A stretch of DNA of 64,000 nucleotides from Caulobacter sp. (GCF_017744445.1 NZ_JAGIBH010000016.1:1-64000), one strand, 5' to 3'; positions 1-64,000 are shown, counted from the stretch's first letter. The notes: a model not told the origin generated them from the sequence alone. Translations and numbers: made by a program.

Positions 1-1626
1 CGCTGCATCCAGTGCACCCGTTGCGTCCGCTTCATCACCGAAGTCGCCGGCTCGCCGGAAATCGGCCTGATCTCGCGCGGCGAAGACGTTGAAATCACGA
101 CCTATCTGGGCGCGGCGGTGACGTCGGAGCTCAGCGCCAACGTCATCGACCTGTGCCCGGTCGGCGCCCTGACCTCCAAGCCCTACGCCTTCGAAGCCCG
201 TCCGTGGGAACTGAAGAAGACCGAGAGCGTCGACGTCATGGACGCCCTGGGATCGTCGATCCGCGTCGACGCCCGCGGCTCGGCCGTGCTGCGCGTGCTG
301 CCGCGCATCAACGAGGACGTCAACGAAGAGTGGATCTCGGACAAGACGCGCTACGCCGTCGACGGCCTGGGCCGTCAGCGTCTGGACCGTCCGTATGTCC
401 GCGTGAACGGCAGCCTGAAGCCGGCCACCTGGGCCGAAGCCTTCGCCGCCGTCTCGCCCAAGATCAAGGCGACTTCGCCGGACCGCATCGGCGTCATCGC
501 CGGCGACCTGCAGGACGCTGAAAGCCTGAAGGCGACCAAGGACCTCTTCACCGCCCTGGGCGTGAAGAACCTGGACAGCCGCCAGGACGGTTCGGCCCTG
601 GGCGCTGGCCCGCGCGAGAGCTGGCTGTTCAACTCGACCCTGGCCGGCATCGAGAATGCCGACGTGGTCCTGTTCGTCGGCGCCAATCCGCGCCTCGAGG
701 CCCCGGTCCTGAACGCTCGCTTCCGCAAGCAGTGGATCGCCGGCAAGACCCGCTTCGGCGTCATTGGCGAGCAGGCCGATCTGACGTTCGACTACGACTA
801 CCTCGGCGCCGGCGCCAAGACGCTGTCGGGCCTGGCCAAGGCCAAGAACGACTTCGTCGCCGCCCTGAAGGCCGCCGAGCGTCCCGCGATCATCATCGGC
901 CAGGGCGCTCTGTCGCGCGCCGATGGCGCGGCGATCCTCAAGGCCGCCGCCGGCCTCGCCAAGACCGTCAAGGTCGTGCGCGAGGGCTGGAACGGCTGGA
1001 ACGTCCTGCACACCGCCGCCGCGCGCGTAGCCGGCCTCGACATGGGCTTCGTCCCGACCGAGGGTGGCCTGTCGGCCGCCGACATGCTGAAGCCGGGCGC
1101 CGTTGACGTCCTGTTCCTGCTGGGCGCCGACGAGTGCGAGGCCTCGGCTTCGAGCGCTTTCAAGATCTATCTCGGCACGCACGGCGACGCCGGCGCGCAC
1201 AAGGCCGACGTGATCCTGCCGGGCGCGGCCTATACCGAGAAGAACGGCCTCTATGTGAACACCGAAGGCCGCGTCCAGATGGGCCGCCGCGCGGTGTTCC
1301 CGAAGGGCGAGGCCAAGGAAGACTGGTCGATCCTGCGGGCTCTGTCCGAAGTGCTGGGTCACAAGCTGCCTTACGACAGCCTGGACCAGCTGCGCGCCAA
1401 GCTGTTCGCCGACCATCCGACCTTCGGCCAGATCGACTACGCACCGGGTTCCGTCGCCACGTCGTTCGATGTCGGCGCCCTGGGCGCTGACGGCGAGGCT
1501 TCGGACGCGCCGTTCGAAAGCCCGATCAAGGCTTTCCACCTGACCAACCCCATCGCGCGCGCCAGCGTGACCATGGCCGAATGTGCGGCCGTGGCTTCCG
1601 GCGCCGCCAAGATCGCGGCGGAGTAG
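1..1626 (+). CDS. nuoG: NADH-quinone oxidoreductase subunit G (C-terminal part, 5' truncated by window)
   Basis: Large iron-sulfur subunit of the complex I peripheral arm. The reading frame is open from base 1, so the ORF-track start at 118 is only the first in-window start codon. The first residues read RCIQCTRCVRF, and VIDLCPVGALTSKPYAF follows near residues 49-65; together these supply the four cysteines of the N4-type [4Fe-4S] cluster. The rest is the molybdopterin-oxidoreductase-like domain, which in complex I has no known redox cofactor. The N-terminal 2Fe-2S domain and the His/Cys3 cluster lie outside the window. The stop is 3 bases before nuoH, consistent with one nuo transcript. Identity is very secure; only the start is missing. 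Confidence 0.97.
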   Translation, partial: RCIQCTRCVRFITEVAGSPEIGLISRGEDVEITTYLGAAVTSELSANVIDLCPVGALTSKPYAFEARPWELKKTESVDVMDALGSSIRVDARGSAVLRVLPRINEDVNEEWISDKTRYAVDGLGRQRLDRPYVRVNGSLKPATWAEAFAAVSPKIKATSPDRIGVIAGDLQDAESLKATKDLFTALGVKNLDSRQDGSALGAGPRESWLFNSTLAGIENADVVLFVGANPRLEAPVLNARFRKQWIAGKTRFGVIGEQADLTFDYDYLGAGAKTLSGLAKAKNDFVAALKAAERPAIIIGQGALSRADGAAILKAAAGLAKTVKVVREGWNGWNVLHTAAARVAGLDMGFVPTEGGLSAADMLKPGAVDVLFLLGADECEASASSAFKIYLGTHGDAGAHKADVILPGAAYTEKNGLYVNTEGRVQMGRRAVFPKGEAKEDWSILRALSEVLGHKLPYDSLDQLRAKLFADHPTFGQIDYAPGSVATSFDVGALGADGEASDAPFESPIKAFHLTNPIARASVTMAECAAVASGAAKIAAE

Positions 1627-1629
1627 ACC

Positions 1630-2694
1630 GTGGGCCCGACGAATCCGCTTCTCTGGTTTGGTCTCACGACGGGCGGCATCCTGCTGGTCGTGATCTGGGT
1701 TCTGCTGAGCCTGGCCTTCCTGCTGCTCGCCGACCGCAAGATCTGGGCCGGCGTCCAGATGCGCAAAGGTCCCAACGTCGTTGGTCCCTTCGGCCTGCTG
1801 CAGTCCTTCGCCGACTTCTTCAAGTTCGTGCTGAAGGAAATCGTCATTCCGGCCGGCGCCGATAAGGCGATCTTCCTGCTGGCCCCGCTGATCAGCCTGA
1901 TCCTGGGCTTCGTGGGCTGGGCCGTCGTGCCGTTCGCCCCGGGCTGGGTCGTGTCGAACCTCAATGTCGGCATCCTGTACCTGCTGGCGATGAGCTCGCT
2001 GGGCGTCTACGGCATCATCATGGGCGGCTGGGCTTCGAACTCGAAGTATCCGTTCCTGGGCGCGCTGCGTTCGGCCGCTCAGATGGTGTCGTACGAAGTC
2101 TCGATCGGCCTGATCATCATCACGGTGATCCTGCTGGCCGGCTCGATGAACCTGTCGACCATCGTCGAGAAGCAGTCGGGCTGGATCTGGAACTGGAACG
2201 TCTTCGGCGGCGGCGGTCTCAAGAACCTCGTCATCCTGCCGGTCATGGTCGTGGCCATGGGCATGTTCTACATCTCGGCCCTGGCCGAGACGAACCGTCC
2301 GCCCTTCGACCTTCCGGAAGCCGAATCCGAGCTCGTGGCCGGTTACCAGGTCGAGTACAGCTCGACCCCGTACCTGCTGTTCATGGTGGCCGAGTATTCG
2401 AACATCGTCCTGATGTGCGCCATGATCAGCGTGCTGTTCTTCGGCGGCTGGAACCCGGGCTTCCCGATCACCTTCACGGCCGGCTGGCCGCCGTTCCTGG
2501 TCAACTTCCTGTTGGCCTTGGTGTTTTACGCCAAGATCGTCTTCTGGTTCTTCATGTTCGCCATGGCCAAGGCCATCGTGCCTCGCTACCGCTACGACCA
2601 GCTGATGCGCCTGGGTTGGAAGGTGTTCCTGCCGACCTCGCTGGTGCTGGTGGCCGCGGTCGCCGCGTGGCGCGTGTTCGGTCCGGCGGCCTGA
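1630..2694 (+). CDS. nuoH: NADH-quinone oxidoreductase subunit H
   Basis: Membrane subunit (ND1 equivalent) that joins the peripheral and membrane arms of complex I and forms much of the quinone pocket. It is 354 residues with about eight hydrophobic segments. The family hallmark [21 protein letters not shown] lies near residues 218-238, with the conserved acidic residues of the quinone and proton-coupling loop. The GTG start is 3 bases after the nuoG stop and fits the family N-terminus. Its stop overlaps the start of the next gene (ATGA), so the small lipoprotein downstream is probably translated by coupling. Confidence 0.97.
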
Positions 2695-2933
2695 TGCGCC
2701 GCGCCGCGATCCTTGCTCTGGGCCTGGTCGGCCTTGCCCTGAGCGCCTGTGCTGGCGTCGCGGCGGTGGACCGGTCCTATTCGCTGGGCGACGGGGTGGT
2801 CAGCTATGACGACCTCCGCCGCGAAGGCGACAAGTGCAAGGCGTCCGGCGGGACCATCCGGGCCAAGCAGGACGGGGGAGACCCCGCCCAGCTGTCGAAC
2901 TACACCTGCGTCATTCCCAAGGCTGGGAAATGA
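2694..2933 (+). CDS. small predicted lipoprotein inside the nuo operon (first of two)
   Basis: A 79-residue protein I do not recognise. It starts with an ATG overlapping the nuoH stop (ATGA). Residues 1-19 form a lipoprotein signal: two arginines, a hydrophobic stretch and the lipobox LSAC, with Cys19 the predicted lipidated residue. The mature part is about 60 residues, polar, and holds two further cysteines (48 and 72) that could form a disulfide in the periplasm. The ORF track merges it into a longer out-of-frame extension starting at 2415, which I reject because that part lies inside nuoH. Its stop overlaps the next small gene by four bases. The position suggests co-production with complex I, but a role in it is only inferred. 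Confidence 0.8.
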   Translation: MRRAAILALGLVGLALSACAGVAAVDRSYSLGDGVVSYDDLRREGDKCKASGGTIRAKQDGGDPAQLSNYTCVIPKAGK

Positions 2934-3154
2934 GGCGGGTTGTTCTCGGGATCGTAGCGGTGGGCCTGCTGGCCGGCTGTTCGACCTGGGGACGCGGTAT
3001 TCAGCGACCGCCGCAGCGGACGCACGATGAGCAGGTCGAGGCGCGACGTGATCGCGAGGCCAAGACCAACAAATGCGTCATCGAGCAGACGATGCGGCGG
3101 CAGCAGAAAGAGCAGGGCAGGGACGTCCGTCCTTTCCCCAAGGAAAAGTGTTAG
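2930..3154 (+). CDS. small predicted lipoprotein inside the nuo operon (second of two)
   Basis: A 74-residue protein of unknown function. The ATG overlaps the preceding stop (ATGA). [17 protein letters not shown] is a compact lipoprotein signal with lipobox LAGC and lipidation expected at Cys17. The mature chain is very charged (many Arg, Lys, Glu, Gln) and probably partly helical, with cysteines at 49 and at the final residue 74. The first 33 codons of the longer ORF in the track overlap the upstream gene out of frame and are rejected. The stop is 10 bases before the nuoI GTG and the nuoI ribosome-binding site AGGAGA overlaps the stop codon, so the two lipoproteins and nuoI are tightly linked. 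Confidence 0.78.
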
Positions 3155-3164
3155 GAGAGCTCTG

Positions 3165-3656
3165 GTGTTCCAGCGCATCACTCAAGCGGCCAAGGGCGCG
3201 GCCCTTCTGGACTTCGCCGGCGCCTTTGGCCTGGCCATGAAGTACCTGGTCGCGCCGAAGAAGACCGTGATCTATCCGAACGAGCGCGGCCCGCAGTCGC
3301 CTCGCTTCCGCGGTGAGCACGCCCTGCGTCGCTATCCGTCGGGCGAGGAGCGCTGCATCGCGTGCAAGCTGTGCGAGGCCATCTGCCCCGCGCAGGCGAT
3401 CACCATCGAAGCCGAACCGCGCGAGGACGGCAGCCGCCGCACGACCCGCTACGACATCGACATGGTCAAGTGCATCTACTGCGGTCTGTGCCAGGAGGCC
3501 TGCCCGGTGGACGCCATCGTGGAAGGTCCGAACATCGAGTTCGCGACCGAGACCCGCGAAGAACTCTACTACGACAAGGAACGCCTTCTCGATAACGGCG
3601 ACCGTTGGGAACGCCTGATCGCGAAGAATCTGGAGTTGGACGCGCCGTACCGCTAA
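3165..3656 (+). CDS. nuoI: NADH-quinone oxidoreductase subunit I
   Basis: Peripheral-arm subunit carrying clusters N6a and N6b, which pass electrons toward N2 and quinone. It has 163 residues, the usual size. Two ferredoxin-type motifs are visible: [12 protein letters not shown] (Cys64, 67, 70, 74) and [12 protein letters not shown] (Cys103, 106, 109, 113). I chose the GTG at 3165 over the ORF-track start at 3027 because it has AGGAGA just upstream, gives the family N-terminus and avoids overlap with the lipoprotein gene. It is followed by an 82-base gap before nuoJ, the largest within the cluster. Confidence 0.96.
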
Positions 3657-3738
3657 ACGGTCGGGCGAATCCGAAACAGGCGGTGCGTCGTCCGGCGCAG
3701 CGTCATTGGACTTAAGTTATCAGGGGAGCCCTGGGCCG

Positions 3739-4356
3739 ATGCCCTTGCAGGCGATCGCTTTCTATTTGCTGGCATTCGTGACCATCGCGGCGGGTCTTCT
3801 CGTCGTGTCGGCGCGCAATCCCGTGCACTCGGTGCTCTTCCTGATCACCGCCTTCTTCTCGGCCGCCGGCCTCTTCGTCCTGTTGGGCGCCGAGTTCCTG
3901 GCGATGCTGCTGATCGTCGTCTATGTGGGCGCGGTCGCGGTGCTGTTCCTGTTCGTCGTCATGATGCTGGACGTCGACTTCGCCGAGCTCCGTCAGGGCT
4001 TCGCCCAGTACCTGCCAATCGGCGGTCTGGTCGGGGGCATCCTGACGCTGGAGATGGTGTTCGTCGCCGCCACGGTGGCCACCAACGGCGCGGCCTCGAA
4101 GAACCCGCTGCCGAACGCCTCGCCGGGCGGCGTCCCCAACACCGAAGCGATCGGTCGCGTGCTCTACACCGATTACGTCTTCTTCTTCCAACTGGCGGGC
4201 CTGGTGCTGCTGGTCGCCATGATCGGCGCCATCGTCCTGACCCTGCGCCACAAGCCGGGCGTCAAGCGCCAGGACATCGGCAAGCAGGTGGCCCGCACGC
4301 CCAAGACCGGCATGGAGCTGGTTCAGATCAAGCCGGGTGAGGGGATCTCCGAATGA
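3739..4356 (+). CDS. nuoJ: NADH-quinone oxidoreductase subunit J
   Basis: ND6-type membrane subunit of complex I, 205 residues, with five predicted membrane segments. The stretch [20 protein letters not shown] near residues 55-75 matches the conserved third helix, whose pi-bulge is involved in coupling in other organisms. The ATG at 3739 has GGGGAG about ten bases upstream; the TTG start at 3706 used by the ORF track adds an unlikely N-terminus. The C-terminal tail is hydrophilic. Its stop overlaps the nuoK start (ATGA). Confidence 0.95.
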
Positions 4357-4658
4357 TCGGCCTGCCGCACTATCTCGTCGTCGCCGCGATCCTGTTCACG
4401 ATCGGCGTCTTCGGCATCTTCGTGAACCGCAAGAACATCATCGTCATCCTGATGTCGATCGAGCTGATCCTGCTGGCGGTGAACATCAACCTCGTGGCGT
4501 TCTCGGCCTTCCTGCACGACGTGGCTGGGCAGATCTTCGCCATGTTCGTGCTGACCGTCGCCGCCGCCGAGGCGGCCGTGGGTCTGGCCATCCTTGTGAC
4601 CTTCTTCCGAAACCGCGGCGACATCGCGGTTGACGACGCCAGCATGATGAAGGGCTAA
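4353..4658 (+). CDS. nuoK: NADH-quinone oxidoreductase subunit K
   Basis: ND4L-type membrane subunit, 101 residues with three membrane helices, the normal size and topology. Buried glutamates typical of the E-channel are present in [17 protein letters not shown] and in [14 protein letters not shown]. Start and stop overlap with nuoJ (ATGA) points to translational coupling. NuoL begins 9 bases downstream. Confidence 0.96.
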
Positions 4659-4666
4659 GCGACGTC

Positions 4667-6760
4667 ATGCAGACGCTTGTCACCATTCTCGTTTTCGCGC
4701 CGATCATCGCCGCGGCCATCGCCGGCCTGTTCGGCCGCCGCATCGGCAACGTGGCTTCGCAGTCGGTCACCACCGGCGCGCTGATCCTGGCTTGCGGCCT
4801 TAGCTGGTACACGTTCAGCCAGTGGACCTGGGGGCACATGGAGGCCTTCACGGTCAACCTGCTGCCGTTCATCCACATCGGCGACTTCCAGGCCAACTGG
4901 TCGATCCGTATCGACGCCCTGTCGGCGACCATGCTGATCGTGGTCACGACGGTCTCGGCCCTCGTGCACATCTATTCCTGGGGCTACATGGCCGAGGACG
5001 ACAGCAAGCCGCGCTTCTTCGCGTACCTGTCGCTGTTCACCTTCGCCATGCTGTCGCTGGTCACCGCCGCCGACTTCATGCAGCTGTTCTTCGGCTGGGA
5101 AGGCGTGGGCCTGGCCTCGTACCTGCTGATCGGCTTCTGGTTCAAGAAGCCCTCGGCCAGCGCCGCCGCCATCAAGGCGTTCGTGGTCAACCGCGTCGGC
5201 GACTTCGGCTTCGCCCTGGGCATCATGACGACCTACTGGGCGTTCGGCACGATCCAGTTCGCCGAGCTGTTCCCGATGATCGCCAGCCACGCCGGCAAGA
5301 CCTGGGAATTCGCCGGTCACGCCTGGCCGCTGATGGATATCGCCTGCTTCCTGCTGTTCATCGGCGCGATGGGCAAGTCGGCGCAGTTCTTCCTGCACAC
5401 CTGGCTGCCGGACGCCATGGAAGGCCCGACCCCGGTGTCGGCCCTGATCCACGCGGCCACCATGGTCACCGCCGGCGTCTATATGCTGTGCCTGCTGTCG
5501 CCGATGTTCGAATACGCGCCCGTCGCCAAGAACATCGTCACGGTGATCGGCGCGGTGACGGCCCTGTTCGCCGCCACGGTCGGCCTGACCCAGAACGACA
5601 TCAAGCGTGTGATCGCCTACTCGACCTGTTCGCAGCTGGGCTACATGTTCTTCGCGGCGGGCGTCGGCGCCTATCAGGCGGCCATGTTCCACCTGTTCAC
5701 GCACGCCTTCTTCAAGGCTCTGCTGTTCCTGGGCGCCGGTTCGGTGATCCACGGCATGCACCACGAGCAGGACATGCGGAAGTACGGCAACCTGGCCAAG
5801 CTGCTGCCGGTGACCTTCCTGGCCATGACGATCGGCACGATCGCCATCACGGGCCTGGGCTTCCCGCCGCTGCACCTGGGCTTCGCCGGCTTCTACTCGA
5901 AGGACACCATCATCGAAGCGGCCTTCGCCGCCGGTGGCCACAATTCGATCGCCATGTTCGCGTGGGTGATCGGCGTGCTGGTGGCTGGCCTGACCTCGTT
6001 CTACTCGTGGCGCCTGGCCTTCTTCACCTTCAACGGCAAGGCGCGCTGGGGTCATGACGACCACCACGCTCACGACGATCACGCGCATGACGCCCATCAC
6101 GGCGCCGCGCACGAGACGCACGACGAGCCGCTGGCCGATGACCACGCGCACGACGACCACGGTCACGGCCATGGCCATGGCCACGACCACAAGCCGCACG
6201 AGAGCCCGTGGGTGATGCTGTTCCCGCTGGTCGTGCTGTCGATCGGCGCGGTCGCCGCTGGCTTCGTGTTCGTTGACTACTTCGTCGGTCACCACCAGGA
6301 AGAGTTCTGGCGCGGCGCCATCTACACCGCCCACAGCAACCACGTGCTGCACCAAGCGCACGAAGTGGCAGAGTGGGTGAAGTGGAGCCCGCTGATCGCT
6401 TCGCTGATCGGCCTGATCGTCGCGGCCTATGTCTACCTGCTGAAGGGCGACGAGCGCCTGGGCCTGAAAATGGCCGAGCGCAAGGGTCCGCTGTACGTCT
6501 TCTTCTACAACAAGTGGTTCTTCGACGAGCTCTACGCGGCCACGTTCGTGCGCTTCGCCAAGTTCCTCGGCGACCTGTTCTGGAAGGGCGGCGACCAGAA
6601 GATCATCGACGGCCTGGGCCCGGATGGCGTCTCCAACCTCTCGTATGAGGTCGGCAAGCGCACCGGCAAGCTGCAGACCGGCTATCTGTACCACTACGCG
6701 TTTGTCATGCTGCTCGGCGTCGCCGGCCTGCTGACCTTCGCCCTGTACGCCTTCCGTTGA
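4667..6760 (+). CDS. nuoL: NADH-quinone oxidoreductase subunit L, with a histidine-rich loop
   Basis: Antiporter-like ND5 subunit at the far end of the membrane arm, 697 residues, with the long C-terminal lateral helix. Core motifs such as [17 protein letters not shown] and [23 protein letters not shown] are intact. Unusual is an extra soluble loop at about residues 463-512 that holds 19 histidines mixed with Asp, Gly and Ala, just before SPWVMLFPL. The base pattern there is repetitive (CAC/CAT plus GAC/GCC) but the frame is undisturbed, so it is part of the protein. Such loops could bind metal ions; that is inference. It sits in the middle of the nuo operon. Confidence 0.96.
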
Positions 6761-6774
6761 GGGGGACGGAGCTA

Positions 6775-8259
6775 ATGAGCGGCCTTCTCAGCCTTACGAC
6801 CTTCGCGCCGATCGTCGGCGTCGCGGTGATCCTCGCCGCGCGCGCCTTCAATGGTGCGAGCGAAAAGACCGACACCCTGGCCAAGTGGATCGCGCTCGTG
6901 ACCACGCTGGTCACGTTCGGCCTGTCGATCCTCCTGACCGTCCAGTTCGACCCGAAGAACCCGGGCTTCCAGTTCGTGGAAGACTTCGCCTGGTTCGCGG
7001 GCATCCATTACCGCATGGGCGTCGATGGCATCTCGGTGCTGTTCGTCCTGCTCACCGCGTTCCTGCTGCCGATCTGTATCGTGGCCAGCTGGAAGTCGGT
7101 CGAGAAGCGCGTCGTCGAATACCTGATCGCCTTCCTGGTCCTGGAGACCCTGGTGATCGGCGTGTTCTGCGCGCTGGACCTGATCCTCTTCTACCTGTTC
7201 TTCGAGTTCGGCCTGGTCCCGATGTTCCTGATCATCGGCATCTGGGGCGGCAAGCGCCGAGTGTACGCGGCCTACAAGTTCTTCCTCTACACGCTGCTCG
7301 GCTCGGTGCTGATGCTGGCCGCTATCCTGGCGATGATCAGCATCTCGGGCACCTCGTCGATCCCGGTGCTGATGACGTTCAAGTTCGCGCCGTGGCTCCA
7401 GACCTGGCTGTGGCTGGCCTTCTTCGCCTCGTTCGCGGTGAAGATGCCGATGTGGCCGGTGCACACCTGGCTGCCCGACGCCCACGTCGAAGCCCCGACG
7501 GCCGGTTCGGTCATCCTGGCGGGCATTCTGCTGAAGATGGGCGGCTACGGCTTCATGCGTTTCAGCCTGCCGATGTTCCCGAACGCTTCGGAGCTGTTCC
7601 AGCCGCTGGTGTTCGCGATGTCGGCCATCGCCATCGTCTACACCTCGCTGGTCGCCTTCCGTCAGACCGACATCAAGAAGCTGATCGCCTATTCGTCGGT
7701 CGCCCACATGGGCTTCGTGACCATGGGCATCTTCTCGGGCAACGCGGCGGGCGAGCAGGGCGCTCTGTTCCAGATGCTGAGCCACGGGGTGATCTCCGGC
7801 GCGCTCTTCCTCTGCGTCGGCGTCGTCTACGACCGCATGCACACCCGCGAGATCGCCTTCTACGGCGGCCTGACCAACCGCATGCCGCACTACGCCTTCG
7901 TGTTCCTGCTGTTCACGATGGGCAATGTCGGCCTGCCGGGCACCTCGGGCTTCGTCGGTGAAATCCTGACCATGACCGGCGTCTATAAGGCCTCGACCTG
8001 GACGGCGATCGTGTCGGCCACCGGCGTGATCCTGTCGGCCATGTACGCCCTGACCCTGTACCGCCGGGTCATGTTCGGCGAGATCACCAATCCCGAGCTC
8101 AAGACCATCACCGATCTGGACGCTCGCGAGATCCTGCTGTTCGTGCCGCTGATCGCGATGACCCTGATCCTGGGCGTCTATCCCAATCTCGTGTTCAACC
8201 TGACCGCGACGTCTGTCGACGCGCTCGTCGGCGCCTGGCGCGCCGCCGTGGGTGGGTGA
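6775..8259 (+). CDS. nuoM: NADH-quinone oxidoreductase subunit M
   Basis: Antiporter-like ND4 subunit, 494 residues and about 14 membrane helices. [21 protein letters not shown] and the [15 protein letters not shown] segment are family hallmarks with the conserved lysines of the proton path. The ATG at 6775 follows a GGAG ribosome-binding site; the GTG-type start six codons earlier in the track lies against the nuoL stop and is less likely. NuoN starts 7 bases after its stop. Confidence 0.96.
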
Positions 8260-8266
8260 GGAGCCA

Positions 8267-9712
8267 ATGACGTTTTCCGCCAACTTCTCACTCGTCCTGC
8301 CTGAGATCGTCCTGGCGATCGCGGCGCTGGTTCTGCTGGTCGCCGGCGCCTTCCGGGGCAAGGTCGGGGCCATCTTCACCCTGGCCGCCGTCGCCTCGCT
8401 GGTCGCGGCCGCCGCCACGGCGGTGCTGGGTCCGCACGGTCACGCCTTCGGCGGCGTCTACGCGGCCGACGCCGCGGCGACCTACGCCAAGGTGGCCATC
8501 TACCTCTCGAGCGCCATCGCCGTGGTGCTGGGCGACCGCTGGCTGGCCCAGCGCGGCGACCAGAAGTTCGAATACGCCGTCCTGGTCGTCCTGGCCGCTC
8601 TGGGCATGGGCGTCACCGCTTCGGCCGGCGACCTGATCAGCCTGTATGTCGGCGTCGAGCTGCAATCGCTGGCCCTGTACGTCCTGGCCGCCATGCGCCG
8701 CGACGACGCCAAGTCGTCGGAAGCGGGCCTGAAGTATTTCGTGCTGGGCGCGCTGTCGTCGGGCCTGCTGCTGTACGGCAGCTCGCTGATCTACGGCTTC
8801 ACCGGTTCGACCCACTTCAGCCAGATCGCTCTGGCCGCCGCTCACGGCGGTTCGCACGGCGTGGGCCTGCTGTTTGGCCTGGTGTTCCTGATCTGCGGCC
8901 TGGCGTTCAAGGTCTCGGCCGCGCCGTTCCACATGTGGACCCCGGACGTCTATGAAGGCGCTCCGACCCCGGTCGTCGGCTTCTTCGCCGCCGCGCCGAA
9001 GCTGGCCGCCATGATGATGTTCGCCCGCGTGCTGGGCGACGCCTTCCCGGGCTCGGTCGACCAATGGCGCCAGATCCTGGTGATCGCCGCGCTGCTGTCG
9101 GTCTTCGTCGGCGCCTTCGCGGGCCTGGCCCAGACCAACCTCAAGCGCCTGTGGGCCTATTCGTCGATCGCCAATGTCGGCTACGCCCTGCTGGGTGTCG
9201 CCGCCGGCGGTGAAGTGGGCCTGCACTCGATGCTGGTCTTCATGGTGCTCTACATGGTCGACGTCACCGGCTTCTTCGCCTGCCTGCAGGCGCTGAACCG
9301 CGATGGCCGTCCGATGGAGACGATCGAAGACATGGCCGGCCTGATCAAGGAACGTCCGGGCATCGCCCTGGCCATGACCGCGTTTTCGCTGTCGGCCCTG
9401 GGCCTGCCGCCGTTCTCGGGCTTCTGGTCGAAGTACTATGTCTTCAAGGCCGCTCTGGGCACGGGCGACGTGATGCTGCAATGGGCCGCCGTTCTGGGCC
9501 TGGTCGGTTCGGTCGTCGCGGCGTTCTATTATCTGCGCCTGATCAAATCGATGTGGTTCGACGCGCCGGCCGGTTCGGTCGACGCCCCGTCGCCTTCGGC
9601 TCGCGCCGTCGGCTACGCGGCCGCGTTCTTCTCGTTCCCGATCGTGCTTGTGGCTCTGGTTTGGCTGGATCCCGCCGCCAAGGCCGCCGCGGCCGCCTTT
9701 GGTCACGCCTGA
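8267..9712 (+). CDS. nuoN: NADH-quinone oxidoreductase subunit N
   Basis: Antiporter-like ND2 subunit, 481 residues. Conserved stretches include FHMWTPDVYEGAPTPVVGFF and the LKRLWAYSSIANVGYALLG helix. The ATG at 8267 has GAGGAGCC directly upstream and overlaps nothing, while the longer track ORF starts inside nuoM. It is the last nuo gene; birA follows with only one base between stop and start, so cofactor and RNA-processing genes probably share the nuo transcript. Confidence 0.96.
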   Translation: MTFSANFSLVLPEIVLAIAALVLLVAGAFRGKVGAIFTLAAVASLVAAAATAVLGPHGHAFGGVYAADAAATYAKVAIYLSSAIAVVLGDRWLAQRGDQKFEYAVLVVLAALGMGVTASAGDLISLYVGVELQSLALYVLAAMRRDDAKSSEAGLKYFVLGALSSGLLLYGSSLIYGFTGSTHFSQIALAAAHGGSHGVGLLFGLVFLICGLAFKVSAAPFHMWTPDVYEGAPTPVVGFFAAAPKLAAMMMFARVLGDAFPGSVDQWRQILVIAALLSVFVGAFAGLAQTNLKRLWAYSSIANVGYALLGVAAGGEVGLHSMLVFMVLYMVDVTGFFACLQALNRDGRPMETIEDMAGLIKERPGIALAMTAFSLSALGLPPFSGFWSKYYVFKAALGTGDVMLQWAAVLGLVGSVVAAFYYLRLIKSMWFDAPAGSVDAPSPSARAVGYAAAFFSFPIVLVALVWLDPAAKAAAAAFGHA

Positions 9713-9713
9713 C

Positions 9714-10454
9714 GTGACGGGCGTCCCGCCCGTCGTCGTTCTGGACGAGATCGACTCTACCAACGCCGAAGCCCGTCGCCGGGCCGAGGCGGGCGAGGCC
9801 GGCCCTGTGTGGCTGGTCGGCCTCCGCCAGACCTCGGGCCGCGGCCGTCGCGGCCGGGCCTGGGAAACGGGCGAAGGCAACCTCGCCGCCACGCTGCTCT
9901 TCCGCACTGACAAGCCGCCGGCCGAAGCCGCCCAGGTCTCGTTCGTCGCCGCCCTGGCCGTCGCCGACATGCTGGGCCAGTACGTGCCGGCCTCGCTGGT
10001 CAGCCTGAAGTGGCCGAACGACCCGCTGCTGGGCGGCCTGAAGGTCAGCGGCATCCTGATCGAGTCCGGAACCTCGCCGCAGGGCGGTCTGTGGATCGCC
10101 GCCGGCATCGGCGTGAACCTGGCCCGCAAGCCGATCGACGCCGAGCGTCCCGCCACCTCGATCGCCACCTATCGCGAGATCCCGCCGCCGCATCCGACCG
10201 AGGCCATCGAGGCCCTGGCCGGCGCGTTCGAGCGTTGGTTCCGCACCTGGGGCGCCCTGGGCTTCCCCGCCATCGCCGACGCCTGGACGGCCCGCGCCCA
10301 CGGCCTGGGTGAGCCCTGTGTCGCCCGTCTGGGCACCGAAACGGTTGAGGGCATCGCCGAGGGCCTGGACGGGGACGGCGCTCTGCGCTTGCGTCTGGAC
10401 GACGGCCGGATCCGCCGGATCACCGCCGGTGACGTCTTCTTTGGAGCCGCCTGA
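9714..10454 (+). CDS. birA: biotin-[acetyl-CoA-carboxylase] ligase
   Basis: Attaches biotin to the carrier lysine of acetyl-CoA carboxylase and related enzymes through biotinyl-AMP. The 246-residue protein has the catalytic motif TSGRGRRGR at about residues 40-48, followed by KWPNDPLL and KVSGILIE, all typical of the ligase domain. It lacks the N-terminal winged helix of E. coli BirA (321 residues), so it should be a ligase without the biotin-operon repressor function. The GTG at 9714, one base after the nuoN stop, is preferred because the track start lies inside nuoN. The stop overlaps coaX. Confidence 0.93.
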
Positions 10455-11236
10455 TGCTGCTGGCCATTGAACAGGGCAACACCAACACCATGTTCGCCAT
10501 TCACGACGGCTCGTCGTGGGTGGCCCAGTGGCGTTCGGCGACCGAGAGCACCCGCACCGCCGACGAGTATGTGGTGTGGCTATCGCAGCTGCTCTCGATG
10601 CAGGGCCTGGGTTTCCGGGCCATCGACGCGGTGATCATCTCCAGCGTCGTGCCGCAGTCGATCTTCAACCTGCGCAATCTCAGCCGCCGTTACTTCAACG
10701 TCGAGCCGCTGGTCATCGGCGAGAACGCCAAGCTGGGCATCGACGTGCGTATCCAGAAACCGTCCGAAGCCGGCGCCGACCGCCTGGTCAACGCGATCGG
10801 GGCGGGGATGGTCTATAAGGGGCCGCTGATCGTCATCGACAGCGGCACGGCCACCACCTTCGACATCGTAGCGGCCGACGGCGCCTTCGAGGGCGGCATC
10901 ATCTCGCCCGGCATCAATCTTTCGATGCAGGCCCTGCACGAAGCGGCGGCCAAGCTGCCCCGCATCGCCATCCAGAAGCCGGCCGGTAACAGGATCGTGG
11001 GGACGGACACCGTCTCAGCGATGCAGTCCGGCGTGTTCTGGGGGTATATCTCTCTGATCGAGGGTCTCGTCTCGCGCATCAAGGCCGAGCGCGGCGAGCC
11101 CATGACCGTCATCGCCACCGGCGGCGTGGCCTCGTTGTTCGAGGGCGCCACCGATAGCATCGACCACTTCGACTCCGACCTGACGATACGGGGTCTTCTC
11201 GAAATCTATCGTCGAAACACCGTTTCCGAGACCTGA
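10454..11236 (+). CDS. coaX: type III pantothenate kinase
   Basis: Phosphorylates pantothenate in the first step of coenzyme A synthesis. It has 260 residues and the ASKHA-fold signatures: [12 protein letters not shown] at the N-terminus, [23 protein letters not shown] and the GGVASL phosphate loop. In most CoaX proteins the first motif carries Asp (DxGNT); here the equivalent position is Glu. I expect activity because the other motifs are intact. It overlaps birA upstream and rnj downstream by single bases (TGATG), so coupled translation is likely. Confidence 0.93.
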
Positions 11237-12915
11237 TGAAAAAATCCAAGAGCGACGAGCTCGTCTTCCTGCCGCTGGGCGGGTCGAACGAGATCGGCAT
11301 GAACTTCAATCTGTATGGCTTTGGCCCGGCGCACGATCGCAAGTGGATCGTCGTTGACCTGGGCGTGACCTTCGGCGACCAGACGACGCCTGGCGTCGAG
11401 ATCATTCTGCCGGACCCGACCTATATCGAGCCCTATGCTGACGACATCGTCGGCATCGTCCTGACCCACGCGCACGAAGACCACCTGGGCGCGGTGCACT
11501 GGCTGTGGCCGCGCTTGAAAGCGCCGGTCTACGCCACGCCATTCACCGCTTTCCTGCTGCGCGAGAAGCTGCGCGACGCCGACCTGCTGGACGAGGTGTC
11601 GATCACCGAAGTACCGCTGGGCGGTAAGTTCTCGCTGGGTCCGTTCGACCTGGAGCTGATCACCCTGACGCACTCGATCCCCGAGCCGAACGGCCTGGCG
11701 ATCAAGACGCCGCTGGGTACGATCCTGCACACCGGCGACTGGAAGATCGACCCCGAGCCCCAGCTGGGCGCCCCGACCGACGAAGCCGCCATCCGCCGCC
11801 TGGGCGACGAGGGCGTGCTGGCCATGGTCTGCGACAGCACCAACGTCTTCGTCGAAGGCGAAGCCGGCTCGGAAGCCGACGTCCGCGTGGCGCTGGGCAA
11901 CCTGATCCAGAGCCTGTCGGGCAAGATCGCCGTGGCCTGCTTCGCCTCGAACGTGGCGCGCATGGACACCGTGATCCGCGCGGCCCAGGCCAGCGGCCGA
12001 AAGGTTTGCCTGGCCGGCCGCTCGATGCACCGCATGGCCGCAGCTGCGCGTTCGGTCGGACTGCTGCAGGGCCTGGAGCCCTTCATCACTGACGACCAGG
12101 CCAAGCACATGGGCGAGGACGAGATCCTCTTCCTGTGCACCGGCAGCCAAGGCGAGGCCCGCGCGGCCCTGTCGCGCATCGCCGACGGCAGCCATCCGCA
12201 TGTGAAGCTGGGGCAGGGCGACCACGTGATCTTCAGCTCGCGGGTGATCCCGGGCAACGAGATCCCGATCCGCAACCTGCAGAACAAGCTGGCCGATCGT
12301 GGCGTGCGCCTGCACACCGAGCGCGACACGCCCGGCATCCACGTCTCGGGCCACCCGTGCCGTGAAGAGCTGCGCCAGATGTACGCGTGGGTTCGCCCGC
12401 ACATTGCCGTGCCGACCCACGGCGAGCGCCGCCACCTGATCGAGCACGCCGCCTTCGCCAAGGACCTGCAGGTCCCGCACGCGGTCAGCCCGCGCAACGG
12501 CGACATGGTGCTGCTGGCCCCCGGTCAGCCCGGCATCATCGACGAGGTGCCGGCCGGTCGTCTGTACGTGGATGGCGGCGTGGTCACGCCCGAGAACGGC
12601 GACGCCCTGCGCGAGCGCCGGCACGCGGCGTTCAACGGCATCCTGGCCGTGTCGATCGTGCTGGACGGCCGCAACAAGATCGTTTCGGGTCCGCAGGTGC
12701 GCGGCATCGGCCTGACCGGCGACGAGGAATACAGCCTGGACGACGCCCTGGACGACCTCGCCGAGGAAGCCGAGGGCGCCTACAAGAAGCTGGATGGCGA
12801 CGCTCGCGAGATCGACGAGACCATCGAGAGCGCCATCTCCCGCGCCGTGAAGAAGGCCGCGTTCCGTATCTGGGAGCGCAAGCCGGTCGTCGAGACGACG
12901 GTCCTGCGCATCTAG
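11236..12915 (+). CDS. rnj: ribonuclease J
   Basis: Metallo-beta-lactamase/beta-CASP ribonuclease with 5'-exonuclease and endonuclease activity in RNA maturation and decay. It has 559 residues. THAHEDHLG gives the zinc ligands His78, His80, Asp82 and His83; further motifs are HTGDWKIDPEP, CDSTN and SGHPCREEL. The C-terminal roughly 100 residues are the RNase J dimer domain. The start overlaps the coaX stop. Alphaproteobacteria commonly carry one RNase J alongside RNase E. Confidence 0.93.
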   Translation: MKKSKSDELVFLPLGGSNEIGMNFNLYGFGPAHDRKWIVVDLGVTFGDQTTPGVEIILPDPTYIEPYADDIVGIVLTHAHEDHLGAVHWLWPRLKAPVYATPFTAFLLREKLRDADLLDEVSITEVPLGGKFSLGPFDLELITLTHSIPEPNGLAIKTPLGTILHTGDWKIDPEPQLGAPTDEAAIRRLGDEGVLAMVCDSTNVFVEGEAGSEADVRVALGNLIQSLSGKIAVACFASNVARMDTVIRAAQASGRKVCLAGRSMHRMAAAARSVGLLQGLEPFITDDQAKHMGEDEILFLCTGSQGEARAALSRIADGSHPHVKLGQGDHVIFSSRVIPGNEIPIRNLQNKLADRGVRLHTERDTPGIHVSGHPCREELRQMYAWVRPHIAVPTHGERRHLIEHAAFAKDLQVPHAVSPRNGDMVLLAPGQPGIIDEVPAGRLYVDGGVVTPENGDALRERRHAAFNGILAVSIVLDGRNKIVSGPQVRGIGLTGDEEYSLDDALDDLAEEAEGAYKKLDGDAREIDETIESAISRAVKKAAFRIWERKPVVETTVLRI

Positions 12916-13026
12916 TGAAGGCAGGGCGGCCACGGAAACGCCGTGGTCGCCCTATCTTTCCGCGCCGCGGACCTGGTGCTAGGCCAATCGGCAAAGACCA
13001 GAAAAGCGCAGCGGGAGTTCCCTGGA

Positions 13027-13443
13027 ATGATCGGCAAGCTCAACCACGTCGGCGTCGCCACGCCGTCGATCGACGACTCGGTCAAGATGTACCGCGACCT
13101 CTTGGGCGCCACCTCGGTCACCGAGAAGTGGGCGATGCCCGAGCAGGGGGTCTGGGTTTGCTTCGTCAACCTGCCCAACAGCCAGATCGAGCTGATCGAG
13201 CCCTATGGCGAGAGCTCGCCGATCCACGGCTTCCTGGCCAAGAACCCCAAGGGTGGCCAGCACCACATCTGCTTCGAGGTCGAGAACATCTACGAAGCCC
13301 GCGATGACCTGGTGGCCAAAGGCGCGACCGTGCTGGGCGAGCCCCGCATCGGCGCCCACGGCACGATGATCATCTTCGTTCACCCCAAGGACATGGGCGG
13401 CCTGCTGGTCGAGCTCATGGAAACGCCCAAGGACGCTCACTGA
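13027..13443 (+). CDS. mce: methylmalonyl-CoA epimerase
   Basis: Vicinal-oxygen-chelate enzyme that interconverts the two epimers of methylmalonyl-CoA in propionyl-CoA breakdown. It has 138 residues, the usual size, with two beta-alpha-beta-beta-beta units. NHVGVATPSIDDSV begins the first; QHHICFEVENI begins the second; ELIEPYGESSPIHGFL and GGLLVELME carry metal-binding and substrate contacts. I chose the ATG at 13027 because the upstream part of the track ORF is intergenic and does not match the family. The stop overlaps the next start (TGATG). Confidence 0.93.
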   Translation: MIGKLNHVGVATPSIDDSVKMYRDLLGATSVTEKWAMPEQGVWVCFVNLPNSQIELIEPYGESSPIHGFLAKNPKGGQHHICFEVENIYEARDDLVAKGATVLGEPRIGAHGTMIIFVHPKDMGGLLVELMETPKDAH

Positions 13444-13703
13444 TGAGCCCGATTACCTGGTTCGCCATCTACCTGACCATCTGGTGGACGGTGCTGTTCG
13501 CCGTGCTGCCGCTGGGCTCGCAAAGCTTTCACGAGGCCGGCGTCACGCCGCCGCCAGGCGTGGATCCTGGCGCGCCGCTGAACCCGAACCTGAAGCGTAA
13601 GTTCATCACCACGACCTGGGTCTCGGCCGTCGTGTTCGTGCTGTTCTTCCTGACCGTGCACTTTCACCTGGTGACTCTGCCGGATCTTCCAGCCGCCACG
13701 TGA
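13443..13703 (+). CDS. DUF1467 family small membrane protein
   Basis: An 86-residue protein with two hydrophobic helices, roughly residues 4-24 and 55-76, joined by a Pro/Gly-rich loop with a charged NLKRKF segment. It resembles DUF1467 proteins, which often sit between mce and proS in alphaproteobacteria; no function is established. The ATG overlaps the mce stop, so it belongs to the same transcript. The match rests on size, topology, the WWTVLFAVLPLG opening and position. Confidence 0.8.
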   Translation: MSPITWFAIYLTIWWTVLFAVLPLGSQSFHEAGVTPPPGVDPGAPLNPNLKRKFITTTWVSAVVFVLFFLTVHFHLVTLPDLPAAT

Positions 13704-13715
13704 CGTGCGGATGCA

Positions 13716-13932
13716 CAAGCCTTGGGCGCGGAGCGGTCGATTTGCCCGCATTCGCCCAAGGCTTGGGCGAACCGCCTCATTGTTAGCGCTTCCCATGGAT
13801 GGCCGTGCCCCAACACGTGTTCGGGCGGTAAGGTGACTTCAGGAGATCGGCCTAGCCGGTCTCGCTCTGTGGCGTCTTCCCCGACGATGACTTGAAAGGC
13901 CGCGCGGCGATCCGCGCGGCCTCTCTTTTTTC
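13716..13932 (+). ncRNA. candidate structured RNA or long 3' UTR between the mce operon and proS
   Basis: The 323 bases between the DUF1467 gene and proS hold no credible ORF but four good stem-loops on the plus strand. They are a 12-bp stem (arms 13717-13728 and 13753-13764), an interrupted palindrome at 13807-13826 (GCCC-c-AACACGTGTT-c-GGGC), a 9-bp stem with a 3-base loop at 13843-13863, and an intrinsic terminator at 13897-13932. The segment GTGTTCGGGCGGTAAGG followed by CTTCAGGAGATCGG loosely recalls 6S RNA, but I cannot align it. It could equally be a structured 3' UTR. The bases from 13933 to 14026 hold only the proS upstream region. Confidence 0.45.
13897..13932 (+). terminator. intrinsic terminator upstream of proS
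   Basis: A 10-bp perfect GC stem (GGCCGCGCGG / CCGCGCGGCC) with loop CGAT, followed by TCTCTTTTTT. It points in the plus direction and should end the nuo-DUF1467 transcript or a separate small RNA. Confidence 0.88.
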
Positions 13933-14026
13933 TACGGCGGAGCCTTAGTTTGGCCTCGCGCGTTGCCAAGCTGTCGGGGGAGGGGCTATCTCAGGCCCTT
14001 CTCGAATTCCCGGAGTTTCCACGCGC

Positions 14027-15358
14027 ATGCGCTTGTCGCGCTATTTCCTGCCGGTGCTGAAGGAAGCACCGTCCGACGCCCAGATCGTTTCGCACCAGCT
14101 GATGCTTCGCGCCGGCATGATCCGCCAGGAAGCGGCGGGCATCTATGCCTGGCTGCCACTGGGTCTGCGCGTGCTGAACAAGATCGAGCAGATCGTCCGC
14201 GAGGAAATGGATCGCGCCGGCGCCATCGAGCTCTTGATGCCGACCATCCAGCTGGCCGAGCTGTGGCGCGAAAGCGGTCGCTACGACGACTACGGCGACG
14301 AGATGCTGCGCATCACCGACCGTCACAAGCGCGAGCTGCTGTTCGGCCCGACCGCCGAGGAAGTCGTCACCGACATCTTCCGCGCCTCGGTCAAGAGCTA
14401 CAAGGACCTGCCCAAGAACCTCTACAACATCCAGTGGAAGTTCCGCGACGAGCGCCGTCCGCGCTTTGGCGTGATGCGCGGCCGTGAGTTCCTGATGAAG
14501 GACGCCTACAGCTTCGACCTCGACGCCGAGGGCGCGCGCAAGTCCTACAACCGCATGTTCGTGGCCTATCTGAACCTGTTCGCGCGGATGGGCCTGAAGG
14601 CGGTGCCGATGCGCGCCGACACCGGCCCGATCGGCGGCGACCTCAGCCATGAGTTCATCGTCCTGGCCGAGACCGGTGAAAGCGCCGTCTTCTGCCACAA
14701 GGACCTGGTCGAGATGCCGGCTCCCGGTCCGGATCTGGATTGGGCCAACGGCGATCTGCAGCCGCTGGTGAACCAGCGCACGGCGCTGTACGCCGCGACC
14801 GAGGAAATGCACGACGAAGCCGCCTTCAACGCCCTGCCGGAAGGCGACCGCCTGTCGGCGCGCGGCATCGAGGTCGGCCACATCTTCTCGTTCGGCACCA
14901 AGTATTCCGAGCCGATGAAGGCCACGATCCAAGGTCCGGATGGCCAGCAAGTCCCGGCCCAGATGGGCAGCTACGGCGTCGGCGTCTCGCGTCTGCTAGG
15001 CGCGATCATCGAGGCCAGCCATGACGAAGGCGGCATCATCTGGCCGGAAAGCGTCGCGCCGTTTGATGTCGGCATCGTCAACATGCGGCAGGGCGACGCT
15101 GCCTGCGACGCGGCTTGCGAGACCGCCTACAACGCGCTGAAGGCCGCCGGTAAGGACGTGCTGTACGACGATACCGACGCCCGCGGCGGCGCCAAGTTCG
15201 CCACCATGGACCTGATCGGTCTGCCCTGGCAGCTGATCGTCGGCCCCAAGGGCATCGCCGAGGGCGTGGTCGAGATCAAGAACCGCAAGACCGGCGAGCG
15301 TCACACCGCCTCGCTCGAATCCGTCCTCGACGGCCTGACCAAGAGCAAGACCGCCTGA
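14027..15358 (+). CDS. proS: prolyl-tRNA synthetase (short alphaproteobacterial type)
   Basis: Class II synthetase charging tRNA-Pro. Class II motifs are clear: [21 protein letters not shown] (motif 1 region), [21 protein letters not shown] (motif 2), and [14 protein letters not shown] (motif 3), followed by the anticodon-binding domain. At 443 residues it is much shorter than E. coli ProS (572) because the large editing insertion between motifs 2 and 3 is missing, as is usual in alphaproteobacteria; mischarged Ala is then cleared by separate proteins. The stop overlaps the lolC start (TGATG). Confidence 0.95.
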
Positions 15359-16638
15359 TGCCAGACGCCCGCGCCGCCGGTCCCTTCAGTCGCTGGGAGC
15401 GCTCTGTCGCTCGCCGGTATCTGTTCGCCAAGCGCAAGAACGGCGGCGTGGCGCTGATCTCGGTCATCTCGTTCAGCGCGGTGATGTTGGCGGTCTTCGC
15501 CCTCATCACCGTGATGAGCGTCATGAACGGCTTCCGAGCCGAGCTGCTGGGCCGGATCCTCGGCTTCAACGGCCACCTCTACGCCCAGTCGCCGATGATC
15601 AACGGCCCTGACCGCGACACCGTGATCCGCCGGATCAAGGCCGCGCCGGGCGTCATCCAGGCCGCGCCGATGGTCGAGGCCCAGGCCATGGTGCTGGGCC
15701 CGACCCAGGTGACCGGCGCCATCGTGCGTGGGGTCACCACCAGCGACCTGCGGCACATGTCGCTGATCGCCGGCAATATCAAGAAAGGCTCGATGGACGG
15801 CTTCGGCGTCGGCGAGTACGGCGGCGAGATCGTGCTGATCGGCGACCGTATGGCCCAGAGCCTGGGCGTGCAGCCTGGTGACCCCATCACCCTGATCTCG
15901 CCCTCGGGCCCGTCGACCGCCTTCGGCAGCTCGACCCAGGAAAAGAACTACATCGTCGGCGGCGTCTTCAGCGTCGGCATGAGCCAGTTCGACGAGGCCT
16001 TCGTCTACATGCCGCTGGCCCAGGCCCAGCTGTTCTTTGGCCGCGACACCTCGGTCGACTATGTCGAGATCAAGCTCGACGACCCCGACAAGGCCAAGGC
16101 GCTGAAGCACGACGTCGAGGTCGCCAGCGGCCCCGGCGCCCTGGTCAGCGACTGGCAGGACAAGAACCACAGCTACTTCACCGCCCTGCAGGTCGAGCGG
16201 AAGGTCATGCGCCTGATCCTGGGCTGCATCGTCGCCATCGCCACCCTGAACATCATCTCCAGCCTGGTCATGCTGGTGAAGAACAAGGGCAAGGACATCG
16301 CCATCCTTCGCACCATGGGCGCGGGGCAGGGCGCGATCCTGCGGATCTTCGTCATGGCCGGCGCCTCGATCGGCGTGGCCGGCACGCTGTGCGGCCTGGC
16401 CCTGGGCGCGCTGTTCTGCACCTACATCACGCCCATCCAGAACTTCGTGGAATGGGCCACCGGCACGGCCGTCTTCAGCGCCGACGTCTACATGCTCTCG
16501 CACATCCCGGCGAAGATCGACTGGACCGAGGTCGCGGGCATCGTGACCCTGTCGGCCCTGTTCAGCGTGCTGGCGACCCTGCCGCCGGCCTGGCGCGCCT
16601 CGCGTCTCGATCCGGTGGAGGCGCTTCGTTATGAGTGA
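15358..16638 (+). CDS. lolC: lipoprotein-releasing ABC transporter permease (LolC/LolE family)
   Basis: Inner-membrane permease that extracts lipoproteins for transfer to LolA. It has 426 residues: an N-terminal helix near residues 30-55 ([20 protein letters not shown]), a long periplasmic MacB-like domain, and three C-terminal helices of the FtsX fold. [19 protein letters not shown] is the typical coupling loop. Only one permease gene is present beside lolD, so the transporter may be a homodimer (LolF-like) unless a second gene lies elsewhere. It overlaps proS at the start and lolD by 8 bases at the end. Confidence 0.92.
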
Positions 16639-17320
16639 TCCGATCCTGGCCCTACGTGGGGTCGAGCGCGTCTACAAGACCGAGGCTGGCCCGCTGCCGG
16701 TGCTGCGCGGCGTCGATATCGACGTTTATCCGGGCGAGGTCGTCGGCCTGATCGGGCCTTCGGGCTCGGGCAAGTCGTCGCTGTTGCACTCTGCGGGTCT
16801 GCTCGAGCGGCCTGACGCTGGTCTGGTGGCCCTGGAAGGCCGCGACTGCTCCAAGCTGTCCGAGCGCGTCCGCACCCGTATCCGTCTGGGCACGGTGGGC
16901 TTCGTCTACCAGTTCCACCACCTGCTGCCCGAGTTCTCGGCCATCGAGAACGTGGCCATGCCGCTGACCATCGCCGGCAAGAGCCGCAAGGAAGCCGAGA
17001 GCCGCGCTCGGGAACTGCTGGAAGGTCTGGGCCTGGGTCACCGCCTGACCCACCAGCCGGCCCAGATGTCCGGCGGCGAGCAGCAACGCGTCGCCATCGC
17101 CCGCGCCCTGGCCAATCATCCCAAGCTTCTGCTGGCCGACGAGCCGACCGGCAATCTGGACCCGGCCACCTCGGCGGCGGTGTTCCAGGCCCTGTACCAG
17201 ACCTGCCGCCAGCAGGGCGTCGCGGCCGTGATCGCCACGCACAACATGGAACTGGCCCGCTACATGGACCGCGTGGTCGCCCTGAAGGACGGCCACCTGG
17301 AAACCCAAAGCTTCAGCTAG
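16631..17320 (+). CDS. lolD: lipoprotein-releasing system ATP-binding protein
   Basis: ATPase subunit of the Lol exporter, 229 residues. It has Walker [10 protein letters not shown] (about residues 42-50), signature [15 protein letters not shown] (about 146-160), Walker [13 protein letters not shown], and the H-loop [10 protein letters not shown]. The start lies within the last codons of lolC, as expected for a coupled permease/ATPase pair. The stop codon overlaps the stop of the gene on the opposite strand through a shared CTAG. Confidence 0.95.
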
Positions 17321-18555
17321 AACTGATGGCGGAAGGCGGTCTGCACGACCGTCTGACGCTGGCGAGGGTCCAGGGCGAACCGCGTGCGATCACGGCGGAA
17401 GCTGTCGATATACAGCGCCTCGAACACGATCTGGGCGTTCGGCTTGACGTCCCAGCGATAGGCCGCCAGCCCCGACCAGCCGTGCTCGGCATTGTTGTCG
17501 AAGGCCTTGTTGGTGCGGTCCGTCGTCGAGAAGTGATCCAGGCGCGCGGTCGCCGAGCCCGGTCCCAGCGCCTTGCTGGCCGAGACATAGGCCGCCTCGA
17601 ACCCGACGTCCGCCCAGATGCCGAAGGCGTTCGAATAGCCCATCAGGGTCTCGCCGGTCATGACCTGGGCCTTCACCGCGACGGTGTCCAGGTCCAGGCG
17701 CATGCCGAGGTTCCAGAACCGGGTCTCCCACGACCATTCGCGATTGGCGTCGACGCTGGTGCGGTCGCCTTCGTTGTCATAGCGGAAAAGGTCGAAGGCC
17801 AGGCGCGACGATGGCCGCCACTCGATCCGGCCGTAATAGCCGAACCGGCCGTCGATCTCGGCCAGGGGCGTGGTCGACGGGGCCTGGCGAGAAGCCATGC
17901 GGCCGGCCAAGGGCGGCAGCGGGAAGCGACCGAACACCGGCGACTTGATGTCGTGCAGCGCCCAGCCGCGGAAGGTCAATTCGGTGCCCGAGGTGTCGCC
18001 GTTCTTGAACACTCCGGCCGTAAACCCGAAAGTCTGGCCGGCCAGGCTGCGCCGGATCGTGGCCTCGACCCCGACGACCTTGGTCTCCTCGGCCACCCAG
18101 CTGTTGATCGCCGAAGGGGTGATGGTGTCGGGCACGGACCAGTCCAGGCCGTCGTGCTCCAGCGAGATCGTCGGATAGAACACGCCGGCCCGGGCCGAAA
18201 GGCGTAGAGCCGAGCCCGGCCGAGAACGATAGGCTAGATAGCCTTCGCCCATGTCGACCAGATGCCGCTGGCCGTCCTGACTCTCGGCCACGATCACGGC
18301 CGACAGGGTGTCGGAAAAGCGCGGGTTCCAGACTAGGGCGGCTTCGCCCAGGCGCAGGCCCTGGTGATCGTCGCCGAACCGGGCCTTGCCCAGGCCGCCG
18401 TCGATCCAGGACGTCTCGCCATCGGCAGCCGCCAGGCGCAGATCGACCAGGCCCGAAAGGGTGTCGCGGGAGAACAGGTCCGCTTGCGCGCAAGCCGAAC
18501 CGGCGCTCGCCAAGACCAGGGCCGTCCCCACAACGGTCGAAGTCACTCTCCCCAT
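17317..18555 (-). CDS. predicted outer-membrane beta-barrel protein (porin-like)
   Basis: A 412-residue protein with a clear Sec signal ([25 protein letters not shown], cleavage near residue 24). The mature chain alternates polar and hydrophobic residues in short strands, with aromatic girdle positions, and ends in Phe (FRHQF), the usual barrel-assembly signal. I see repeated strand patterns such as [17 protein letters not shown] and [17 protein letters not shown]. No substrate can be read from the sequence, and I could not assign a named porin family. The upstream gene on the same strand, a nucleoside hydrolase, ends 35 bases before its start, suggesting an operon. Confidence 0.75.
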
Positions 18556-18590
18556 GACAGGGAGACTGCGGGACGACCGCTGCGATTGCG

Positions 18591-19583
18591 TTAAAGCAGG
18601 GCCTGTTTCATGGCGGCGAAAAAGCCGGCCTGATCGATCTTCTTGATCACCCGTGCATTGGGCGGCCGACGCTTCAGGGCCGGGTCGGCGATCTCGATGT
18701 CCGGCAGGATAGAGTGTGAGACGCTGAGGTAGCCACGTGTCAGCTCGCCCATGGTCTCGACGTCGACCACGCAGTCCTCGGCTTTCAGGATCAGGCGCTC
18801 ATCCAGGGCGATGGCGCAGGTGAGGGCGTCCGGGTGCAGGCTGCCGTCCAGTCCCTCGGTCTCGCGGGCGAAGGCCAGCGAGGCGCGGTTCACGTCGGTG
18901 AAGAACTTGGCCTTGTCGGTGCCCAGGGCTTCCAGCTCCGCCAGTTGCGCGGTGCTCCACAGGCCGTCGTTCAGCGTCAGGGTCCAGGTGGCGATCGACA
19001 GGTTGAAGCCGGCATTGACGACGATCTTGGCCGCCTCGGGATCGACATAGAAATTGTACTCGGCGGCCGGGGTGACGTTCCCGACGCCATTGTCCGTGCC
19101 GCCCATGACCCACAGATGCTTCAGCGCCTTGGCGATGCGCGGTTCGCGCAGATAGGCCAGGGCGATGTTGGTCAGCGGCGCCTGGGCGATCAGGGTGATC
19201 TCTCCGGGCGCGTCCATGATCCGCCGCACCAGCTCGTCGACCGCGTGGCCGTCGGCGGGGCGCTGGGCGGCTTCTGGAAAGCCGCTGTCGCTCATGCCGT
19301 CGTGGCCGAACACATAGGCGGCGTCCAATGGCGCGCGCGTGAACGGCGCCTGGGCGCCCAGATAGACCGGCACGCCGGCCTTGCCGCATTGCTCCAGCGT
19401 GACCAGGGCGTTCTCGGCATGCTGGACGAAGCCGACATTGCCGTGGGCGATGGTGATGGCCTCGACGGTCACGCCGGGGCGGGTGAGGGCGAGCATCAGG
19501 GAGAAGACGTCGTCGCCGGCGGTGTCGGTGTCGATGATCAGGCGCATGGCGCCGATCTGAACCGATCCGGCGGGCTTGGCCAT
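18591..19583 (-). CDS. nucleoside hydrolase (IUNH family)
   Basis: Hydrolyses the N-glycosidic bond of nucleosides to free base and ribose. It has 330 residues, or 318 if the internal ATG at 19547 is used. The calcium-binding N-terminal motif is MRLIIDTDTAGDD, a variant of the classic DTDPGxDD. ITLIAQAPLTNIALAYLREP and VMGGTDNGVGNVTPAAEYNFYVDPEAA are the other family hallmarks, the latter carrying the substrate-contact Asn, Glu and Asp. I reject the longer track start, which would run into the sidA control region. There is no signal peptide, so it is cytoplasmic. It precedes the barrel gene and may serve nucleoside scavenging. Confidence 0.9.
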   Translation of the reverse strand: MAKPAGSVQIGAMRLIIDTDTAGDDVFSLMLALTRPGVTVEAITIAHGNVGFVQHAENALVTLEQCGKAGVPVYLGAQAPFTRAPLDAAYVFGHDGMSDSGFPEAAQRPADGHAVDELVRRIMDAPGEITLIAQAPLTNIALAYLREPRIAKALKHLWVMGGTDNGVGNVTPAAEYNFYVDPEAAKIVVNAGFNLSIATWTLTLNDGLWSTAQLAELEALGTDKAKFFTDVNRASLAFARETEGLDGSLHPDALTCAIALDERLILKAEDCVVDVETMGELTRGYLSVSHSILPDIEIADPALKRRPPNARVIKKIDQAGFFAAMKQALL

Positions 19584-19639
19584 AGGGACGGGGCGCCTAT
19601 CGAGTGACTCGGGCGAAGAAAATGTGGTGGAACGTCGCG

Positions 19640-19654
19640 GAACATCTTGTGAAC
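19640..19654 (+). promoter_or_regulatory. LexA operator in front of sidA
   Basis: GAAC-ATCTTGT-GAAC is a perfect direct repeat with 7-base spacing, the complement of the alphaproteobacterial LexA box GTTC-N7-GTTC. More GAAC half-sites surround it (19630, 19656, 19674). It overlaps the -35 element of the sidA promoter and lies between the divergent nucleoside hydrolase and sidA genes. Confidence 0.88.
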
Positions 19655-19675
19655 AGAACAAAACCGGAATATGGA
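19647..19675 (+). promoter_or_regulatory. candidate sidA promoter
   Basis: TTGTGA, 17 bases, TATGGA resembles a housekeeping-sigma promoter. The LexA box covers the -35 hexamer, which would allow direct repression. It lies about 30 bases before the sidA ATG. It is a prediction by eye; no start site is known. Confidence 0.5.
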
Positions 19676-19703
19676 ACAAAACAAGAAATCTGTGGAGGTT
19701 CCG

Positions 19704-19793
19704 ATGATCCGTATCGCGCGTGAGTCTCTGGCCCTTGTGTCGGTCGCCAGCTTCGTATGGATGATGTGTACGGTCGCCCAACTGGTGGCCTGA
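19704..19793 (+). CDS. sidA: SOS-induced cell-division inhibitor SidA (29-residue membrane peptide)
   Basis: Too short for the ORF track. [20 protein letters not shown] continues to end in AQLVA: a short positively charged N-terminus and one hydrophobic helix. A strong ribosome-binding site (GGAGG, 5 bases before the ATG) and a perfect LexA box about 50 bases upstream support it. In Caulobacter crescentus SidA is a 29-residue inner-membrane peptide, repressed by LexA, that blocks division through the late divisome proteins FtsW and FtsN. Length, topology and SOS control all match; the identification rests on these, not an alignment. dnaE starts 29 bases downstream. Confidence 0.82.
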
Positions 19794-19822
19794 GTCTTTT
19801 GGTCGTGTAGCGGAGGTCGGTC

Positions 19823-22800
19823 ATGGCGGACGGGGAAGGACAGGGTTTCGTCCACCTGCGGGTCCGCTCGGCCTATTCGCTGCTCGAGGGCGCCATCAAG
19901 GCCGACCAGATCGGCAAGCTGGCCGCCGCGGCGGGCATGCCGGCGGCGGCGATCGCCGACCGGGCCAACCTGTTCGGGGCGCTGGAATATTCGTCCTACG
20001 CCAAGGACGCGGGGGTCCAGCCGATCATCGGCTGCGCCATTCCCGTCACCGGCATCGGCGGCGGCCCGACCGAGCGCTGGGCCCGCGCGCCGACGATCAT
20101 GCTGCTGGCCCAGAACGAGCTGGGCTATCTGAACCTCTCCGAGCTGTCGTCGATCGCCTATCTCGACAGCGCCGAACTGCCTGAACCGGTCGTGCCGTGG
20201 GCCAAGGTCGCCGAGTACAGCGAAGGCCTGATCATGCTGTCGGGCGGCACGGACGGTCCGGTCGACGCCCTTTATGCCGCAGGCAAGAACGCCGAGGCGT
20301 CGGCCGCCCTGGCCGAGATGCACCGGGTGTTCGGTGACCGGTTCTATGTCGAGCTGCAACGCCACGGCCTGCCCAAGCAGGCGGCCGCCGAGGCGGGCCT
20401 GGTCAACTGGGCCTATGACCATGACGTGCCGCTGGTCGCCACCAACGACGTCTATTTCGCCAAGGAAAACTTCTACGACGCGCACGACGCGCTGCTGTGC
20501 ATCGCCGACGGCTCGTTCGTCGGACAGGACGAGCGTCGCCGCGTCACGCCCGAACACTGGTTCAAGCCGGCGGCGGACATGCGCAAGCTGTTCTCCGACC
20601 TGCCGGAAGCCTGCGACAACACCCTGGATATCGCCCGCCGCTGCGCCTTCATGGTGCACAAGCGCGATCCCATCCTGCCTAGCTTCCCGACCGGCGATGG
20701 CCGTAACGAAGCCGAGGAGCTGCGCTACCAGGCGCGCGAGGGCCTGAAGATGCGCCTCGAAGGGCTGACGATGTCGGCCACTTTGGAGGAGTATGAGAAG
20801 CGGCTCGAGTTCGAGCTGAACATCATCGAGAAGATGGGGTTCCCCGGCTACTTCCTGATCGTCTCGGACTTCATCAAATGGGGTAAGAACCACGGCATTC
20901 CGGTTGGTCCGGGGCGGGGTTCGGGCGCCGGTTCGCTGGTCGCCTGGGTGCTGACCATCACCGACCTGGACCCGCTGCGGTTCGGCCTGCTGTTCGAGCG
21001 CTTCCTCAATCCCGAGCGGGTTTCGATGCCCGACTTCGACGTCGACTTCTGTCAGGAGCGACGCGAAGAGGTGATCTCCTACGTGCAGGAGAAGTACGGC
21101 CGCGACCGCGTGGCCCAGATCATCACCTTCGGTTCGCTGCAGGCCCGCGCCGTGCTGCGCGATGTCGGCCGCGTGATGCAGCTGCCGCTGGGTTTGGTCG
21201 ACCGTCTCTGCAAGATGGTGCCCAACAACCCGGCCGCGCCGGTGACCCTGGCCCAGGCCATCGACCTGGAGCCGCGCCTGAAGCAGGCCAAGAAGGAAGA
21301 CGCCAACGTCTCGGCCTGTCTGGACGTTGCCCTGCAGCTGGAAGGCCTGTTCCGCAACGCCTCGACCCACGCCGCCGGCGTCGTGATCGGCGACCGGCCG
21401 CTGACCCAGCTGACTCCGCTGTACAAGGATCCGCGCTCGGACCTGCCGGCCACCCAGTTCAACATGAAGTGGGTCGAAAGCGCCGGCCTGGTGAAGTTCG
21501 ACTTCCTGGGCCTGAAGACCCTGACCGTGCTGGACCGCGCGGTGAAGCACCTGAAGAAGCGCGGCTTCGAGATCGACCTGGGCAAGCTGCCCTTTGACGA
21601 CACCACGACCTACGAATTGCTCGCTTCCGGCCAGACGGTCGGCGTGTTCCAGCTGGAAAGCCAGGGCATGCGGGACACGCTGCGCAAGATGCGCTGCGGC
21701 TCGATCGAGGAGATCACCGCGCTGATCTCGCTCTATCGCCCGGGCCCGATGGATAACATCGATACCTTCGTCGACTGTAAGTTCGGCCGAAAGCCCGTCG
21801 ACACCCTGCACCCATCGCTGGAGACGGTGCTGAAGGAGACCTACGGCGTCATCGTCTACCAGGAACAGGTGATGCAGATCGCCCAGATCCTGGCGGGCTA
21901 CAGCCTGGGCGAAGCCGACCTTCTGCGTCGCGCGATGGGTAAGAAAAAGAAGGAGGAGATGGATCTCCAGAAGATCCGTTTCGTCTCCGGCGCCAAGGAA
22001 AAGAACGTCCCTGAGGAACAGTCGGGCTCGATCTTCGAACTGGTGGCCAAGTTCGCCGGCTACGGCTTCAACAAGTCGCACGCCGCCGCCTATGCCTTCA
22101 TCTCGTACCAGACGGCCTGGCTGAAGGCGAACACGCCGGTCGAGTTCTTCGCCGCGTCGATGAGCCTCGATCTGTCGAACACCGACAAGCTGGCCGTCTT
22201 CCACCAGGACGCTCGCAAGTTCGAGATCAATGTCCGGGCCCCGGACGTCAATGTCTCGGGCGCCGACTTCGAGGTCGAGAACGGCGAGGTGCTTTACGCC
22301 CTGGGCGCCATCCGCAACGTCGGTCTGGAAGCGATGAAGCACCTGGTGGCGATCCGCGACGAGGGCGGACCGTTCCGCGACATCTTCGACTTCGTCGAGC
22401 GCATCGATCCCAAGCAGGTCAACAAGCGCGCCATCGAAAACCTGGCGCGGGCCGGGGCTTTCGACCAGATCCACAAGAACCGCGCCCAGATCGTGGCCTC
22501 GGCCGACGTGCTGATCGCCCACGCCCAGAGCTGCCACGCCGATCGCCAGGGCGGGCAGGGCGGTTTGTTCGGCTCTGATCCAGGGGCGGGGCGTCCGCGC
22601 CTGTCCAAGACCGAGAACTGGAACCAGGTCGACCTGCTGGACGAAGAGCTGTCGGCCGTCGGCTTCTACCTGACCGGTCACCCGCTGGAAGACGTGGTCG
22701 GCATGCTGCGCCGCCGGCGCGTGGCCCTTGTGACCGAGGCCATGGGGCAGGCCGAGGCCGGCATGGAAGCCCTGCGCATGTGCGGCGTGGTCCGTCGCCG

Positions 22801-23254
22801 CCAGGAGCGCGCCTCGCAGAGCGGTGAAAAATTCGCCTTCGTCTCATTGTCGGATCCGTCCGGTGAGTACGAGGTGCTGTTCCCGCCCGAGAGCCTGCGC
22901 AAGTGTCGTGACGTGCTGGAACCGGGCAAGGCCGTGGTCATCAAGGTCCGCGCCAAGGCTCGGGACGGCGAGGTCCGTTTCTTCGGCGACGACGCCGAAC
23001 CGCTCGAGAAGGCTATCGAGAACGTCGTGGCCGGTCTGCGGGTCCACCTGTCGCCGTCGGCCACCGAGATCGAGGCGCTCAAGCGCCGCCTGGAGCCGGC
23101 CCAGGGCCAGAAGGGCGGCGAGGTCACCTTCGTCGCCGCGATTGGCGGCGGTCGCGAGATCGAGCTGCGCCTGCCGGGGCGGTATTCGCTGGATGCGGCT
23201 CTGCGGGGCGCGCTGAAGACCGCGCCGGGCGTGGCGCTGCTGGAAGATGTGTAG
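19823..23254 (+). CDS. dnaE: DNA polymerase III subunit alpha
   Basis: Replicative polymerase catalytic subunit (C family), 1143 residues. The N-terminal PHP domain starts [14 protein letters not shown]. The palm has [14 protein letters not shown] and PDFDVDFCQ at about residues 403-411, carrying catalytic aspartates. The fingers and helix-hairpin-helix region follow ([23 protein letters not shown]), then an OB domain near residue 980. The ATG is preceded by GGAGG. It lies downstream of sidA and might receive some SOS read-through, which is inference. Confidence 0.97.
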
Positions 23255-23274
23255 GAATATTTTCCTATTTTGGT
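23252..23274 (+). terminator. possible intrinsic terminator of dnaE
   Basis: TAGGAA-TATT-TTCCTA hairpin that includes the dnaE stop codon, followed by TTTTGG. The stem is only 6 bp and AT-rich and the T run is short, so it may be weak. Confidence 0.5.
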
Positions 23275-23290
23275 GCGAGCGCTGGACTTG

Positions 23291-23325
23291 TCGGTGTGAG
23301 AGGGATTCGAACTCTCGATAGAACT
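23291..23325 (-). other. tRNA-Ser-like 3' fragment (T-arm remnant)
   Basis: On the minus strand CGAGAGTTCGAATCCCTCTC reads like a T-arm with the invariant TTCGAAT loop, followed by a short acceptor-like tail. There is no anticodon arm, D-arm or CCA, so it is not a functional tRNA. It resembles the 3' end of a serine tRNA and could be a remnant, part of a dispersed repeat, or an old attachment site. Confidence 0.4.
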
Positions 23326-23382
23326 TGGCGCTGATGGACGTGTGAATGAGCCCGAAGCGGGCCACGAACAGGGAGAAGGCCG

Positions 23383-23733
23383 ATGGCCACGCATGAGGGC
23401 GGATGTCAGTGCGGGCGTGTGCGTTTCACGGTCGAGGTCGGACTGGACGACCTGATCAGCTGCAATTGCTCGCGCTGCGGCAAGCTGGGCGCAGTCATGG
23501 CTTTCGCGGGCGCCGATGACTTCGAGCTGCGAAGCGGCGAGGACGCCCTGACCGAGTACCAGTTCAACACCCACAAGATCACGCACCTGTTCTGCGAGAC
23601 CTGCGGCATTCAGTCGTTTGGGCGTGGAACCGCGCCGAACGGCCAGCAGATGGTGGCGATCAATGTCCGCGCCCTTGACGACGTCGATGTGTTCGCGCTG
23701 AAGCCGCAGCAGGTGGACGGCAAGTCGTTCTGA
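23383..23733 (+). CDS. GFA/CENP-V family zinc protein
   Basis: A 116-residue protein of the glutathione-dependent formaldehyde-activating (GFA) fold. Zinc-ligand cysteines follow the family pattern: GGCQCGRVRF near residue 8, SCNCSRCGKLG near 27, and HLFCETCGIQSF near 68. Substrate is not predictable; most members of this family are uncharacterised and only a few act on S-hydroxymethylglutathione. It stands alone between dnaE and convergent accessory genes. The ATG has GGGAGAAGG upstream. Confidence 0.88.
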   Translation: MATHEGGCQCGRVRFTVEVGLDDLISCNCSRCGKLGAVMAFAGADDFELRSGEDALTEYQFNTHKITHLFCETCGIQSFGRGTAPNGQQMVAINVRALDDVDVFALKPQQVDGKSF

Positions 23734-23777
23734 AGGCCTGAGCGGCAAGGCGCCAGCGTCAGGTCGGCTGAAAGCCA

Positions 23778-24320
23778 CTATCGCGGCGACCTTGTCAGGG
23801 CGTAGCAGTCGCTTGGTCCCGCCGCCTCTCCCAGCTGGGGGCGCGCTTCCCAGTTGGCGAGTGTGGCTTCATAGTTCAGGCCCGCCTTGCGAAGAACGGC
23901 GGCTGACGCGGCGTTGTCGGGATGGCAGGTGGCCCAGACGCGGAAGATGTCCGGCTGGGCTATCGCCCAAGCCACGACGGTCGACGCTGCTTCGGTGGCC
24001 AAGCCCCGACCCCAGAAGGACTCGCCTAGGATGTAGCCGAAATCGGCCTTCGGCGGCGACAGTCGCAGTTCGATGACGCCTGCGAAGCGCCCGGAGACCT
24101 TTTCGATGATGGCCCAGGGGAAGGCCGAGCCGGATGTCCAGCAGTCTTCGCAGCGCACGGCGAAGGCCTGGCTATCGGCCTCATCGCGATGGCGGACGAC
24201 GGGCATGAACCGCGTTGGCGCAGCCTCGCCCGCATAGGTTTGGAAGATCGCCGGGGCGTCCGAGCATTCGACCGGGCGGAGCCGCAGCCGGTCGGTCAGG
24301 AACTCTTCTGGCGGCCGCAT
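23778..24320 (-). CDS. GNAT-family N-acetyltransferase (RimJ/RimL type)
   Basis: A 180-residue acetyltransferase. It opens TDRLRLRPVECSDAPAIFQ, as in the RimJ/RimL group. GYILGESFWGRGLATEAA is the acetyl-CoA pyrophosphate-binding motif A, and ATCHPDNAASAAVLRKAGL is motif B. The substrate is unknown; relatives modify protein N-termini, antibiotics or small amines. It is convergent with the GFA gene and followed upstream by the HAD gene on the same strand. Confidence 0.85.
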   Translation of the reverse strand: MRPPEEFLTDRLRLRPVECSDAPAIFQTYAGEAAPTRFMPVVRHRDEADSQAFAVRCEDCWTSGSAFPWAIIEKVSGRFAGVIELRLSPPKADFGYILGESFWGRGLATEAASTVVAWAIAQPDIFRVWATCHPDNAASAAVLRKAGLNYEATLANWEARPQLGEAAGPSDCYALTRSPR

Positions 24321-24384
24321 CGGTCAAGAATGCGTTCGCGAGCGGATGTCCGCAATGGGGCTGGCGTCCGCGGCGGGACCCTCA

Positions 24385-24999
24385 CTACCAGGCCGCCGCG
24401 CATCCATTCGCCAGCCCCGCCCGGAATAGTCGTCGCTCGGCCGCCCTGCCGCCCTTGACGATCACCGGTCGGTCCGCGCCGCGTAGCAGCGGCAGGTCGT
24501 CGAGGCTGTCGGTATAGGCGTAGCCCCAGTACTCGCCGTGGCCGGCTTCGGCCAGGGCCTGACATTCGCGCTGGTGGCGGCAGTGGATGTCGGCGACCCA
24601 ACCGCCGGCGCGGCGCTTCAATGAGGCGCCCAGCACCTCGATCGGATGGCCCAGCGGCCCGATCAGTGTCCTGGCCAGGATAGCCGGAGCGGCCGTGACC
24701 ACCACGACGCGGTCCCCGGCGCGCCAGGACAGGGCGTTTCGTCCCGTCCGAAACGACTCGCCGAACTGGTCGCAGGGGCGGCGTAAGCCGGTTTCGCAGA
24801 GCCCGGCCGTGGCGATCCACAGTAGAAACGAGGCTCCGGCGCGACGGGTACGGGGCAGGGCGACCATGGGGCCAGCCAGTGGCAGCGCCGCCATGACCGC
24901 GAGCGCACGAAGCGGCGACCCCCTTACCCGATGCCAAGGCCTCAAGGCCGTGGAATCGCCGTCCAGCAAGGTTCCGTCCAGGTCGAAGACCGCCAGCAT
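24385..24999 (-). CDS. HAD-superfamily hydrolase (IB-type phosphatase)
   Basis: A 204-residue haloacid-dehalogenase-like phosphatase. Motif I FDLDGTLLDGDST holds the nucleophile Asp and the acid Asp; motif II VVVVTAAP follows; motif III and IV lie in DSLDDLPLLRGAD. A small helical cap sits between motifs I and II, as in subfamily IB (SerB-like, or PGP/CicA-like). CicA in Caulobacter belongs to this group, but I cannot assign it. I prefer the start at 24999 because GGAGG lies 7 bases upstream; the track start adds 12 residues. It is divergent from rpsB. Confidence 0.8.
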   Translation of the reverse strand: MLAVFDLDGTLLDGDSTALRPWHRVRGSPLRALAVMAALPLAGPMVALPRTRRAGASFLLWIATAGLCETGLRRPCDQFGESFRTGRNALSWRAGDRVVVVTAAPAILARTLIGPLGHPIEVLGASLKRRAGGWVADIHCRHQRECQALAEAGHGEYWGYAYTDSLDDLPLLRGADRPVIVKGGRAAERRLFRAGLANGCAAAW

Positions 25000-25202
25000 C
25001 TGACATCCTCCGGCGTTTTCCGGGTGAAGACGCATCGATTGCGCCGCGGCTCTGTGTCGGAACGACGACGCCTTCGCGGAGGGACTGTGGAGCGTCGGTG
25101 AAGGACCGCGCCTTCCGGGGATGATCGTGCGGTTCGGCGGCCGGACAAGGCATCCTTGGGGCGGCGAAGGGGCTGGAGGCGGCCGGAAAATGCGGTCGGG
25201 GC

Positions 25203-25231
25203 TTGCCTTTTGGTCCCCGAGAGACTATTTG
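25203..25231 (+). promoter_or_regulatory. candidate rpsB promoter
   Basis: TTGCCT, 17 bases, TATTTG lies about 130 bases before the rpsB ATG in the 364-base gap between the HAD gene and rpsB. Predicted by eye. The rest of the gap (25000-25202) shows no gene. Confidence 0.35.
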
Positions 25232-25296
25232 CGCCGCCATTCCACACGTGGACGTTCGGTTGCACCGGGGAGACATCCCGGCGTCGCCGTTCCGGT

Positions 25297-25322
25297 CCCG
25301 CTCCAGAATGGTCTGGAACGGG
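25297..25322 (+). promoter_or_regulatory. rpsB leader stem-loop
   Basis: CCCGCTCCAGA-ATGG-TCTGGAACGGG forms an 11-bp stem with a single C-A mismatch and a 4-base loop, 41 bases before the rpsB start. Position and strength fit an autogenous control element, since S2 represses its own operon in other bacteria. That function is inferred. Confidence 0.5.
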
Positions 25323-25363
25323 GGTGTCCGCGGAGGTTCAACCGGAAAAAGGATAAAGGCCCG

Positions 25364-26164
25364 ATGGCTCTTCCCGAATTCTCCATGCGTCAGCTCCTGG
25401 AAGCCGGCGCCCACTTCGGCCACCAGACGCACCGCTGGAACCCGAAGATGGACCGCTACATCTTCGGTTCGCGCTCGAACATCCACATCATCGACCTGTC
25501 GCAGTCGATCCCGCTGCTGCACCAAGCCCTGGTGAAGGTCCGTGAAGTCGCCGCCGCCGGCGGCCGCGTGCTGTTCGTCGGCACCAAGCGCCAGGCCAGC
25601 GACCCGGTCGCCACGGCCGCCAAGCGCTGCGCCCAGTACTACGTGAACCACCGCTGGCTCGGCGGCACCCTGACCAACTGGCGCACCGTTTCGGGCTCGA
25701 TCGCTCGTCTGCGCGAACTGGAAGGCGTGCTGGCCGGTGAAGCCCTGGGCCGTTCCAAGAAGGAACTGCTGCAGCTGACGCGCGAGCGCGACAAGCTGGA
25801 ACTGTCGCTGGGCGGCATCAAGGACATGGGCGGCATCCCCGACATCATGTTCGTGATCGACACCAACAAGGAAGCGATCGCGATCCTGGAAGCCCGCAAG
25901 CTGAACATCCCGGTCGTCGCTATCCTCGACACCAACTGCGATCCGGACGGCATCACTTATCCGATCCCGGGTAACGACGACGCCGCCCGCGCGCTGCAAC
26001 TGTATTGCGACCTGATCGCCGACGCCGTCCTGGACGGCTTGGCCGCTGGTCAAGCCGCCTCGGGCGTCGACCTGGGCGCCTCGGTGGCTCCGGTCGAGCC
26101 GGCCCTGGCCCGCGAACTGGCTCCGGAAGCTCCGGAAGCCGCCGCGGAATCGGCCGAAGGCTGA
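25364..26164 (+). CDS. rpsB: 30S ribosomal protein S2
   Basis: Small-subunit ribosomal protein that anchors S1. It has 266 residues against 241 in E. coli. [22 protein letters not shown] is the classic N-terminus, and VDTNCDPD-type motif [17 protein letters not shown] is intact. The extra C-terminus is Ala/Glu/Pro-rich, common in alphaproteobacteria. I place the start at 25364, not at the track's 25121, because the family N-terminus begins there and upstream is leader RNA. It is followed by tsf after 150 bases with tandem hairpins. Confidence 0.97.
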
Positions 26165-26180
26165 TTTCCCTACGTGTCTC

Positions 26181-26290
26181 CATCCCGGCTGGGCCGGGAT
26201 GCGGGACCGTCGCGCCCCTGACATGCGACCGGGCTAATAGCCCGGTCGCTATGCATTAGAGACTATGGCGGGCTAGAAGCCCGGTCGCTA
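26181..26290 (+). repeat. tandem hairpins between rpsB and tsf
   Basis: Three palindromes stand in a row: 26181-26201 (9-bp stem CATCCCGGC), 26225-26249 (11-bp stem GCGACCGGGCT with loop AAT), and 26268-26290 (GGGCT-AGA-AGCCC plus a repeat of CGGTCGCTA). The last two share the sequence AGCCCGGTCGCTA. None has a T run, so they may stabilise or attenuate the transcript rather than end it. Confidence 0.7.
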
Positions 26291-26314
26291 ACCGTTTGAA
26301 TCTGGAGATTTTCG

Positions 26315-27253
26315 ATGGCTGAGATCACCGCCGCCCTCGTCAAGGAACTGCGCGAAAAGTCCGGCGTCGGCATGATGGACTGCAAGAAGGCGCTGTCGGA
26401 AAACAACGGCGACATCGAAGCGTCCATCGACTGGCTGCGCGCCAAGGGCCTGTCCAAGGCCGCCAAGAAGGCTGACCGCGCCGCCGCCGAAGGCCTGGTG
26501 GCCGTCGCCACCGCCGAGCAAGGCGCCGGCGAAACCGCCACGGCCGTCGAAGTGAACGCCGAAACCGACTTCGTGTCGCGCAACGACCTGTTCCAGGGCG
26601 CTGCTCGTCAGATCGCCGGCGCGGCTCTGAGCACCGACGGTTCGGTCGACGCCATCACCGCGGCCAAGCTGGCCGGCGGCGAGAGCGTGCAGGACCACCT
26701 GACCAACCTGATCGCCACGATCGGCGAGAACATGATGGTGCGTCGCGCCGCCAAGTGGACGGTCGAGAACGGCGTCGTCGCCTCGTACATCCACAACGCC
26801 ACCGCGCCGGACCTGGGCCGCATCGGCGTGCTGGTGGCCGTCGAGTCGACCGGCGACAAAGCCGCTCTGCGCGACTTGGGCCGCAAGATCGCCATGCACG
26901 TGGCCGCGACCGCCCCGCTGTCGCTGTCGCCGGACGATCTGGACCCGGCCGCCATCGAGCGTGAAAAGGCCGTGTTCACCGAGCAGGCTCTGGAATCGGG
27001 CAAGCCGGCCGCCGTCGTCGAAAAGATGATCGAAGGCCGTATCCGCAAGTTCCTGGAAGAAGTCGTGCTGCTGAAGCAAGCCTTCGTCATGAACCCGGAC
27101 CAGACCGTCGAGCAGCTGGTCGCCGAGACCGCCAAGACCCTGGGCGCCCCGATCACCGTGAAGGGCTTCACCCGTCTGGCCCTGGGCGAAGGCGTGGAAA
27201 AGAAGCAAGACGACTTCGCCGCCGAAGTCGCTTCGATGACCGGCCAAGCCTAA
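26315..27253 (+). CDS. tsf: elongation factor Ts
   Basis: Nucleotide-exchange factor for EF-Tu. It has 312 residues. The N-terminal UBA-like domain ends in [13 protein letters not shown], the EF-Tu contact region contains [10 protein letters not shown], and the C-terminal part holds the coiled-coil and dimer modules ([14 protein letters not shown]). The ATG has GGAG upstream. It is followed by a strong terminator, so rpsB-tsf can form a separate transcript from pyrH. Confidence 0.97.
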
Positions 27254-27296
27254 GGCTTGCCGTCGGGGGCCTTCAGGGGCTTCTGACAAACAATTA

Positions 27297-27333
27297 GGGC
27301 GCGGCGCGTCTAGACGCGCGCCGCGCCCTTTTT
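27297..27333 (+). terminator. intrinsic terminator after tsf
   Basis: A 12-bp, almost all-GC stem (GGGCGCGGCGCG with its complement) around TCTAGA, followed by TTTTT. Strong and correctly placed 44 bases after the tsf stop. Confidence 0.92.
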
Positions 27334-27433
27334 GCGCCTGCCGTATGGCTGCGAAGCCTGGTTGGCAAAACACATCCCACTTCTGTAGAACGCACCGTAA
27401 TGTGCGTGCCGACGACTCAGGAATAGCGGTCCC

Positions 27434-28171
27434 ATGTCCGATACCAACGCACCTCAGAAATACCGCCGCATCCTGCTGAAGGTGTCCGGCGAGGTCCTGA
27501 TGGGCGACACGCCCTACGGTATCGACACCAACACCGTTTCCGCCGTGGCCCAGGACGTGGCCGAGATCATGAAGTCCGGCGTCGAGCTGTGCCTGGTGAT
27601 CGGCGGCGGCAACATCTTCCGCGGCATGGCCGGCGCGGCCAAGGGCATGGAGCGGTCCAGCGCCGACTATATGGGCATGCTGGCCACCGTGATGAACGCC
27701 CTGGCCATGCAGGACGCCCTGGAGCGCATCGGCGTCCAGACCCGCGTGCAGTCGGCCATCCCGATGGCTACGGTCTGCGAGCCCTACATCCGCCGCCGCG
27801 CTCAGCGTCACCTGGAAAAGGGCCGGGTGGTGATCTTCGCCGCCGGCACCGGCAACCCGTACTTCACCACCGACACCGCCGCGGCCCTGCGCGCGGCCGA
27901 GATGGAGTGCGACGCCCTGTTCAAGGGCACCAGCGTCGATGGCGTCTACACCGCCGACCCCAAGAAGGATCCGGCGGCCGAGCGCTACGACCACCTGACC
28001 TACATGGACGTCCTGGCCAAGGATCTGCGGGTCATGGACGCCTCGGCCGTGGCGCTGATGCGCGACAGCAACATTCCGATCGTGGTCTTCTCGATCAAGG
28101 GGCGCGGCAACCTGCTGAACGTCCTGCGAGGCGAGGGGACGCACACCGTGGTCTCCGACCGCGCCGCCTAA
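27434..28171 (+). CDS. pyrH: uridylate kinase (UMP kinase)
   Basis: Phosphorylates UMP to UDP in pyrimidine synthesis; bacterial PyrH is hexameric and distinct from eukaryotic UMP/CMP kinase. It has 245 residues. Motifs are [43 protein letters not shown] and the [13 protein letters not shown] loop. The gap from tsf (180 bases) with its terminator suggests its own promoter. frr begins 24 bases later, the usual pairing. Confidence 0.96.
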
Positions 28172-28195
28172 TCATATAGAAGCGAGGAGAGCCTC

Positions 28196-28762
28196 ATGGC
28201 CGCCGCCGAAAAACCCGTCCTGTCGCGCTACCGCGATCGCATGGACAAGGCCGTCGCCGCTCTGAAGGAAGAGTTCGGCAGCCTGCGCACCGGCCGCGCG
28301 TCGGCCAGCCTGCTGGACCAGGTGATGGTCGAGGCCTACGGCTCGACCACGCCGCTGAACGCGGTGGCCTCGGTCAGCGTGCCCGAGCCGCGCCAGATCA
28401 ATGTCAGCGTCTGGGATCGCGGCGTCGTCGTCTCGGTCGAGAAGGCGATCCGCGCGTCGGGCCTGGGCCTGAACCCGGTCGTCGAAGGTCAGAACCTGCG
28501 CATTCCGATCCCGCCGCTGACCGAAGAGCGCCGCAAGGATCTCTCGAAGATCGCCGGCAAGTACGCCGAGCAGCAGAAGATCGCCGTCCGTAACGTCCGT
28601 CGCGACGCCAATGACGACCTGAAGAAGGCCGAGAAGGACGGCGCTATCGCCGAGGACGAACGCAAGAAGATGGAAACCGAGGTCCAGAAGATGACCGACG
28701 AAGCCATCAAGCGGGTCGACGAGGCCTTGAAAATCAAAGAACAAGAGATCATGCAGGTCTAA
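28196..28762 (+). CDS. frr: ribosome recycling factor
   Basis: Splits post-termination ribosomes together with EF-G. It has 188 residues and the family pattern: [23 protein letters not shown] in domain I and [11 protein letters not shown] and [13 protein letters not shown] in the long helices, with the alpha-helical C-terminus. The ATG follows GAGGAGAG. It is downstream of pyrH in the common pyrH-frr-uppS order. Confidence 0.97.
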
Positions 28763-28812
28763 TCGCCTCCCTTGAGAGTTAGTGGGGAGACGACGAGGGA
28801 AGGTTGAAGACA

Positions 28813-29589
28813 ATGCCGGCGACCACCGGTCTGCAGAACGTTTCGGAACGCGCCGATGGCGCGTCCGGCCAACGTCTGCACGTGGCCATTATCATGGATG
28901 GCAACGGCCGCTGGGCGAAGCAGCGGGGGATGCCGCGCGTCCTGGGTCACCGGGCCGGCGTCAACGCCCTGAAACGCACCGTCGAGGGCGCCCAGAGCCA
29001 GAACGTCGGCGTGCTGACGGTCTTCGGCTTCTCGACCGAGAACTGGCGCCGGCCGGCGCACGAGGTCTCCGAGCTGATGAGCCTGCTCAAGGCCTATGTC
29101 GAATCGGATCTCGAGCGCCTGGCCAAGGCGGGCGTTCGTGTTCGTATCATCGGCCGTCGCACCGGCTTGTCGGCCGATATCGCCGAGGTCATCGACCGGG
29201 CCGAGAAACGCACCGCCGGCAATACCGAGTTCACCCTGCAGGTGGCCTTCAACTACGGCGGTCAGGCCGACATCACCGACGCCGCGCGAGCCTTCGCCGA
29301 GAAGGTCGAGCGGGGCGAGGCCAAGGCCTCTGACCTGACCGAGGAGACGTTCGAGCGGTTCCTGTCGACGTCGTCTTCGCCGGCTCCGGACCTGATCGTG
29401 CGCACCAGCGGCGAGCGCCGCATTTCCAACTTCCTGCTGTGGGAGTGCGCTTACGCCGAGCTGGTGTTCCAGGACGTGCTGTGGCCCGACTACGGCCCCG
29501 AGGCCCTGGCCGCCGCCATCGCCGACTATCGCCGTCGCGATCGACGTTATGGAGGGATCGCGGCCGATGACGTCGCCGTCGCCGGCTAA
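28813..29589 (+). CDS. uppS: undecaprenyl diphosphate synthase
   Basis: Cis-prenyltransferase that makes the C55 lipid carrier for peptidoglycan and lipopolysaccharide. It has 258 residues. IIMDGNGRWAKQRG contains the catalytic Asp29, followed by LGHRAG, FSTENWRRP, and DLIVRTSGERRISNFLLW. The ATG at 28813 with GGAAGG upstream is preferred to the TTG three codons before it. It overlaps cdsA by 23 bases. Confidence 0.95.
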   Translation: MPATTGLQNVSERADGASGQRLHVAIIMDGNGRWAKQRGMPRVLGHRAGVNALKRTVEGAQSQNVGVLTVFGFSTENWRRPAHEVSELMSLLKAYVESDLERLAKAGVRVRIIGRRTGLSADIAEVIDRAEKRTAGNTEFTLQVAFNYGGQADITDAARAFAEKVERGEAKASDLTEETFERFLSTSSSPAPDLIVRTSGERRISNFLLWECAYAELVFQDVLWPDYGPEALAAAIADYRRRDRRYGGIAADDVAVAG

Positions 29590-30394
29590 GCGCTTCAACT
29601 GGGGCAATCTGAAGACGCGCGTGGTTTCGGCCACCGTGCTCGTGCCTACGGTCGTGGCCGCCGTCTGGCTGGGTAACTTCTGGTTCCTGGCCCTGGCCCT
29701 GGTCTGCACCGCGCTGCTGGCGCGCGAGTGGGGCAAGATCAGCGCGCCCAAGGCGCCCAATGCCGTCGGCGGCGTGGTCGGCCTGTTCTGCGCCATCGCG
29801 GTCGCCGCCGCCTATCTGCATCTGTTCTTCATCGCCTGGTCGGTCGTGCTGGTTGGCGCGTTTCTGGCCGGCCTGATCGCGCGGGGCGCGGTCGAGCGCC
29901 GGGCCGATGCGGCCTATGGCGTTGTCTATATCGCCCCGGCCGTCATCGCCCTGGTCTGGGTCCGCTCGCTGTCCGACGGCCTGTGGTGGACGCTGCTGCT
30001 GTTCGTGGTGACCTGGTTCGCCGACATCTTTGCTTATGTGACCGGCAGCATTCTGAAGGGCCCCAAACTGTGGCCCCAGATCTCGCCCAACAAAACCTGG
30101 TCGGGCTTCATCGGCGGACTGGTGGCGGCGACGATCGGCGCCGTGCTGGTGGCTCACTTCGCTCATCTGAAGCTGGTTTGGCCCGCCGCGGCCCTGGTCG
30201 GCCTGCTGGGCGGCCTGGCCACCATGGCCGGTGACCTTTGGGAATCGATGCTCAAGCGCCGCTTCGGCGTGAAGGACAGCGGCGACATCATTCCGGGCCA
30301 CGGCGGCCTGCTGGATCGCGTCGACGGGCTGATGTTCGCGGCGATCGTCGTCGCCGCCGTCCGCCTGATCGACCATGTGGGATGGGCCCATTGA
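29567..30394 (+). CDS. cdsA: phosphatidate cytidylyltransferase
   Basis: Makes CDP-diacylglycerol from phosphatidate and CTP for phospholipid synthesis. It has 275 residues and about eight membrane helices. The family signature is complete: [12 protein letters not shown] and [20 protein letters not shown] with the following DRVDG. I chose the ATG at 29567 because GGAGGG lies about 10 bases upstream and the start in the track overlaps more of uppS. The stop overlaps dxr. Confidence 0.94.
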
Positions 30395-31584
30395 CCAACC
30401 CCCGTAAGGTGGTGGTGCTGGGTTCGACCGGATCGATCGGCCTTTCCACCCTGAGCCTTTTCGAAGAATCCGGCGCGCCGGTCGAGATCCTGGCCCTGAC
30501 GGCGGGACGCAATGTCGAGCGCCTGATCGAGCAGGCGCTGCGCTGGCGGCCTCAGGTCGCGGTGATCGAGGACGAAACCAAGCTCCAGCAGCTGAAGGAC
30601 GGCTTGGCCGGAACGGGCGTACGCGCCGCCGCCGGTGCGTCGGCGATCAACGAGGCCGCCGCGATGGGCGCGGACTGGGTGATGTCGGCCATCGTCGGCG
30701 CGGCGGGTCTGGCGCCGACCCTGGCCGCCGCCCGCACCGGGGCCGTGATCGCCCTGGCCAATAAGGAAAGCCTCGTCTGCGCCGGTCCGGCCCTGCTGGC
30801 CATCGCCAAGGCGGCCGGCGGCTCGGTGATTCCGGTCGACTCCGAACATTCCGCAATATTCCAGGTGCTGCAGCCCGACTGCGCCCACCGGGTGTCGCGG
30901 CTGATCCTGACCGCCTCGGGCGGTCCGTTCCGCACCTGGGACAAGGCCGCCATGGCCGCGGCGACCCCGGAACAGGCCATCGCCCACCCGAACTGGTCGA
31001 TGGGCGCCAAGATTTCGGTCGATTCCGCGACGATGATGAACAAGGGGCTCGAGATGATCGAAGCCTCGTACCTGTTCGGAACCCCGGAAGACCGCGTCAA
31101 CGTCGTGATCCATCCCCAGTCCGTGATCCATAGCCTGGTGGAGTACGCCGACGGCTCGACGCTCGCCCAGCTGGGCGCGCCCGACATGCGCCCGCCGATC
31201 GCCTGCGCCTTCGCCTGGCCCGACCGCCTGCCTTGGCCCGCCAAGCGCCTGGACCTGGCCGCCTATGGTCAGCTGACCTTCGAATCGCCCGACCTGGACC
31301 GCTTCCCGTCGATCGAGATCGCCCGAGAGGCGCTTCGGCTGGCCGGCGCGGCTCCGGCCGTTATGAATGCCGCCAACGAGGTCGCCGTGGCGGCCTTCCT
31401 TGACCGGCGTATCGGGTTTCTCGATATTGCCGCCTCGGTGGCGGGGACCCTCGAGCGCATGAACAGTCTTGGCACTCTGTCCGCCACGGATAATGACGAC
31501 GCGGTCGAAAACGCGATGATGATTGACGCCAGCGCTCGCCGCATTGCGGCCGAGGTTGTCGCGCAAAAGCATCGCGGGCGCTGA
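30382..31584 (+). CDS. dxr: 1-deoxy-D-xylulose 5-phosphate reductoisomerase
   Basis: Second enzyme of the non-mevalonate isoprenoid pathway; it converts DXP to MEP with NADPH. It has 400 residues. The NADPH loop is VLGSTGSIG near residue 12, the metal and substrate region is [13 protein letters not shown], and [18 protein letters not shown] is the flexible loop region. I use the ATG at 30382, which overlaps cdsA by 13 bases; a TTG at 30391 is an alternative. It supplies precursors for the UppS step upstream. Confidence 0.95.
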
Positions 31585-31605
31585 CCCGGGGGACCCGGCC
31601 ATCTC

Positions 31606-32802
31606 ATGACCGACGCTTTGATCTTCATCCTGTCCACGGTCTTCGTGCTGTCCGTCGTGGTGACCATCCACGAGCTGGGGCACTATTGGGCCGCGCGTGC
31701 GTGCGGGGTGGCGATCGACTGTTTCTCGCTGGGTTTCGGCCCACCGCTGGTCTCGTGGCGTGACAAGCAGGGCGTCGAGTGGCGGATCGCCTCGATTCCG
31801 CTGGGCGGCTATGTGCGCTTCTCGGGCGACGAGAACGCCGCCAGCGTGCCCGACCAGGACAATCTGGACGCGATGCGCGAGTCGATCGTGCGCCGGGAAG
31901 GCGAAGAGGGCGTCGCCAAGTATTTCCATTTCAAGCCGGTCTGGCAGCGGGCGATCATCGCCGCGGCGGGGCCGATCTCGAATTTCGTGCTGGCCATCCT
32001 GATCATGGCCGTCTTCCTGGTGATGGTCGGCTCGCCGCAGCGCGCCGCGGTCGTCAACGGCGTCGCGCCCGGCGGTCCCGCCGCGGTGGCTGGGTTCAAG
32101 GCCGGTGACGTGATCACCGCCGCCGACGGTCGCAAGATCGCCACCTTCCAGGACCTGCAGGGCTATGTGTCGCTACGCGCGAACCTGCCGATCAACTTTA
32201 CGGTCACGCGCGGCGAGCAGCAGATCCACCTGACCGCCACCCCGCGCCTGGTCGAGATCCAGGACAAGATCACCGGTCGCATGAAGACGGGGCAGCTGGG
32301 CATCGAGAATGTCAGCCGCAGCCAGTTCAAGCGCTCGACCGTGCTCGGCGCCATTCCCGACGCGACCGTCGAAGTCTGGGGCATGATCAAGACGATCGGC
32401 TTCTATTTGGGGCGTCTGGTCACCGGTCAGCTGCCCGCCGACCAGATCAGCGGCCTGATCGGCATTGGCCATACGGCCGGCGCCGTCACCAAGGCCTCGG
32501 CCCAAGGCGCGCCGGATGTCGCCACCATGGTGCTGCGCGTCTTCATCTCGTCGATGCTGCTGATCGCCAGCCTGTCGGTCAGCATCGGGTTCATGAACCT
32601 GCTGCCGATCCCCGTCCTCGATGGCGGCCATCTCTTGATGTACGCCTACGAAGCCATCGCCAAACGTCCCTTGCGGGCGGATTTCCAAGCCGCCGGTTTC
32701 CGCGCGGGGCTTGCCTTGATCCTGGGTTTCATGCTGTTCGCGGCGTGGAACGACCTCAACCGCTACGACGTGTTCAAATTCATCGGCGGCCTGTTCACGT
32801 GA
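31606..32802 (+). CDS. mmpA: site-2 metalloprotease RseP/MmpA
   Basis: Intramembrane zinc protease, 398 residues. HELGHYWAAR gives the HExxH motif (His22, Glu23, His26), NLLPIPVLDGGHLL near residue 330 gives the third ligand, and a PDZ domain lies between (roughly residues 145-230). In Caulobacter crescentus the homologue MmpA cleaves the membrane-bound polarity factor PodJ, and E. coli RseP cleaves anti-sigma factor RseA. Only one such gene is seen here. It is placed between dxr and bamA as in most alphaproteobacteria. Confidence 0.92.
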   Translation: MTDALIFILSTVFVLSVVVTIHELGHYWAARACGVAIDCFSLGFGPPLVSWRDKQGVEWRIASIPLGGYVRFSGDENAASVPDQDNLDAMRESIVRREGEEGVAKYFHFKPVWQRAIIAAAGPISNFVLAILIMAVFLVMVGSPQRAAVVNGVAPGGPAAVAGFKAGDVITAADGRKIATFQDLQGYVSLRANLPINFTVTRGEQQIHLTATPRLVEIQDKITGRMKTGQLGIENVSRSQFKRSTVLGAIPDATVEVWGMIKTIGFYLGRLVTGQLPADQISGLIGIGHTAGAVTKASAQGAPDVATMVLRVFISSMLLIASLSVSIGFMNLLPIPVLDGGHLLMYAYEAIAKRPLRADFQAAGFRAGLALILGFMLFAAWNDLNRYDVFKFIGGLFT

Positions 32803-32834
32803 ACAGCGCTCGCCCTCCGTCCATGATTGGTCAC

Positions 32835-35186
32835 ATGAACAAACTTCGCGCCCACAGCGCCGCGTTCGCCACGGGTATGGCGCTGCTCCTCGGCTCGACG
32901 GCCCTGGTGGCTCCGCAGCAGGCCTTCGCGCAGTCCGCCCAGACCGGGGTGGTGTCGCGCATCGTCGTGCAAGGCAACGAGCGCATCGAGCAGGGCACGG
33001 TTCTGTCCTATCTGCCGATCCAGCCGGGCGACACGGTCGATAGCCAGCGCCTCGACCTGGCGCTGAAGACCCTGGCGCGCACCGACCTGTTCGCCGACGT
33101 GAAGATCGAGATGCAGGGCGGCGACCTGGTCGTGAAGGTCGTGGAAAACCCGATCATCAACCAGGTGGTCTTCGAGGGGAACTCGTCCCTGAAGGAAGAC
33201 AAGCTGAAGGACGAAGTGCAGATCCGCCCGCGCGGCATCTTCACCCGCGCCAAGGTGCAGGCCGACGTCCAGCGCATCATCGAACTGTACCGCCGCTCGG
33301 GCCGCATCTCGGCGACCGTGACGCCCAAGGTAGTCGAACTGCCGCAAAAGCGCGTCGACCTGGTGTTCGAAATTGCCGAGGGCCCCAAGAGCGGCGTCCT
33401 GGGCATCAACTTCCTGGGCAACAGCGAGTACTCGGACAACGACCTGCGCGACGTGGTCGTGACCAAGGAAAGCCGCTGGTACAAGATCCTGACCAGCAAC
33501 GACAATTATGACCCCGACCGGATCGAGTACGACCGCGAGCAGCTGCGCAAGCACTACCGCAACCGCGGCTTCTTCGACTTCCGAGTCGTTTCGTCCGTGG
33601 CCGAACTGGCGCCGGACAAGAACGGCTTCGCCGTCACCTACACCCTGGACGAGGGTCCGAAGTACAAGTTCGGCAAGGTCACGGTCGAAACGGAACTGAA
33701 GAAGCTGGACGGCAACCTGCTGGCCCAGATCCTGCCGATCCGCGCCGGCCAGCTGTACGAAGACGAGAAGATCGAGCAGGCCACCGACGCCCTGACCTTC
33801 GCGGCGGGCGCCGCCGGCTTCGCCTTCGTGGATGTGCGCCCCAAGTACGTGCCCAACCGCGAAACCAAGACCGTCGACGTCGTCTTCCAGGTCCGTGAAG
33901 GTCCGCGCGTCTACGTCGATCGTATCGACATCGTCGGCAACACCCGCACGCTGGACTATGTCCTGCGCCGCGAGCTGGAAGTGGCTGAAGGCGACGCCTA
34001 CAACCGCGTGCTGGTCGACCGTTCGAAGAACAACATCCGCCGTCTGGGCTTCTTCAAGGAAGTCGAGATCGAGGACGCGCCGGGCTCGGCTCCGGACCGC
34101 ACGGCCCTGCGGGTCAAGGTCGAAGAGCAGCCGACCGGCGAACTGTCGTTCAGCGCCGGCTACAGCTCGATCGACAAGCTGGTGCTGGACGTCGGCATCA
34201 CCGAGCGGAACTTCCGCGGTCGCGGCCAGAACCTGCGCGCCCGCGCCTCGGTCGGTTCGCTGCGCCAGCAGATCGATTTCGGCTTCTCCGAGCCGCGCTT
34301 CCTGGGTCGCAACCTGGTCGCCGGCGTGAACCTGTACACCTTCCGCTACGACCTGTCGGACTACGCGGCCTACGACACCAAGTCGGTCGGCGGCGACGTC
34401 CGCTTCGGCTTCCCGCTGACCAACGACGCGTCGATGAACCTGCGCTACACGATCCGCCAGGATAACGTGGACGTGGCCGACAGCCTCTGCACCACCGGCT
34501 CGGTGTCGCAGATCCTCTGCCTGCAGCGCGGCGCCTACATCACCTCGCTGATCGGCTATGGCCTGCGCATCGACAAGCGCAACGACCCGATCAACCCGAC
34601 TCGCGGCTGGTTCGCCGACCTGAACCAGGATCTGGCCGGCATCGGCGGCGACGTGAAGTACCTCAAGACCGAAGCCGACGCCGGCTGGTACTGGGGCTTC
34701 ACCAAGGACCTGGTGTTCAGCGCCACCGGTTCGTTCGGCTATATCGAGGGCTGGGGCGGCGACAACGTCCGCATCAACGACCGCTTCTATCGCGGCGGCA
34801 CCTCGTTCCGCGGCTTCGAGATCGCCGGTATCGGTCCGCGCGACATCTCGAGCACCAACAACTCGATGGGCGCCAAGCTTTACGCCATCAGCACCTTCGA
34901 GCTGACCGTCCCGACCTTCCTGCCCGAGCAGTACGGCATCAAGGCCGCCCTGTTCAGCGACGTGGGTACGGCCGGTCTGCTGGATGACGTGGATCGCCAG
35001 AGGTCGCCCGGCGTCTTCGATCCCAACATCAAGGATAACCTCGGCCTGCGTGCCACGGCCGGTATCTCGATCGACTGGAAGTCCCCCATGGGTCCCATTC
35101 GATTCGATATCAGCCGTATTTTGGCCAAGGAAAGCTACGACCGAACCGAAACGTTCCGGTTCTCCACCTCCACAAGGTTCCAATAA
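32835..35186 (+). CDS. bamA: outer membrane protein assembly factor BamA
   Basis: Inserts beta-barrel proteins into the outer membrane. It has 783 residues: signal peptide MNKLRAHSAAFATGMALLLG continuing to a cleavage near QAFA-QS, then five POTRA domains (to about residue 420) and a C-terminal barrel. VRGF-type loop residues appear as GGTSFRGFEIAGIGPRDI. Alternative starts exist: GTG 32799, overlapping the rseP stop, and ATG 32823. The protein ends in FQ, not in Phe itself as in many BamA proteins. skp starts 2 bases after. Confidence 0.94.
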   Translation: MNKLRAHSAAFATGMALLLGSTALVAPQQAFAQSAQTGVVSRIVVQGNERIEQGTVLSYLPIQPGDTVDSQRLDLALKTLARTDLFADVKIEMQGGDLVVKVVENPIINQVVFEGNSSLKEDKLKDEVQIRPRGIFTRAKVQADVQRIIELYRRSGRISATVTPKVVELPQKRVDLVFEIAEGPKSGVLGINFLGNSEYSDNDLRDVVVTKESRWYKILTSNDNYDPDRIEYDREQLRKHYRNRGFFDFRVVSSVAELAPDKNGFAVTYTLDEGPKYKFGKVTVETELKKLDGNLLAQILPIRAGQLYEDEKIEQATDALTFAAGAAGFAFVDVRPKYVPNRETKTVDVVFQVREGPRVYVDRIDIVGNTRTLDYVLRRELEVAEGDAYNRVLVDRSKNNIRRLGFFKEVEIEDAPGSAPDRTALRVKVEEQPTGELSFSAGYSSIDKLVLDVGITERNFRGRGQNLRARASVGSLRQQIDFGFSEPRFLGRNLVAGVNLYTFRYDLSDYAAYDTKSVGGDVRFGFPLTNDASMNLRYTIRQDNVDVADSLCTTGSVSQILCLQRGAYITSLIGYGLRIDKRNDPINPTRGWFADLNQDLAGIGGDVKYLKTEADAGWYWGFTKDLVFSATGSFGYIEGWGGDNVRINDRFYRGGTSFRGFEIAGIGPRDISSTNNSMGAKLYAISTFELTVPTFLPEQYGIKAALFSDVGTAGLLDDVDRQRSPGVFDPNIKDNLGLRATAGISIDWKSPMGPIRFDISRILAKESYDRTETFRFSTSTRFQ

Positions 35187-35188
35187 AC

Positions 35189-35827
35189 ATGTCCAAGTTC
35201 CTGTCCGCGGCCGCGTCCAGCGTCGTCGCCCTCGCTATCGCGACCAGCGCTTCGGCCCAGACGGCTCCCGCCGCCGCGCCTGCCGCTCCGGCCATCACGC
35301 ACGGTCCGGCTCTGCCGGGCGTCTGCATCCTGTCGACTCCGGGCGCCGTTGGCGGCTCGCAGGTCGGCAAGGCGGTCAACGCGCGCCTGCAGACCATCGC
35401 TCAGCAGGTCGAGGCCGAACTGAGGGGTGAGCGCACCGCTCTGGAGAACGAAGGCAAGGCCCTGGACGCCAAGAAGGCGACCACGGCCCAGGACGCCCTG
35501 GAGCAGCAGGCCGCCGCCCTGCAGGTCAAGGCCAACGCCTGGCAGCGCAAGGCTCAGCTGCGCCAGCGCGAAGTTGAAGCCACCGAGCAGAAGGCCATGT
35601 CGCGCATCTATCAAGAGATGGATACGCCGATTAAGCAGGCCTACCAGGCCGCCAAGTGCAGCATCCTGGTCGACCGCGAGGGCGTCCTGCTGGCCAACCC
35701 GGCCATGGACATCACGCCCGCCGTGGTGACCGCTCTGGACGCCCGCATCAAGACGCTGACCTTCGATCGCGAGCGTCTGGACCAGCAGCTCCCGGGCGCC
35801 GCCGCGCTGCAGCCGTCCAATAAGTAA
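35189..35827 (+). CDS. skp: OmpH/Skp-family periplasmic chaperone
   Basis: A 212-residue predicted periplasmic holdase for outer-membrane proteins on their way to BamA. It has a signal peptide MSKFLSAAASSVVALAIATS with cleavage near residue 24, an Ala/Pro-rich linker, and a long helical, Gln/Glu/Lys/Ala-rich stretch (residues 75-160) that forms the coiled-coil tentacles in Skp. It follows bamA by two bases, the conserved order. The match is by architecture and position. Confidence 0.88.
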   Translation: MSKFLSAAASSVVALAIATSASAQTAPAAAPAAPAITHGPALPGVCILSTPGAVGGSQVGKAVNARLQTIAQQVEAELRGERTALENEGKALDAKKATTAQDALEQQAAALQVKANAWQRKAQLRQREVEATEQKAMSRIYQEMDTPIKQAYQAAKCSILVDREGVLLANPAMDITPAVVTALDARIKTLTFDRERLDQQLPGAAALQPSNK

Positions 35828-35836
35828 GCGAATCGT

Positions 35837-35868
35837 CTCCCTTGGGTTTACCTAGGGGGAGCGTTTTT
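35837..35868 (+). terminator. possible attenuating terminator between skp and lpxD
   Basis: CTCCC...GGGAG outer stem around a T- and G-rich interior, followed by CGTTTTT. The inner stem is imperfect, so partial termination between the bamA-skp part and the lipid A genes is more likely than a full stop. Confidence 0.5.
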
Positions 35869-35881
35869 GCCGTGAGGAGCC

Positions 35882-36901
35882 ATGCCGGACCCGCGTTTCT
35901 TCGATAGCCCGGGTCCGGCGTCGCTTTCCGAGTTGGCCCGGGCCGGCGCCGCCGAACTGGCGGACGCGGCTTGGGGCGACCGCCTGATCGCCCATGCCGC
36001 GCCGCTCGACACGGCCGACGCGCACGCGATCACCTTCTTTTCCGATGCTAAGCGCAAGGACGCCGCCGGGGCCACCCAGGCCGGCGCCTGTTTCGTGCGT
36101 CCGGAACACAAGGATTTTCTGCCCGCGTCCTGCGACGCCTTGGTCACCCGGCATCCGCAGGCCGCCTGGGCCGCCGCCGCCAATCGCTTGCACGCGCCGC
36201 GCCGCCATCAGGCTGGCGCGGCCGCTATTCATCCTGAAGCCGAGATCGAGGACGGCGTCCTGTTGTCACCGAACGTGACGATCGGGCAGGGCGCTCGCAT
36301 CGGGCGCGGCACACGGATCGGCCCCGGGGCCGTGATCGGTCCGGGCGTTCTGATCGGCCGCGACTGCGTGGTCGGCGCCAACGCCGTGATCGGCTTCGCT
36401 CTGCTGGGCGACCGGGTTTCCATTTCCGCGGGCGCCGTGCTGGGTGAGGCGGGCTTCGGCGCCGCCGCCGGGCCGCGGGGCATGGTCGACATGCCTCAGC
36501 TGGGCCGGGTGGTCATTCAGGACAATGTCACGATCGGCGCCAACAGCTGCGTCGACCGCGGCGCGTTCGCCGATACGACGGTTGGCGAGAACACCAAGAT
36601 CGACAACCTGGTGCATGTCGCGCACAACGTCCGTGTAGGACGCAATTGCGTGCTGGCGGCCTATACGGGGCTGTCGGGCAGTACGGTCGTCGGCGACGGC
36701 GTCGCATTCGGCGGCAAGGCCGGCGTCGCCGACCACTTGAACATCGGCTCGGGCGCGAGCATCGGGGCGGCCGCCTCGGTGTTCAAGGACGTGCCGGAAG
36801 GTGAAACTTGGACGGGCTTCCCGGCGCGACCGCTCAAGCGGTGGCTTCGGGAGACCGCATGGCTGTCGCGCATGGCGGGCGGCCGAGGGACGAAGGGCTG
36901 A
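35882..36901 (+). CDS. lpxD: UDP-3-O-acylglucosamine N-acyltransferase
   Basis: Third step of lipid A synthesis; adds the N-linked hydroxyacyl chain using acyl-ACP. It has 339 residues. The N-terminal uridine-binding domain is followed by a left-handed beta helix of hexapeptide repeats (residues 115-300). [12 protein letters not shown] contains the catalytic His region, and [13 protein letters not shown] is typical. The ATG has GAGGAGC upstream. The gene has ordinary codon use and leads the lpxD-fabZ-lpxA cluster. Confidence 0.95.
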
Positions 36902-36903
36902 CA

Positions 36904-37383
36904 ATGACCGAGAACACCGAGCAAACGGTGCGGACCGACATCGACATCGCCGAGATCCTGGCGCGTATCCCGCACCGCTATCCGTTCCTGCTGGTCGATC
37001 GCGCCGAGGACTACCAGGCCCACAAGTCGATCGTCGGCATCAAGTGCGTGACGGTCAACGAGCCCTTCTTCCAGGGCCACTTCCCAGGCAATCCGGTGAT
37101 GCCCGGCGTGCTGATCATCGAGGCCTTGGCCCAGACGGGCGCGGTGCTGATGAGCAAGAGCCTGGAGGTCGATACCGAGGGCAAGACCATCTTCTTCATG
37201 TCGGTGGACAACGCCCGCTTCCGCACGCCCGTGCGCCCCGGCGACGTGATCCGCATGGAAGTCGAGGTGCTGCGCGCCCGCTCGTCGATCTTCAAGTTCA
37301 AGGGCGTGGCCAAGGTCGGCGACAAGGTCGCGGCCGAGGTCGAGTTCGCCGCCATGGTCGTCGAGACGGGGCCCAAGGCATGA
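36904..37383 (+). CDS. fabZ: 3-hydroxyacyl-[ACP] dehydratase
   Basis: Dehydrates 3-hydroxyacyl-ACP in fatty acid synthesis and balances hydroxyacyl supply with lipid A. It has 159 residues with a hot-dog fold. [10 protein letters not shown] and the active-site stretch [20 protein letters not shown], with the catalytic His near residue 58 and Glu near 72, are complete. The ATG at 36904 with GAAGGG upstream is chosen over the track start inside lpxD. The stop overlaps lpxA (ATGA). Confidence 0.95.
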
Positions 37384-38171
37384 CGATCCATCCCACCGCC
37401 ATCGTCGCTCCCGAGGCCAAGATCGCCTCGGACGTCCAGATCGGGCCCTACAGCATCGTCGGCCCGGACGTGACCCTGGAGGCGGGCGTACGCCTGCTGT
37501 CGCACGTGGTGGTGGAAGGCGCGACGACCCTGGGCGAGAACTGCGTCGTCCACCCCTTCGCCAATCTGGGCGGTCCGCCCCAGCACCTGGGGCACAAGGG
37601 TGAGAAGACAGAACTGCTGATCGGCCCGCGCAACATCATCCGCGAGCACGTGACCATGCACACCGGCACGGCCTCGGGTCGTGGCGTGACCACGATCGGT
37701 TCGGACGGCCTGTACATGGTCGGCTCGCACGTGGCCCACGACTGCATCGTCGGCGACTTCGTGGTGCTGGCCAAGGGCGCGACCCTGGGCGGCCACGTGT
37801 CGATCGGCGACTATGTGTTCATGGGCGGCCTGGCCGCCGCGCACCAGTTTTCGCGCATCGGCCGCTATAGCTTCATCGGCGGCCTGGCCGCGGTGACCAA
37901 GGATGTCATCCCGTACGGCTCGGTCTGGGGCAACCACGCTCACCTCGAGGGACTGAACCTGGTCGGCCTCAAGCGCCGGGGCTTCTCGCGCGAGACCATC
38001 AACGCGCTGCGCGCGGCCTATCGCCTGATGTTCGCCGACGAAGGCACCTTCCAGGAGCGCCTGGACGACGTGGCCGAGATCCATGCTGGCAATCCGGAAG
38101 TCATGGAGATCGTCGACTTCATCCGCGCCGACGCCAACCGCCCGCTCTGCCTGCCTGAGCGGGAAGTCTAG
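37380..38171 (+). CDS. lpxA: UDP-N-acetylglucosamine acyltransferase
   Basis: First step of lipid A synthesis: transfers a hydroxyacyl chain to UDP-GlcNAc. It has 263 residues; [20 protein letters not shown] begins the hexapeptide-repeat beta helix. The catalytic histidine lies in the [14 protein letters not shown] segment, and [13 protein letters not shown] begins the helical C-terminal domain. The start overlaps fabZ by four bases. Track ORF 36801-38171 adds an out-of-frame extension that I reject. Confidence 0.95.
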
Positions 38172-38180
38172 GGTAGGGTG

Positions 38181-39023
38181 ATGCGCAAGCTGGGTCTGAT
38201 CGCCGGCGGCGGGTCGCTTCCCGTCGAACTGGCGGCCCATTGCGAGGCCGCCGGACGGGCGTTTTCCGTCATGCGCCTGCGCGGGTTCGCCGAACCGACC
38301 TTGGCCCGCTATGCCGGCGTCGAGGTTGGCATCGGCGAGTTCGGCAAGGCGTTCAAGGCGTTGAAAGCCGAGGGCTGCGAGGTCGTCTGCTTCGCCGGCA
38401 ATGTCAGCCGTCCTGATTTCGCCAAGCTGTTGCCTGACGCCCGGGGCGTGAAGGTGCTGCCCAGCCTGATCGTCGCCGCCCGCAAGGGGGACGACGCCCT
38501 GTTGCGCCGGGTGCTGGACGAGTTCGAGAAGGAAGGCTTCGAGATCGAGGGCGCCCACGAGGTGATGGGCGAGATGACCCTGCCGCGCGGCCGCCTGGGC
38601 AAGCACATGCCCAAGCCCGAGCAAATGGCCGACATCGACAAGGCCCTGCATGTGGCGCGCGAGATCGGCCGCCTGGACGTGGGGCAGGGCGCCGTGGTCT
38701 GCGACGGCCTGGTCCTGGCCGTCGAGGCCCAGGAAGGCACCGACGCCATGCTGCGCCGAGTGGAGCAGCTGCCAGGGGCCATCCGAGGCTCGGCCGAGCG
38801 TCCGCGCGGCGTGCTGGCCAAGGCGCCCAAGCCGATCCAGGAGACCAAGGTCGACCTGCCCACCATCGGCGTCGCCACCATCCAGCGCGCCGCCCGCGCG
38901 GGCCTGGCCGGCGTGGTCGGCGAGACCGGTCGCCTGCTGGTGGTCGACCGTGAGGCGGTGATCGCCTGCGCCGACGACCTTGGCCTCTTCGTGCTGGGGG
39001 TCGATCCGCAGGGGCGGCCCTGA
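38181..39023 (+). CDS. lpxI: UDP-2,3-diacylglucosamine hydrolase, LpxI type
   Basis: Removes UMP to give lipid X in lipid A synthesis. It has 280 residues and opens MRKLGLIAGGGSLPVELA. LpxI replaces LpxH in alphaproteobacteria, has no sequence similarity to it, and was first defined in Caulobacter crescentus. CDGLVLAVEAQEGTDAMLRR is in the catalytic C-terminal domain (DUF1009). I use the ATG at 38181; the track uses a GTG one codon earlier. Its stop overlaps the lpxB start (TGATG). Confidence 0.93.
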   Translation: MRKLGLIAGGGSLPVELAAHCEAAGRAFSVMRLRGFAEPTLARYAGVEVGIGEFGKAFKALKAEGCEVVCFAGNVSRPDFAKLLPDARGVKVLPSLIVAARKGDDALLRRVLDEFEKEGFEIEGAHEVMGEMTLPRGRLGKHMPKPEQMADIDKALHVAREIGRLDVGQGAVVCDGLVLAVEAQEGTDAMLRRVEQLPGAIRGSAERPRGVLAKAPKPIQETKVDLPTIGVATIQRAARAGLAGVVGETGRLLVVDREAVIACADDLGLFVLGVDPQGRP

Positions 39024-40189
39024 TGCTCAAAGTCATGTTGGTCGCCGCCGAGGCTTCGGGCGACGCGTTGGGCGCCAGCCTGGCCAAGGCGCTGCGGGCG
39101 CGGCTGGGCAAAGGCGTGACCTTCGTCGGCATTGGCGGGGCCAAGATGGCCGAGCAGGGGGTCGATAGCCCCTTCGATATCGCCCAATTATCGATCCTAG
39201 GCATCTGGGAGGGCCTGAAGGCCTATCCGACGGTCAAGGCCCGGCTGGACGACACCGTGGCCCTGGCGTCCCGCGAAAAGCCCGATGTAGCGATCCTGAT
39301 CGACAGCTGGGGCTTCAACATCCGCCTGGCCAAGGCGCTGCGGAAGCTCGATCCCAAGATGCCGCTGGTGAAGTACGTCGCGCCGCAGGTCTGGGCGTAT
39401 CGCGAAGGGCGCGCCCAGGGCCTGGCCAAGGCTGTCGACCTGCTGTTGTCGATCCAGCCGATGGACAAGCCGTATTTCGACGCCGCTGGGCTGAAAAACG
39501 TCTTCGTCGGCAACTCGGCCCTGGCCAAGCGCTTCGACCACGCTGACGGCGCGCGCCTGCGGGCCGCCGTGGGCGCCTCGGCGACCGACCAGGTCTTGCT
39601 GGTGCTGCCCGGCAGCCGCCCGTCCGAGATCGAGCGCGTCATGCCGGCCTTCGAGGACGCCGTGCGTCGGATCAAGGCCGACCGGCCCGACGTGGTCGTG
39701 GTGATCCCGGCCGCCTACACCGTGGTCGAGGCCGTGAAGGCTCGCGTGGCCGGATGGCCGTTCCGCGCCCATGTCATTGAGGACGAAGCGCTGAAGGACG
39801 ACGCCTTCGTCGCCGGCGACGTGGCCCTGGCCTGCAGTGGCACGGTCACCACCGAACTGGCCCTGGCCGGCGCGCCCATGGTCGTCGGCTACAAGACTGG
39901 CGCGATCACCTACGCCATCCTCAAGCGCCTGATGAAGCCAAAATGGGTGACGCTGTTCAACATCGCCGCCGGCAAGGCCGTGGCGCCGGAACTGCTGCAG
40001 GACGCCTGCGACGGCGAAGGGCTGGCGCGTGAGGTCGGCAAGCTGCTGGACGATCCTTCACTGAGGGCCCGCCAGGCGGCTGAGCAGAGCGCTGCATTGG
40101 ACAAGATGGGCCGAGGAATGCCCGACCCGTCGGAGGCCGCCGCCGACGCTCTGCTGAGCTTCCTGAAGGCTCACGGCCAAGGTGGTTAA
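39023..40189 (+). CDS. lpxB: lipid-A-disaccharide synthase
   Basis: Joins lipid X with UDP-diacylglucosamine to make the lipid A disaccharide. It has 388 residues, GT-B fold of family GT19. VAAEASGDALGASL is the N-terminal motif, YVAPQVWAYREGRAQGLAK and LVLPGSRPSEIERVMP are typical, and CSGTVTTELALAGAPMVVGYK is the donor-binding end. It closes the lpx block; its TAA stop overlaps a CtrA-like site. Confidence 0.95.
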   Translation: MLKVMLVAAEASGDALGASLAKALRARLGKGVTFVGIGGAKMAEQGVDSPFDIAQLSILGIWEGLKAYPTVKARLDDTVALASREKPDVAILIDSWGFNIRLAKALRKLDPKMPLVKYVAPQVWAYREGRAQGLAKAVDLLLSIQPMDKPYFDAAGLKNVFVGNSALAKRFDHADGARLRAAVGASATDQVLLVLPGSRPSEIERVMPAFEDAVRRIKADRPDVVVVIPAAYTVVEAVKARVAGWPFRAHVIEDEALKDDAFVAGDVALACSGTVTTELALAGAPMVVGYKTGAITYAILKRLMKPKWVTLFNIAAGKAVAPELLQDACDGEGLAREVGKLLDDPSLRARQAAEQSAALDKMGRGMPDPSEAAADALLSFLKAHGQGG

Positions 40190-40200
40190 CCGGAGCTTTA
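40186..40200 (+). promoter_or_regulatory. possible CtrA site before the FliK-like gene
   Basis: TTAA-CCGGAGC-TTTA differs by one base from the CtrA consensus TTAA-N7-TTAA and lies 48 bases before the GTG of a flagellar-type gene. In Caulobacter CtrA controls flagellar genes. One mismatch and overlap with the lpxB stop codon make this a tentative call. Confidence 0.4.
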
Positions 40201-40247
40201 CGCTCGACTCCTAGTTTCGGTGGAACTGCCGCTGTGGAGTCGTCGTC

Positions 40248-42035
40248 GTGGCCATCGACCCGACCACGCCCCTGACCCCGATCCTTCCAGCCCATCCGGC
40301 CGGAACCCCTCCGGATTCGGTCGCCGTCCTGCAGGCCATGGCCCGCCAGGCCCTGACGAACATGAGCGCCGAGCTGGGCCAGATCGTCGACCGTCCTGCC
40401 ACGCCTCAGACCCCCAAGGGCGGCACACCCGTCGAGCAGGTCGGCCAGACCTCCACCCAGGACGCGGGACACACCGCCGACGCCGCCAGCACGGCCAAGG
40501 GCGCGCCTCAGGCTCAGCAGCAGGCCCTGGCAGCCAAGCCGACACCAGAGACCCGCATGGCGCGCGCCGTGCGCACCGCCGCCGCCGAGGCCGTGCCGCG
40601 CCAGGTCGGGATCGCGCCGCTGATGGCCAATGTTCGCGCTGTCGTCGACCGCCCCGACATGCCGCCCGAGGTGCGCGAGGCGGGCAGGGCGTTGCTGGCC
40701 CAGACGCCCGAGGCGGCCGATCTGGCTACGCCCCAAGGTCTGCGCCAAGCGGTCGAACGCTCCGGCGTGTTCCTGGAAGCTCGCATGGCCCGCGCCGCCG
40801 CGACGCCACCGACGGCGGCCGGCGAGACCGCGCCCGCGCTCCCGCAGGCCAACGACATGAAGGCGGCGCTGCTGGTGTTCCGGGGCGCGCTGTCGGCCTG
40901 GCTGGCCCGCGCCGTTCCGCAGTCGGCTACTGAACCGCCGACAGAGCCTGCCGCCGAGTCGCGTTCGACCCCGACGGAGCCTGGCGAACCTACGGTCCGC
41001 GCCACGCCGCAGAGCGCCGGCGCCCAACCAGCTTTGGCTCAGACGACCCCGACACAGGCGGCCACACGTCCGTCGAGCCCAGCGCTAGCTCAAACGACTT
41101 CGGCCGAGGTCCCGAACGACGCTCCGGCCGTGACGACGCAGGCAACGTCCACGCCGTCGCCGACGATCGCACAGGCTGAAGAAGCCATTCCGGCGCCCAG
41201 GCCGAACATGCCAGCGCCACAGCCGCCCGAGGACGAGCAACTCGCCGCGCGGTTTGGGTCCTTCGTGGCCCCGCCCAAGGCTTCGCCGAATCCCGTCGCG
41301 ACCATGCGGCAGGCGCTGTCGCCGCTGATCCAGGCCGGCCTGCTGGCTGAGGAGACCGTCGCCGAGGAGCCGCTTCCGCTAGCCGAGGCCAAGACCGTCG
41401 TCGCGCGCGGTTACGGCGCTCCGGCCGCCGAGATCGCCCGCTCCAAGGTCCCGCCGCCGCCCTACGCTGGCGGACCGATGGCGGGCCAGAAACCGACGGC
41501 TCCCGCGCTGTCCCCGGGCCAACCGACCATCGACGTCGTGCGCGGCCTGCTGAAAGGCGCGAGCGGCGCTCTGGCGCGCCAGGACCTGATGCAGATCGCC
41601 TCGCTGCCAGAAGCCCAGCAGCACGATCCCGAAACCCTTGAGACCCGCCCGCAAGGCGCGCGTCTGAACCTAGACCTGCCGTTCGTCACACCTCAGGGCG
41701 TGGCCGTCGCCCAGTTCGAGATCAGCCACGACGGCGGCGGTTCCAGCGGCGGCGCGGCCGGTCCGGCCGAGCGCACCTACAAGGCCCGGTTCTCGATCGA
41801 TATCGAGCCGCTGGGACCGGTCCATGCCATGGTCACCCTGACGGGGTCTCGCACCCGCGTCTCGCTGTGGGCCGAGCGGGCTGAGACGATCGCGCGCCTG
41901 CGGGCCGGCGAGGAGAGCCTGGGCGCGGCCCTGCGCGAAGCCGAGCTAACCCCCGAGGTCGCCGTCCATTCCGGCGCGCCGCCATCGCCCGGCGGCGTCA
42001 GCCCGCTGGGCCATTTCGTGGACCAGGCCTCATGA
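40248..42035 (+). CDS. FliK-like hook-length-control-type protein
   Basis: A 595-residue protein with a long low-complexity N-terminal and middle part rich in Ala, Pro, Thr and Gln (residues 1-400). A compact C-terminal domain (about 470-580) resembles the FliK C-terminal fold: FSIDIEPLGPVHAMVTLTG, then RVSLWAERAETIARLRAGEE, and LGAALREAEL. In FliK such a domain contacts FlhB to switch export specificity. The next gene, overlapping by four bases, is a free-standing FlhB C-terminal domain, which supports the call. The GTG start has GGAG 8 bases upstream. It lies outside any flagellar cluster in this window, so it may be a second FliK or act in another secretion process. I leave the symbol empty. 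Confidence 0.65.
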   Translation: MAIDPTTPLTPILPAHPAGTPPDSVAVLQAMARQALTNMSAELGQIVDRPATPQTPKGGTPVEQVGQTSTQDAGHTADAASTAKGAPQAQQQALAAKPTPETRMARAVRTAAAEAVPRQVGIAPLMANVRAVVDRPDMPPEVREAGRALLAQTPEAADLATPQGLRQAVERSGVFLEARMARAAATPPTAAGETAPALPQANDMKAALLVFRGALSAWLARAVPQSATEPPTEPAAESRSTPTEPGEPTVRATPQSAGAQPALAQTTPTQAATRPSSPALAQTTSAEVPNDAPAVTTQATSTPSPTIAQAEEAIPAPRPNMPAPQPPEDEQLAARFGSFVAPPKASPNPVATMRQALSPLIQAGLLAEETVAEEPLPLAEAKTVVARGYGAPAAEIARSKVPPPPYAGGPMAGQKPTAPALSPGQPTIDVVRGLLKGASGALARQDLMQIASLPEAQQHDPETLETRPQGARLNLDLPFVTPQGVAVAQFEISHDGGGSSGGAAGPAERTYKARFSIDIEPLGPVHAMVTLTGSRTRVSLWAERAETIARLRAGEESLGAALREAELTPEVAVHSGAPPSPGGVSPLGHFVDQAS

Positions 42036-42295
42036 GCGGGATCAGCGGACCCTCGGCGCGGCCGCGCATCGCCGTGGCCTTGCTCTACGAAGAACCCAAC
42101 GCCCCCAAGGTCGTGGCCTCGGGCCAGGGTTGGGTGGGCGAGAAGATCATCGAGACGGCCCGCGAGCATGGCGTGCCGATCGAGGAAGACCCCGTGCTGG
42201 CCCAGGCCCTGTCGACCATCGAGATCGACGAGGAGATCCCCGAGGCCCTCTACCGCGCCGTCGCCGAGGTCCTCAGCTTCCTGCTCAAGCGCTAG
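42032..42295 (+). CDS. FlhB C-terminal-domain protein (FlhX-like export switch)
   Basis: An 87-residue protein matching only the cytoplasmic domain of FlhB/EscU/YscU: RIAVALLYEEPNAPKVVASG, then VPIEEDPVLAQALSTIEIDEEIP and LYRAVAEVLSFLLK. No membrane helices are present, and the autocleavage motif NPTH is absent. Short FlhB paralogues (FlhX or YlqH) sit next to FliK-like genes in several bacteria, which fits here. The start overlaps the FliK-like stop (ATGA). Function as an export switch is inferred. Confidence 0.8.
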   Translation: MSGISGPSARPRIAVALLYEEPNAPKVVASGQGWVGEKIIETAREHGVPIEEDPVLAQALSTIEIDEEIPEALYRAVAEVLSFLLKR

Positions 42296-42299
42296 AACG

Positions 42300-42324
42300 A
42301 AAAAGGCCCCGCCGAAGCGGGGCC
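42300..42324 (-). terminator. intrinsic terminator of gltA
   Basis: GGCCCCGC-CGAA-GCGGGGCC hairpin. On the minus strand it is followed by TTTTT, so it ends gltA transcription; in the plus direction it lacks a T run but may still slow polymerase after the FlhX-like gene. Confidence 0.88.
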
Positions 42325-42351
42325 TGATCCGTATCTCCGAGGAGAAAACGC

Positions 42352-43635
<1,284 letters not shown>

Positions 43636-43708
43636 TAGACCCCTTCATAAATTGGAACGAGCAGTCCAACTTTCGTTTTCGCAGGTGCGTTATAGCGCCT
43701 CATGCGCG

Positions 43709-45115
43709 CTAGGCCAGGGCGTCGTCAAGGCGCCCCAAACTCTCTTCGCGGGAGAGCGCGGCCATGGTCTTGTTCAGGTCCGGAGCCGGCGCGCCGCCGG
43801 TCAGGATCCCGCGCAGGGCAGGGCCGAACTTGCCGAAGCCGACACCCTCGGATTCCGCGAACGTTTTCAACGCGGTTTCCAGGGTGGGGGCGTCGAAGCT
43901 GGCGACCGAGGCCAGTTGGTCCCGCAGGCGCTTCAGGCGCTCGACGGTTTCCTCGGTCAGCTGCTTTTGGGTTTTCTCTTCCAGCGCCAGCGGCCGCGTC
44001 TTCAGCGCGAAGGCGCAGTGGTCGACCAACTCCAGGATGGTCTTGGCGCCTTCCTTCACTTCCGGAACGGTGCGGGCGATGCGCTCGCGGGCGTCGGCGG
44101 GGAGGGTCTCGCCGCGTTTTTGAGCGGCGTCGAGGGCCAGATCCGTCAGGCGGGCGTCGTCGGCCTTGCGCAGGTGCTGGGCGTTGATGTGATTCAGCTT
44201 TGCCCAGTCCAGGCGCGCGGGCGCCTTGACCACGTCTGCCACGTCGAACCAGCTGATCGCCTGCTCGTCGTTGAAGACCTCGTCGTCGCCATGGCCCCAG
44301 CCCAGGCGGGCCAGGTAGTTGCGCATGCCTTCGGGGATGTAGCCCAGGTCGGCGAACTCGCCGACGGCTTGCGCGCCGTGGCGCTTGCTGAGCTTGGCGC
44401 CGTCCGGACCGTGGATCAGCGGGATGTGGGCGAAGGCCGGCACGTCCCAGCCCAGGGCCTTGTAGATCAGGCTCTGGCGGGCGGCGTTGTTCAGGTGGTC
44501 GTCGCCACGGATCACGTGGGTGACGCCCATGTCGTGGTCATCGACGACCACGGCCAGGTTGTAGGTCGGGGCGCCGTCGGCGCGCAGCAAAACGAGGTCG
44601 TCCAGCTCGATATTGCGGAAGGTCACCGGGCCCTTGACCATGTCGTCCACAACGGTCTCGCCGTCCAGCGGACCCTTGAAGCGAATGACGTGCGGGATCG
44701 ACAGGTCGCCTTCGGGCGCGTCGCGCCAGGGCGAGCGGATGGCGCGGCCTTCAGCGCGGGCCTTCTCGCGGGCGACTTCCAGCTCCTCGACGGTCATCCA
44801 GCAGCGATAGGCGCGGCCGGCGGCCAACATCTCCTGCACGGCCTCGACGTGGCGCGGGGCGCGGGTGTGCTGGAACACGACCTCGGCGTCCGATTCCAGG
44901 CCCAGCCAGTTCAGGCCTTCGAAGATGGCGGCGACGGCCGCTTCGGTCGAACGCTCGCGATCGGTGTCCTCGACGCGAATAAGGAACTTCCCTCCCGTAT
45001 GGCGCGCATATAACCAGTTGAACAGCGCCGTGCGGGCGCCGCCGATATGCAGGAAACCGGTGGGCGAGGGGGCGAAGCGCGTGACGACGCCAGTCGTGGA
45101 GGTGGGGTTCGACAT
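43709..45115 (-). CDS. gltX: glutamyl-tRNA synthetase
   Basis: Class I synthetase, 468 residues. The HIGH-type motif is FAPSPTGFLHIGGARTALFN near the N-terminus, and the KMSKS-type loop is GAKLSKRHG near residue 240. The helical anticodon-binding domain follows. I start at MSNPTSTTGVV (45115): it matches the family, while the 48 residues before it in the track do not. Most alphaproteobacteria carry two GltX proteins and a GatCAB route; which tRNAs this one charges cannot be read from the sequence. It is divergent from comEC. Confidence 0.94.
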   Translation of the reverse strand: MSNPTSTTGVVTRFAPSPTGFLHIGGARTALFNWLYARHTGGKFLIRVEDTDRERSTEAAVAAIFEGLNWLGLESDAEVVFQHTRAPRHVEAVQEMLAAGRAYRCWMTVEELEVAREKARAEGRAIRSPWRDAPEGDLSIPHVIRFKGPLDGETVVDDMVKGPVTFRNIELDDLVLLRADGAPTYNLAVVVDDHDMGVTHVIRGDDHLNNAARQSLIYKALGWDVPAFAHIPLIHGPDGAKLSKRHGAQAVGEFADLGYIPEGMRNYLARLGWGHGDDEVFNDEQAISWFDVADVVKAPARLDWAKLNHINAQHLRKADDARLTDLALDAAQKRGETLPADARERIARTVPEVKEGAKTILELVDHCAFALKTRPLALEEKTQKQLTEETVERLKRLRDQLASVASFDAPTLETALKTFAESEGVGFGKFGPALRGILTGGAPAPDLNKTMAALSREESLGRLDDALA

Positions 45116-45277
45116 GAGCTTCAAGTCTGTGGGGCTGGACGCCGAGATGGCGTCGAGGAACGCGAACCGCAAGGCGGTTCGGGCGGGGCGTCTTAGCATG
45201 CCGCTTCCTTCCGGGACCAGCCATTTTCCGCATCGCGGCGAACTTGGCTTAACCGTCAAAAATACAGTGGTTTCCGG

Positions 45278-47446
45278 GTGTTAGGCGCGGAACTTACTGA
45301 TGCCGCGCCGGCGACAGCGGCTATGCGGGTCTCCTGGCGGGACGCCGCGGCGCTGACGGTCGCCGAACTGCGAGTCAATACGGCGCGGGCCTTCCTGTGG
45401 ACGCCCGTGACGTTCGGCCTTGGCGCGGCCAGCTATCTGGACGCGAGCCGCGAGCCGTCGTTCTGGTTGCTGGGCGGCATGACGCTGGTCCTGGCGGTCG
45501 TCTGGTGGACGCTTCGGCAGCGGAACGCGGCCGCGCTGCTGGTGGCTGTGGCCAGTCTGGCGGCCGGCGGCGCAGCTGGAGGCCTGGCCGCCAAGGTTCG
45601 TAGCGACCGCGTGGCCGCGCCGATCATGGCCGGAGAGCGGGTCGTGCGGCGGGTGGAGGGTTTCGTCGTCGACGTGGTCAGTCCCGGCGCGGGCGGGCCG
45701 CGGCTGCTGATCGCCCCCGCCTGGGTGTCGGGTCTGCCGCCGGAGCACACGCCGCGCCGCATACGGGTGACGATCGGCGAGACCGAGACGCCGGCGCCAG
45801 GCCAGCCCATCCGCCTGCGGGCCATGCTGGGACCGCCGCCGCCACCGGCCGCGCCAGGATCCTATGACTTCGCCCGCGACGCCTGGTTCGACTCGATCGG
45901 CGGCGTGGGCTTCATGATTGGCGACTGGGACGTCGCGCGGCTGGACCCGCCGCCGTGGCGCCTGCGGCTGTCCATGGCGATCAATGCCTTCCGCTGGAGC
46001 TTGGCCCAGCGGATCCTGGCGCGGATGGGTCCCGAGAGCGGCGGTATCGGCGCGGCCATGGTCACCGGCCACGAAGCCTGGATCACCGAGGAGCAGACCG
46101 AGGCCATGCGGGCGTCGGGACTGGCGCACATCCTGTCGATTTCGGGCCTGCACATGGCCATTGTCGGCGGCTTCGTGTTCGGTGTGGTCCGGCTGGGCGT
46201 CGCCGCCTGGCCGTGGCTGGCCCTGCGGGCGCCGGGCAAGAAGATCGCCGCCATGGCGGGGCTCGTCGCCGTGCTGGGCTACCTCGTCATCTCCGGCGCG
46301 CCGCCACCGGCCGAGCGGGCGGCGATCACGGCCAGCGTGGCGTTCCTGGCCATCCTGTTCGACCGCCGGGCCATCACCCTGCACGGCTTGGCTCTGGCGG
46401 CGCTGTTGATCCTGGCGCTGAAGCCCGAGACCGCCGGCGAGCCGGGTTTCCAGATGTCGTTCGCCGCCACCGCAGCCTTGGTGGCCTTGGCCGAAGCCTG
46501 GCCGCGTCCGGTGAAGGAGATTTCGACGCCCTGGTGGATTCGCTGGCCGCAGGCGGGAATCGTCTGGCTGGCGGCCTCGGTCGCGGCGAGCCTGGTGGCG
46601 GGCCTGGCCACCGCGCCGTTCGCCATGCAGCACTTCAACCGCGTCGCCGTCTGGGGCTTGCCCGCCAACCTGGCGGTCGCGCCGCTGTCGTCATTCGTGA
46701 TCATGCCGTTCCTGGCGATCGGGACCTTGCTGGAGCCCTTCGGCCTGGGGGCGCCGTTCCTGGCCGTGGCCGGCTGGGGCATCGACGGCATGGTCGGGAT
46801 CGCCAATGGCTTCGCCGACGCCCACGGCGCGCAGAGGATCGTGGCCAGCGCGCCGCCCCAGGTGCTGGTGGTCGCGTTTCTGGGCTTGATGATCCTGTGC
46901 CTGTGGAAGGGCCGTCTGCGCTGGATCGGTGCGCCCATGGCCCTGGCGGTCGCCTTGTGGCCCAGGCCAACGCCGCCGGACGCCTGGATCGCAGCTGATG
47001 GCGCCACAGCGGCCGTTCGCTCCGGCGATGCCGCCGTGCTGCTGCGTACTGACGCCAAGCGCTTTGGCGCAGAGTTGTGGGCGCGCCGACGCGGTCTCGA
47101 GCCAGCAACCTGGAGCCTCTATGCCTGCGACAAGCGGGTCTGCGCGCCGGCCCTGGGCGCGCCGGTGCGGCTATCCCTGGCCTGGAGCCGCAAGACGCCT
47201 GACGCCGAGACGTTATCGGGCATGTGCGTGGCCAGCGAGGTGGTGGTCATCCGGGGCGCGGCGCCGGCGCGGATCCCGCCGCTGTGCGCTGACACCGTCC
47301 TGCTGGCCGCCGAGGATTTCGCGCGGGGCGGGGCCGCCGAGCTCTATCGCCATCCGGACGGCTGGCGCATCGTCTGGGCGCAGCCGCTGCGTGGCGACCG
47401 GCCCTGGAGCCGCCTGCTGACACCCGATGACACAGGTGGCGGCTAA
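45278..47446 (+). CDS. comEC: ComEC/Rec2 family DNA-uptake channel protein
   Basis: A 722-residue polytopic protein. The N-terminal soluble OB-like domain (DUF4131) spans roughly residues 30-210. The Competence domain follows: ATGHEAWITEEQTEAMRASGLAH, then ILSISGLHMAIVGG and SGAPPPAERAAI, the family hallmarks. The C-terminal hydrolase-like domain is short (residues 560-722) and I see no HxHxDH motif, so it is probably inactive or truncated, as in many alphaproteobacteria. The GTG start at 45278 has no good ribosome-binding site; ATG 45323 is an alternative. Confidence 0.85.
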   Translation: MLGAELTDAAPATAAMRVSWRDAAALTVAELRVNTARAFLWTPVTFGLGAASYLDASREPSFWLLGGMTLVLAVVWWTLRQRNAAALLVAVASLAAGGAAGGLAAKVRSDRVAAPIMAGERVVRRVEGFVVDVVSPGAGGPRLLIAPAWVSGLPPEHTPRRIRVTIGETETPAPGQPIRLRAMLGPPPPPAAPGSYDFARDAWFDSIGGVGFMIGDWDVARLDPPPWRLRLSMAINAFRWSLAQRILARMGPESGGIGAAMVTGHEAWITEEQTEAMRASGLAHILSISGLHMAIVGGFVFGVVRLGVAAWPWLALRAPGKKIAAMAGLVAVLGYLVISGAPPPAERAAITASVAFLAILFDRRAITLHGLALAALLILALKPETAGEPGFQMSFAATAALVALAEAWPRPVKEISTPWWIRWPQAGIVWLAASVAASLVAGLATAPFAMQHFNRVAVWGLPANLAVAPLSSFVIMPFLAIGTLLEPFGLGAPFLAVAGWGIDGMVGIANGFADAHGAQRIVASAPPQVLVVAFLGLMILCLWKGRLRWIGAPMALAVALWPRPTPPDAWIAADGATAAVRSGDAAVLLRTDAKRFGAELWARRRGLEPATWSLYACDKRVCAPALGAPVRLSLAWSRKTPDAETLSGMCVASEVVVIRGAAPARIPPLCADTVLLAAEDFARGGAAELYRHPDGWRIVWAQPLRGDRPWSRLLTPDDTGGG

Positions 47447-47474
47447 GCCTCCGGCGCCTTCTGGAGGATCCGTG

Positions 47475-48230
47475 ATGTCGAACCCGTTCGCTGCCCGCCG
47501 CGCCGCTTTCCGCGCCCTGCACGCCGAGGGCTGCTTTGCCCTGCCCAATCCGTGGGACGCCGGCAGCGCCAAGCGGCTGCAGAAGCTGGGCTTCAAGGCC
47601 CTGGCCTCGACCAGCGCCGGCGCGGCCTGGGCGCTGGGAAAGGACGACGGCCAGATCACGCGCGATGAGGTGATCGATCATCTGCGGATGCTGTGCGCCG
47701 CCACCGACCTGCCGGTGAACGCCGACTTCGAGGCCGGTTTCGCTGACACGCCTGAAGGCGTTGGCGAAAGCGTCACCCTGGCCATCGAGGCCGGTGTCGC
47801 GGGCCTGTCGATCGAGGACTGGTCGGGTTCGGCCCTCTACGACCTGCCGGTCGCTGTCGAGCGCTTGAAGGCCGCCCGCGCCGCCATCGACGCCTCGGGT
47901 CAGGATGTGATCCTGATTGGCCGCACGGAAGGCTATCTTCGGGGCAATCGCGACCTGGCGCCGACCCTGGAGCGTCTGAAGGCCTACGCCGAGGCGGGCG
48001 CCGACTGCCTCTACGCCCCGGCGGTGACCGATCCGGACGAGATCCGCGCCATCGTCCAGGCCGTGGCCCCCAAGCCGGTCAATATCCTGTTCTGGGGCTC
48101 GGACATGACGGTCGAGAGCCTGGGCGCGCTGGGCGTGCGCCGGGTCAGCACGGGCGCATCGCTGGCGGCGGCGGCGTGGGCCGGGTTCGACAAGGCTGCC
48201 AAGCGGTTGGCGGAGGAGGGGCGGCTGTAA
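47475..48230 (+). CDS. isocitrate lyase/PEP mutase superfamily protein
   Basis: A 251-residue TIM-barrel enzyme of the isocitrate lyase/phosphoenolpyruvate phosphonomutase group. It opens FRALHAEGCFALPNPWDAGSA; ADFEAGF holds metal-binding acidic residues, and GLSIEDWSG and ILIGRTEGYL follow. The Cys-containing KKCGH loop of true isocitrate lyase is absent, so it is not a glyoxylate-shunt enzyme; relatives include oxaloacetate decarboxylases and C-P bond enzymes. I place the start at 47475 with GGAGGA upstream; the track ORF begins inside comEC. Confidence 0.82.
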   Translation: MSNPFAARRAAFRALHAEGCFALPNPWDAGSAKRLQKLGFKALASTSAGAAWALGKDDGQITRDEVIDHLRMLCAATDLPVNADFEAGFADTPEGVGESVTLAIEAGVAGLSIEDWSGSALYDLPVAVERLKAARAAIDASGQDVILIGRTEGYLRGNRDLAPTLERLKAYAEAGADCLYAPAVTDPDEIRAIVQAVAPKPVNILFWGSDMTVESLGALGVRRVSTGASLAAAAWAGFDKAAKRLAEEGRL

Positions 48231-48248
48231 CCAGCCCACCTTCCAGGT

Positions 48249-48379
48249 CGTCATTCCCGCCCTTGTGGCGGGAACCCCTCTAACCGCCGCAGGTGCAGTC
48301 GGGGCTTCACGCCAAGCGATGGCTTGCCTCTCACGTGTCAGCTGAACCAGGGGTTCCCGCCACAAGGGCGGGAATGACG
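48249..48379 (+). repeat. long intergenic inverted repeat (31-nt arms)
   Basis: The arms 48249-48279 and 48349-48379 are perfect reverse complements of 31 bases, with a 69-base spacer. Each arm is itself a small hairpin (TCCCGCC-CTTGT-GGCGGGA). It lies between the 3' ends of two convergent genes. It resembles paired REP-type palindromes; the spacer holds no ORF. Confidence 0.9.
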
Positions 48380-48386
48380 GGTAAAT

Positions 48387-48420
48387 GAAAAGGCCCCGAA
48401 CCTCAGGCGAGGTCGGGGCC
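48387..48420 (-). terminator. intrinsic terminator of lexA
   Basis: GGCCCCGA with its complement TCGGGGCC encloses an inner CCTC-AGGC-GAGG stem. On the minus strand a TTTTCATTT tail follows, so it should end lexA transcription; AATTTTC on the other side may serve the plus strand. Confidence 0.85.
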
Positions 48421-48445
48421 AATTTTCAACTCGCTAGGGCAGCGC

Positions 48446-49153
48446 CTAGTGATACCGGCGGATCAGGCCCACCAGCTTGCCCTGCACCTCGACCTGGTCG
48501 GGGCCGAAGATGCGGGTCTCATACTTGGGGTTGGCGGCTTCCAGGGCGATTGAGCCGCCCTTCTTGCGCAGGCGTTTCAGGGTGGCTTCCTCGCCGACCA
48601 GGGCGACGACGATCTCGCCCGAGGTGGCGGTGTCGCCCTTCTTGATGATGACGTAGTCGCCGTCGAGGATGCCGGCCTCGATCATCGAGTCGCCCTGCAC
48701 CTCGAGGACATAGTGTTCGCCGTTGCCCAGCATGGCTTCCGGCACCGGCAGGCGCTCGCGTTCGTGCTGGATGGCGTCGATCGGGGTGCCGGCGGCGATC
48801 TTGCCCAGGATTGGCAGTTCGCGACTGTCATTGGCCGGCGCCGCCGAGGCGGCCGGCGCGGGCGGAGGCGAACCGCCGCCTTCGAACACCTGCGGGCGGA
48901 AGGCTCCGCGGCCCTTGGGCGGCGCGGCCGTCGTGGCCTGCTGCGGTAGCTTCACCACCTCCAGCGCCCGGGCTCGGTGGGCCAGGCGGCGGATGAAGCC
49001 GCGCTCTTCCAGGGCCGTGATCAGCCTGTGGATGCCCGACTTGGAGGCCAGGTCCAGGGCCTCCTTCATCTCGTCGAACGAGGGGGAGACGCCGGTCTCC
49101 TTGATCCGCTCGTGGATGAACATCAGCAGTTCGTGCTGCTTGCGGGTGAGCAT
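48446..49153 (-). CDS. lexA: LexA repressor
   Basis: SOS repressor and self-cleaving protease, 235 residues. N-terminal winged helix: [20 protein letters not shown], then [20 protein letters not shown]. The C-terminal S24 domain has the cleavage site Ala121-Gly122 in KIAAGTP, nucleophile Ser156 (GDSMIEAG) and general base Lys193. The spacing from cleavage site to Ser (35) and Ser to Lys (37) equals that of E. coli LexA. The linker (residues 70-112) is long, Pro/Gly/Ala-rich. I start at 49153 with GAGG upstream; the track start adds 9 residues. A LexA box lies 46 bases upstream. Confidence 0.96.
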
Positions 49154-49198
49154 GTGAACCTCGGCTGGAGCGCGGAACAAACCGCAAACCTTTCGAAT

Positions 49199-49213
49199 GT
49201 TCTCTAGGCGTTC
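49199..49213 (-). promoter_or_regulatory. LexA operator controlling lexA
   Basis: GTTC-TCTAGGC-GTTC on the plus strand is a perfect direct repeat with 7-base spacing. It lies downstream of a TTGACT -35 element on the minus strand, so LexA binding would block its own promoter. Confidence 0.9.
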
Positions 49214-49227
49214 CGCGTTAAAGTCAA
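49203..49227 (-). promoter_or_regulatory. candidate lexA promoter
   Basis: On the minus strand TTGACT (49227-49222) is followed 15-17 bases later by TAGAGA/GAGAAC, giving a -35/-10 pair overlapped by the LexA box. The spacing is uncertain by a base or two. The nearby CGAGCG-TCGTT-CGCTCG hairpin (49230-49246) is of unknown role. Confidence 0.5.
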
Positions 49228-49324
49228 GTCGAGCGTCGTTCGCTCGAGAAAGGTGTGGAAAATCAAGGACTAGCTTGGCCGATAGGGTAAATGTCGACCA
49301 GAATCAAAAGCTTAACGAAAGCTT

Positions 49325-50110
49325 TCAGGTGCGTTTGCGGGCCACGATGATGTCCTGGTCCTGCATGGGCTGGCTACGCCAGACGCCGAGCGCGACGGTC
49401 AGTACGTCCAGGCCCAGCGCCTCGTACTGCGCCAGGATCTCGGCCAGGTCGTAGGCGATCGTGTCTTCGGGCATGTCCGGGTTCGCCGTCCAGCAACCGT
49501 TCAGGGCGTGGACGAAGTCGAAGGCGATCTGGCCGTTTCCGGTGTTGGCGCGGGCTTCGTCGTCGATCAGGTACCAGGAGATGACGCTGGTCCCGGCGGG
49601 CTTCAGCACGCGGGCGATCTCGCGCGCGAACTGGGCCTGATCGGCCGCCAAGAGGTGGGTGAACACCGAGCCCAGCCAGACGAAGTCGAAACTCGCGTCC
49701 GGATAGGGAAAGACGAAGCGGCTGGCCGGCTGCGAGCCTTCCGGATTATACCGGTCGCTGTGCATGTCGGCGTGGGTGAATTCGAAGCGCGCATCGCCGA
49801 CGGCGATATTGGCGCGGCACCAGTCGATGGCCTGGGCCATGACGTCGAAGCCGGCATAGCGGCCGGTCTCGTCCAGATAGTCCACAAGCGGCGCGGCGGC
49901 GCGGCCGATGCCGCAGCCAACGTCCAGGATGGCGTGGTGGGGCTGCAGGCCCGCGTCGATGAACAGCTGCTTGAACTGCTGGCCGACGCGCACGTAGTCG
50001 GCGTCGGCGGCGCCCACCAGGTGCCAGAGCTCTTGCGGCGCGGTCACGGCGTCGTTCACGGGCGGTGCAGGCGACAACACGCGACGCAGCTTGGACAGGA
50101 AGGCCCGCAT
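49325..50110 (-). CDS. SAM-dependent methyltransferase (class I)
   Basis: A 261-residue methyltransferase. AILDVGCGIGRAA is motif I for SAM binding, YAGFDVMAQAIDWCR motif II with the acidic ribose contact, ASFDFVWLGSVFTHL motif IV, and ARVLKPAGTSVISWY motif V. Substrate unknown; it is similar in layout to methyltransferases of glycan or lipid modification. The start at 50110 (MRAFLSKLRR) follows GAGGG; the longer track ORF includes lepB antisense sequence. It is upstream of lexA on the same strand, with 171 bases of control region between. Confidence 0.78.
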   Translation of the reverse strand: MRAFLSKLRRVLSPAPPVNDAVTAPQELWHLVGAADADYVRVGQQFKQLFIDAGLQPHHAILDVGCGIGRAAAPLVDYLDETGRYAGFDVMAQAIDWCRANIAVGDARFEFTHADMHSDRYNPEGSQPASRFVFPYPDASFDFVWLGSVFTHLLAADQAQFAREIARVLKPAGTSVISWYLIDDEARANTGNGQIAFDFVHALNGCWTANPDMPEDTIAYDLAEILAQYEALGLDVLTVALGVWRSQPMQDQDIIVARKRT

Positions 50111-50159
50111 CCGATTCCCTCTACTCGAGCTGGCGCGGACCCTAGCGGCGGTTGTGGGC

Positions 50160-50951
50160 TCAGCCAACCTTGCGGGCAGGTAGCGACTTGAAGGTGCGAT
50201 CCAGGCGCAGGCCGTGGCCGTTCCACGAGAACAGCACCCGCTCGGCGCGGCCGACCAGGTTCTCGGCCGGGATGAAGCCCATGCCCAGCTCCGGCGGAAG
50301 GTCGGCGTCGCGGGCCACGTCCCAGGCGCAGGAGGCATAACCCTTCGGCGTCGAGCCGGGGTTAAAGCGGCTGTCCAGCGAGTTGTCGCGATTGTCGCCC
50401 ATCACGAAGTAGCAGCCGGCCGGTACGGTATAGACGCCGGTATTGGCGGCCTGGGTGTCGGCGCCAAAGCTGTTGGTGGCGTAGGTGCGGCCATTGGGCA
50501 GGGTCTCGCGCAGGTGGCGGACCGGGATCGGCCAGGCGCCGGGCGAACCTTCGGCGTCGATGCCGGTGAGGGTCTGGGTCACCGGCGCGCCGTTGATGCG
50601 CACGACGCCGCCGCTCATCTGGATGCGGTCGCCGGGCAGGCCGATGACCCGCTTGATCACGTCGGTGCGGCCGTCGCTGGGCTTCTTGAACACTACGATG
50701 TCGCCGCGCTCGGGCGCCTGGCCCAGCAGGCGGCCGTGGCCCACGGGCGGGCTGAGCGGGATCGAGTGGCGGCTCACCCCGTACGGATATTTGGAGACCA
50801 GGATGTAGTCGCCGACCAGGAGGGTGGGCTGCATCGACTCCGAGGGGATCGTGAACGGCTGGCAGAAGACCGTGCGCGGGATCAGGAACACCACCAGCAC
50901 GATGGCCATCGTCTTGGCGGTTTCGATCAGGCCTTCAGTCCACTTGCGCAT
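50160..50951 (-). CDS. lepB: signal peptidase I
   Basis: Removes Sec/Tat signal peptides. It has 263 residues, one N-terminal membrane helix (residues 14-30), and S26 motifs: PSESMQPTL with nucleophile Ser39, DVIKRVIGLPGD with general base Lys100, and GYYFVMGDNRDNSLDSR-type box E as CYFVMGDNRDNSLDSRF. Nothing is missing. Many alphaproteobacteria have lepB next to rnc and era; here it lies between lexA-side and trp genes, so it may be a second copy, which the window cannot show. Confidence 0.9.
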   Translation of the reverse strand: MRKWTEGLIETAKTMAIVLVVFLIPRTVFCQPFTIPSESMQPTLLVGDYILVSKYPYGVSRHSIPLSPPVGHGRLLGQAPERGDIVVFKKPSDGRTDVIKRVIGLPGDRIQMSGGVVRINGAPVTQTLTGIDAEGSPGAWPIPVRHLRETLPNGRTYATNSFGADTQAANTGVYTVPAGCYFVMGDNRDNSLDSRFNPGSTPKGYASCAWDVARDADLPPELGMGFIPAENLVGRAERVLFSWNGHGLRLDRTFKSLPARKVG

Positions 50952-51014
50952 CGCCGTCCCCTTGCTTGGCTCAAGTCAAGGTTAGGACGGCGAGCTTGGC
51001 TAAATCGTGGCGCG

Positions 51015-51581
51015 CTAGAGCACGGTCTTCAATTCCGGATGCTTGGGCGTGACGGGCGCGTAGAACGCCGCCAGCACCGCCAGGTCCTTCTCGTAGTCGC
51101 CGCTGGGCATCATCGCCGGGCCCAGGCCCACCACCTTGCGCTTGTAGTCCATGAAGCCGGGCACCATCGGCACGCCGGCCTTGAGGGCGATGTTGTAGAA
51201 GCCGGTCTTCCAGCCGCTGGCCTTGCCGCGCGTGCCCTCGGGCGCGATCGTCAGCATGAACTCGTCGCGGCGGGCGAACTCATCAGCCATGGCCTGGACT
51301 GTGTCGCGCGACTGCGAGCGGTCGATCGGCACGCCGCCGAGGTCCCTCATCAGGCGCTCGAACGGCCAGCGGAACAGCGAGGCCTTGCCCATGAAGCTGA
51401 GCTTCAGGTTCAGCGCGTCGGCCGCGCCCAGGAAATAAACGAAGTCCCAGTTACTGGTGTGCGGCGCGGCGATGATCACGAATTTGCGGGTCGTGGTCGG
51501 GGCGGAGCCCTCGATCGTCCAGCCCTCGCGCTTGAAGAAGGCGACGAGGGACCAATTCACCACGCGGGCGAGCCAATGCAT
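51015..51581 (-). CDS. PlsC-like glycerophospholipid acyltransferase family protein
   Basis: A 188-residue acyltransferase of the PlsC fold. IIAAPHTSNWDFVYFLG holds the HX4D motif, GGVPIDR the second and APEGTRGKASGWKTGFYNIA the third block, all needed for activity. It is shorter than typical PlsC (about 240) and lacks the N-terminal membrane helix pair, so it is closer to the short acyltransferases. The lipid substrate is not known. It is on the same strand as lepB, 63 bases upstream. Confidence 0.8.
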   Translation of the reverse strand: MHWLARVVNWSLVAFFKREGWTIEGSAPTTTRKFVIIAAPHTSNWDFVYFLGAADALNLKLSFMGKASLFRWPFERLMRDLGGVPIDRSQSRDTVQAMADEFARRDEFMLTIAPEGTRGKASGWKTGFYNIALKAGVPMVPGFMDYKRKVVGLGPAMMPSGDYEKDLAVLAAFYAPVTPKHPELKTVL

Positions 51582-51668
51582 TCGCGTTTCCTCGCGCGGC
51601 CGTGTTCTTGTTGAGTAGACTGTGAGCGGGCGCGGGAAAAAACGCCAGATGGCGCGTACCCGATCCCG

Positions 51669-52457
51669 TCAGCCGATCAGGGTCTGGGTGGCCGTCGTGA
51701 CGTCGGCGTTGCGCATCAGGCTTTCGCCCACGAGCATGGCCTTGGCGCCGGTCGCTTCCATCCGCACGACATCCTCGTGGGTGAAGATGCCGCTCTCGGT
51801 GACCAGCAGGGCGCCCTTGGGCGCCTGGGTCGACAGGCGTTCGGTGACGGCCAGGTCGACGACGAAGCTCTTCAGGTCGCGGTTGTTGATGCCCACGAGG
51901 TCCGAGCCCAGGACGCCGGCGCGAGCCATCTCGGCCTCGTCGTGGACCTCGACCAGGGCGTCCATGCCCAGGCGCTTGGCCTCGGCCATCAGCTCGGCGG
52001 CCAGCACGTCGTCGATCATCGCCAGGATGACCAGGATGGCGTCAGCGCCCAGGGCGCGGCTTTCAGCCACCTGCCAGGGATCGACCAGGAAGTCCTTGCG
52101 GATGCAGGGCAGGGCGGTAGCCGCGCGGGCGGCCACCAGATACTCGTCGGCGCCCTGGAAGCTGGGGCCGTCCGTCAGCACGGACAGGCACGCCGCGCCG
52201 CCGGCCTCATAGGCGCGGGCCAGCACCGGCGGATCGAAGTCCTCGCGGATCAGGCCCTTGGAGGGCGAGGCCTTCTTGATCTCGGCGATCAGCGACAGCT
52301 TGCCAGGCGCATGATGGGCCTCCAGCGCGGCCTTGAAGCCACGCGGCGGCGTGGCGACCAGGGCGAGGGCGTCGACATCGGCCTGCGAGTGCTCGGCCTT
52401 GCGGCCTGCGACGTCCTCGCGCTTGTAGTTCGCAATCTTCGCCAGAATATCCGTCAC
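51669..52457 (-). CDS. trpC: indole-3-glycerol phosphate synthase
   Basis: Fourth tryptophan step, closing the indole ring. It has 262 residues, a monofunctional TIM barrel not fused to trp[37 protein letters not shown] and [14 protein letters not shown] carry the conserved catalytic residues. I use the GTG at 52457 with TGGGGG upstream; the [10 protein letters not shown] extension in the track comes from an intergenic palindrome. It is 124 bases from trpD, the gap filled by that repeat. Confidence 0.95.
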
Positions 52458-52472
52458 GAGCAAACCCCCACA

Positions 52473-52564
52473 CCGATCATCCCCGCGAAAGCGGGGATCC
52501 AAGCGGCCTTGGCCGAGTTCGCGGCGGACTCAGCTTGGGTCCCCGCTTTCGCGGGGATGATCGG
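52473..52564 (+). repeat. intergenic inverted repeat between trpD and trpC (32-nt arms)
   Basis: Arms 52473-52504 and 52533-52564 are reverse complements over 32 bases with one mismatch, spacer 28. Each arm contains CCCCGCGAAAGCGGGG. The core resembles the arm of the repeat at 48249, suggesting one family. Confidence 0.88.
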
Positions 52565-52581
52565 ATGAAGGTAAATGTCGG

Positions 52582-53607
52582 TCACGCGGGGACTTCCGTA
52601 TTGGTGGCGGCCACCAGGCCGGCCAGCGCCGCCTTGGCTCGGCCTTCGTCGATGACGTCGGCGGCCAGTTCGATGCCTTCGACCAGGGTCTCGACCTTGT
52701 CGGCCACCAGGAAGGCGGCGGCGGCGTTCAGCAGCACGATGTCGCGATAGGCGCCCTTTTCGCCGTCGAACAGGCGGGTCAGGGCGGCGGCGTTGAATTC
52801 GGGATCACCGCCGGTGATGTCGGCCAGCGAGGCGCGGGGCAGGCCCACGGCTTCCGGCGTAATCGTGAACAGGTGGATGCGGCCGTCGCGCCATTCGGCG
52901 ACCTCGGTCTCGCCCGTGGTGGTCAGCTCGTCCATGCCCGAGCCGTGCACCGACCAGGCGCGCTCGGCGCCCAGCGCGCCCAGCGCCTTGGCGATCGGCT
53001 CGACAAAGCGCGGGGCCGAGACGCCGACCACCTGCCGCTTGGCGCCGGCCGGATTGGTCAGCGGGCCCAGCAGGTTGAAGATCGTGCGGAAGCCCAGCTG
53101 CTGGCGGATCGGCGAGACGTGCTTCATCGCCCCGTGGTGGGCCTGGGCGAACAGGAAGCAGATGCCGGCCTCGTCCAGCGCCTTGCGCTGCTGCTCGCGC
53201 GTGGCGTCGATATTGACGCCCAGGGCGATCAGGACGTCGGCGGTGCCGGACTTCGACGTGATGGCGCGGTTGCCGTGTTTGGCGACCTTCAGGCCCCCAC
53301 CGGCGGCGACGAAGCCGACGGCGGTGGAGATGTTCAGCGTGTGCAGGCCATCGCCGCCGGTGCCGCAGACGTCGATGACGTCGTACGGGTGCTCCAGCTG
53401 CACGGCGGCGCGGCGCATGGCGCGGGCGCAGGCGGCGATCTCACCGACCGTCTCGCCCCGCAGGCGCATGGCGGTGACGGCGGCGGCCACCTGGGCCGGG
53501 GTCGGTTCGCCACGCAGGCAGGCGGCGAAGAAGACCTCGGCGTCTTCGTCGCCCAGGGTCTGGCCGTCGGCCAGCTTGGCCAGCAGCGGCTTGAAGGCGT
53601 CGGACAT
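52582..53607 (-). CDS. trpD: anthranilate phosphoribosyltransferase
   Basis: Second tryptophan step: joins anthranilate with PRPP. It has 341 residues. [17 protein letters not shown] is the PRPP loop, [18 protein letters not shown] the next motif, and [19 protein letters not shown] the family hallmark. I start at [10 protein letters not shown] (53607), two bases after the trpG stop; the track ORF starts within trpG. The trpGDC order is conserved in alphaproteobacteria. Confidence 0.96.
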
Positions 53608-53609
53608 GG

Positions 53610-54206
53610 CTAGACCCAGATCTGCGCGTCGCGCTTGACGTTGGCCAGGTCCATGAAGTTGGCCAGCATCTGGTGGCCGCCTTCGGTGGCGATCGATTCC
53701 GGATGGAACTGGACGCCGAACACCGGGCGCGTCTTGTGCTGCACGCCCATGATTTCGCCGTCGTCGGTCCAGGCGGTCACTTCCAGGTCGGCGGGAAGAT
53801 CCTCGCGGCGGACGGCCAGCGAGTGGTAACGCGTGGCGGTGAACGGGTTGGGCAGGCCCTTGAAGATGCCCTTGTCGTCGTGGCGGACCTTGCTGACCTT
53901 GCCGTGCATCACAGCCTTGGCGCGGATGACTTCGCCGCCATAGGCTTGGCCGATGGCCTGGTGGCCCAGGCACACGCCCAGGATCGGCAGGCCCTCGGGC
54001 GCGGCCTGCAGCAGCGGCAGGCAGATGCCGGCCTGGTGGGGGGCCTTGGGGCCGGGCGACAGCAGGACGGCGGCCGGCGCCAGGCCCAGGGCCTCCTGCA
54101 CGGTCAGCGCGTCGTTGCGGTAGACGACCGTCTCGGCCCCCAGCTCGTTCAGATAGTGGACGAGGTTGTAGGTAAAGCTGTCGTAGTTATCGATGACGAG
54201 GATCAT
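53610..54206 (-). CDS. trpG: anthranilate synthase glutamine amidotransferase component
   Basis: Delivers ammonia from glutamine to TrpE. It has 198 residues, class I GATase: [20 protein letters not shown] opening, [15 protein letters not shown] with the nucleophile Cys near residue 79, and [15 protein letters not shown] with the His-Glu pair. It has no phosphoribosyltransferase fusion. The start is close to GAAAGGCGG. About 350 bases separate it from trpE, with a small gene on the other strand between. Confidence 0.96.
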
Positions 54207-54315
54207 GACGCCGCCTTTCGAGGTGCGGTTCTAGCCTGCGTGAAGCCTTTGTGTAGCGGCATTTTCGCGCGCGGCTTTCAGTTACGGTTACAGCGGTCGC
54301 GGTCTCAAGCATCAT

Positions 54316-54528
54316 ATGGGCATGGACCCGCGTGATTCCGCCCTGGACCCTGTCGCCGTCGCCTATGTCCGCGCTCTGCTGCGGCCGAAGACGCGCATCC
54401 AGAAGATGGCGCCGGTGCTGGCCGCCGCGGCCTTCGCCGCGATCTGTGCGCTGAGCTTCGCCACGGTGATGGTGCTGGCGCCGCCCGCGGTCACTCAGCA
54501 CCTCCCGGACGATCGCCTGGGCGACTAG
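54316..54528 (+). CDS. small predicted membrane protein between trpG and trpE
   Basis: A 70-residue protein I do not recognise, on the strand opposite to trpE and trpG. Residues 31-55 (MAPVLAAAAFAAICALSFAT) form one membrane helix between a charged N-terminus and a short acidic tail. Codon third positions are GC-rich, like its neighbours, which supports coding; an antisense ORF over the same bases is Arg/His-rich and looks like a shadow. The first ATG is at 54316, a second two codons on. No clear ribosome-binding site. Confidence 0.55.
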   Translation: MGMDPRDSALDPVAVAYVRALLRPKTRIQKMAPVLAAAAFAAICALSFATVMVLAPPAVTQHLPDDRLGD

Positions 54529-54556
54529 TCCTCAAGCGGTGAAACAGCCCTAAGGC

Positions 54557-56092
54557 TCAGCTGAATCGCCAGGCTTCCTCGGCCGCGCGCTTGAGGGCGC
54601 GGGACTTGTGCAGGGTCTCGTCGTACTCGGCGTCCGGATCGCTGTCGGCGACGATGCCGCCGCCGGCCTGGACGTACATCATGCCGTCCTTGACCAGCGC
54701 CGTGCGCAGCACGATGCAGGTGTCGACCGAGCCGTCGGCGCCGAAATAGCCGACCGCGCCGGCATAGCCGATGCCGCGCTTTTCGACTTCCAGCTCGTCG
54801 ATGATCTCCATGGCCCGCACCTTGGGCGCGCCCGAGAGGGTGCCGGCGGGCAGGGCGGCCATCAGCACGTCGACCGGATCGACGCCGTCGGGGGCCGTGC
54901 CCTCGACGTTCGAGACGATGTGCATCACGTGGCTGTAGCGCTCGATCTTGAAGCTCTCGGTCACGCGGACGTTCGGGCCCTTGGGGCGCTCGGCCGGGGC
55001 ATTGCGGCCCTGGTGGTTCAGCATGGCCACGCGGCCGACGTCGTTGCGGCCCAGGTCCAGCAGCATCAGGTGTTCGGCGCGCTCCTTGGGATCGGCCAGC
55101 AGTTCGGCTTCCAGCGCCGCGTCCTGCTCGGGCGTGGCGCCGCGCGGACGGGTGCCGGCGATCGGCCGGATGGTGATCTTGTTATCGCGCAGGCGGACCA
55201 GGATCTCGGGGCTGGAACCGACCAGGTTGAAGCCGTCCAGGTTCAGGAAGAACAGGAACGGCGACGGGTTGGTCCGGCGCAGCGAGCGGTACAGCGCGAA
55301 CGGCGGCAGGTCGAAGGGCGCGCGGAAGCGGTGGCTGGCCACGACCTGGAAGATGTCGCCGGCGGCGATGTAGTCCTTGGCTTTGGCGACCACGTCGGCG
55401 TAGTCGGCGCGGCTGACCGGGGTGGTGAACTCCATCGGATCGCGGGCCGGACGCGGGGCGTCGTGGCCCAGCGGACGGTGCAGGTCGGCCATGACCGTCT
55501 CGATCCGCATGCGGGCGGCGGCATAGGCGTCCTGGGCCGAGACGCCGGCTTGCGGGCGTACGGCCGTGGTCAGGATGATCTCCTGGGCGATGGCGTCGAA
55601 GATCGCGACGATCTGCGGACGGGTCATGATCCCGTCCGGCAGGCCCAGCGTATCCTCGTTGATGTCGGGCAGGCGCTCGACCAGGCGCACCAGGTCATAG
55701 CCCAGGGCGCCGAACACGCCGGCGGCCATCGGTGGCAGGCCTTTGGGCAGGTCCATGCGCGAACGAGCGACCAGGTCACGCAGGCTGTCCAGCGCGCCGC
55801 CCGGCTGGGGCGTGTAGCGGCCGGCGGCGATGTCGTCGCCTTCCGCGATCTCGGCCTGGTCGCCGCGGCAGCGCCAAACCAGGTCCGGGTTCATGGTCAC
55901 GATCGAGTAGCGACCGCGCCAGGTCCCGCCTTCGACGCTCTCGAACAGGAAGCTGTAGGGACGCGTCTGGGCGATCTTCAGATAGGCCGAGACCGGGGTC
56001 TCGAGATCATCGATCAGACGGGTCCAGACGACCTGCTGCCGTCCGGAATCATAGGCTTCCGAAAAGGCGTCGAACGCGGGTTCCAGACTCAT
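54557..56092 (-). CDS. trpE: anthranilate synthase component I
   Basis: Makes anthranilate from chorismate with TrpG. It has 511 residues. FLFESVEGGTWRGRYS is the tryptophan feedback motif, SSPEILVRLRDNKITIRPIAGTRPRG and LLDLGRNDVGRVA form the chorismate pocket, and LPAGTLSGAPKVRAMEIIDELE follows. The start overlaps the ppiD stop by one base, so ppiD and trpE are probably co-transcribed, the usual arrangement in alphaproteobacteria. I find no trp leader peptide in the short upstream space. Confidence 0.96.
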   Translation of the reverse strand: MSLEPAFDAFSEAYDSGRQQVVWTRLIDDLETPVSAYLKIAQTRPYSFLFESVEGGTWRGRYSIVTMNPDLVWRCRGDQAEIAEGDDIAAGRYTPQPGGALDSLRDLVARSRMDLPKGLPPMAAGVFGALGYDLVRLVERLPDINEDTLGLPDGIMTRPQIVAIFDAIAQEIILTTAVRPQAGVSAQDAYAAARMRIETVMADLHRPLGHDAPRPARDPMEFTTPVSRADYADVVAKAKDYIAAGDIFQVVASHRFRAPFDLPPFALYRSLRRTNPSPFLFFLNLDGFNLVGSSPEILVRLRDNKITIRPIAGTRPRGATPEQDAALEAELLADPKERAEHLMLLDLGRNDVGRVAMLNHQGRNAPAERPKGPNVRVTESFKIERYSHVMHIVSNVEGTAPDGVDPVDVLMAALPAGTLSGAPKVRAMEIIDELEVEKRGIGYAGAVGYFGADGSVDTCIVLRTALVKDGMMYVQAGGGIVADSDPDAEYDETLHKSRALKRAAEEAWRFS

Positions 56093-58053
56093 TACTCGGC
56101 TTTCTTTCCAGCCTTGGCGTCCTGCGCCTTGGCCAGGGCGTCGGTGTCGACGCCGATGGCCTGGCGCGCCAGGGTCAGGTTGCTCTTGGTCTTCAGCTGC
56201 GTCTTGGCGGCGTTGCGCGAGGCCTCGCCCAGATCCCGCATCAGGCCGCCGGCCGTCTGCTGCTGGGTGAAGGCGGCGATCTGGGCCACCTGGGCCGACG
56301 GGGCGGCCTTCACGCCTTCCAGCTTGGCGACGACATAGGCCTCGCCCTGCTGGCCGGCGCGGGCGACGAAGGTTTCACCCGACTTGGCCGAGAAGGCCGC
56401 GCCCAGGAACTCCTGGCCCAGGCCCATGTGCTGGCGGGCGTTCTGGCGCGACAGGCCGGCGACCTTCTGGACCTTGGACTGGGCCGAGGCGGCGACGGCG
56501 TCCAGGCTCTCGCCCTTCTTGACGCGAGCGGCCAGGGCGTCGGCCTTGGCCTTGAGGCGCTTGCCCATCTCCTGGTTCAGCCAGATGCCGGTCAGTTGCG
56601 GCTTGATCTCGGCCAGGGGCGGCATGGCGGCCGGATTAATCTTCTCGACCTTCACGGCGTAATATTCGCCCTTGCCCAGCTCGACCAGTTCGCTCTCGCC
56701 GCCTTGCGACAGGCCGAAAGCGGTCTTGATGATGTCAGGGGTCAGGCCGACGGCCGGCTGGCCGACCGGGTCCGTGCCCTGAGCGGTCAGCGGGGCGGTC
56801 GTGGCGACCATGGCGCCGGCCTTGGTGGCGGCGGCGATCAGGTCGGCGCCGGCGTCGTGGGCGTCCTGATAGGCCTGGGTCTGGTCATAGGCCTTGCTCT
56901 GGGCGGCCTGGGCGCGAACCTCTGCCTCGATCTGCGGACGGACGCTCTCTAGCGTGGCCACGACGCCCGGGGTGACCTTGGTGACCTTGATCACCGAGAT
57001 GCCCAGCTCGCCGGCGATCGGCGCGCTGACCTGGCCGGCGGGCAGGGTGAAGGCAGCGTCGGCGACCTTGCGGTCTGGCACGGCGGTCTTGGGCTTGTCG
57101 GTCAGGACGAGCGGGGTCTTGCCATAGGCCTTGGCCACGGCAACCGGATCCTCGCCCTTCTTCAGGCGGTCGGAGATCGCGGCGGCGGCCTTGGCGTCCG
57201 GGGCGGCGATCTGGATCAGCGAGCGGGTTTCCGGCTTGGCCAGGCTGTCCTTGCGGAAGTCGAAGGCCTTCTGCACGGCGGCCTGGTCGATCGTGACGGT
57301 CGGCTCAAGAGCCTTGGCGCTGACGCGCATGATCGACAGCACGCGGGTTTCCGGACGCGTCAGGCGCTCGGCGTTTTCCTTCATGAAGGCGGTCAGCTGG
57401 GCGTCGGTCGGCGGCGCGGGGCGCTCCACCGAAGCCGGGTTCACGGCGAAGGCGGCCACGTCGCGGGCTTCCAGCAGGTAGGCGCCTTGTAGGGCGGCGT
57501 AGACGCGCGGGGCCTTCAGGCCGTCGGCCACGGCCGAGAAAAAGTGGGCGTTGGCGATCTCGTCGCGCAGCGAGGCCTCATAGGCCTGCGGCGTGATGCC
57601 GTTCTGAGCCAGCAGCGCGGCGTAGGCCTGCTGGTCGAACTTGCCGGTGATCGGGCTGAACGGACGCTGGCCGGGCGGCAGGGCGCTCATCTGCTGGTGA
57701 ACGATGTCGCCGACCAGCTTGTCCGACGGGGCCACGCCCATCTTCTGGATCGCGGCGGCCATCGATTCCTGCAGGGTCAGCTCCTGGACGATCTGGCGGT
57801 CGATGCCGCGCTCGACGGCCAGGTCAGGGGTGATGGCCTCACCGCCGCGCTGTTCCATCGCCTTGCGATAGTTGTCGAAGCGCGCCTTGAAGTCCTGGGC
57901 CGACATCGTGCGCGACCCGGCGCTGATGACACCCGAGCCTTGCGGGCCCTTGAACACGTCGCTGATGCCGAAGATGGCGAAGCTGACGATCAGCAGGCCA
58001 AACAGCAGCACCGCGAACGGCGATTTGGCGAAGGAGCGGAAACCGGCGAGCAT
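56092..58053 (-). CDS. ppiD: PpiD-like peptidyl-prolyl isomerase (SurA N-terminal domain)
   Basis: Inner-membrane-anchored periplasmic chaperone/isomerase, 653 residues. FAVLLFGLLIVSFAIFGISDVF (residues 12-35) is the membrane anchor with a short cytoplasmic tail. The SurA-like chaperone domain (residues 60-240) follows and a parvulin-type domain starts near residue 265, with further helical parts to the end. Caulobacter-type PpiD is 620-660 long, so the length fits. The start is set at 58053; the track ORF adds 200 residues of antisense tpiA. It is divergent from tpiA, 138 bases away. Confidence 0.88.
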   Translation of the reverse strand: MLAGFRSFAKSPFAVLLFGLLIVSFAIFGISDVFKGPQGSGVISAGSRTMSAQDFKARFDNYRKAMEQRGGEAITPDLAVERGIDRQIVQELTLQESMAAAIQKMGVAPSDKLVGDIVHQQMSALPPGQRPFSPITGKFDQQAYAALLAQNGITPQAYEASLRDEIANAHFFSAVADGLKAPRVYAALQGAYLLEARDVAAFAVNPASVERPAPPTDAQLTAFMKENAERLTRPETRVLSIMRVSAKALEPTVTIDQAAVQKAFDFRKDSLAKPETRSLIQIAAPDAKAAAAISDRLKKGEDPVAVAKAYGKTPLVLTDKPKTAVPDRKVADAAFTLPAGQVSAPIAGELGISVIKVTKVTPGVVATLESVRPQIEAEVRAQAAQSKAYDQTQAYQDAHDAGADLIAAATKAGAMVATTAPLTAQGTDPVGQPAVGLTPDIIKTAFGLSQGGESELVELGKGEYYAVKVEKINPAAMPPLAEIKPQLTGIWLNQEMGKRLKAKADALAARVKKGESLDAVAASAQSKVQKVAGLSRQNARQHMGLGQEFLGAAFSAKSGETFVARAGQQGEAYVVAKLEGVKAAPSAQVAQIAAFTQQQTAGGLMRDLGEASRNAAKTQLKTKSNLTLARQAIGVDTDALAKAQDAKAGKKAE

Positions 58054-58191
58054 GCGATCGAAAACCTTCCAGGGGACCGCCAAGCGAACAGGCAAAGCGG
58101 TCGAGAGCAGCGGGTATAGTAGAGCCGTGGGTAGCCGGGCAAGCGGCCTGGGCTTGACTTCCCAAGCGAGGGTGACGCCAAGAAGGCGTCC

Positions 58192-58953
58192 ATGACCCTT
58201 TCGAGCACGACTCCCCGGCCGCTGATCGCCGGAAACTGGAAGATGAACGGCCTTTCGGCGGCTCTCGACGAGGCCCGCGCCGTCGCGGCGGGCCTGGACG
58301 GCCGGCCGGCCGGCGCCCGCGTCGCCATCTTCCCGCCCGCCACCCTGCTGCACCGCCTGTCGCAGGCCGTGGAGGGCTCGTTCGTCCTGACCGGCGGTCA
58401 GGACTGCCACGGCAAGGCCAGCGGCGCCCATACCGGCGACACCTCGGCCGAGATGATCGCCGACGCTGGCGGGACCTTGGTCATCGTCGGCCACTCCGAG
58501 CGCCGCACCGACCATGGCGAGACTTGCCAGCTGGTGGCCGGAAAAGCCGAGGCGGCCATCGCCGCGGGCCTGGAGCCGATCGTCTGCGTCGGCGAGAGCC
58601 TGGCGCAGCGCGAGGCGGGCGAGGCGGTCAGCTTTGTGATCAACCAGCTGCACAACTCATTGCCGCTCAGCCTGAAAGGCCAGGCGTTCAACGTCGCTTA
58701 CGAGCCGCTGTGGGCCATCGGCACCGGCCATGTGGCCTCGGTCGACAACATCATCGAGATGCACGCGGCCATCCGCGCCGAGCTGATCAGCCTGTTCGGC
58801 GAGCAGGGCGAGACGATCCAGATCCTGTACGGCGGCTCAGTGAAGCCCGAAAACGCCCGCGAGATCCTGGCCGCGCCCAACGTCGGCGGGGCCCTGGTCG
58901 GCGGCGCATCGCTGAAGGCCAAGGACTTCCTGGCGATCGTCGAGGCGGCGTAG
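58192..58953 (+). CDS. tpiA: triosephosphate isomerase
   Basis: Interconverts dihydroxyacetone phosphate and glyceraldehyde 3-phosphate. It has 253 residues and a TIM barrel. GNWKMNG contains Lys, GHSERR the catalytic His, [14 protein letters not shown] the catalytic Glu and loop 6, and [11 protein letters not shown] the phosphate loop. It is divergent from ppiD and followed by aspS; the spacing (89 bases) leaves room for a separate aspS promoter. Confidence 0.97.
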
Positions 58954-59042
58954 GGGCCACAAACGGCCCCAGAATCCTTGACATCGAGGCGCCCACGTGC
59001 GCCTTACCGCGCCTTGCAAATCACCGCGTATTCAAGACTTTC

Positions 59043-60881
59043 ATGACCTCCATGCACGCCTATCGCACCCACAACTGCGGCGCTCTGCGCGCTTCCGACA
59101 CCGGTTCCTCGGTGCGCCTGTCGGGCTGGATCCATCGCAAGCGCGACCACGGCGGTCTGGTCTTCATCGACCTGCGCGACCACCACGGCCTCACGCAGCT
59201 GGTCCTGCACCCGGAAACCCCGGGCTTCGCGATCGTCGAGCGCCTGCGCGCCGAAAGCGTCATCAAGATCGACGGCGAAGTCGTTGCTCGTGACGCCAGC
59301 GTGGTGAACCCGAACCTGCCGACCGGCGAGATCGAGATCCGCGTCTCGGCCGTCGAGGTGCTGTCGGAAGCCGCCGAGCTGCCGCTGCCGGTCTTCGGCG
59401 AGCCGGACTATCCGGAAGAGATCCGCCTCAAGCACCGCTATCTCGACCTGCGCCGCGAGACCCTGCACAAGAACATCGTCCTGCGCTCGCGCGTCATCCA
59501 GTCGATCCGCAACCGCATGTTCGCGCAGGGCTTCAACGAGTTCCAGACGCCGATCCTGACCGCGTCGTCGCCGGAAGGCGCTCGCGACTTCCTGGTGCCG
59601 TCGCGTCTGCATCCCGAGAAGTTCTACGCCCTGCCGCAGGCGCCCCAGCAGTTCAAGCAGCTGCTGATGGTCTCGGGTTTCGACCGCTATTTCCAGATCG
59701 CCCCGTGCTTCCGCGACGAAGACCTGCGCGCCGACCGTTCGCTGGAATTCTACCAGCTTGACGTCGAGATGAGCTTCGTCACCCAGGAAGACGTATTCGC
59801 GGCCATCGAGCCCGTGATGCACGGCGTCTTCGAGGAATTCTCGAACGGAAAGCCGGTCTCGCCGATCTCGGGCACGCACACCTTCACCAACGACCTGGGT
59901 GAATCGTTCGACCACAAGGGTTTCGAGCGCCTGACCTACATGCAGTCGATGGCCTGGTACGGCAGCGACAAGCCGGACCTGCGCAACCCGATCAAGATGC
60001 AGAACGTCTCGGAGCACTTCCGTGACGGCGGCTTTGGCCTGTTCGCCAAGATCCTGGGTGCTGACGCCAAGAACCAGATCTGGGCGATCCCGGCCCCGAC
60101 TGGCGGCTCGCGCGCCTTCTGCGACCGCATGAACAGCTGGGCCCAAGGCGAAGGCCAGCCGGGCCTGGGCTACGTGTTCTGGTCGGAAGACCAGGGCGGC
60201 TGGGGCGGCCCGATCGCCAAGAACCTGGGTGAACCGACGCAAGCCCTGATGGAATCGCTGGGCCTGGGCGCTGGCGACGCCGCCTTCTTCGTGGCCGGTG
60301 ATCCGGCCGTGTTCGCCAAGTTCGCCGGCCTGGCCCGCACCCGCGTCGGCACCGAGCTGAAGCTGGTCGACGAGAACCAGTTCAAGTTCTGCTGGATCGT
60401 CGACTTCCCGATGTTCGAGTGGAACGAGGACGAGAAGAAGGTCGACTTCAGCCACAACCCGTTCTCGATGCCGCAAGGCGGTCTGGAGGCCCTGGAAACC
60501 CAGGACCCGCTGACCATCCGCGCCTATCAGTACGACATCGTCTGCAACGGCTACGAGCTGTGCTCGGGCGCGATCCGGAACCACAAGCCCGAGATCATGC
60601 TCAAGGCCTTCGCCACCGCCGGCTACGGCCCGGAAGTGGTCGAGGAGCAGTTCGGCGGCATGCTGAACGCCTTCCGTTACGGCGCGCCGCCGCACGGTGG
60701 TCTGGCGCCCGGCATCGACCGCATCGTCATGCTGCTGGCCGACCAGGTCGCCATCCGTGAAGTCATCGCCTTCCCGCTGAACCAGCAGGGCCAGGACCTC
60801 CTGATGAACGCCCCGGCCAACGTGCTCGACAAGCAGCTCAAGGAACTGCACATCCGCACCGCGCCCCCCATCAAGGTTTAA
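59043..60881 (+). CDS. aspS: aspartyl-tRNA synthetase
   Basis: Class II synthetase, 612 residues, bacterial type with OB anticodon domain ([22 protein letters not shown]), motif 1 and 2 regions ([18 protein letters not shown]), a GAD insertion domain, and motif 3 [19 protein letters not shown]. It may charge both tRNA-Asp and tRNA-Asn in organisms with GatCAB; this cannot be decided here. ATG 59043 or 59052 are both possible; the latter gives [10 protein letters not shown], the more common family start. The long track ORF starting at 58524 covers tpiA and is rejected. Confidence 0.95.
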
Positions 60882-60910
60882 GGCGCGGGCGAGAGCCCAG
60901 ATACAAAGAA

Positions 60911-60941
60911 GCCCTCCGGTCTGAGATCGGAGGGCTTTTTC
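60911..60941 (+). terminator. intrinsic terminator after aspS
   Basis: GCCCTCCG and CGGAGGGC form an 8-bp stem with a 9-base loop, then TTTTTC. It ends aspS and stands only a few bases before the convergent pentapeptide gene ends; the A-rich left side could serve that gene too. Confidence 0.9.
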
Positions 60942-60945
60942 TTCA

Positions 60946-61812
60946 TCAGTACTTCGGAGGCTTGGCCGGTTTCGGCGGCGCTGGTGGGGCGGGCGGCTTG
61001 GGCATCTCGCGCAGCAGCATGAAGCGCGCGCTCCGCACGCCGTTGCAGGCGCGGATGGTGAAGCCCGAGGGCAGGCGGATTCCATCGGCGCAGGCTTCGT
61101 CCAGCTGGTCCTGGTCCAGGCCCTTGGCTCCCGAGAAATCCGCGCCGGTCAGCACCGCGGCGCTGAGATCGGCATTGCGGAAGTCGGCGCCGTTGAACAC
61201 CGCGCCGCGCAGGTTGGCGGCGGTCAGGTCGGCGTTGCGGAAGCTGGCGCCGTCGAACTTGCCGCCCGTCAGGTTGGCATGGGTCAGGTCGGCGTTCGAG
61301 AAGTCGGCGTCGCGGGCGTTGACGCCCTGCAGGCTGGAGCCGGTCAGCTCGGCGTTCGACAGGCGAGCGCGCTGCAGATTGGCGCCGACCAGCTGCGAGC
61401 CGTGCAGCTCGGACGAGGACAGGTCGACGCGGACCATGTTGGCCGATTGCAGGTTCACGCCGCTGCTCTCGACGCCCGACATCTTGGCGTCGGTGAAGTT
61501 GGCAGAGACGAAGTTGGCGCCGCGCATCTCGGCGCCGCGCAGGTCGGCGCGGGTCAGGTCGGCGGCGGCGAAGTTGCTGCCATAGAACATGGCGCCGCGC
61601 AGGTCGGCGCCGATCAGGACGGCCTTGGCGAAATTGGCGCCGGCGAACTTGGCGTTCATCAGCTTGCGGCCGGCGAGGTCACAGTTGGCGCACATACCGC
61701 CGAAGGAGGTCAGCTTGGCGACGTCCTTGTCTTCGATCGAGGCGTGAGCCTGGCCGGTCAGGGCCAGCAGGCTCAGCGTCAAGGCGGCGATTGAAACGCC
61801 CAAGCGGGACAT
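60946..61812 (-). CDS. secreted pentapeptide-repeat protein (larger)
   Basis: A 288-residue protein with signal peptide MSRLGVSIAALTLSLLALTG and cleavage near residue 24. From residue 41 on it is a series of A(D/N)Lxx-type pentapeptide repeats (about 35), expected to fold as a quadrilateral beta helix. A CANC pair (Cys41, Cys44) precedes the helix, and ACADGIRLPSGFTIRACNG follows it with two more Cys. The C-terminus is Pro/Ala/Lys-rich (KPPAPPAPPKPAKPPKY). Periplasmic location is likely; the role is unknown. It is a paralogue of the next gene. Confidence 0.85.
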   Translation of the reverse strand: MSRLGVSIAALTLSLLALTGQAHASIEDKDVAKLTSFGGMCANCDLAGRKLMNAKFAGANFAKAVLIGADLRGAMFYGSNFAAADLTRADLRGAEMRGANFVSANFTDAKMSGVESSGVNLQSANMVRVDLSSSELHGSQLVGANLQRARLSNAELTGSSLQGVNARDADFSNADLTHANLTGGKFDGASFRNADLTAANLRGAVFNGADFRNADLSAAVLTGADFSGAKGLDQDQLDEACADGIRLPSGFTIRACNGVRSARFMLLREMPKPPAPPAPPKPAKPPKY

Positions 61813-61911
61813 CGACTTCTCCGTGCCAGTCCAACGATACGCGACTGTGTGAGTTACGGTTTGAACCGTCGGAGGGGCAGATGCCACTTAAATTGCGGTA
61901 ATGACGGGGAT

Positions 61912-62403
61912 TTAACGGCAGCGCGGAATGGAAAGCCCACGCGGCAGCAACGTGGAGTCGTCGCCGCAGGCGCCGTTCAACTGACCTTGGTTGAGACCCA
62001 CGGCGCGGTTCATCTCGGCGCCTGAGAAGTTCACGCCCGACAGTCGCGCGCCCGAAAAGTTCGCGCCTTGCAGATAGGCCCCGACGAAGCTGGCATTGGT
62101 CAGGTCCGCGCGAGCGAAGCTGGCGCCGGTCAGCACCGCGCCATAGGCGTTGACGTCGCGCAGGTCGCCGCCGGCGAAGCTGGTGCGGTTCATGATCGCG
62201 GTCGAGAAGTCGGCCTGGCGCAGGCGGGCGCCCGCCAGATTCTTGCTCTTCAGCTCCAGGTTCGACAGGTCGGCCTGGAACAGGTTGCAGCGCGGGCAGT
62301 TGGCGCCATTGCGCACGGCCGAGAGCTGGCCGGCGTTCTGGGCGCTGGCGGTCGTCGCGGCAGCGAGCGCGACGAGAGCGGCGATCAGGGCAAACGGTTT
62401 CAT
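61912..62403 (-). CDS. secreted pentapeptide-repeat protein (smaller)
   Basis: A 163-residue protein with signal peptide MKPFALIAALVALAAATTAS and cleavage near AQ. The CPRC pair (Cys36, Cys39) stands before about 15 pentapeptide repeats, and ACGDDSTLLPRGLSIPRC closes the protein. The layout repeats that of the larger gene, so the two probably arose by duplication. Function unknown. I start at 62403; the track ORF adds 13 residues without a signal. It is 99 bases upstream of the larger gene. Confidence 0.84.
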   Translation of the reverse strand: MKPFALIAALVALAAATTASAQNAGQLSAVRNGANCPRCNLFQADLSNLELKSKNLAGARLRQADFSTAIMNRTSFAGGDLRDVNAYGAVLTGASFARADLTNASFVGAYLQGANFSGARLSGVNFSGAEMNRAVGLNQGQLNGACGDDSTLLPRGLSIPRCR

Positions 62404-62474
62404 TCTGGCGCACGTCCTACGCGGAAAAGGCTTCCGCACCATGCCGCAGCAAGCTTAACGCCAAGCCAACGCTG

Positions 62475-64000
62475 TTACGAGGAGGCGACCGGACCCGGAC
62501 GGTCCGACTGCGCCCCGCAGGTGTCGCAGACGGTCATGCCGCCACGGCGGATCAGCGAGAGGTCGCCGCAGGCCGGGCACATCTCGCCCTCGGCGCCGGG
62601 ACGATCCGCGCCCTCGACGCGTTTACGGCCGAACGAGGCGAAGACCAGGTTGTCGGGCGTGGCGCCGCGCGAGAAGCCCTTGGAGATGAACTTGCTGGCC
62701 AGGACGGGGTCCAGGCCGACATCGTCGATCTCGTCGTCCTCCAGCGGCTTGCCCCAGCCCAGGCCGTCGGCGTTGAACTGGCCGGTGTCGCCATTGGCCA
62801 GATCGTCGCGACCCAGGTACGAGACGCCCAGCTCGCGGAAGATGTAGTCTAGGATCGAGGTCGCCGACTTGATCGAGTCGTTACCCGACACCGGGCCGGC
62901 CGGCTCGAACTTGGTATAGACGAAGGCCTCGACGAACTCTTCCAGCGGCACGCCGTGCTGCAGGCCTAGCGACACGGCGATGGCGAAGTTGTTCATCAGG
63001 CTGCGGAACGCCGCGCCTTCCTTGTGCATGTCGATGAACAGCTCGCCCAGCTCGCCGTCCTCGTACTCGCCAGTATGCAGATAGACCTTGTGACCACCGA
63101 CAGCCGCCTTCTGGATGTAGCCCTTGCGACGATCAGGCAGGCGGCGGCGGGCGCGGTCGCGCTCGACGATCTTTTCGACGACGCGTTCGGTGACGACGGG
63201 CTCGCGGACCGGCGCGGCCGCGCGAGCGGGTTCGGGCGCGGCCTCATCGGGCAGGTCCAGCTTGAAGTCGGCCGGCGCGGCGGCGCGTTGCAGGCGCAGG
63301 GCGCGAACGCCCGCGCGGGCGGCGGCGGCCTGGGCGCGCACGGCGTCCGCCGGGCGGCTATCGAAGGCCACCGGCACGATGACGGGCGAGGGCAGGCAGG
63401 CAAAGCTCTCGACGGCGGCCAGCATGGACAGGCGGTCGGCGAAGGCCGGAGCCTCGATCGAGCGGAAGGCCTCGCGCAGTTCCGGGTTCAGCGCCTCGCA
63501 ATCGCCCAGCGTACCCGCGCCCAGGGCGTGGCGTTCGGCGGCGGCGATCTCGCTCGGCATGAAGTCAGCAAAGGCGAGTGTGTCGAAGTCGCGGCGTGCC
63601 ACGTCCTCGGCCGAGGCGCCCAGCACGTCGCGCAGGAAGCCAGCGCCGACCACGGCCGGGGCGAAGGCGGCGCGAATGCCGTGATGCTCGCGCAGGGCGT
63701 TCTCGGCCTTCTCGATCTCGTGGGCGGTGAAGCCACGGGCTTGCAGCATCTCGTGGTCGATGGCCGGGCTGTCCAGCAGCGAGCCGTGACCCAAGGCGTG
63801 ACGGCGCGCGGCGTCCAGGTCGACGCCTTCGGTCGAGAGCGCTTCGAAGGCGGCGGGGCTGAAGGCGGGCAGCAGCCAGCCGTCGGCGGTCTGGGTGACC
63901 GACACGGGCGACACGGCGCCGGCCGGGCCGACCGGGGCGCCGCCAAGGCGCAGGGAGGCCTCGACGTCCTCGAACGGACCGACCAGGGCGGCCGAGCGCA
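62475..64000 (-). CDS. nrdJ: adenosylcobalamin-dependent (class II) ribonucleotide reductase, C-terminal part
   Basis: The frame is open to the window edge, so the gene continues beyond 64000; the track start at 63914 is internal. The visible C-terminal part (about 508 residues) includes a duplicated TSCPD-like and helical segment, [21 protein letters not shown] linked to [22 protein letters not shown], and a terminal four-cysteine motif [22 protein letters not shown], which serves re-reduction in long class II enzymes. The protein should convert ribonucleotides to deoxyribonucleotides using vitamin B12 coenzyme; the active-site domain is not in view. Confidence 0.88.

Follow-up and report, generated by a model that had tools for sequence, protein, structure and literature searches.

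In the canonical switch of flagellar export specificity FliK, a secreted ruler protein whose length determines that of the hook and which needs a hydrophobic C-terminal pentapeptide for switching, acts through its C-terminal domain on the autocleaved C-terminal domain of FlhB, and the removal of this FlhB domain turns export from hook to filament proteins. FliK is reported to promote the physical removal of the cleaved part, FlhB-CC, which carries the pocket for early substrates and helps to hold the exporter in the early mode (PMC13344023, 2026); the pocket residues are A286, P287, A341, and L344 (PMC13344023). In Caulobacter crescentus recognition and degradation of FliK by Lon depend on its C-terminal pentapeptide, as do the effects seen when FliK-C is overexpressed, and besides FliK (CC_0900) no other gene had been annotated as fliK (PMC8545394).

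The Helicobacter pylori protein HP1575, named FlhX (TIGR00789, flhB_rel), is a stand-alone C-terminal domain of FlhB that lacks the membrane part and coexists with a full FlhB; the FlhX described here is of the same kind. By its title, the H. pylori work concerns FlhX alone, whereas the translation of the present FlhX is coupled to that of a second, dedicated FliK. In the words of the title of Wand's 2006 report, HP1575 is said to be a 'spare part' when FlhB-CC is deleted. A possible parallel in Bacillus subtilis is ylqG-ylqH, adjacent genes for a FliK-like and an FlhB-C-like protein. For Nitratiruptor, flhX-fliK are named together in passing as lying outside the main flagellar cluster (PMC9321776). 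These are the same two families; no statement on a second, distinct FliK or on generality was found there. Both families, FlhX and FliK, are thus already known. What appears to be undescribed is their module as a second, coupled pair of switch proteins: our search, of mainly open-access literature, found no account of such a second module as a general one.

Results

The fliK2-flhX unit

The window, that is the whole stretch of DNA that was analysed, comprises 64,000 nt of Caulobacter sp. (contig C77 of a 5.34-Mb assembly). It contains a two-gene unit, fliK2-flhX, between lpxB and the convergent gltA (Table 1).

Table 1. Positions of genes and sequence features at the fliK2-flhX locus, counted from the first nucleotide of the window
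Feature	Position	Strand	Remarks
lpxB	39023-40189		5' neighbour of the unit
Conserved CtrA-like promoter element TTAA-N7-TTTACG	40186-40202	+	62 nt 5' of the fliK2 start; TTAA-N7-TTTA at 40186-40200
-10-like CTAGTTT	40211-40217	+	About 18 nt after TTAACC; TAgNNT column block in alignment
Ribosome-binding site GGAG	40236-40239	+	8 nt 5' of GTG; kept in alignment
fliK2	40248-42035	+	GTG start, 595 aa, FliK family; PF02120 E 2e-12; 39/39 relatives match PF02120
FliK2 N-terminal helical domain, residues 100-225	40545-40922	+	SGxFLEA...DLKAALL; family-specific; no Pfam model
FliK2 Pro/Ala/Thr-rich disordered linker, residues 226-404	40923-41459	+	P 18%, A 21%, T 11%; pLDDT about 45
FliK2 C-terminal switch (T3S4/Flg_hook) domain with preceding ALARQxLxQxASLP helix	41526-41972	+	Foldseek, hmmsearch
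FliK2 altered C-terminal pentapeptide VDQAS	42018-42032	+	Canonical FliK of the same genome ends in LDIRI
ATGA stop/start overlap fliK2/flhX	42032-42035	+	From sequence; exactly 4-nt overlap in 54/68 loci
flhX	42032-42295	+	Stand-alone CC (C-terminal) domain of FlhB, 87 aa; PF01312, fold match 3b0z_B, FlhX clade
FlhX A24-P25 (FlhB A286/P287, substrate pocket)	42101-42106	+	Alignment: A 35/37, P 37/37
FlhX A78 and L81 (FlhB A341/L344, substrate pocket)	42263-42274	+	Alignment: A 37/37, L/I/F 37/37
Putative hairpin AGGCCCCGC-CGAA-GCGGGGCCT	42304-42325		Between convergent flhX and gltA; read from sequence
gltA	42352-43635		Convergent 3' neighbour of flhX

An earlier note, made from the sequence of the window, had described such a unit consisting of a Pro/Ala-rich FliK-type protein and an 87-residue FlhB-C protein lacking NPTH. 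This description holds: the reading frames lie as described and overlap in ATGA, FliK2 contains 13% Pro, 19% Ala, and no Cys, and in the profile search both proteins gave the expected domain matches above the Pfam cut-offs. FliK2 matches Flg_hook (PF02120) with residues 505-579 (E 2e-12, 47.2 bits, cut-off 29.8). FlhX matches the FlhB family (PF01312) at positions 261-334 only (76.7 bits, cut-off 24.4, E 2.4e-21), the C-terminal 74 positions of that family, and has no transmembrane part. Elsewhere the same genome encodes one full-length FlhB (contig C137) and one canonical FliK (contig C82). Both genes of the unit are under purifying selection with dN/dS well below 1 (0.02-0.18 in FlhX; in FliK2, 0.06-0.16 in the C-domain and 0.07-0.38 in the N-domain).

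FlhX is a free-standing FlhB-CC domain

FlhB/SctU export-gate proteins have an N-terminal transmembrane domain and the NPTH motif, whereas FlhX has neither. The autocleavage site was not found in any of 37 aligned FlhX sequences; in the window ARPRIAVAL stands where FlhB has NPTHYAVAL. The strand following this site is kept, with A14 and A16 invariant. TIGR00789 (flhB_rel) is the best family of FlhX with 91.4 bits, a score nonetheless below the curated cut-off of 117.35. The best match of the AlphaFold model (pLDDT 82) is Salmonella FlhB-CC (3b0z_B, probability 1.00), and the model also resembles Aquifex FlhB-CC. FlhX shares the fold and the pocket residues with FlhB-CC (PDB 3b0z/3b1s), and the alignment indicates that the early-substrate docking pocket is retained. 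It differs from FlhB-CC by the lack of the CN strand, of NPTH, and of a membrane anchor, by a one-residue deletion before the EIPEALYRAVAEVL helix, and by forming a separate clade. In a tree of few alignment columns and a modest FlhB sample, the FlhX sequences form one clade apart from 14 FlhB C-domains (support 98/94), which points to an old paralogue and speaks against a piece recently derived from the local FlhB. The earlier note had spoken of a 'pre-cleaved' switch module. The FlhB-CC domain is indeed already separate, but FlhX is never found with the FlhB-CN strand or a membrane anchor and consequently would have to dock onto something.

FliK2 is distinct from the canonical FliK

FliK2 has in common with the canonical FliK (C. 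crescentus CC_0900, Salmonella FliK 2rrl) the Flg_hook/T3S4 C-domain and a Pro/Ala-rich linker. The top Foldseek matches of the FliK2 C-domain are 5cuk, the switch domain of PscP, and 2rrl, the C-domain of Salmonella FliK, and hmmsearch gave an E value of 2.7e-6 for the latter. Instead of the canonical LDIRI-type pentapeptide, FliK2 has VDQAS and in addition its own N-terminal helical domain. This N-domain is predicted with pLDDT values mostly above 90. Its signature SGxFLEA...DLKAALL is conserved as far as the Campylobacterota, being recognisable even in Sulfurimonas, and it was not found in the canonical FliKs of Caulobacteraceae that were searched for it.

A large hydrophobic residue is present among the last three positions in 47/47 canonical FliKs, which end in LDIRI-, VDLKV-, or LNVFV-like sequences, but in only 4 of 39 alphaproteobacterial FliK2 proteins, whose endings are of the VDQAS or LDRAS types. 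The FliK2 proteins of Campylobacterota retain a hydrophobic C-terminus (FEVKV). With an N-domain of its own and an altered C-terminus, FliK2 is a distinct second FliK alongside the canonical one. As for its ancestry, the tree contains two label changes and monophyly was not rejected (p-AU 0.22), so that a single FliK2 clade is neither shown nor excluded.

Coupling and distribution of the pair

A scan of genome contigs for FlhX yielded 80 loci, namely 10 full-length FlhB genes with NPTH and 70 short FlhX reading frames. In each of the 68 FlhX loci for which upstream DNA is available, the gene immediately 5' of flhX belongs to the FliK family (at locus L046 the assignment was made by PF02120; locus L047 is apparently frameshifted and was not interpreted). 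The overlap of the two genes has the same length as in the window, exactly 4 nt, in 54 of these loci. The FlhX loci belong to Pseudomonadota, Campylobacterota, Hydrogenedentota, Aquificota, Rhodothermota, Actinomycetota, and unclassified MAGs. The pair is also present in the Caulobacter vibrioides DSM 9893 record (L008). Eight hits with long open frames were checked as candidates for natural FliK2-FlhX fusions and all turned out to be stop-to-stop overlaps.

Among 149 Caulobacteraceae genomes the FlhX model separated 43 FlhX proteins (at least 109.8 bits) from FlhB (at most 84.7 bits) with a clean gap. Exactly two Flg_hook proteins are encoded in 42 of the 43 genomes with FlhX and in none of the 106 genomes without it, and at least two in 26 of 29 FlhX genomes from other groups of several phyla. 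Since nearly all these FlhX genomes carry a second Flg_hook protein, FliK2 is additional to the canonical FliK. Presence and absence of FlhX alternate inside several Caulobacteraceae genera, and in one genome (G091) gltA directly follows lpxB with the pair cleanly absent at the junction. The module is thus acquired or lost as a whole. As many flagellated Caulobacteraceae do not possess the pair, it is dispensable.

Association with flagellar genes

In the genomes examined FlhX was always found together with FlhB or other export-gate genes, which agrees with the tie to flagellar export that the earlier note had proposed. No strong FlhX without a second FlhB-family match was found among 398 Pseudomonadota, and Caulobacteraceae without FlhB have no FlhX with the exception of G071. 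This genome was considered as a case of FlhX alone and rejected: no FlhB could be detected, but it has FlhA and the canonical FliK and is therefore flagellar; FlhB is absent from its assembly of 460 contigs or broken up between them.

The location away from flagellar genes, as the earlier note put it, applies to Caulobacter but not to the family. Genes of the FliM/FliN and FliA types precede the pair in Hydrogenedentota and Rhodothermota. In an actinomycete MAG its neighbours are a sigma factor gene and genes of the FlgL, FlgK, and FlgG types, and in Paludibacterium it comes after fliC-flaG-fliD-fliS. Two Gammaproteobacteria have it in the vicinity of motA/motB, of a ParA-type gene, or of cheB. 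Because of these flagellar neighbours in other lineages we regard the pair as flagellar. Injectisome genes were not found at the FlhX loci examined, and the suggestion of another secretion system is not supported.

The promoter region

Upstream of fliK2 the motif TTAA-N7-TTyA aligns in 18/18 Caulobacter loci with diverged flanks, including some loci in which lpxB is more than 1 kb distant. The left half TTAA is invariant in all 18 loci; the right half is TTTA or TTCA and never TTAA. In nine Caulobacter loci of the clade to which the window belongs, the box is situated at -60 to -63 although the flanking DNA and even the neighbour gene have changed. In a second Caulobacter clade TTAA-N7-TTCACG aligns and is then followed by a -10-like CTAG. 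GTTAA-N7-TTTAC occurs only four times in the 5.3-Mb genome. This conservation indicates that the promoter element is under selection. Of the near-consensus CtrA site claimed before (the consensus is TTAA-N7-TTAA), the box itself stands, being conserved in Caulobacter and perfect in its left half, but the right half is degenerate (TTyA); control by CtrA is putative.

Discussion

The domain identities, the coupling, the co-occurrence, the flagellar association, the conservation of the pocket, and the distinct FliK2 termini are what the sequences show, and (FliK2, FlhX) is an accessory paralogue of (FliK, FlhB C-domain) that coexists with the canonical pair. The unit is probably a real accessory part of flagellum assembly. 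As best explanation we propose an accessory paralogous export-specificity switch in which FlhX docks at the export gate and is managed by FliK2; taken as a whole, this proposal stands evenly between right and wrong. FlhX is made as a free domain, without membrane part or NPTH, and its translation is coupled to that of a FliK-type partner of its own. It would most likely dock at the export gate in place of FlhB-CC and there offer the same early-substrate pocket, with no autocleavage needed. FliK2 would bind FlhX, as co-translation and co-inheritance suggest, and govern its delivery, retention, or removal, thereby tuning the timing or the firmness of the switch. On the other hand, its altered C-terminus might keep FliK2 from acting on FlhB or FlhX in the manner of FliK. 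Placing FlhX at the position of FlhB-CC under the management of FliK2 draws on the role reported for FlhB-CC (PMC13344023) and on the 'spare part' support in H. pylori. The literature search found no experiment on the FliK2-FlhX pair.

The main rival is a decoy or anti-switch, in which soluble FlhX binds FliK2, and perhaps the C-domains of canonical FliK, and thereby blocks premature action on FlhB, like Fluke (Flk) of Salmonella. FlhX does have the FlhB-CC fold on which FliK-C acts, alphaproteobacterial FliK2 mostly lacks the hydrophobic residue that all canonical proteins have among the last three and may therefore bind without switching, and Salmonella needs Fluke as a second lock (PMC13344023). 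A pure decoy for FliK would not need a substrate pocket, however, yet the pocket is nearly invariant, and by its title the work on H. pylori HP1575 (Wand 2006) supports export and not inhibition; we consider the decoy unlikely, if still a serious competitor. Less probable again is that the pair independently controls the length or the timing of some other early structure of the same flagellum, the rod or the proximal hook. Such a role would fit the distinct conserved N-domain that FliK2 has where canonical FliK carries the ruler and the secretion part, but there is no evidence for a substrate.

The patchy occurrence in Caulobacteraceae (43/149) and the clean absence from the lpxB-gltA junction of G091 could also be taken to mean that the pair is a vestigial duplicate drifting to loss. 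This we hold to be quite improbable in view of the purifying selection, the invariant pocket, the conserved promoter, and the recurrence of the same pair with the same overlap across phyla. That the genes serve a non-flagellar type III secretion system is largely refuted and highly improbable: FlhX weakly matches SctU models too and some Caulobacter genomes have two or three full-length FlhB/SctU proteins, but the neighbours are flagellar in five lineages, the pair occurs in genomes with a single FlhB, and it is absent from the non-flagellated relatives sampled.

If the accessory switch is carried to its furthest form, many bacteria of several phyla would possess a second, self-contained switch cartridge: a never-tethered FlhB-CC, inserted into the export gate and taken out again by its own FliK-type controller, would be a second means, free of cleavage, to set or reset hook-to-filament switching. 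We put this forward tentatively, as a possible but rather doubtful extension.

It has long been asked how the flagellar exporter passes from hook to filament proteins. A natural free-standing FlhB-CC that is co-translated with a dedicated FliK paralogue and retained in several phyla next to the canonical pair allows a direct test of whether this domain is an exchangeable part. Relatives of the pair are found in tractable organisms such as that of the C. vibrioides DSM 9893 record, and sister species that lack the pair at the same junction may serve as natural controls.

Sequence and genomic context of the fliK2-flhX pair

In the Caulobacter FlhB C-terminal domain an EIPxEHFEAVAKVI-like sequence stands in place of the widespread EIPEALYRAVAEVL helix, whereas FlhX has retained the widespread form (loci L001 and L090-L093). 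At the FliK2/FlhX junction of a Hyphomicrobiales MAG (L047) an apparent frameshift was seen at a C-run, which is probably an assembly error.

Two Caulobacter species without the pair have empty sites: in G091 gltA directly follows lpxB (L154), and in G021 about 0.5 kb lie between the two genes and FlhX is absent (L158). The distance from lpxB to fliK2 exceeds 1 kb in some Caulobacter loci; at L004 this gap holds a candidate kinase gene divergent from fliK2.

The CtrA-like element GTTAA-N7-TTTAC occurs at only four sites in the genome. About 140 nt downstream of one of them, at L162, lies a candidate chemoreceptor gene, judged by eye.

Coordinates of features at the compared loci
Feature	Position	Strand	Basis
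Hybrid histidine kinase, 557 aa (candidate)	L004:2397-4070	(-)	judged by eye
FliK2/FlhX junction	L047:5985-6010		
GTTAA-N7-TTTAC site	L162:1501 (G000 C137:356333)		

Several Caulobacter genomes encode two or three full-length FlhB/SctU proteins (G051, G057, G062, G072, G076, G081, G128, G132, and G143); this suggests that they have a further export gate, either flagellar or of a T3SS.
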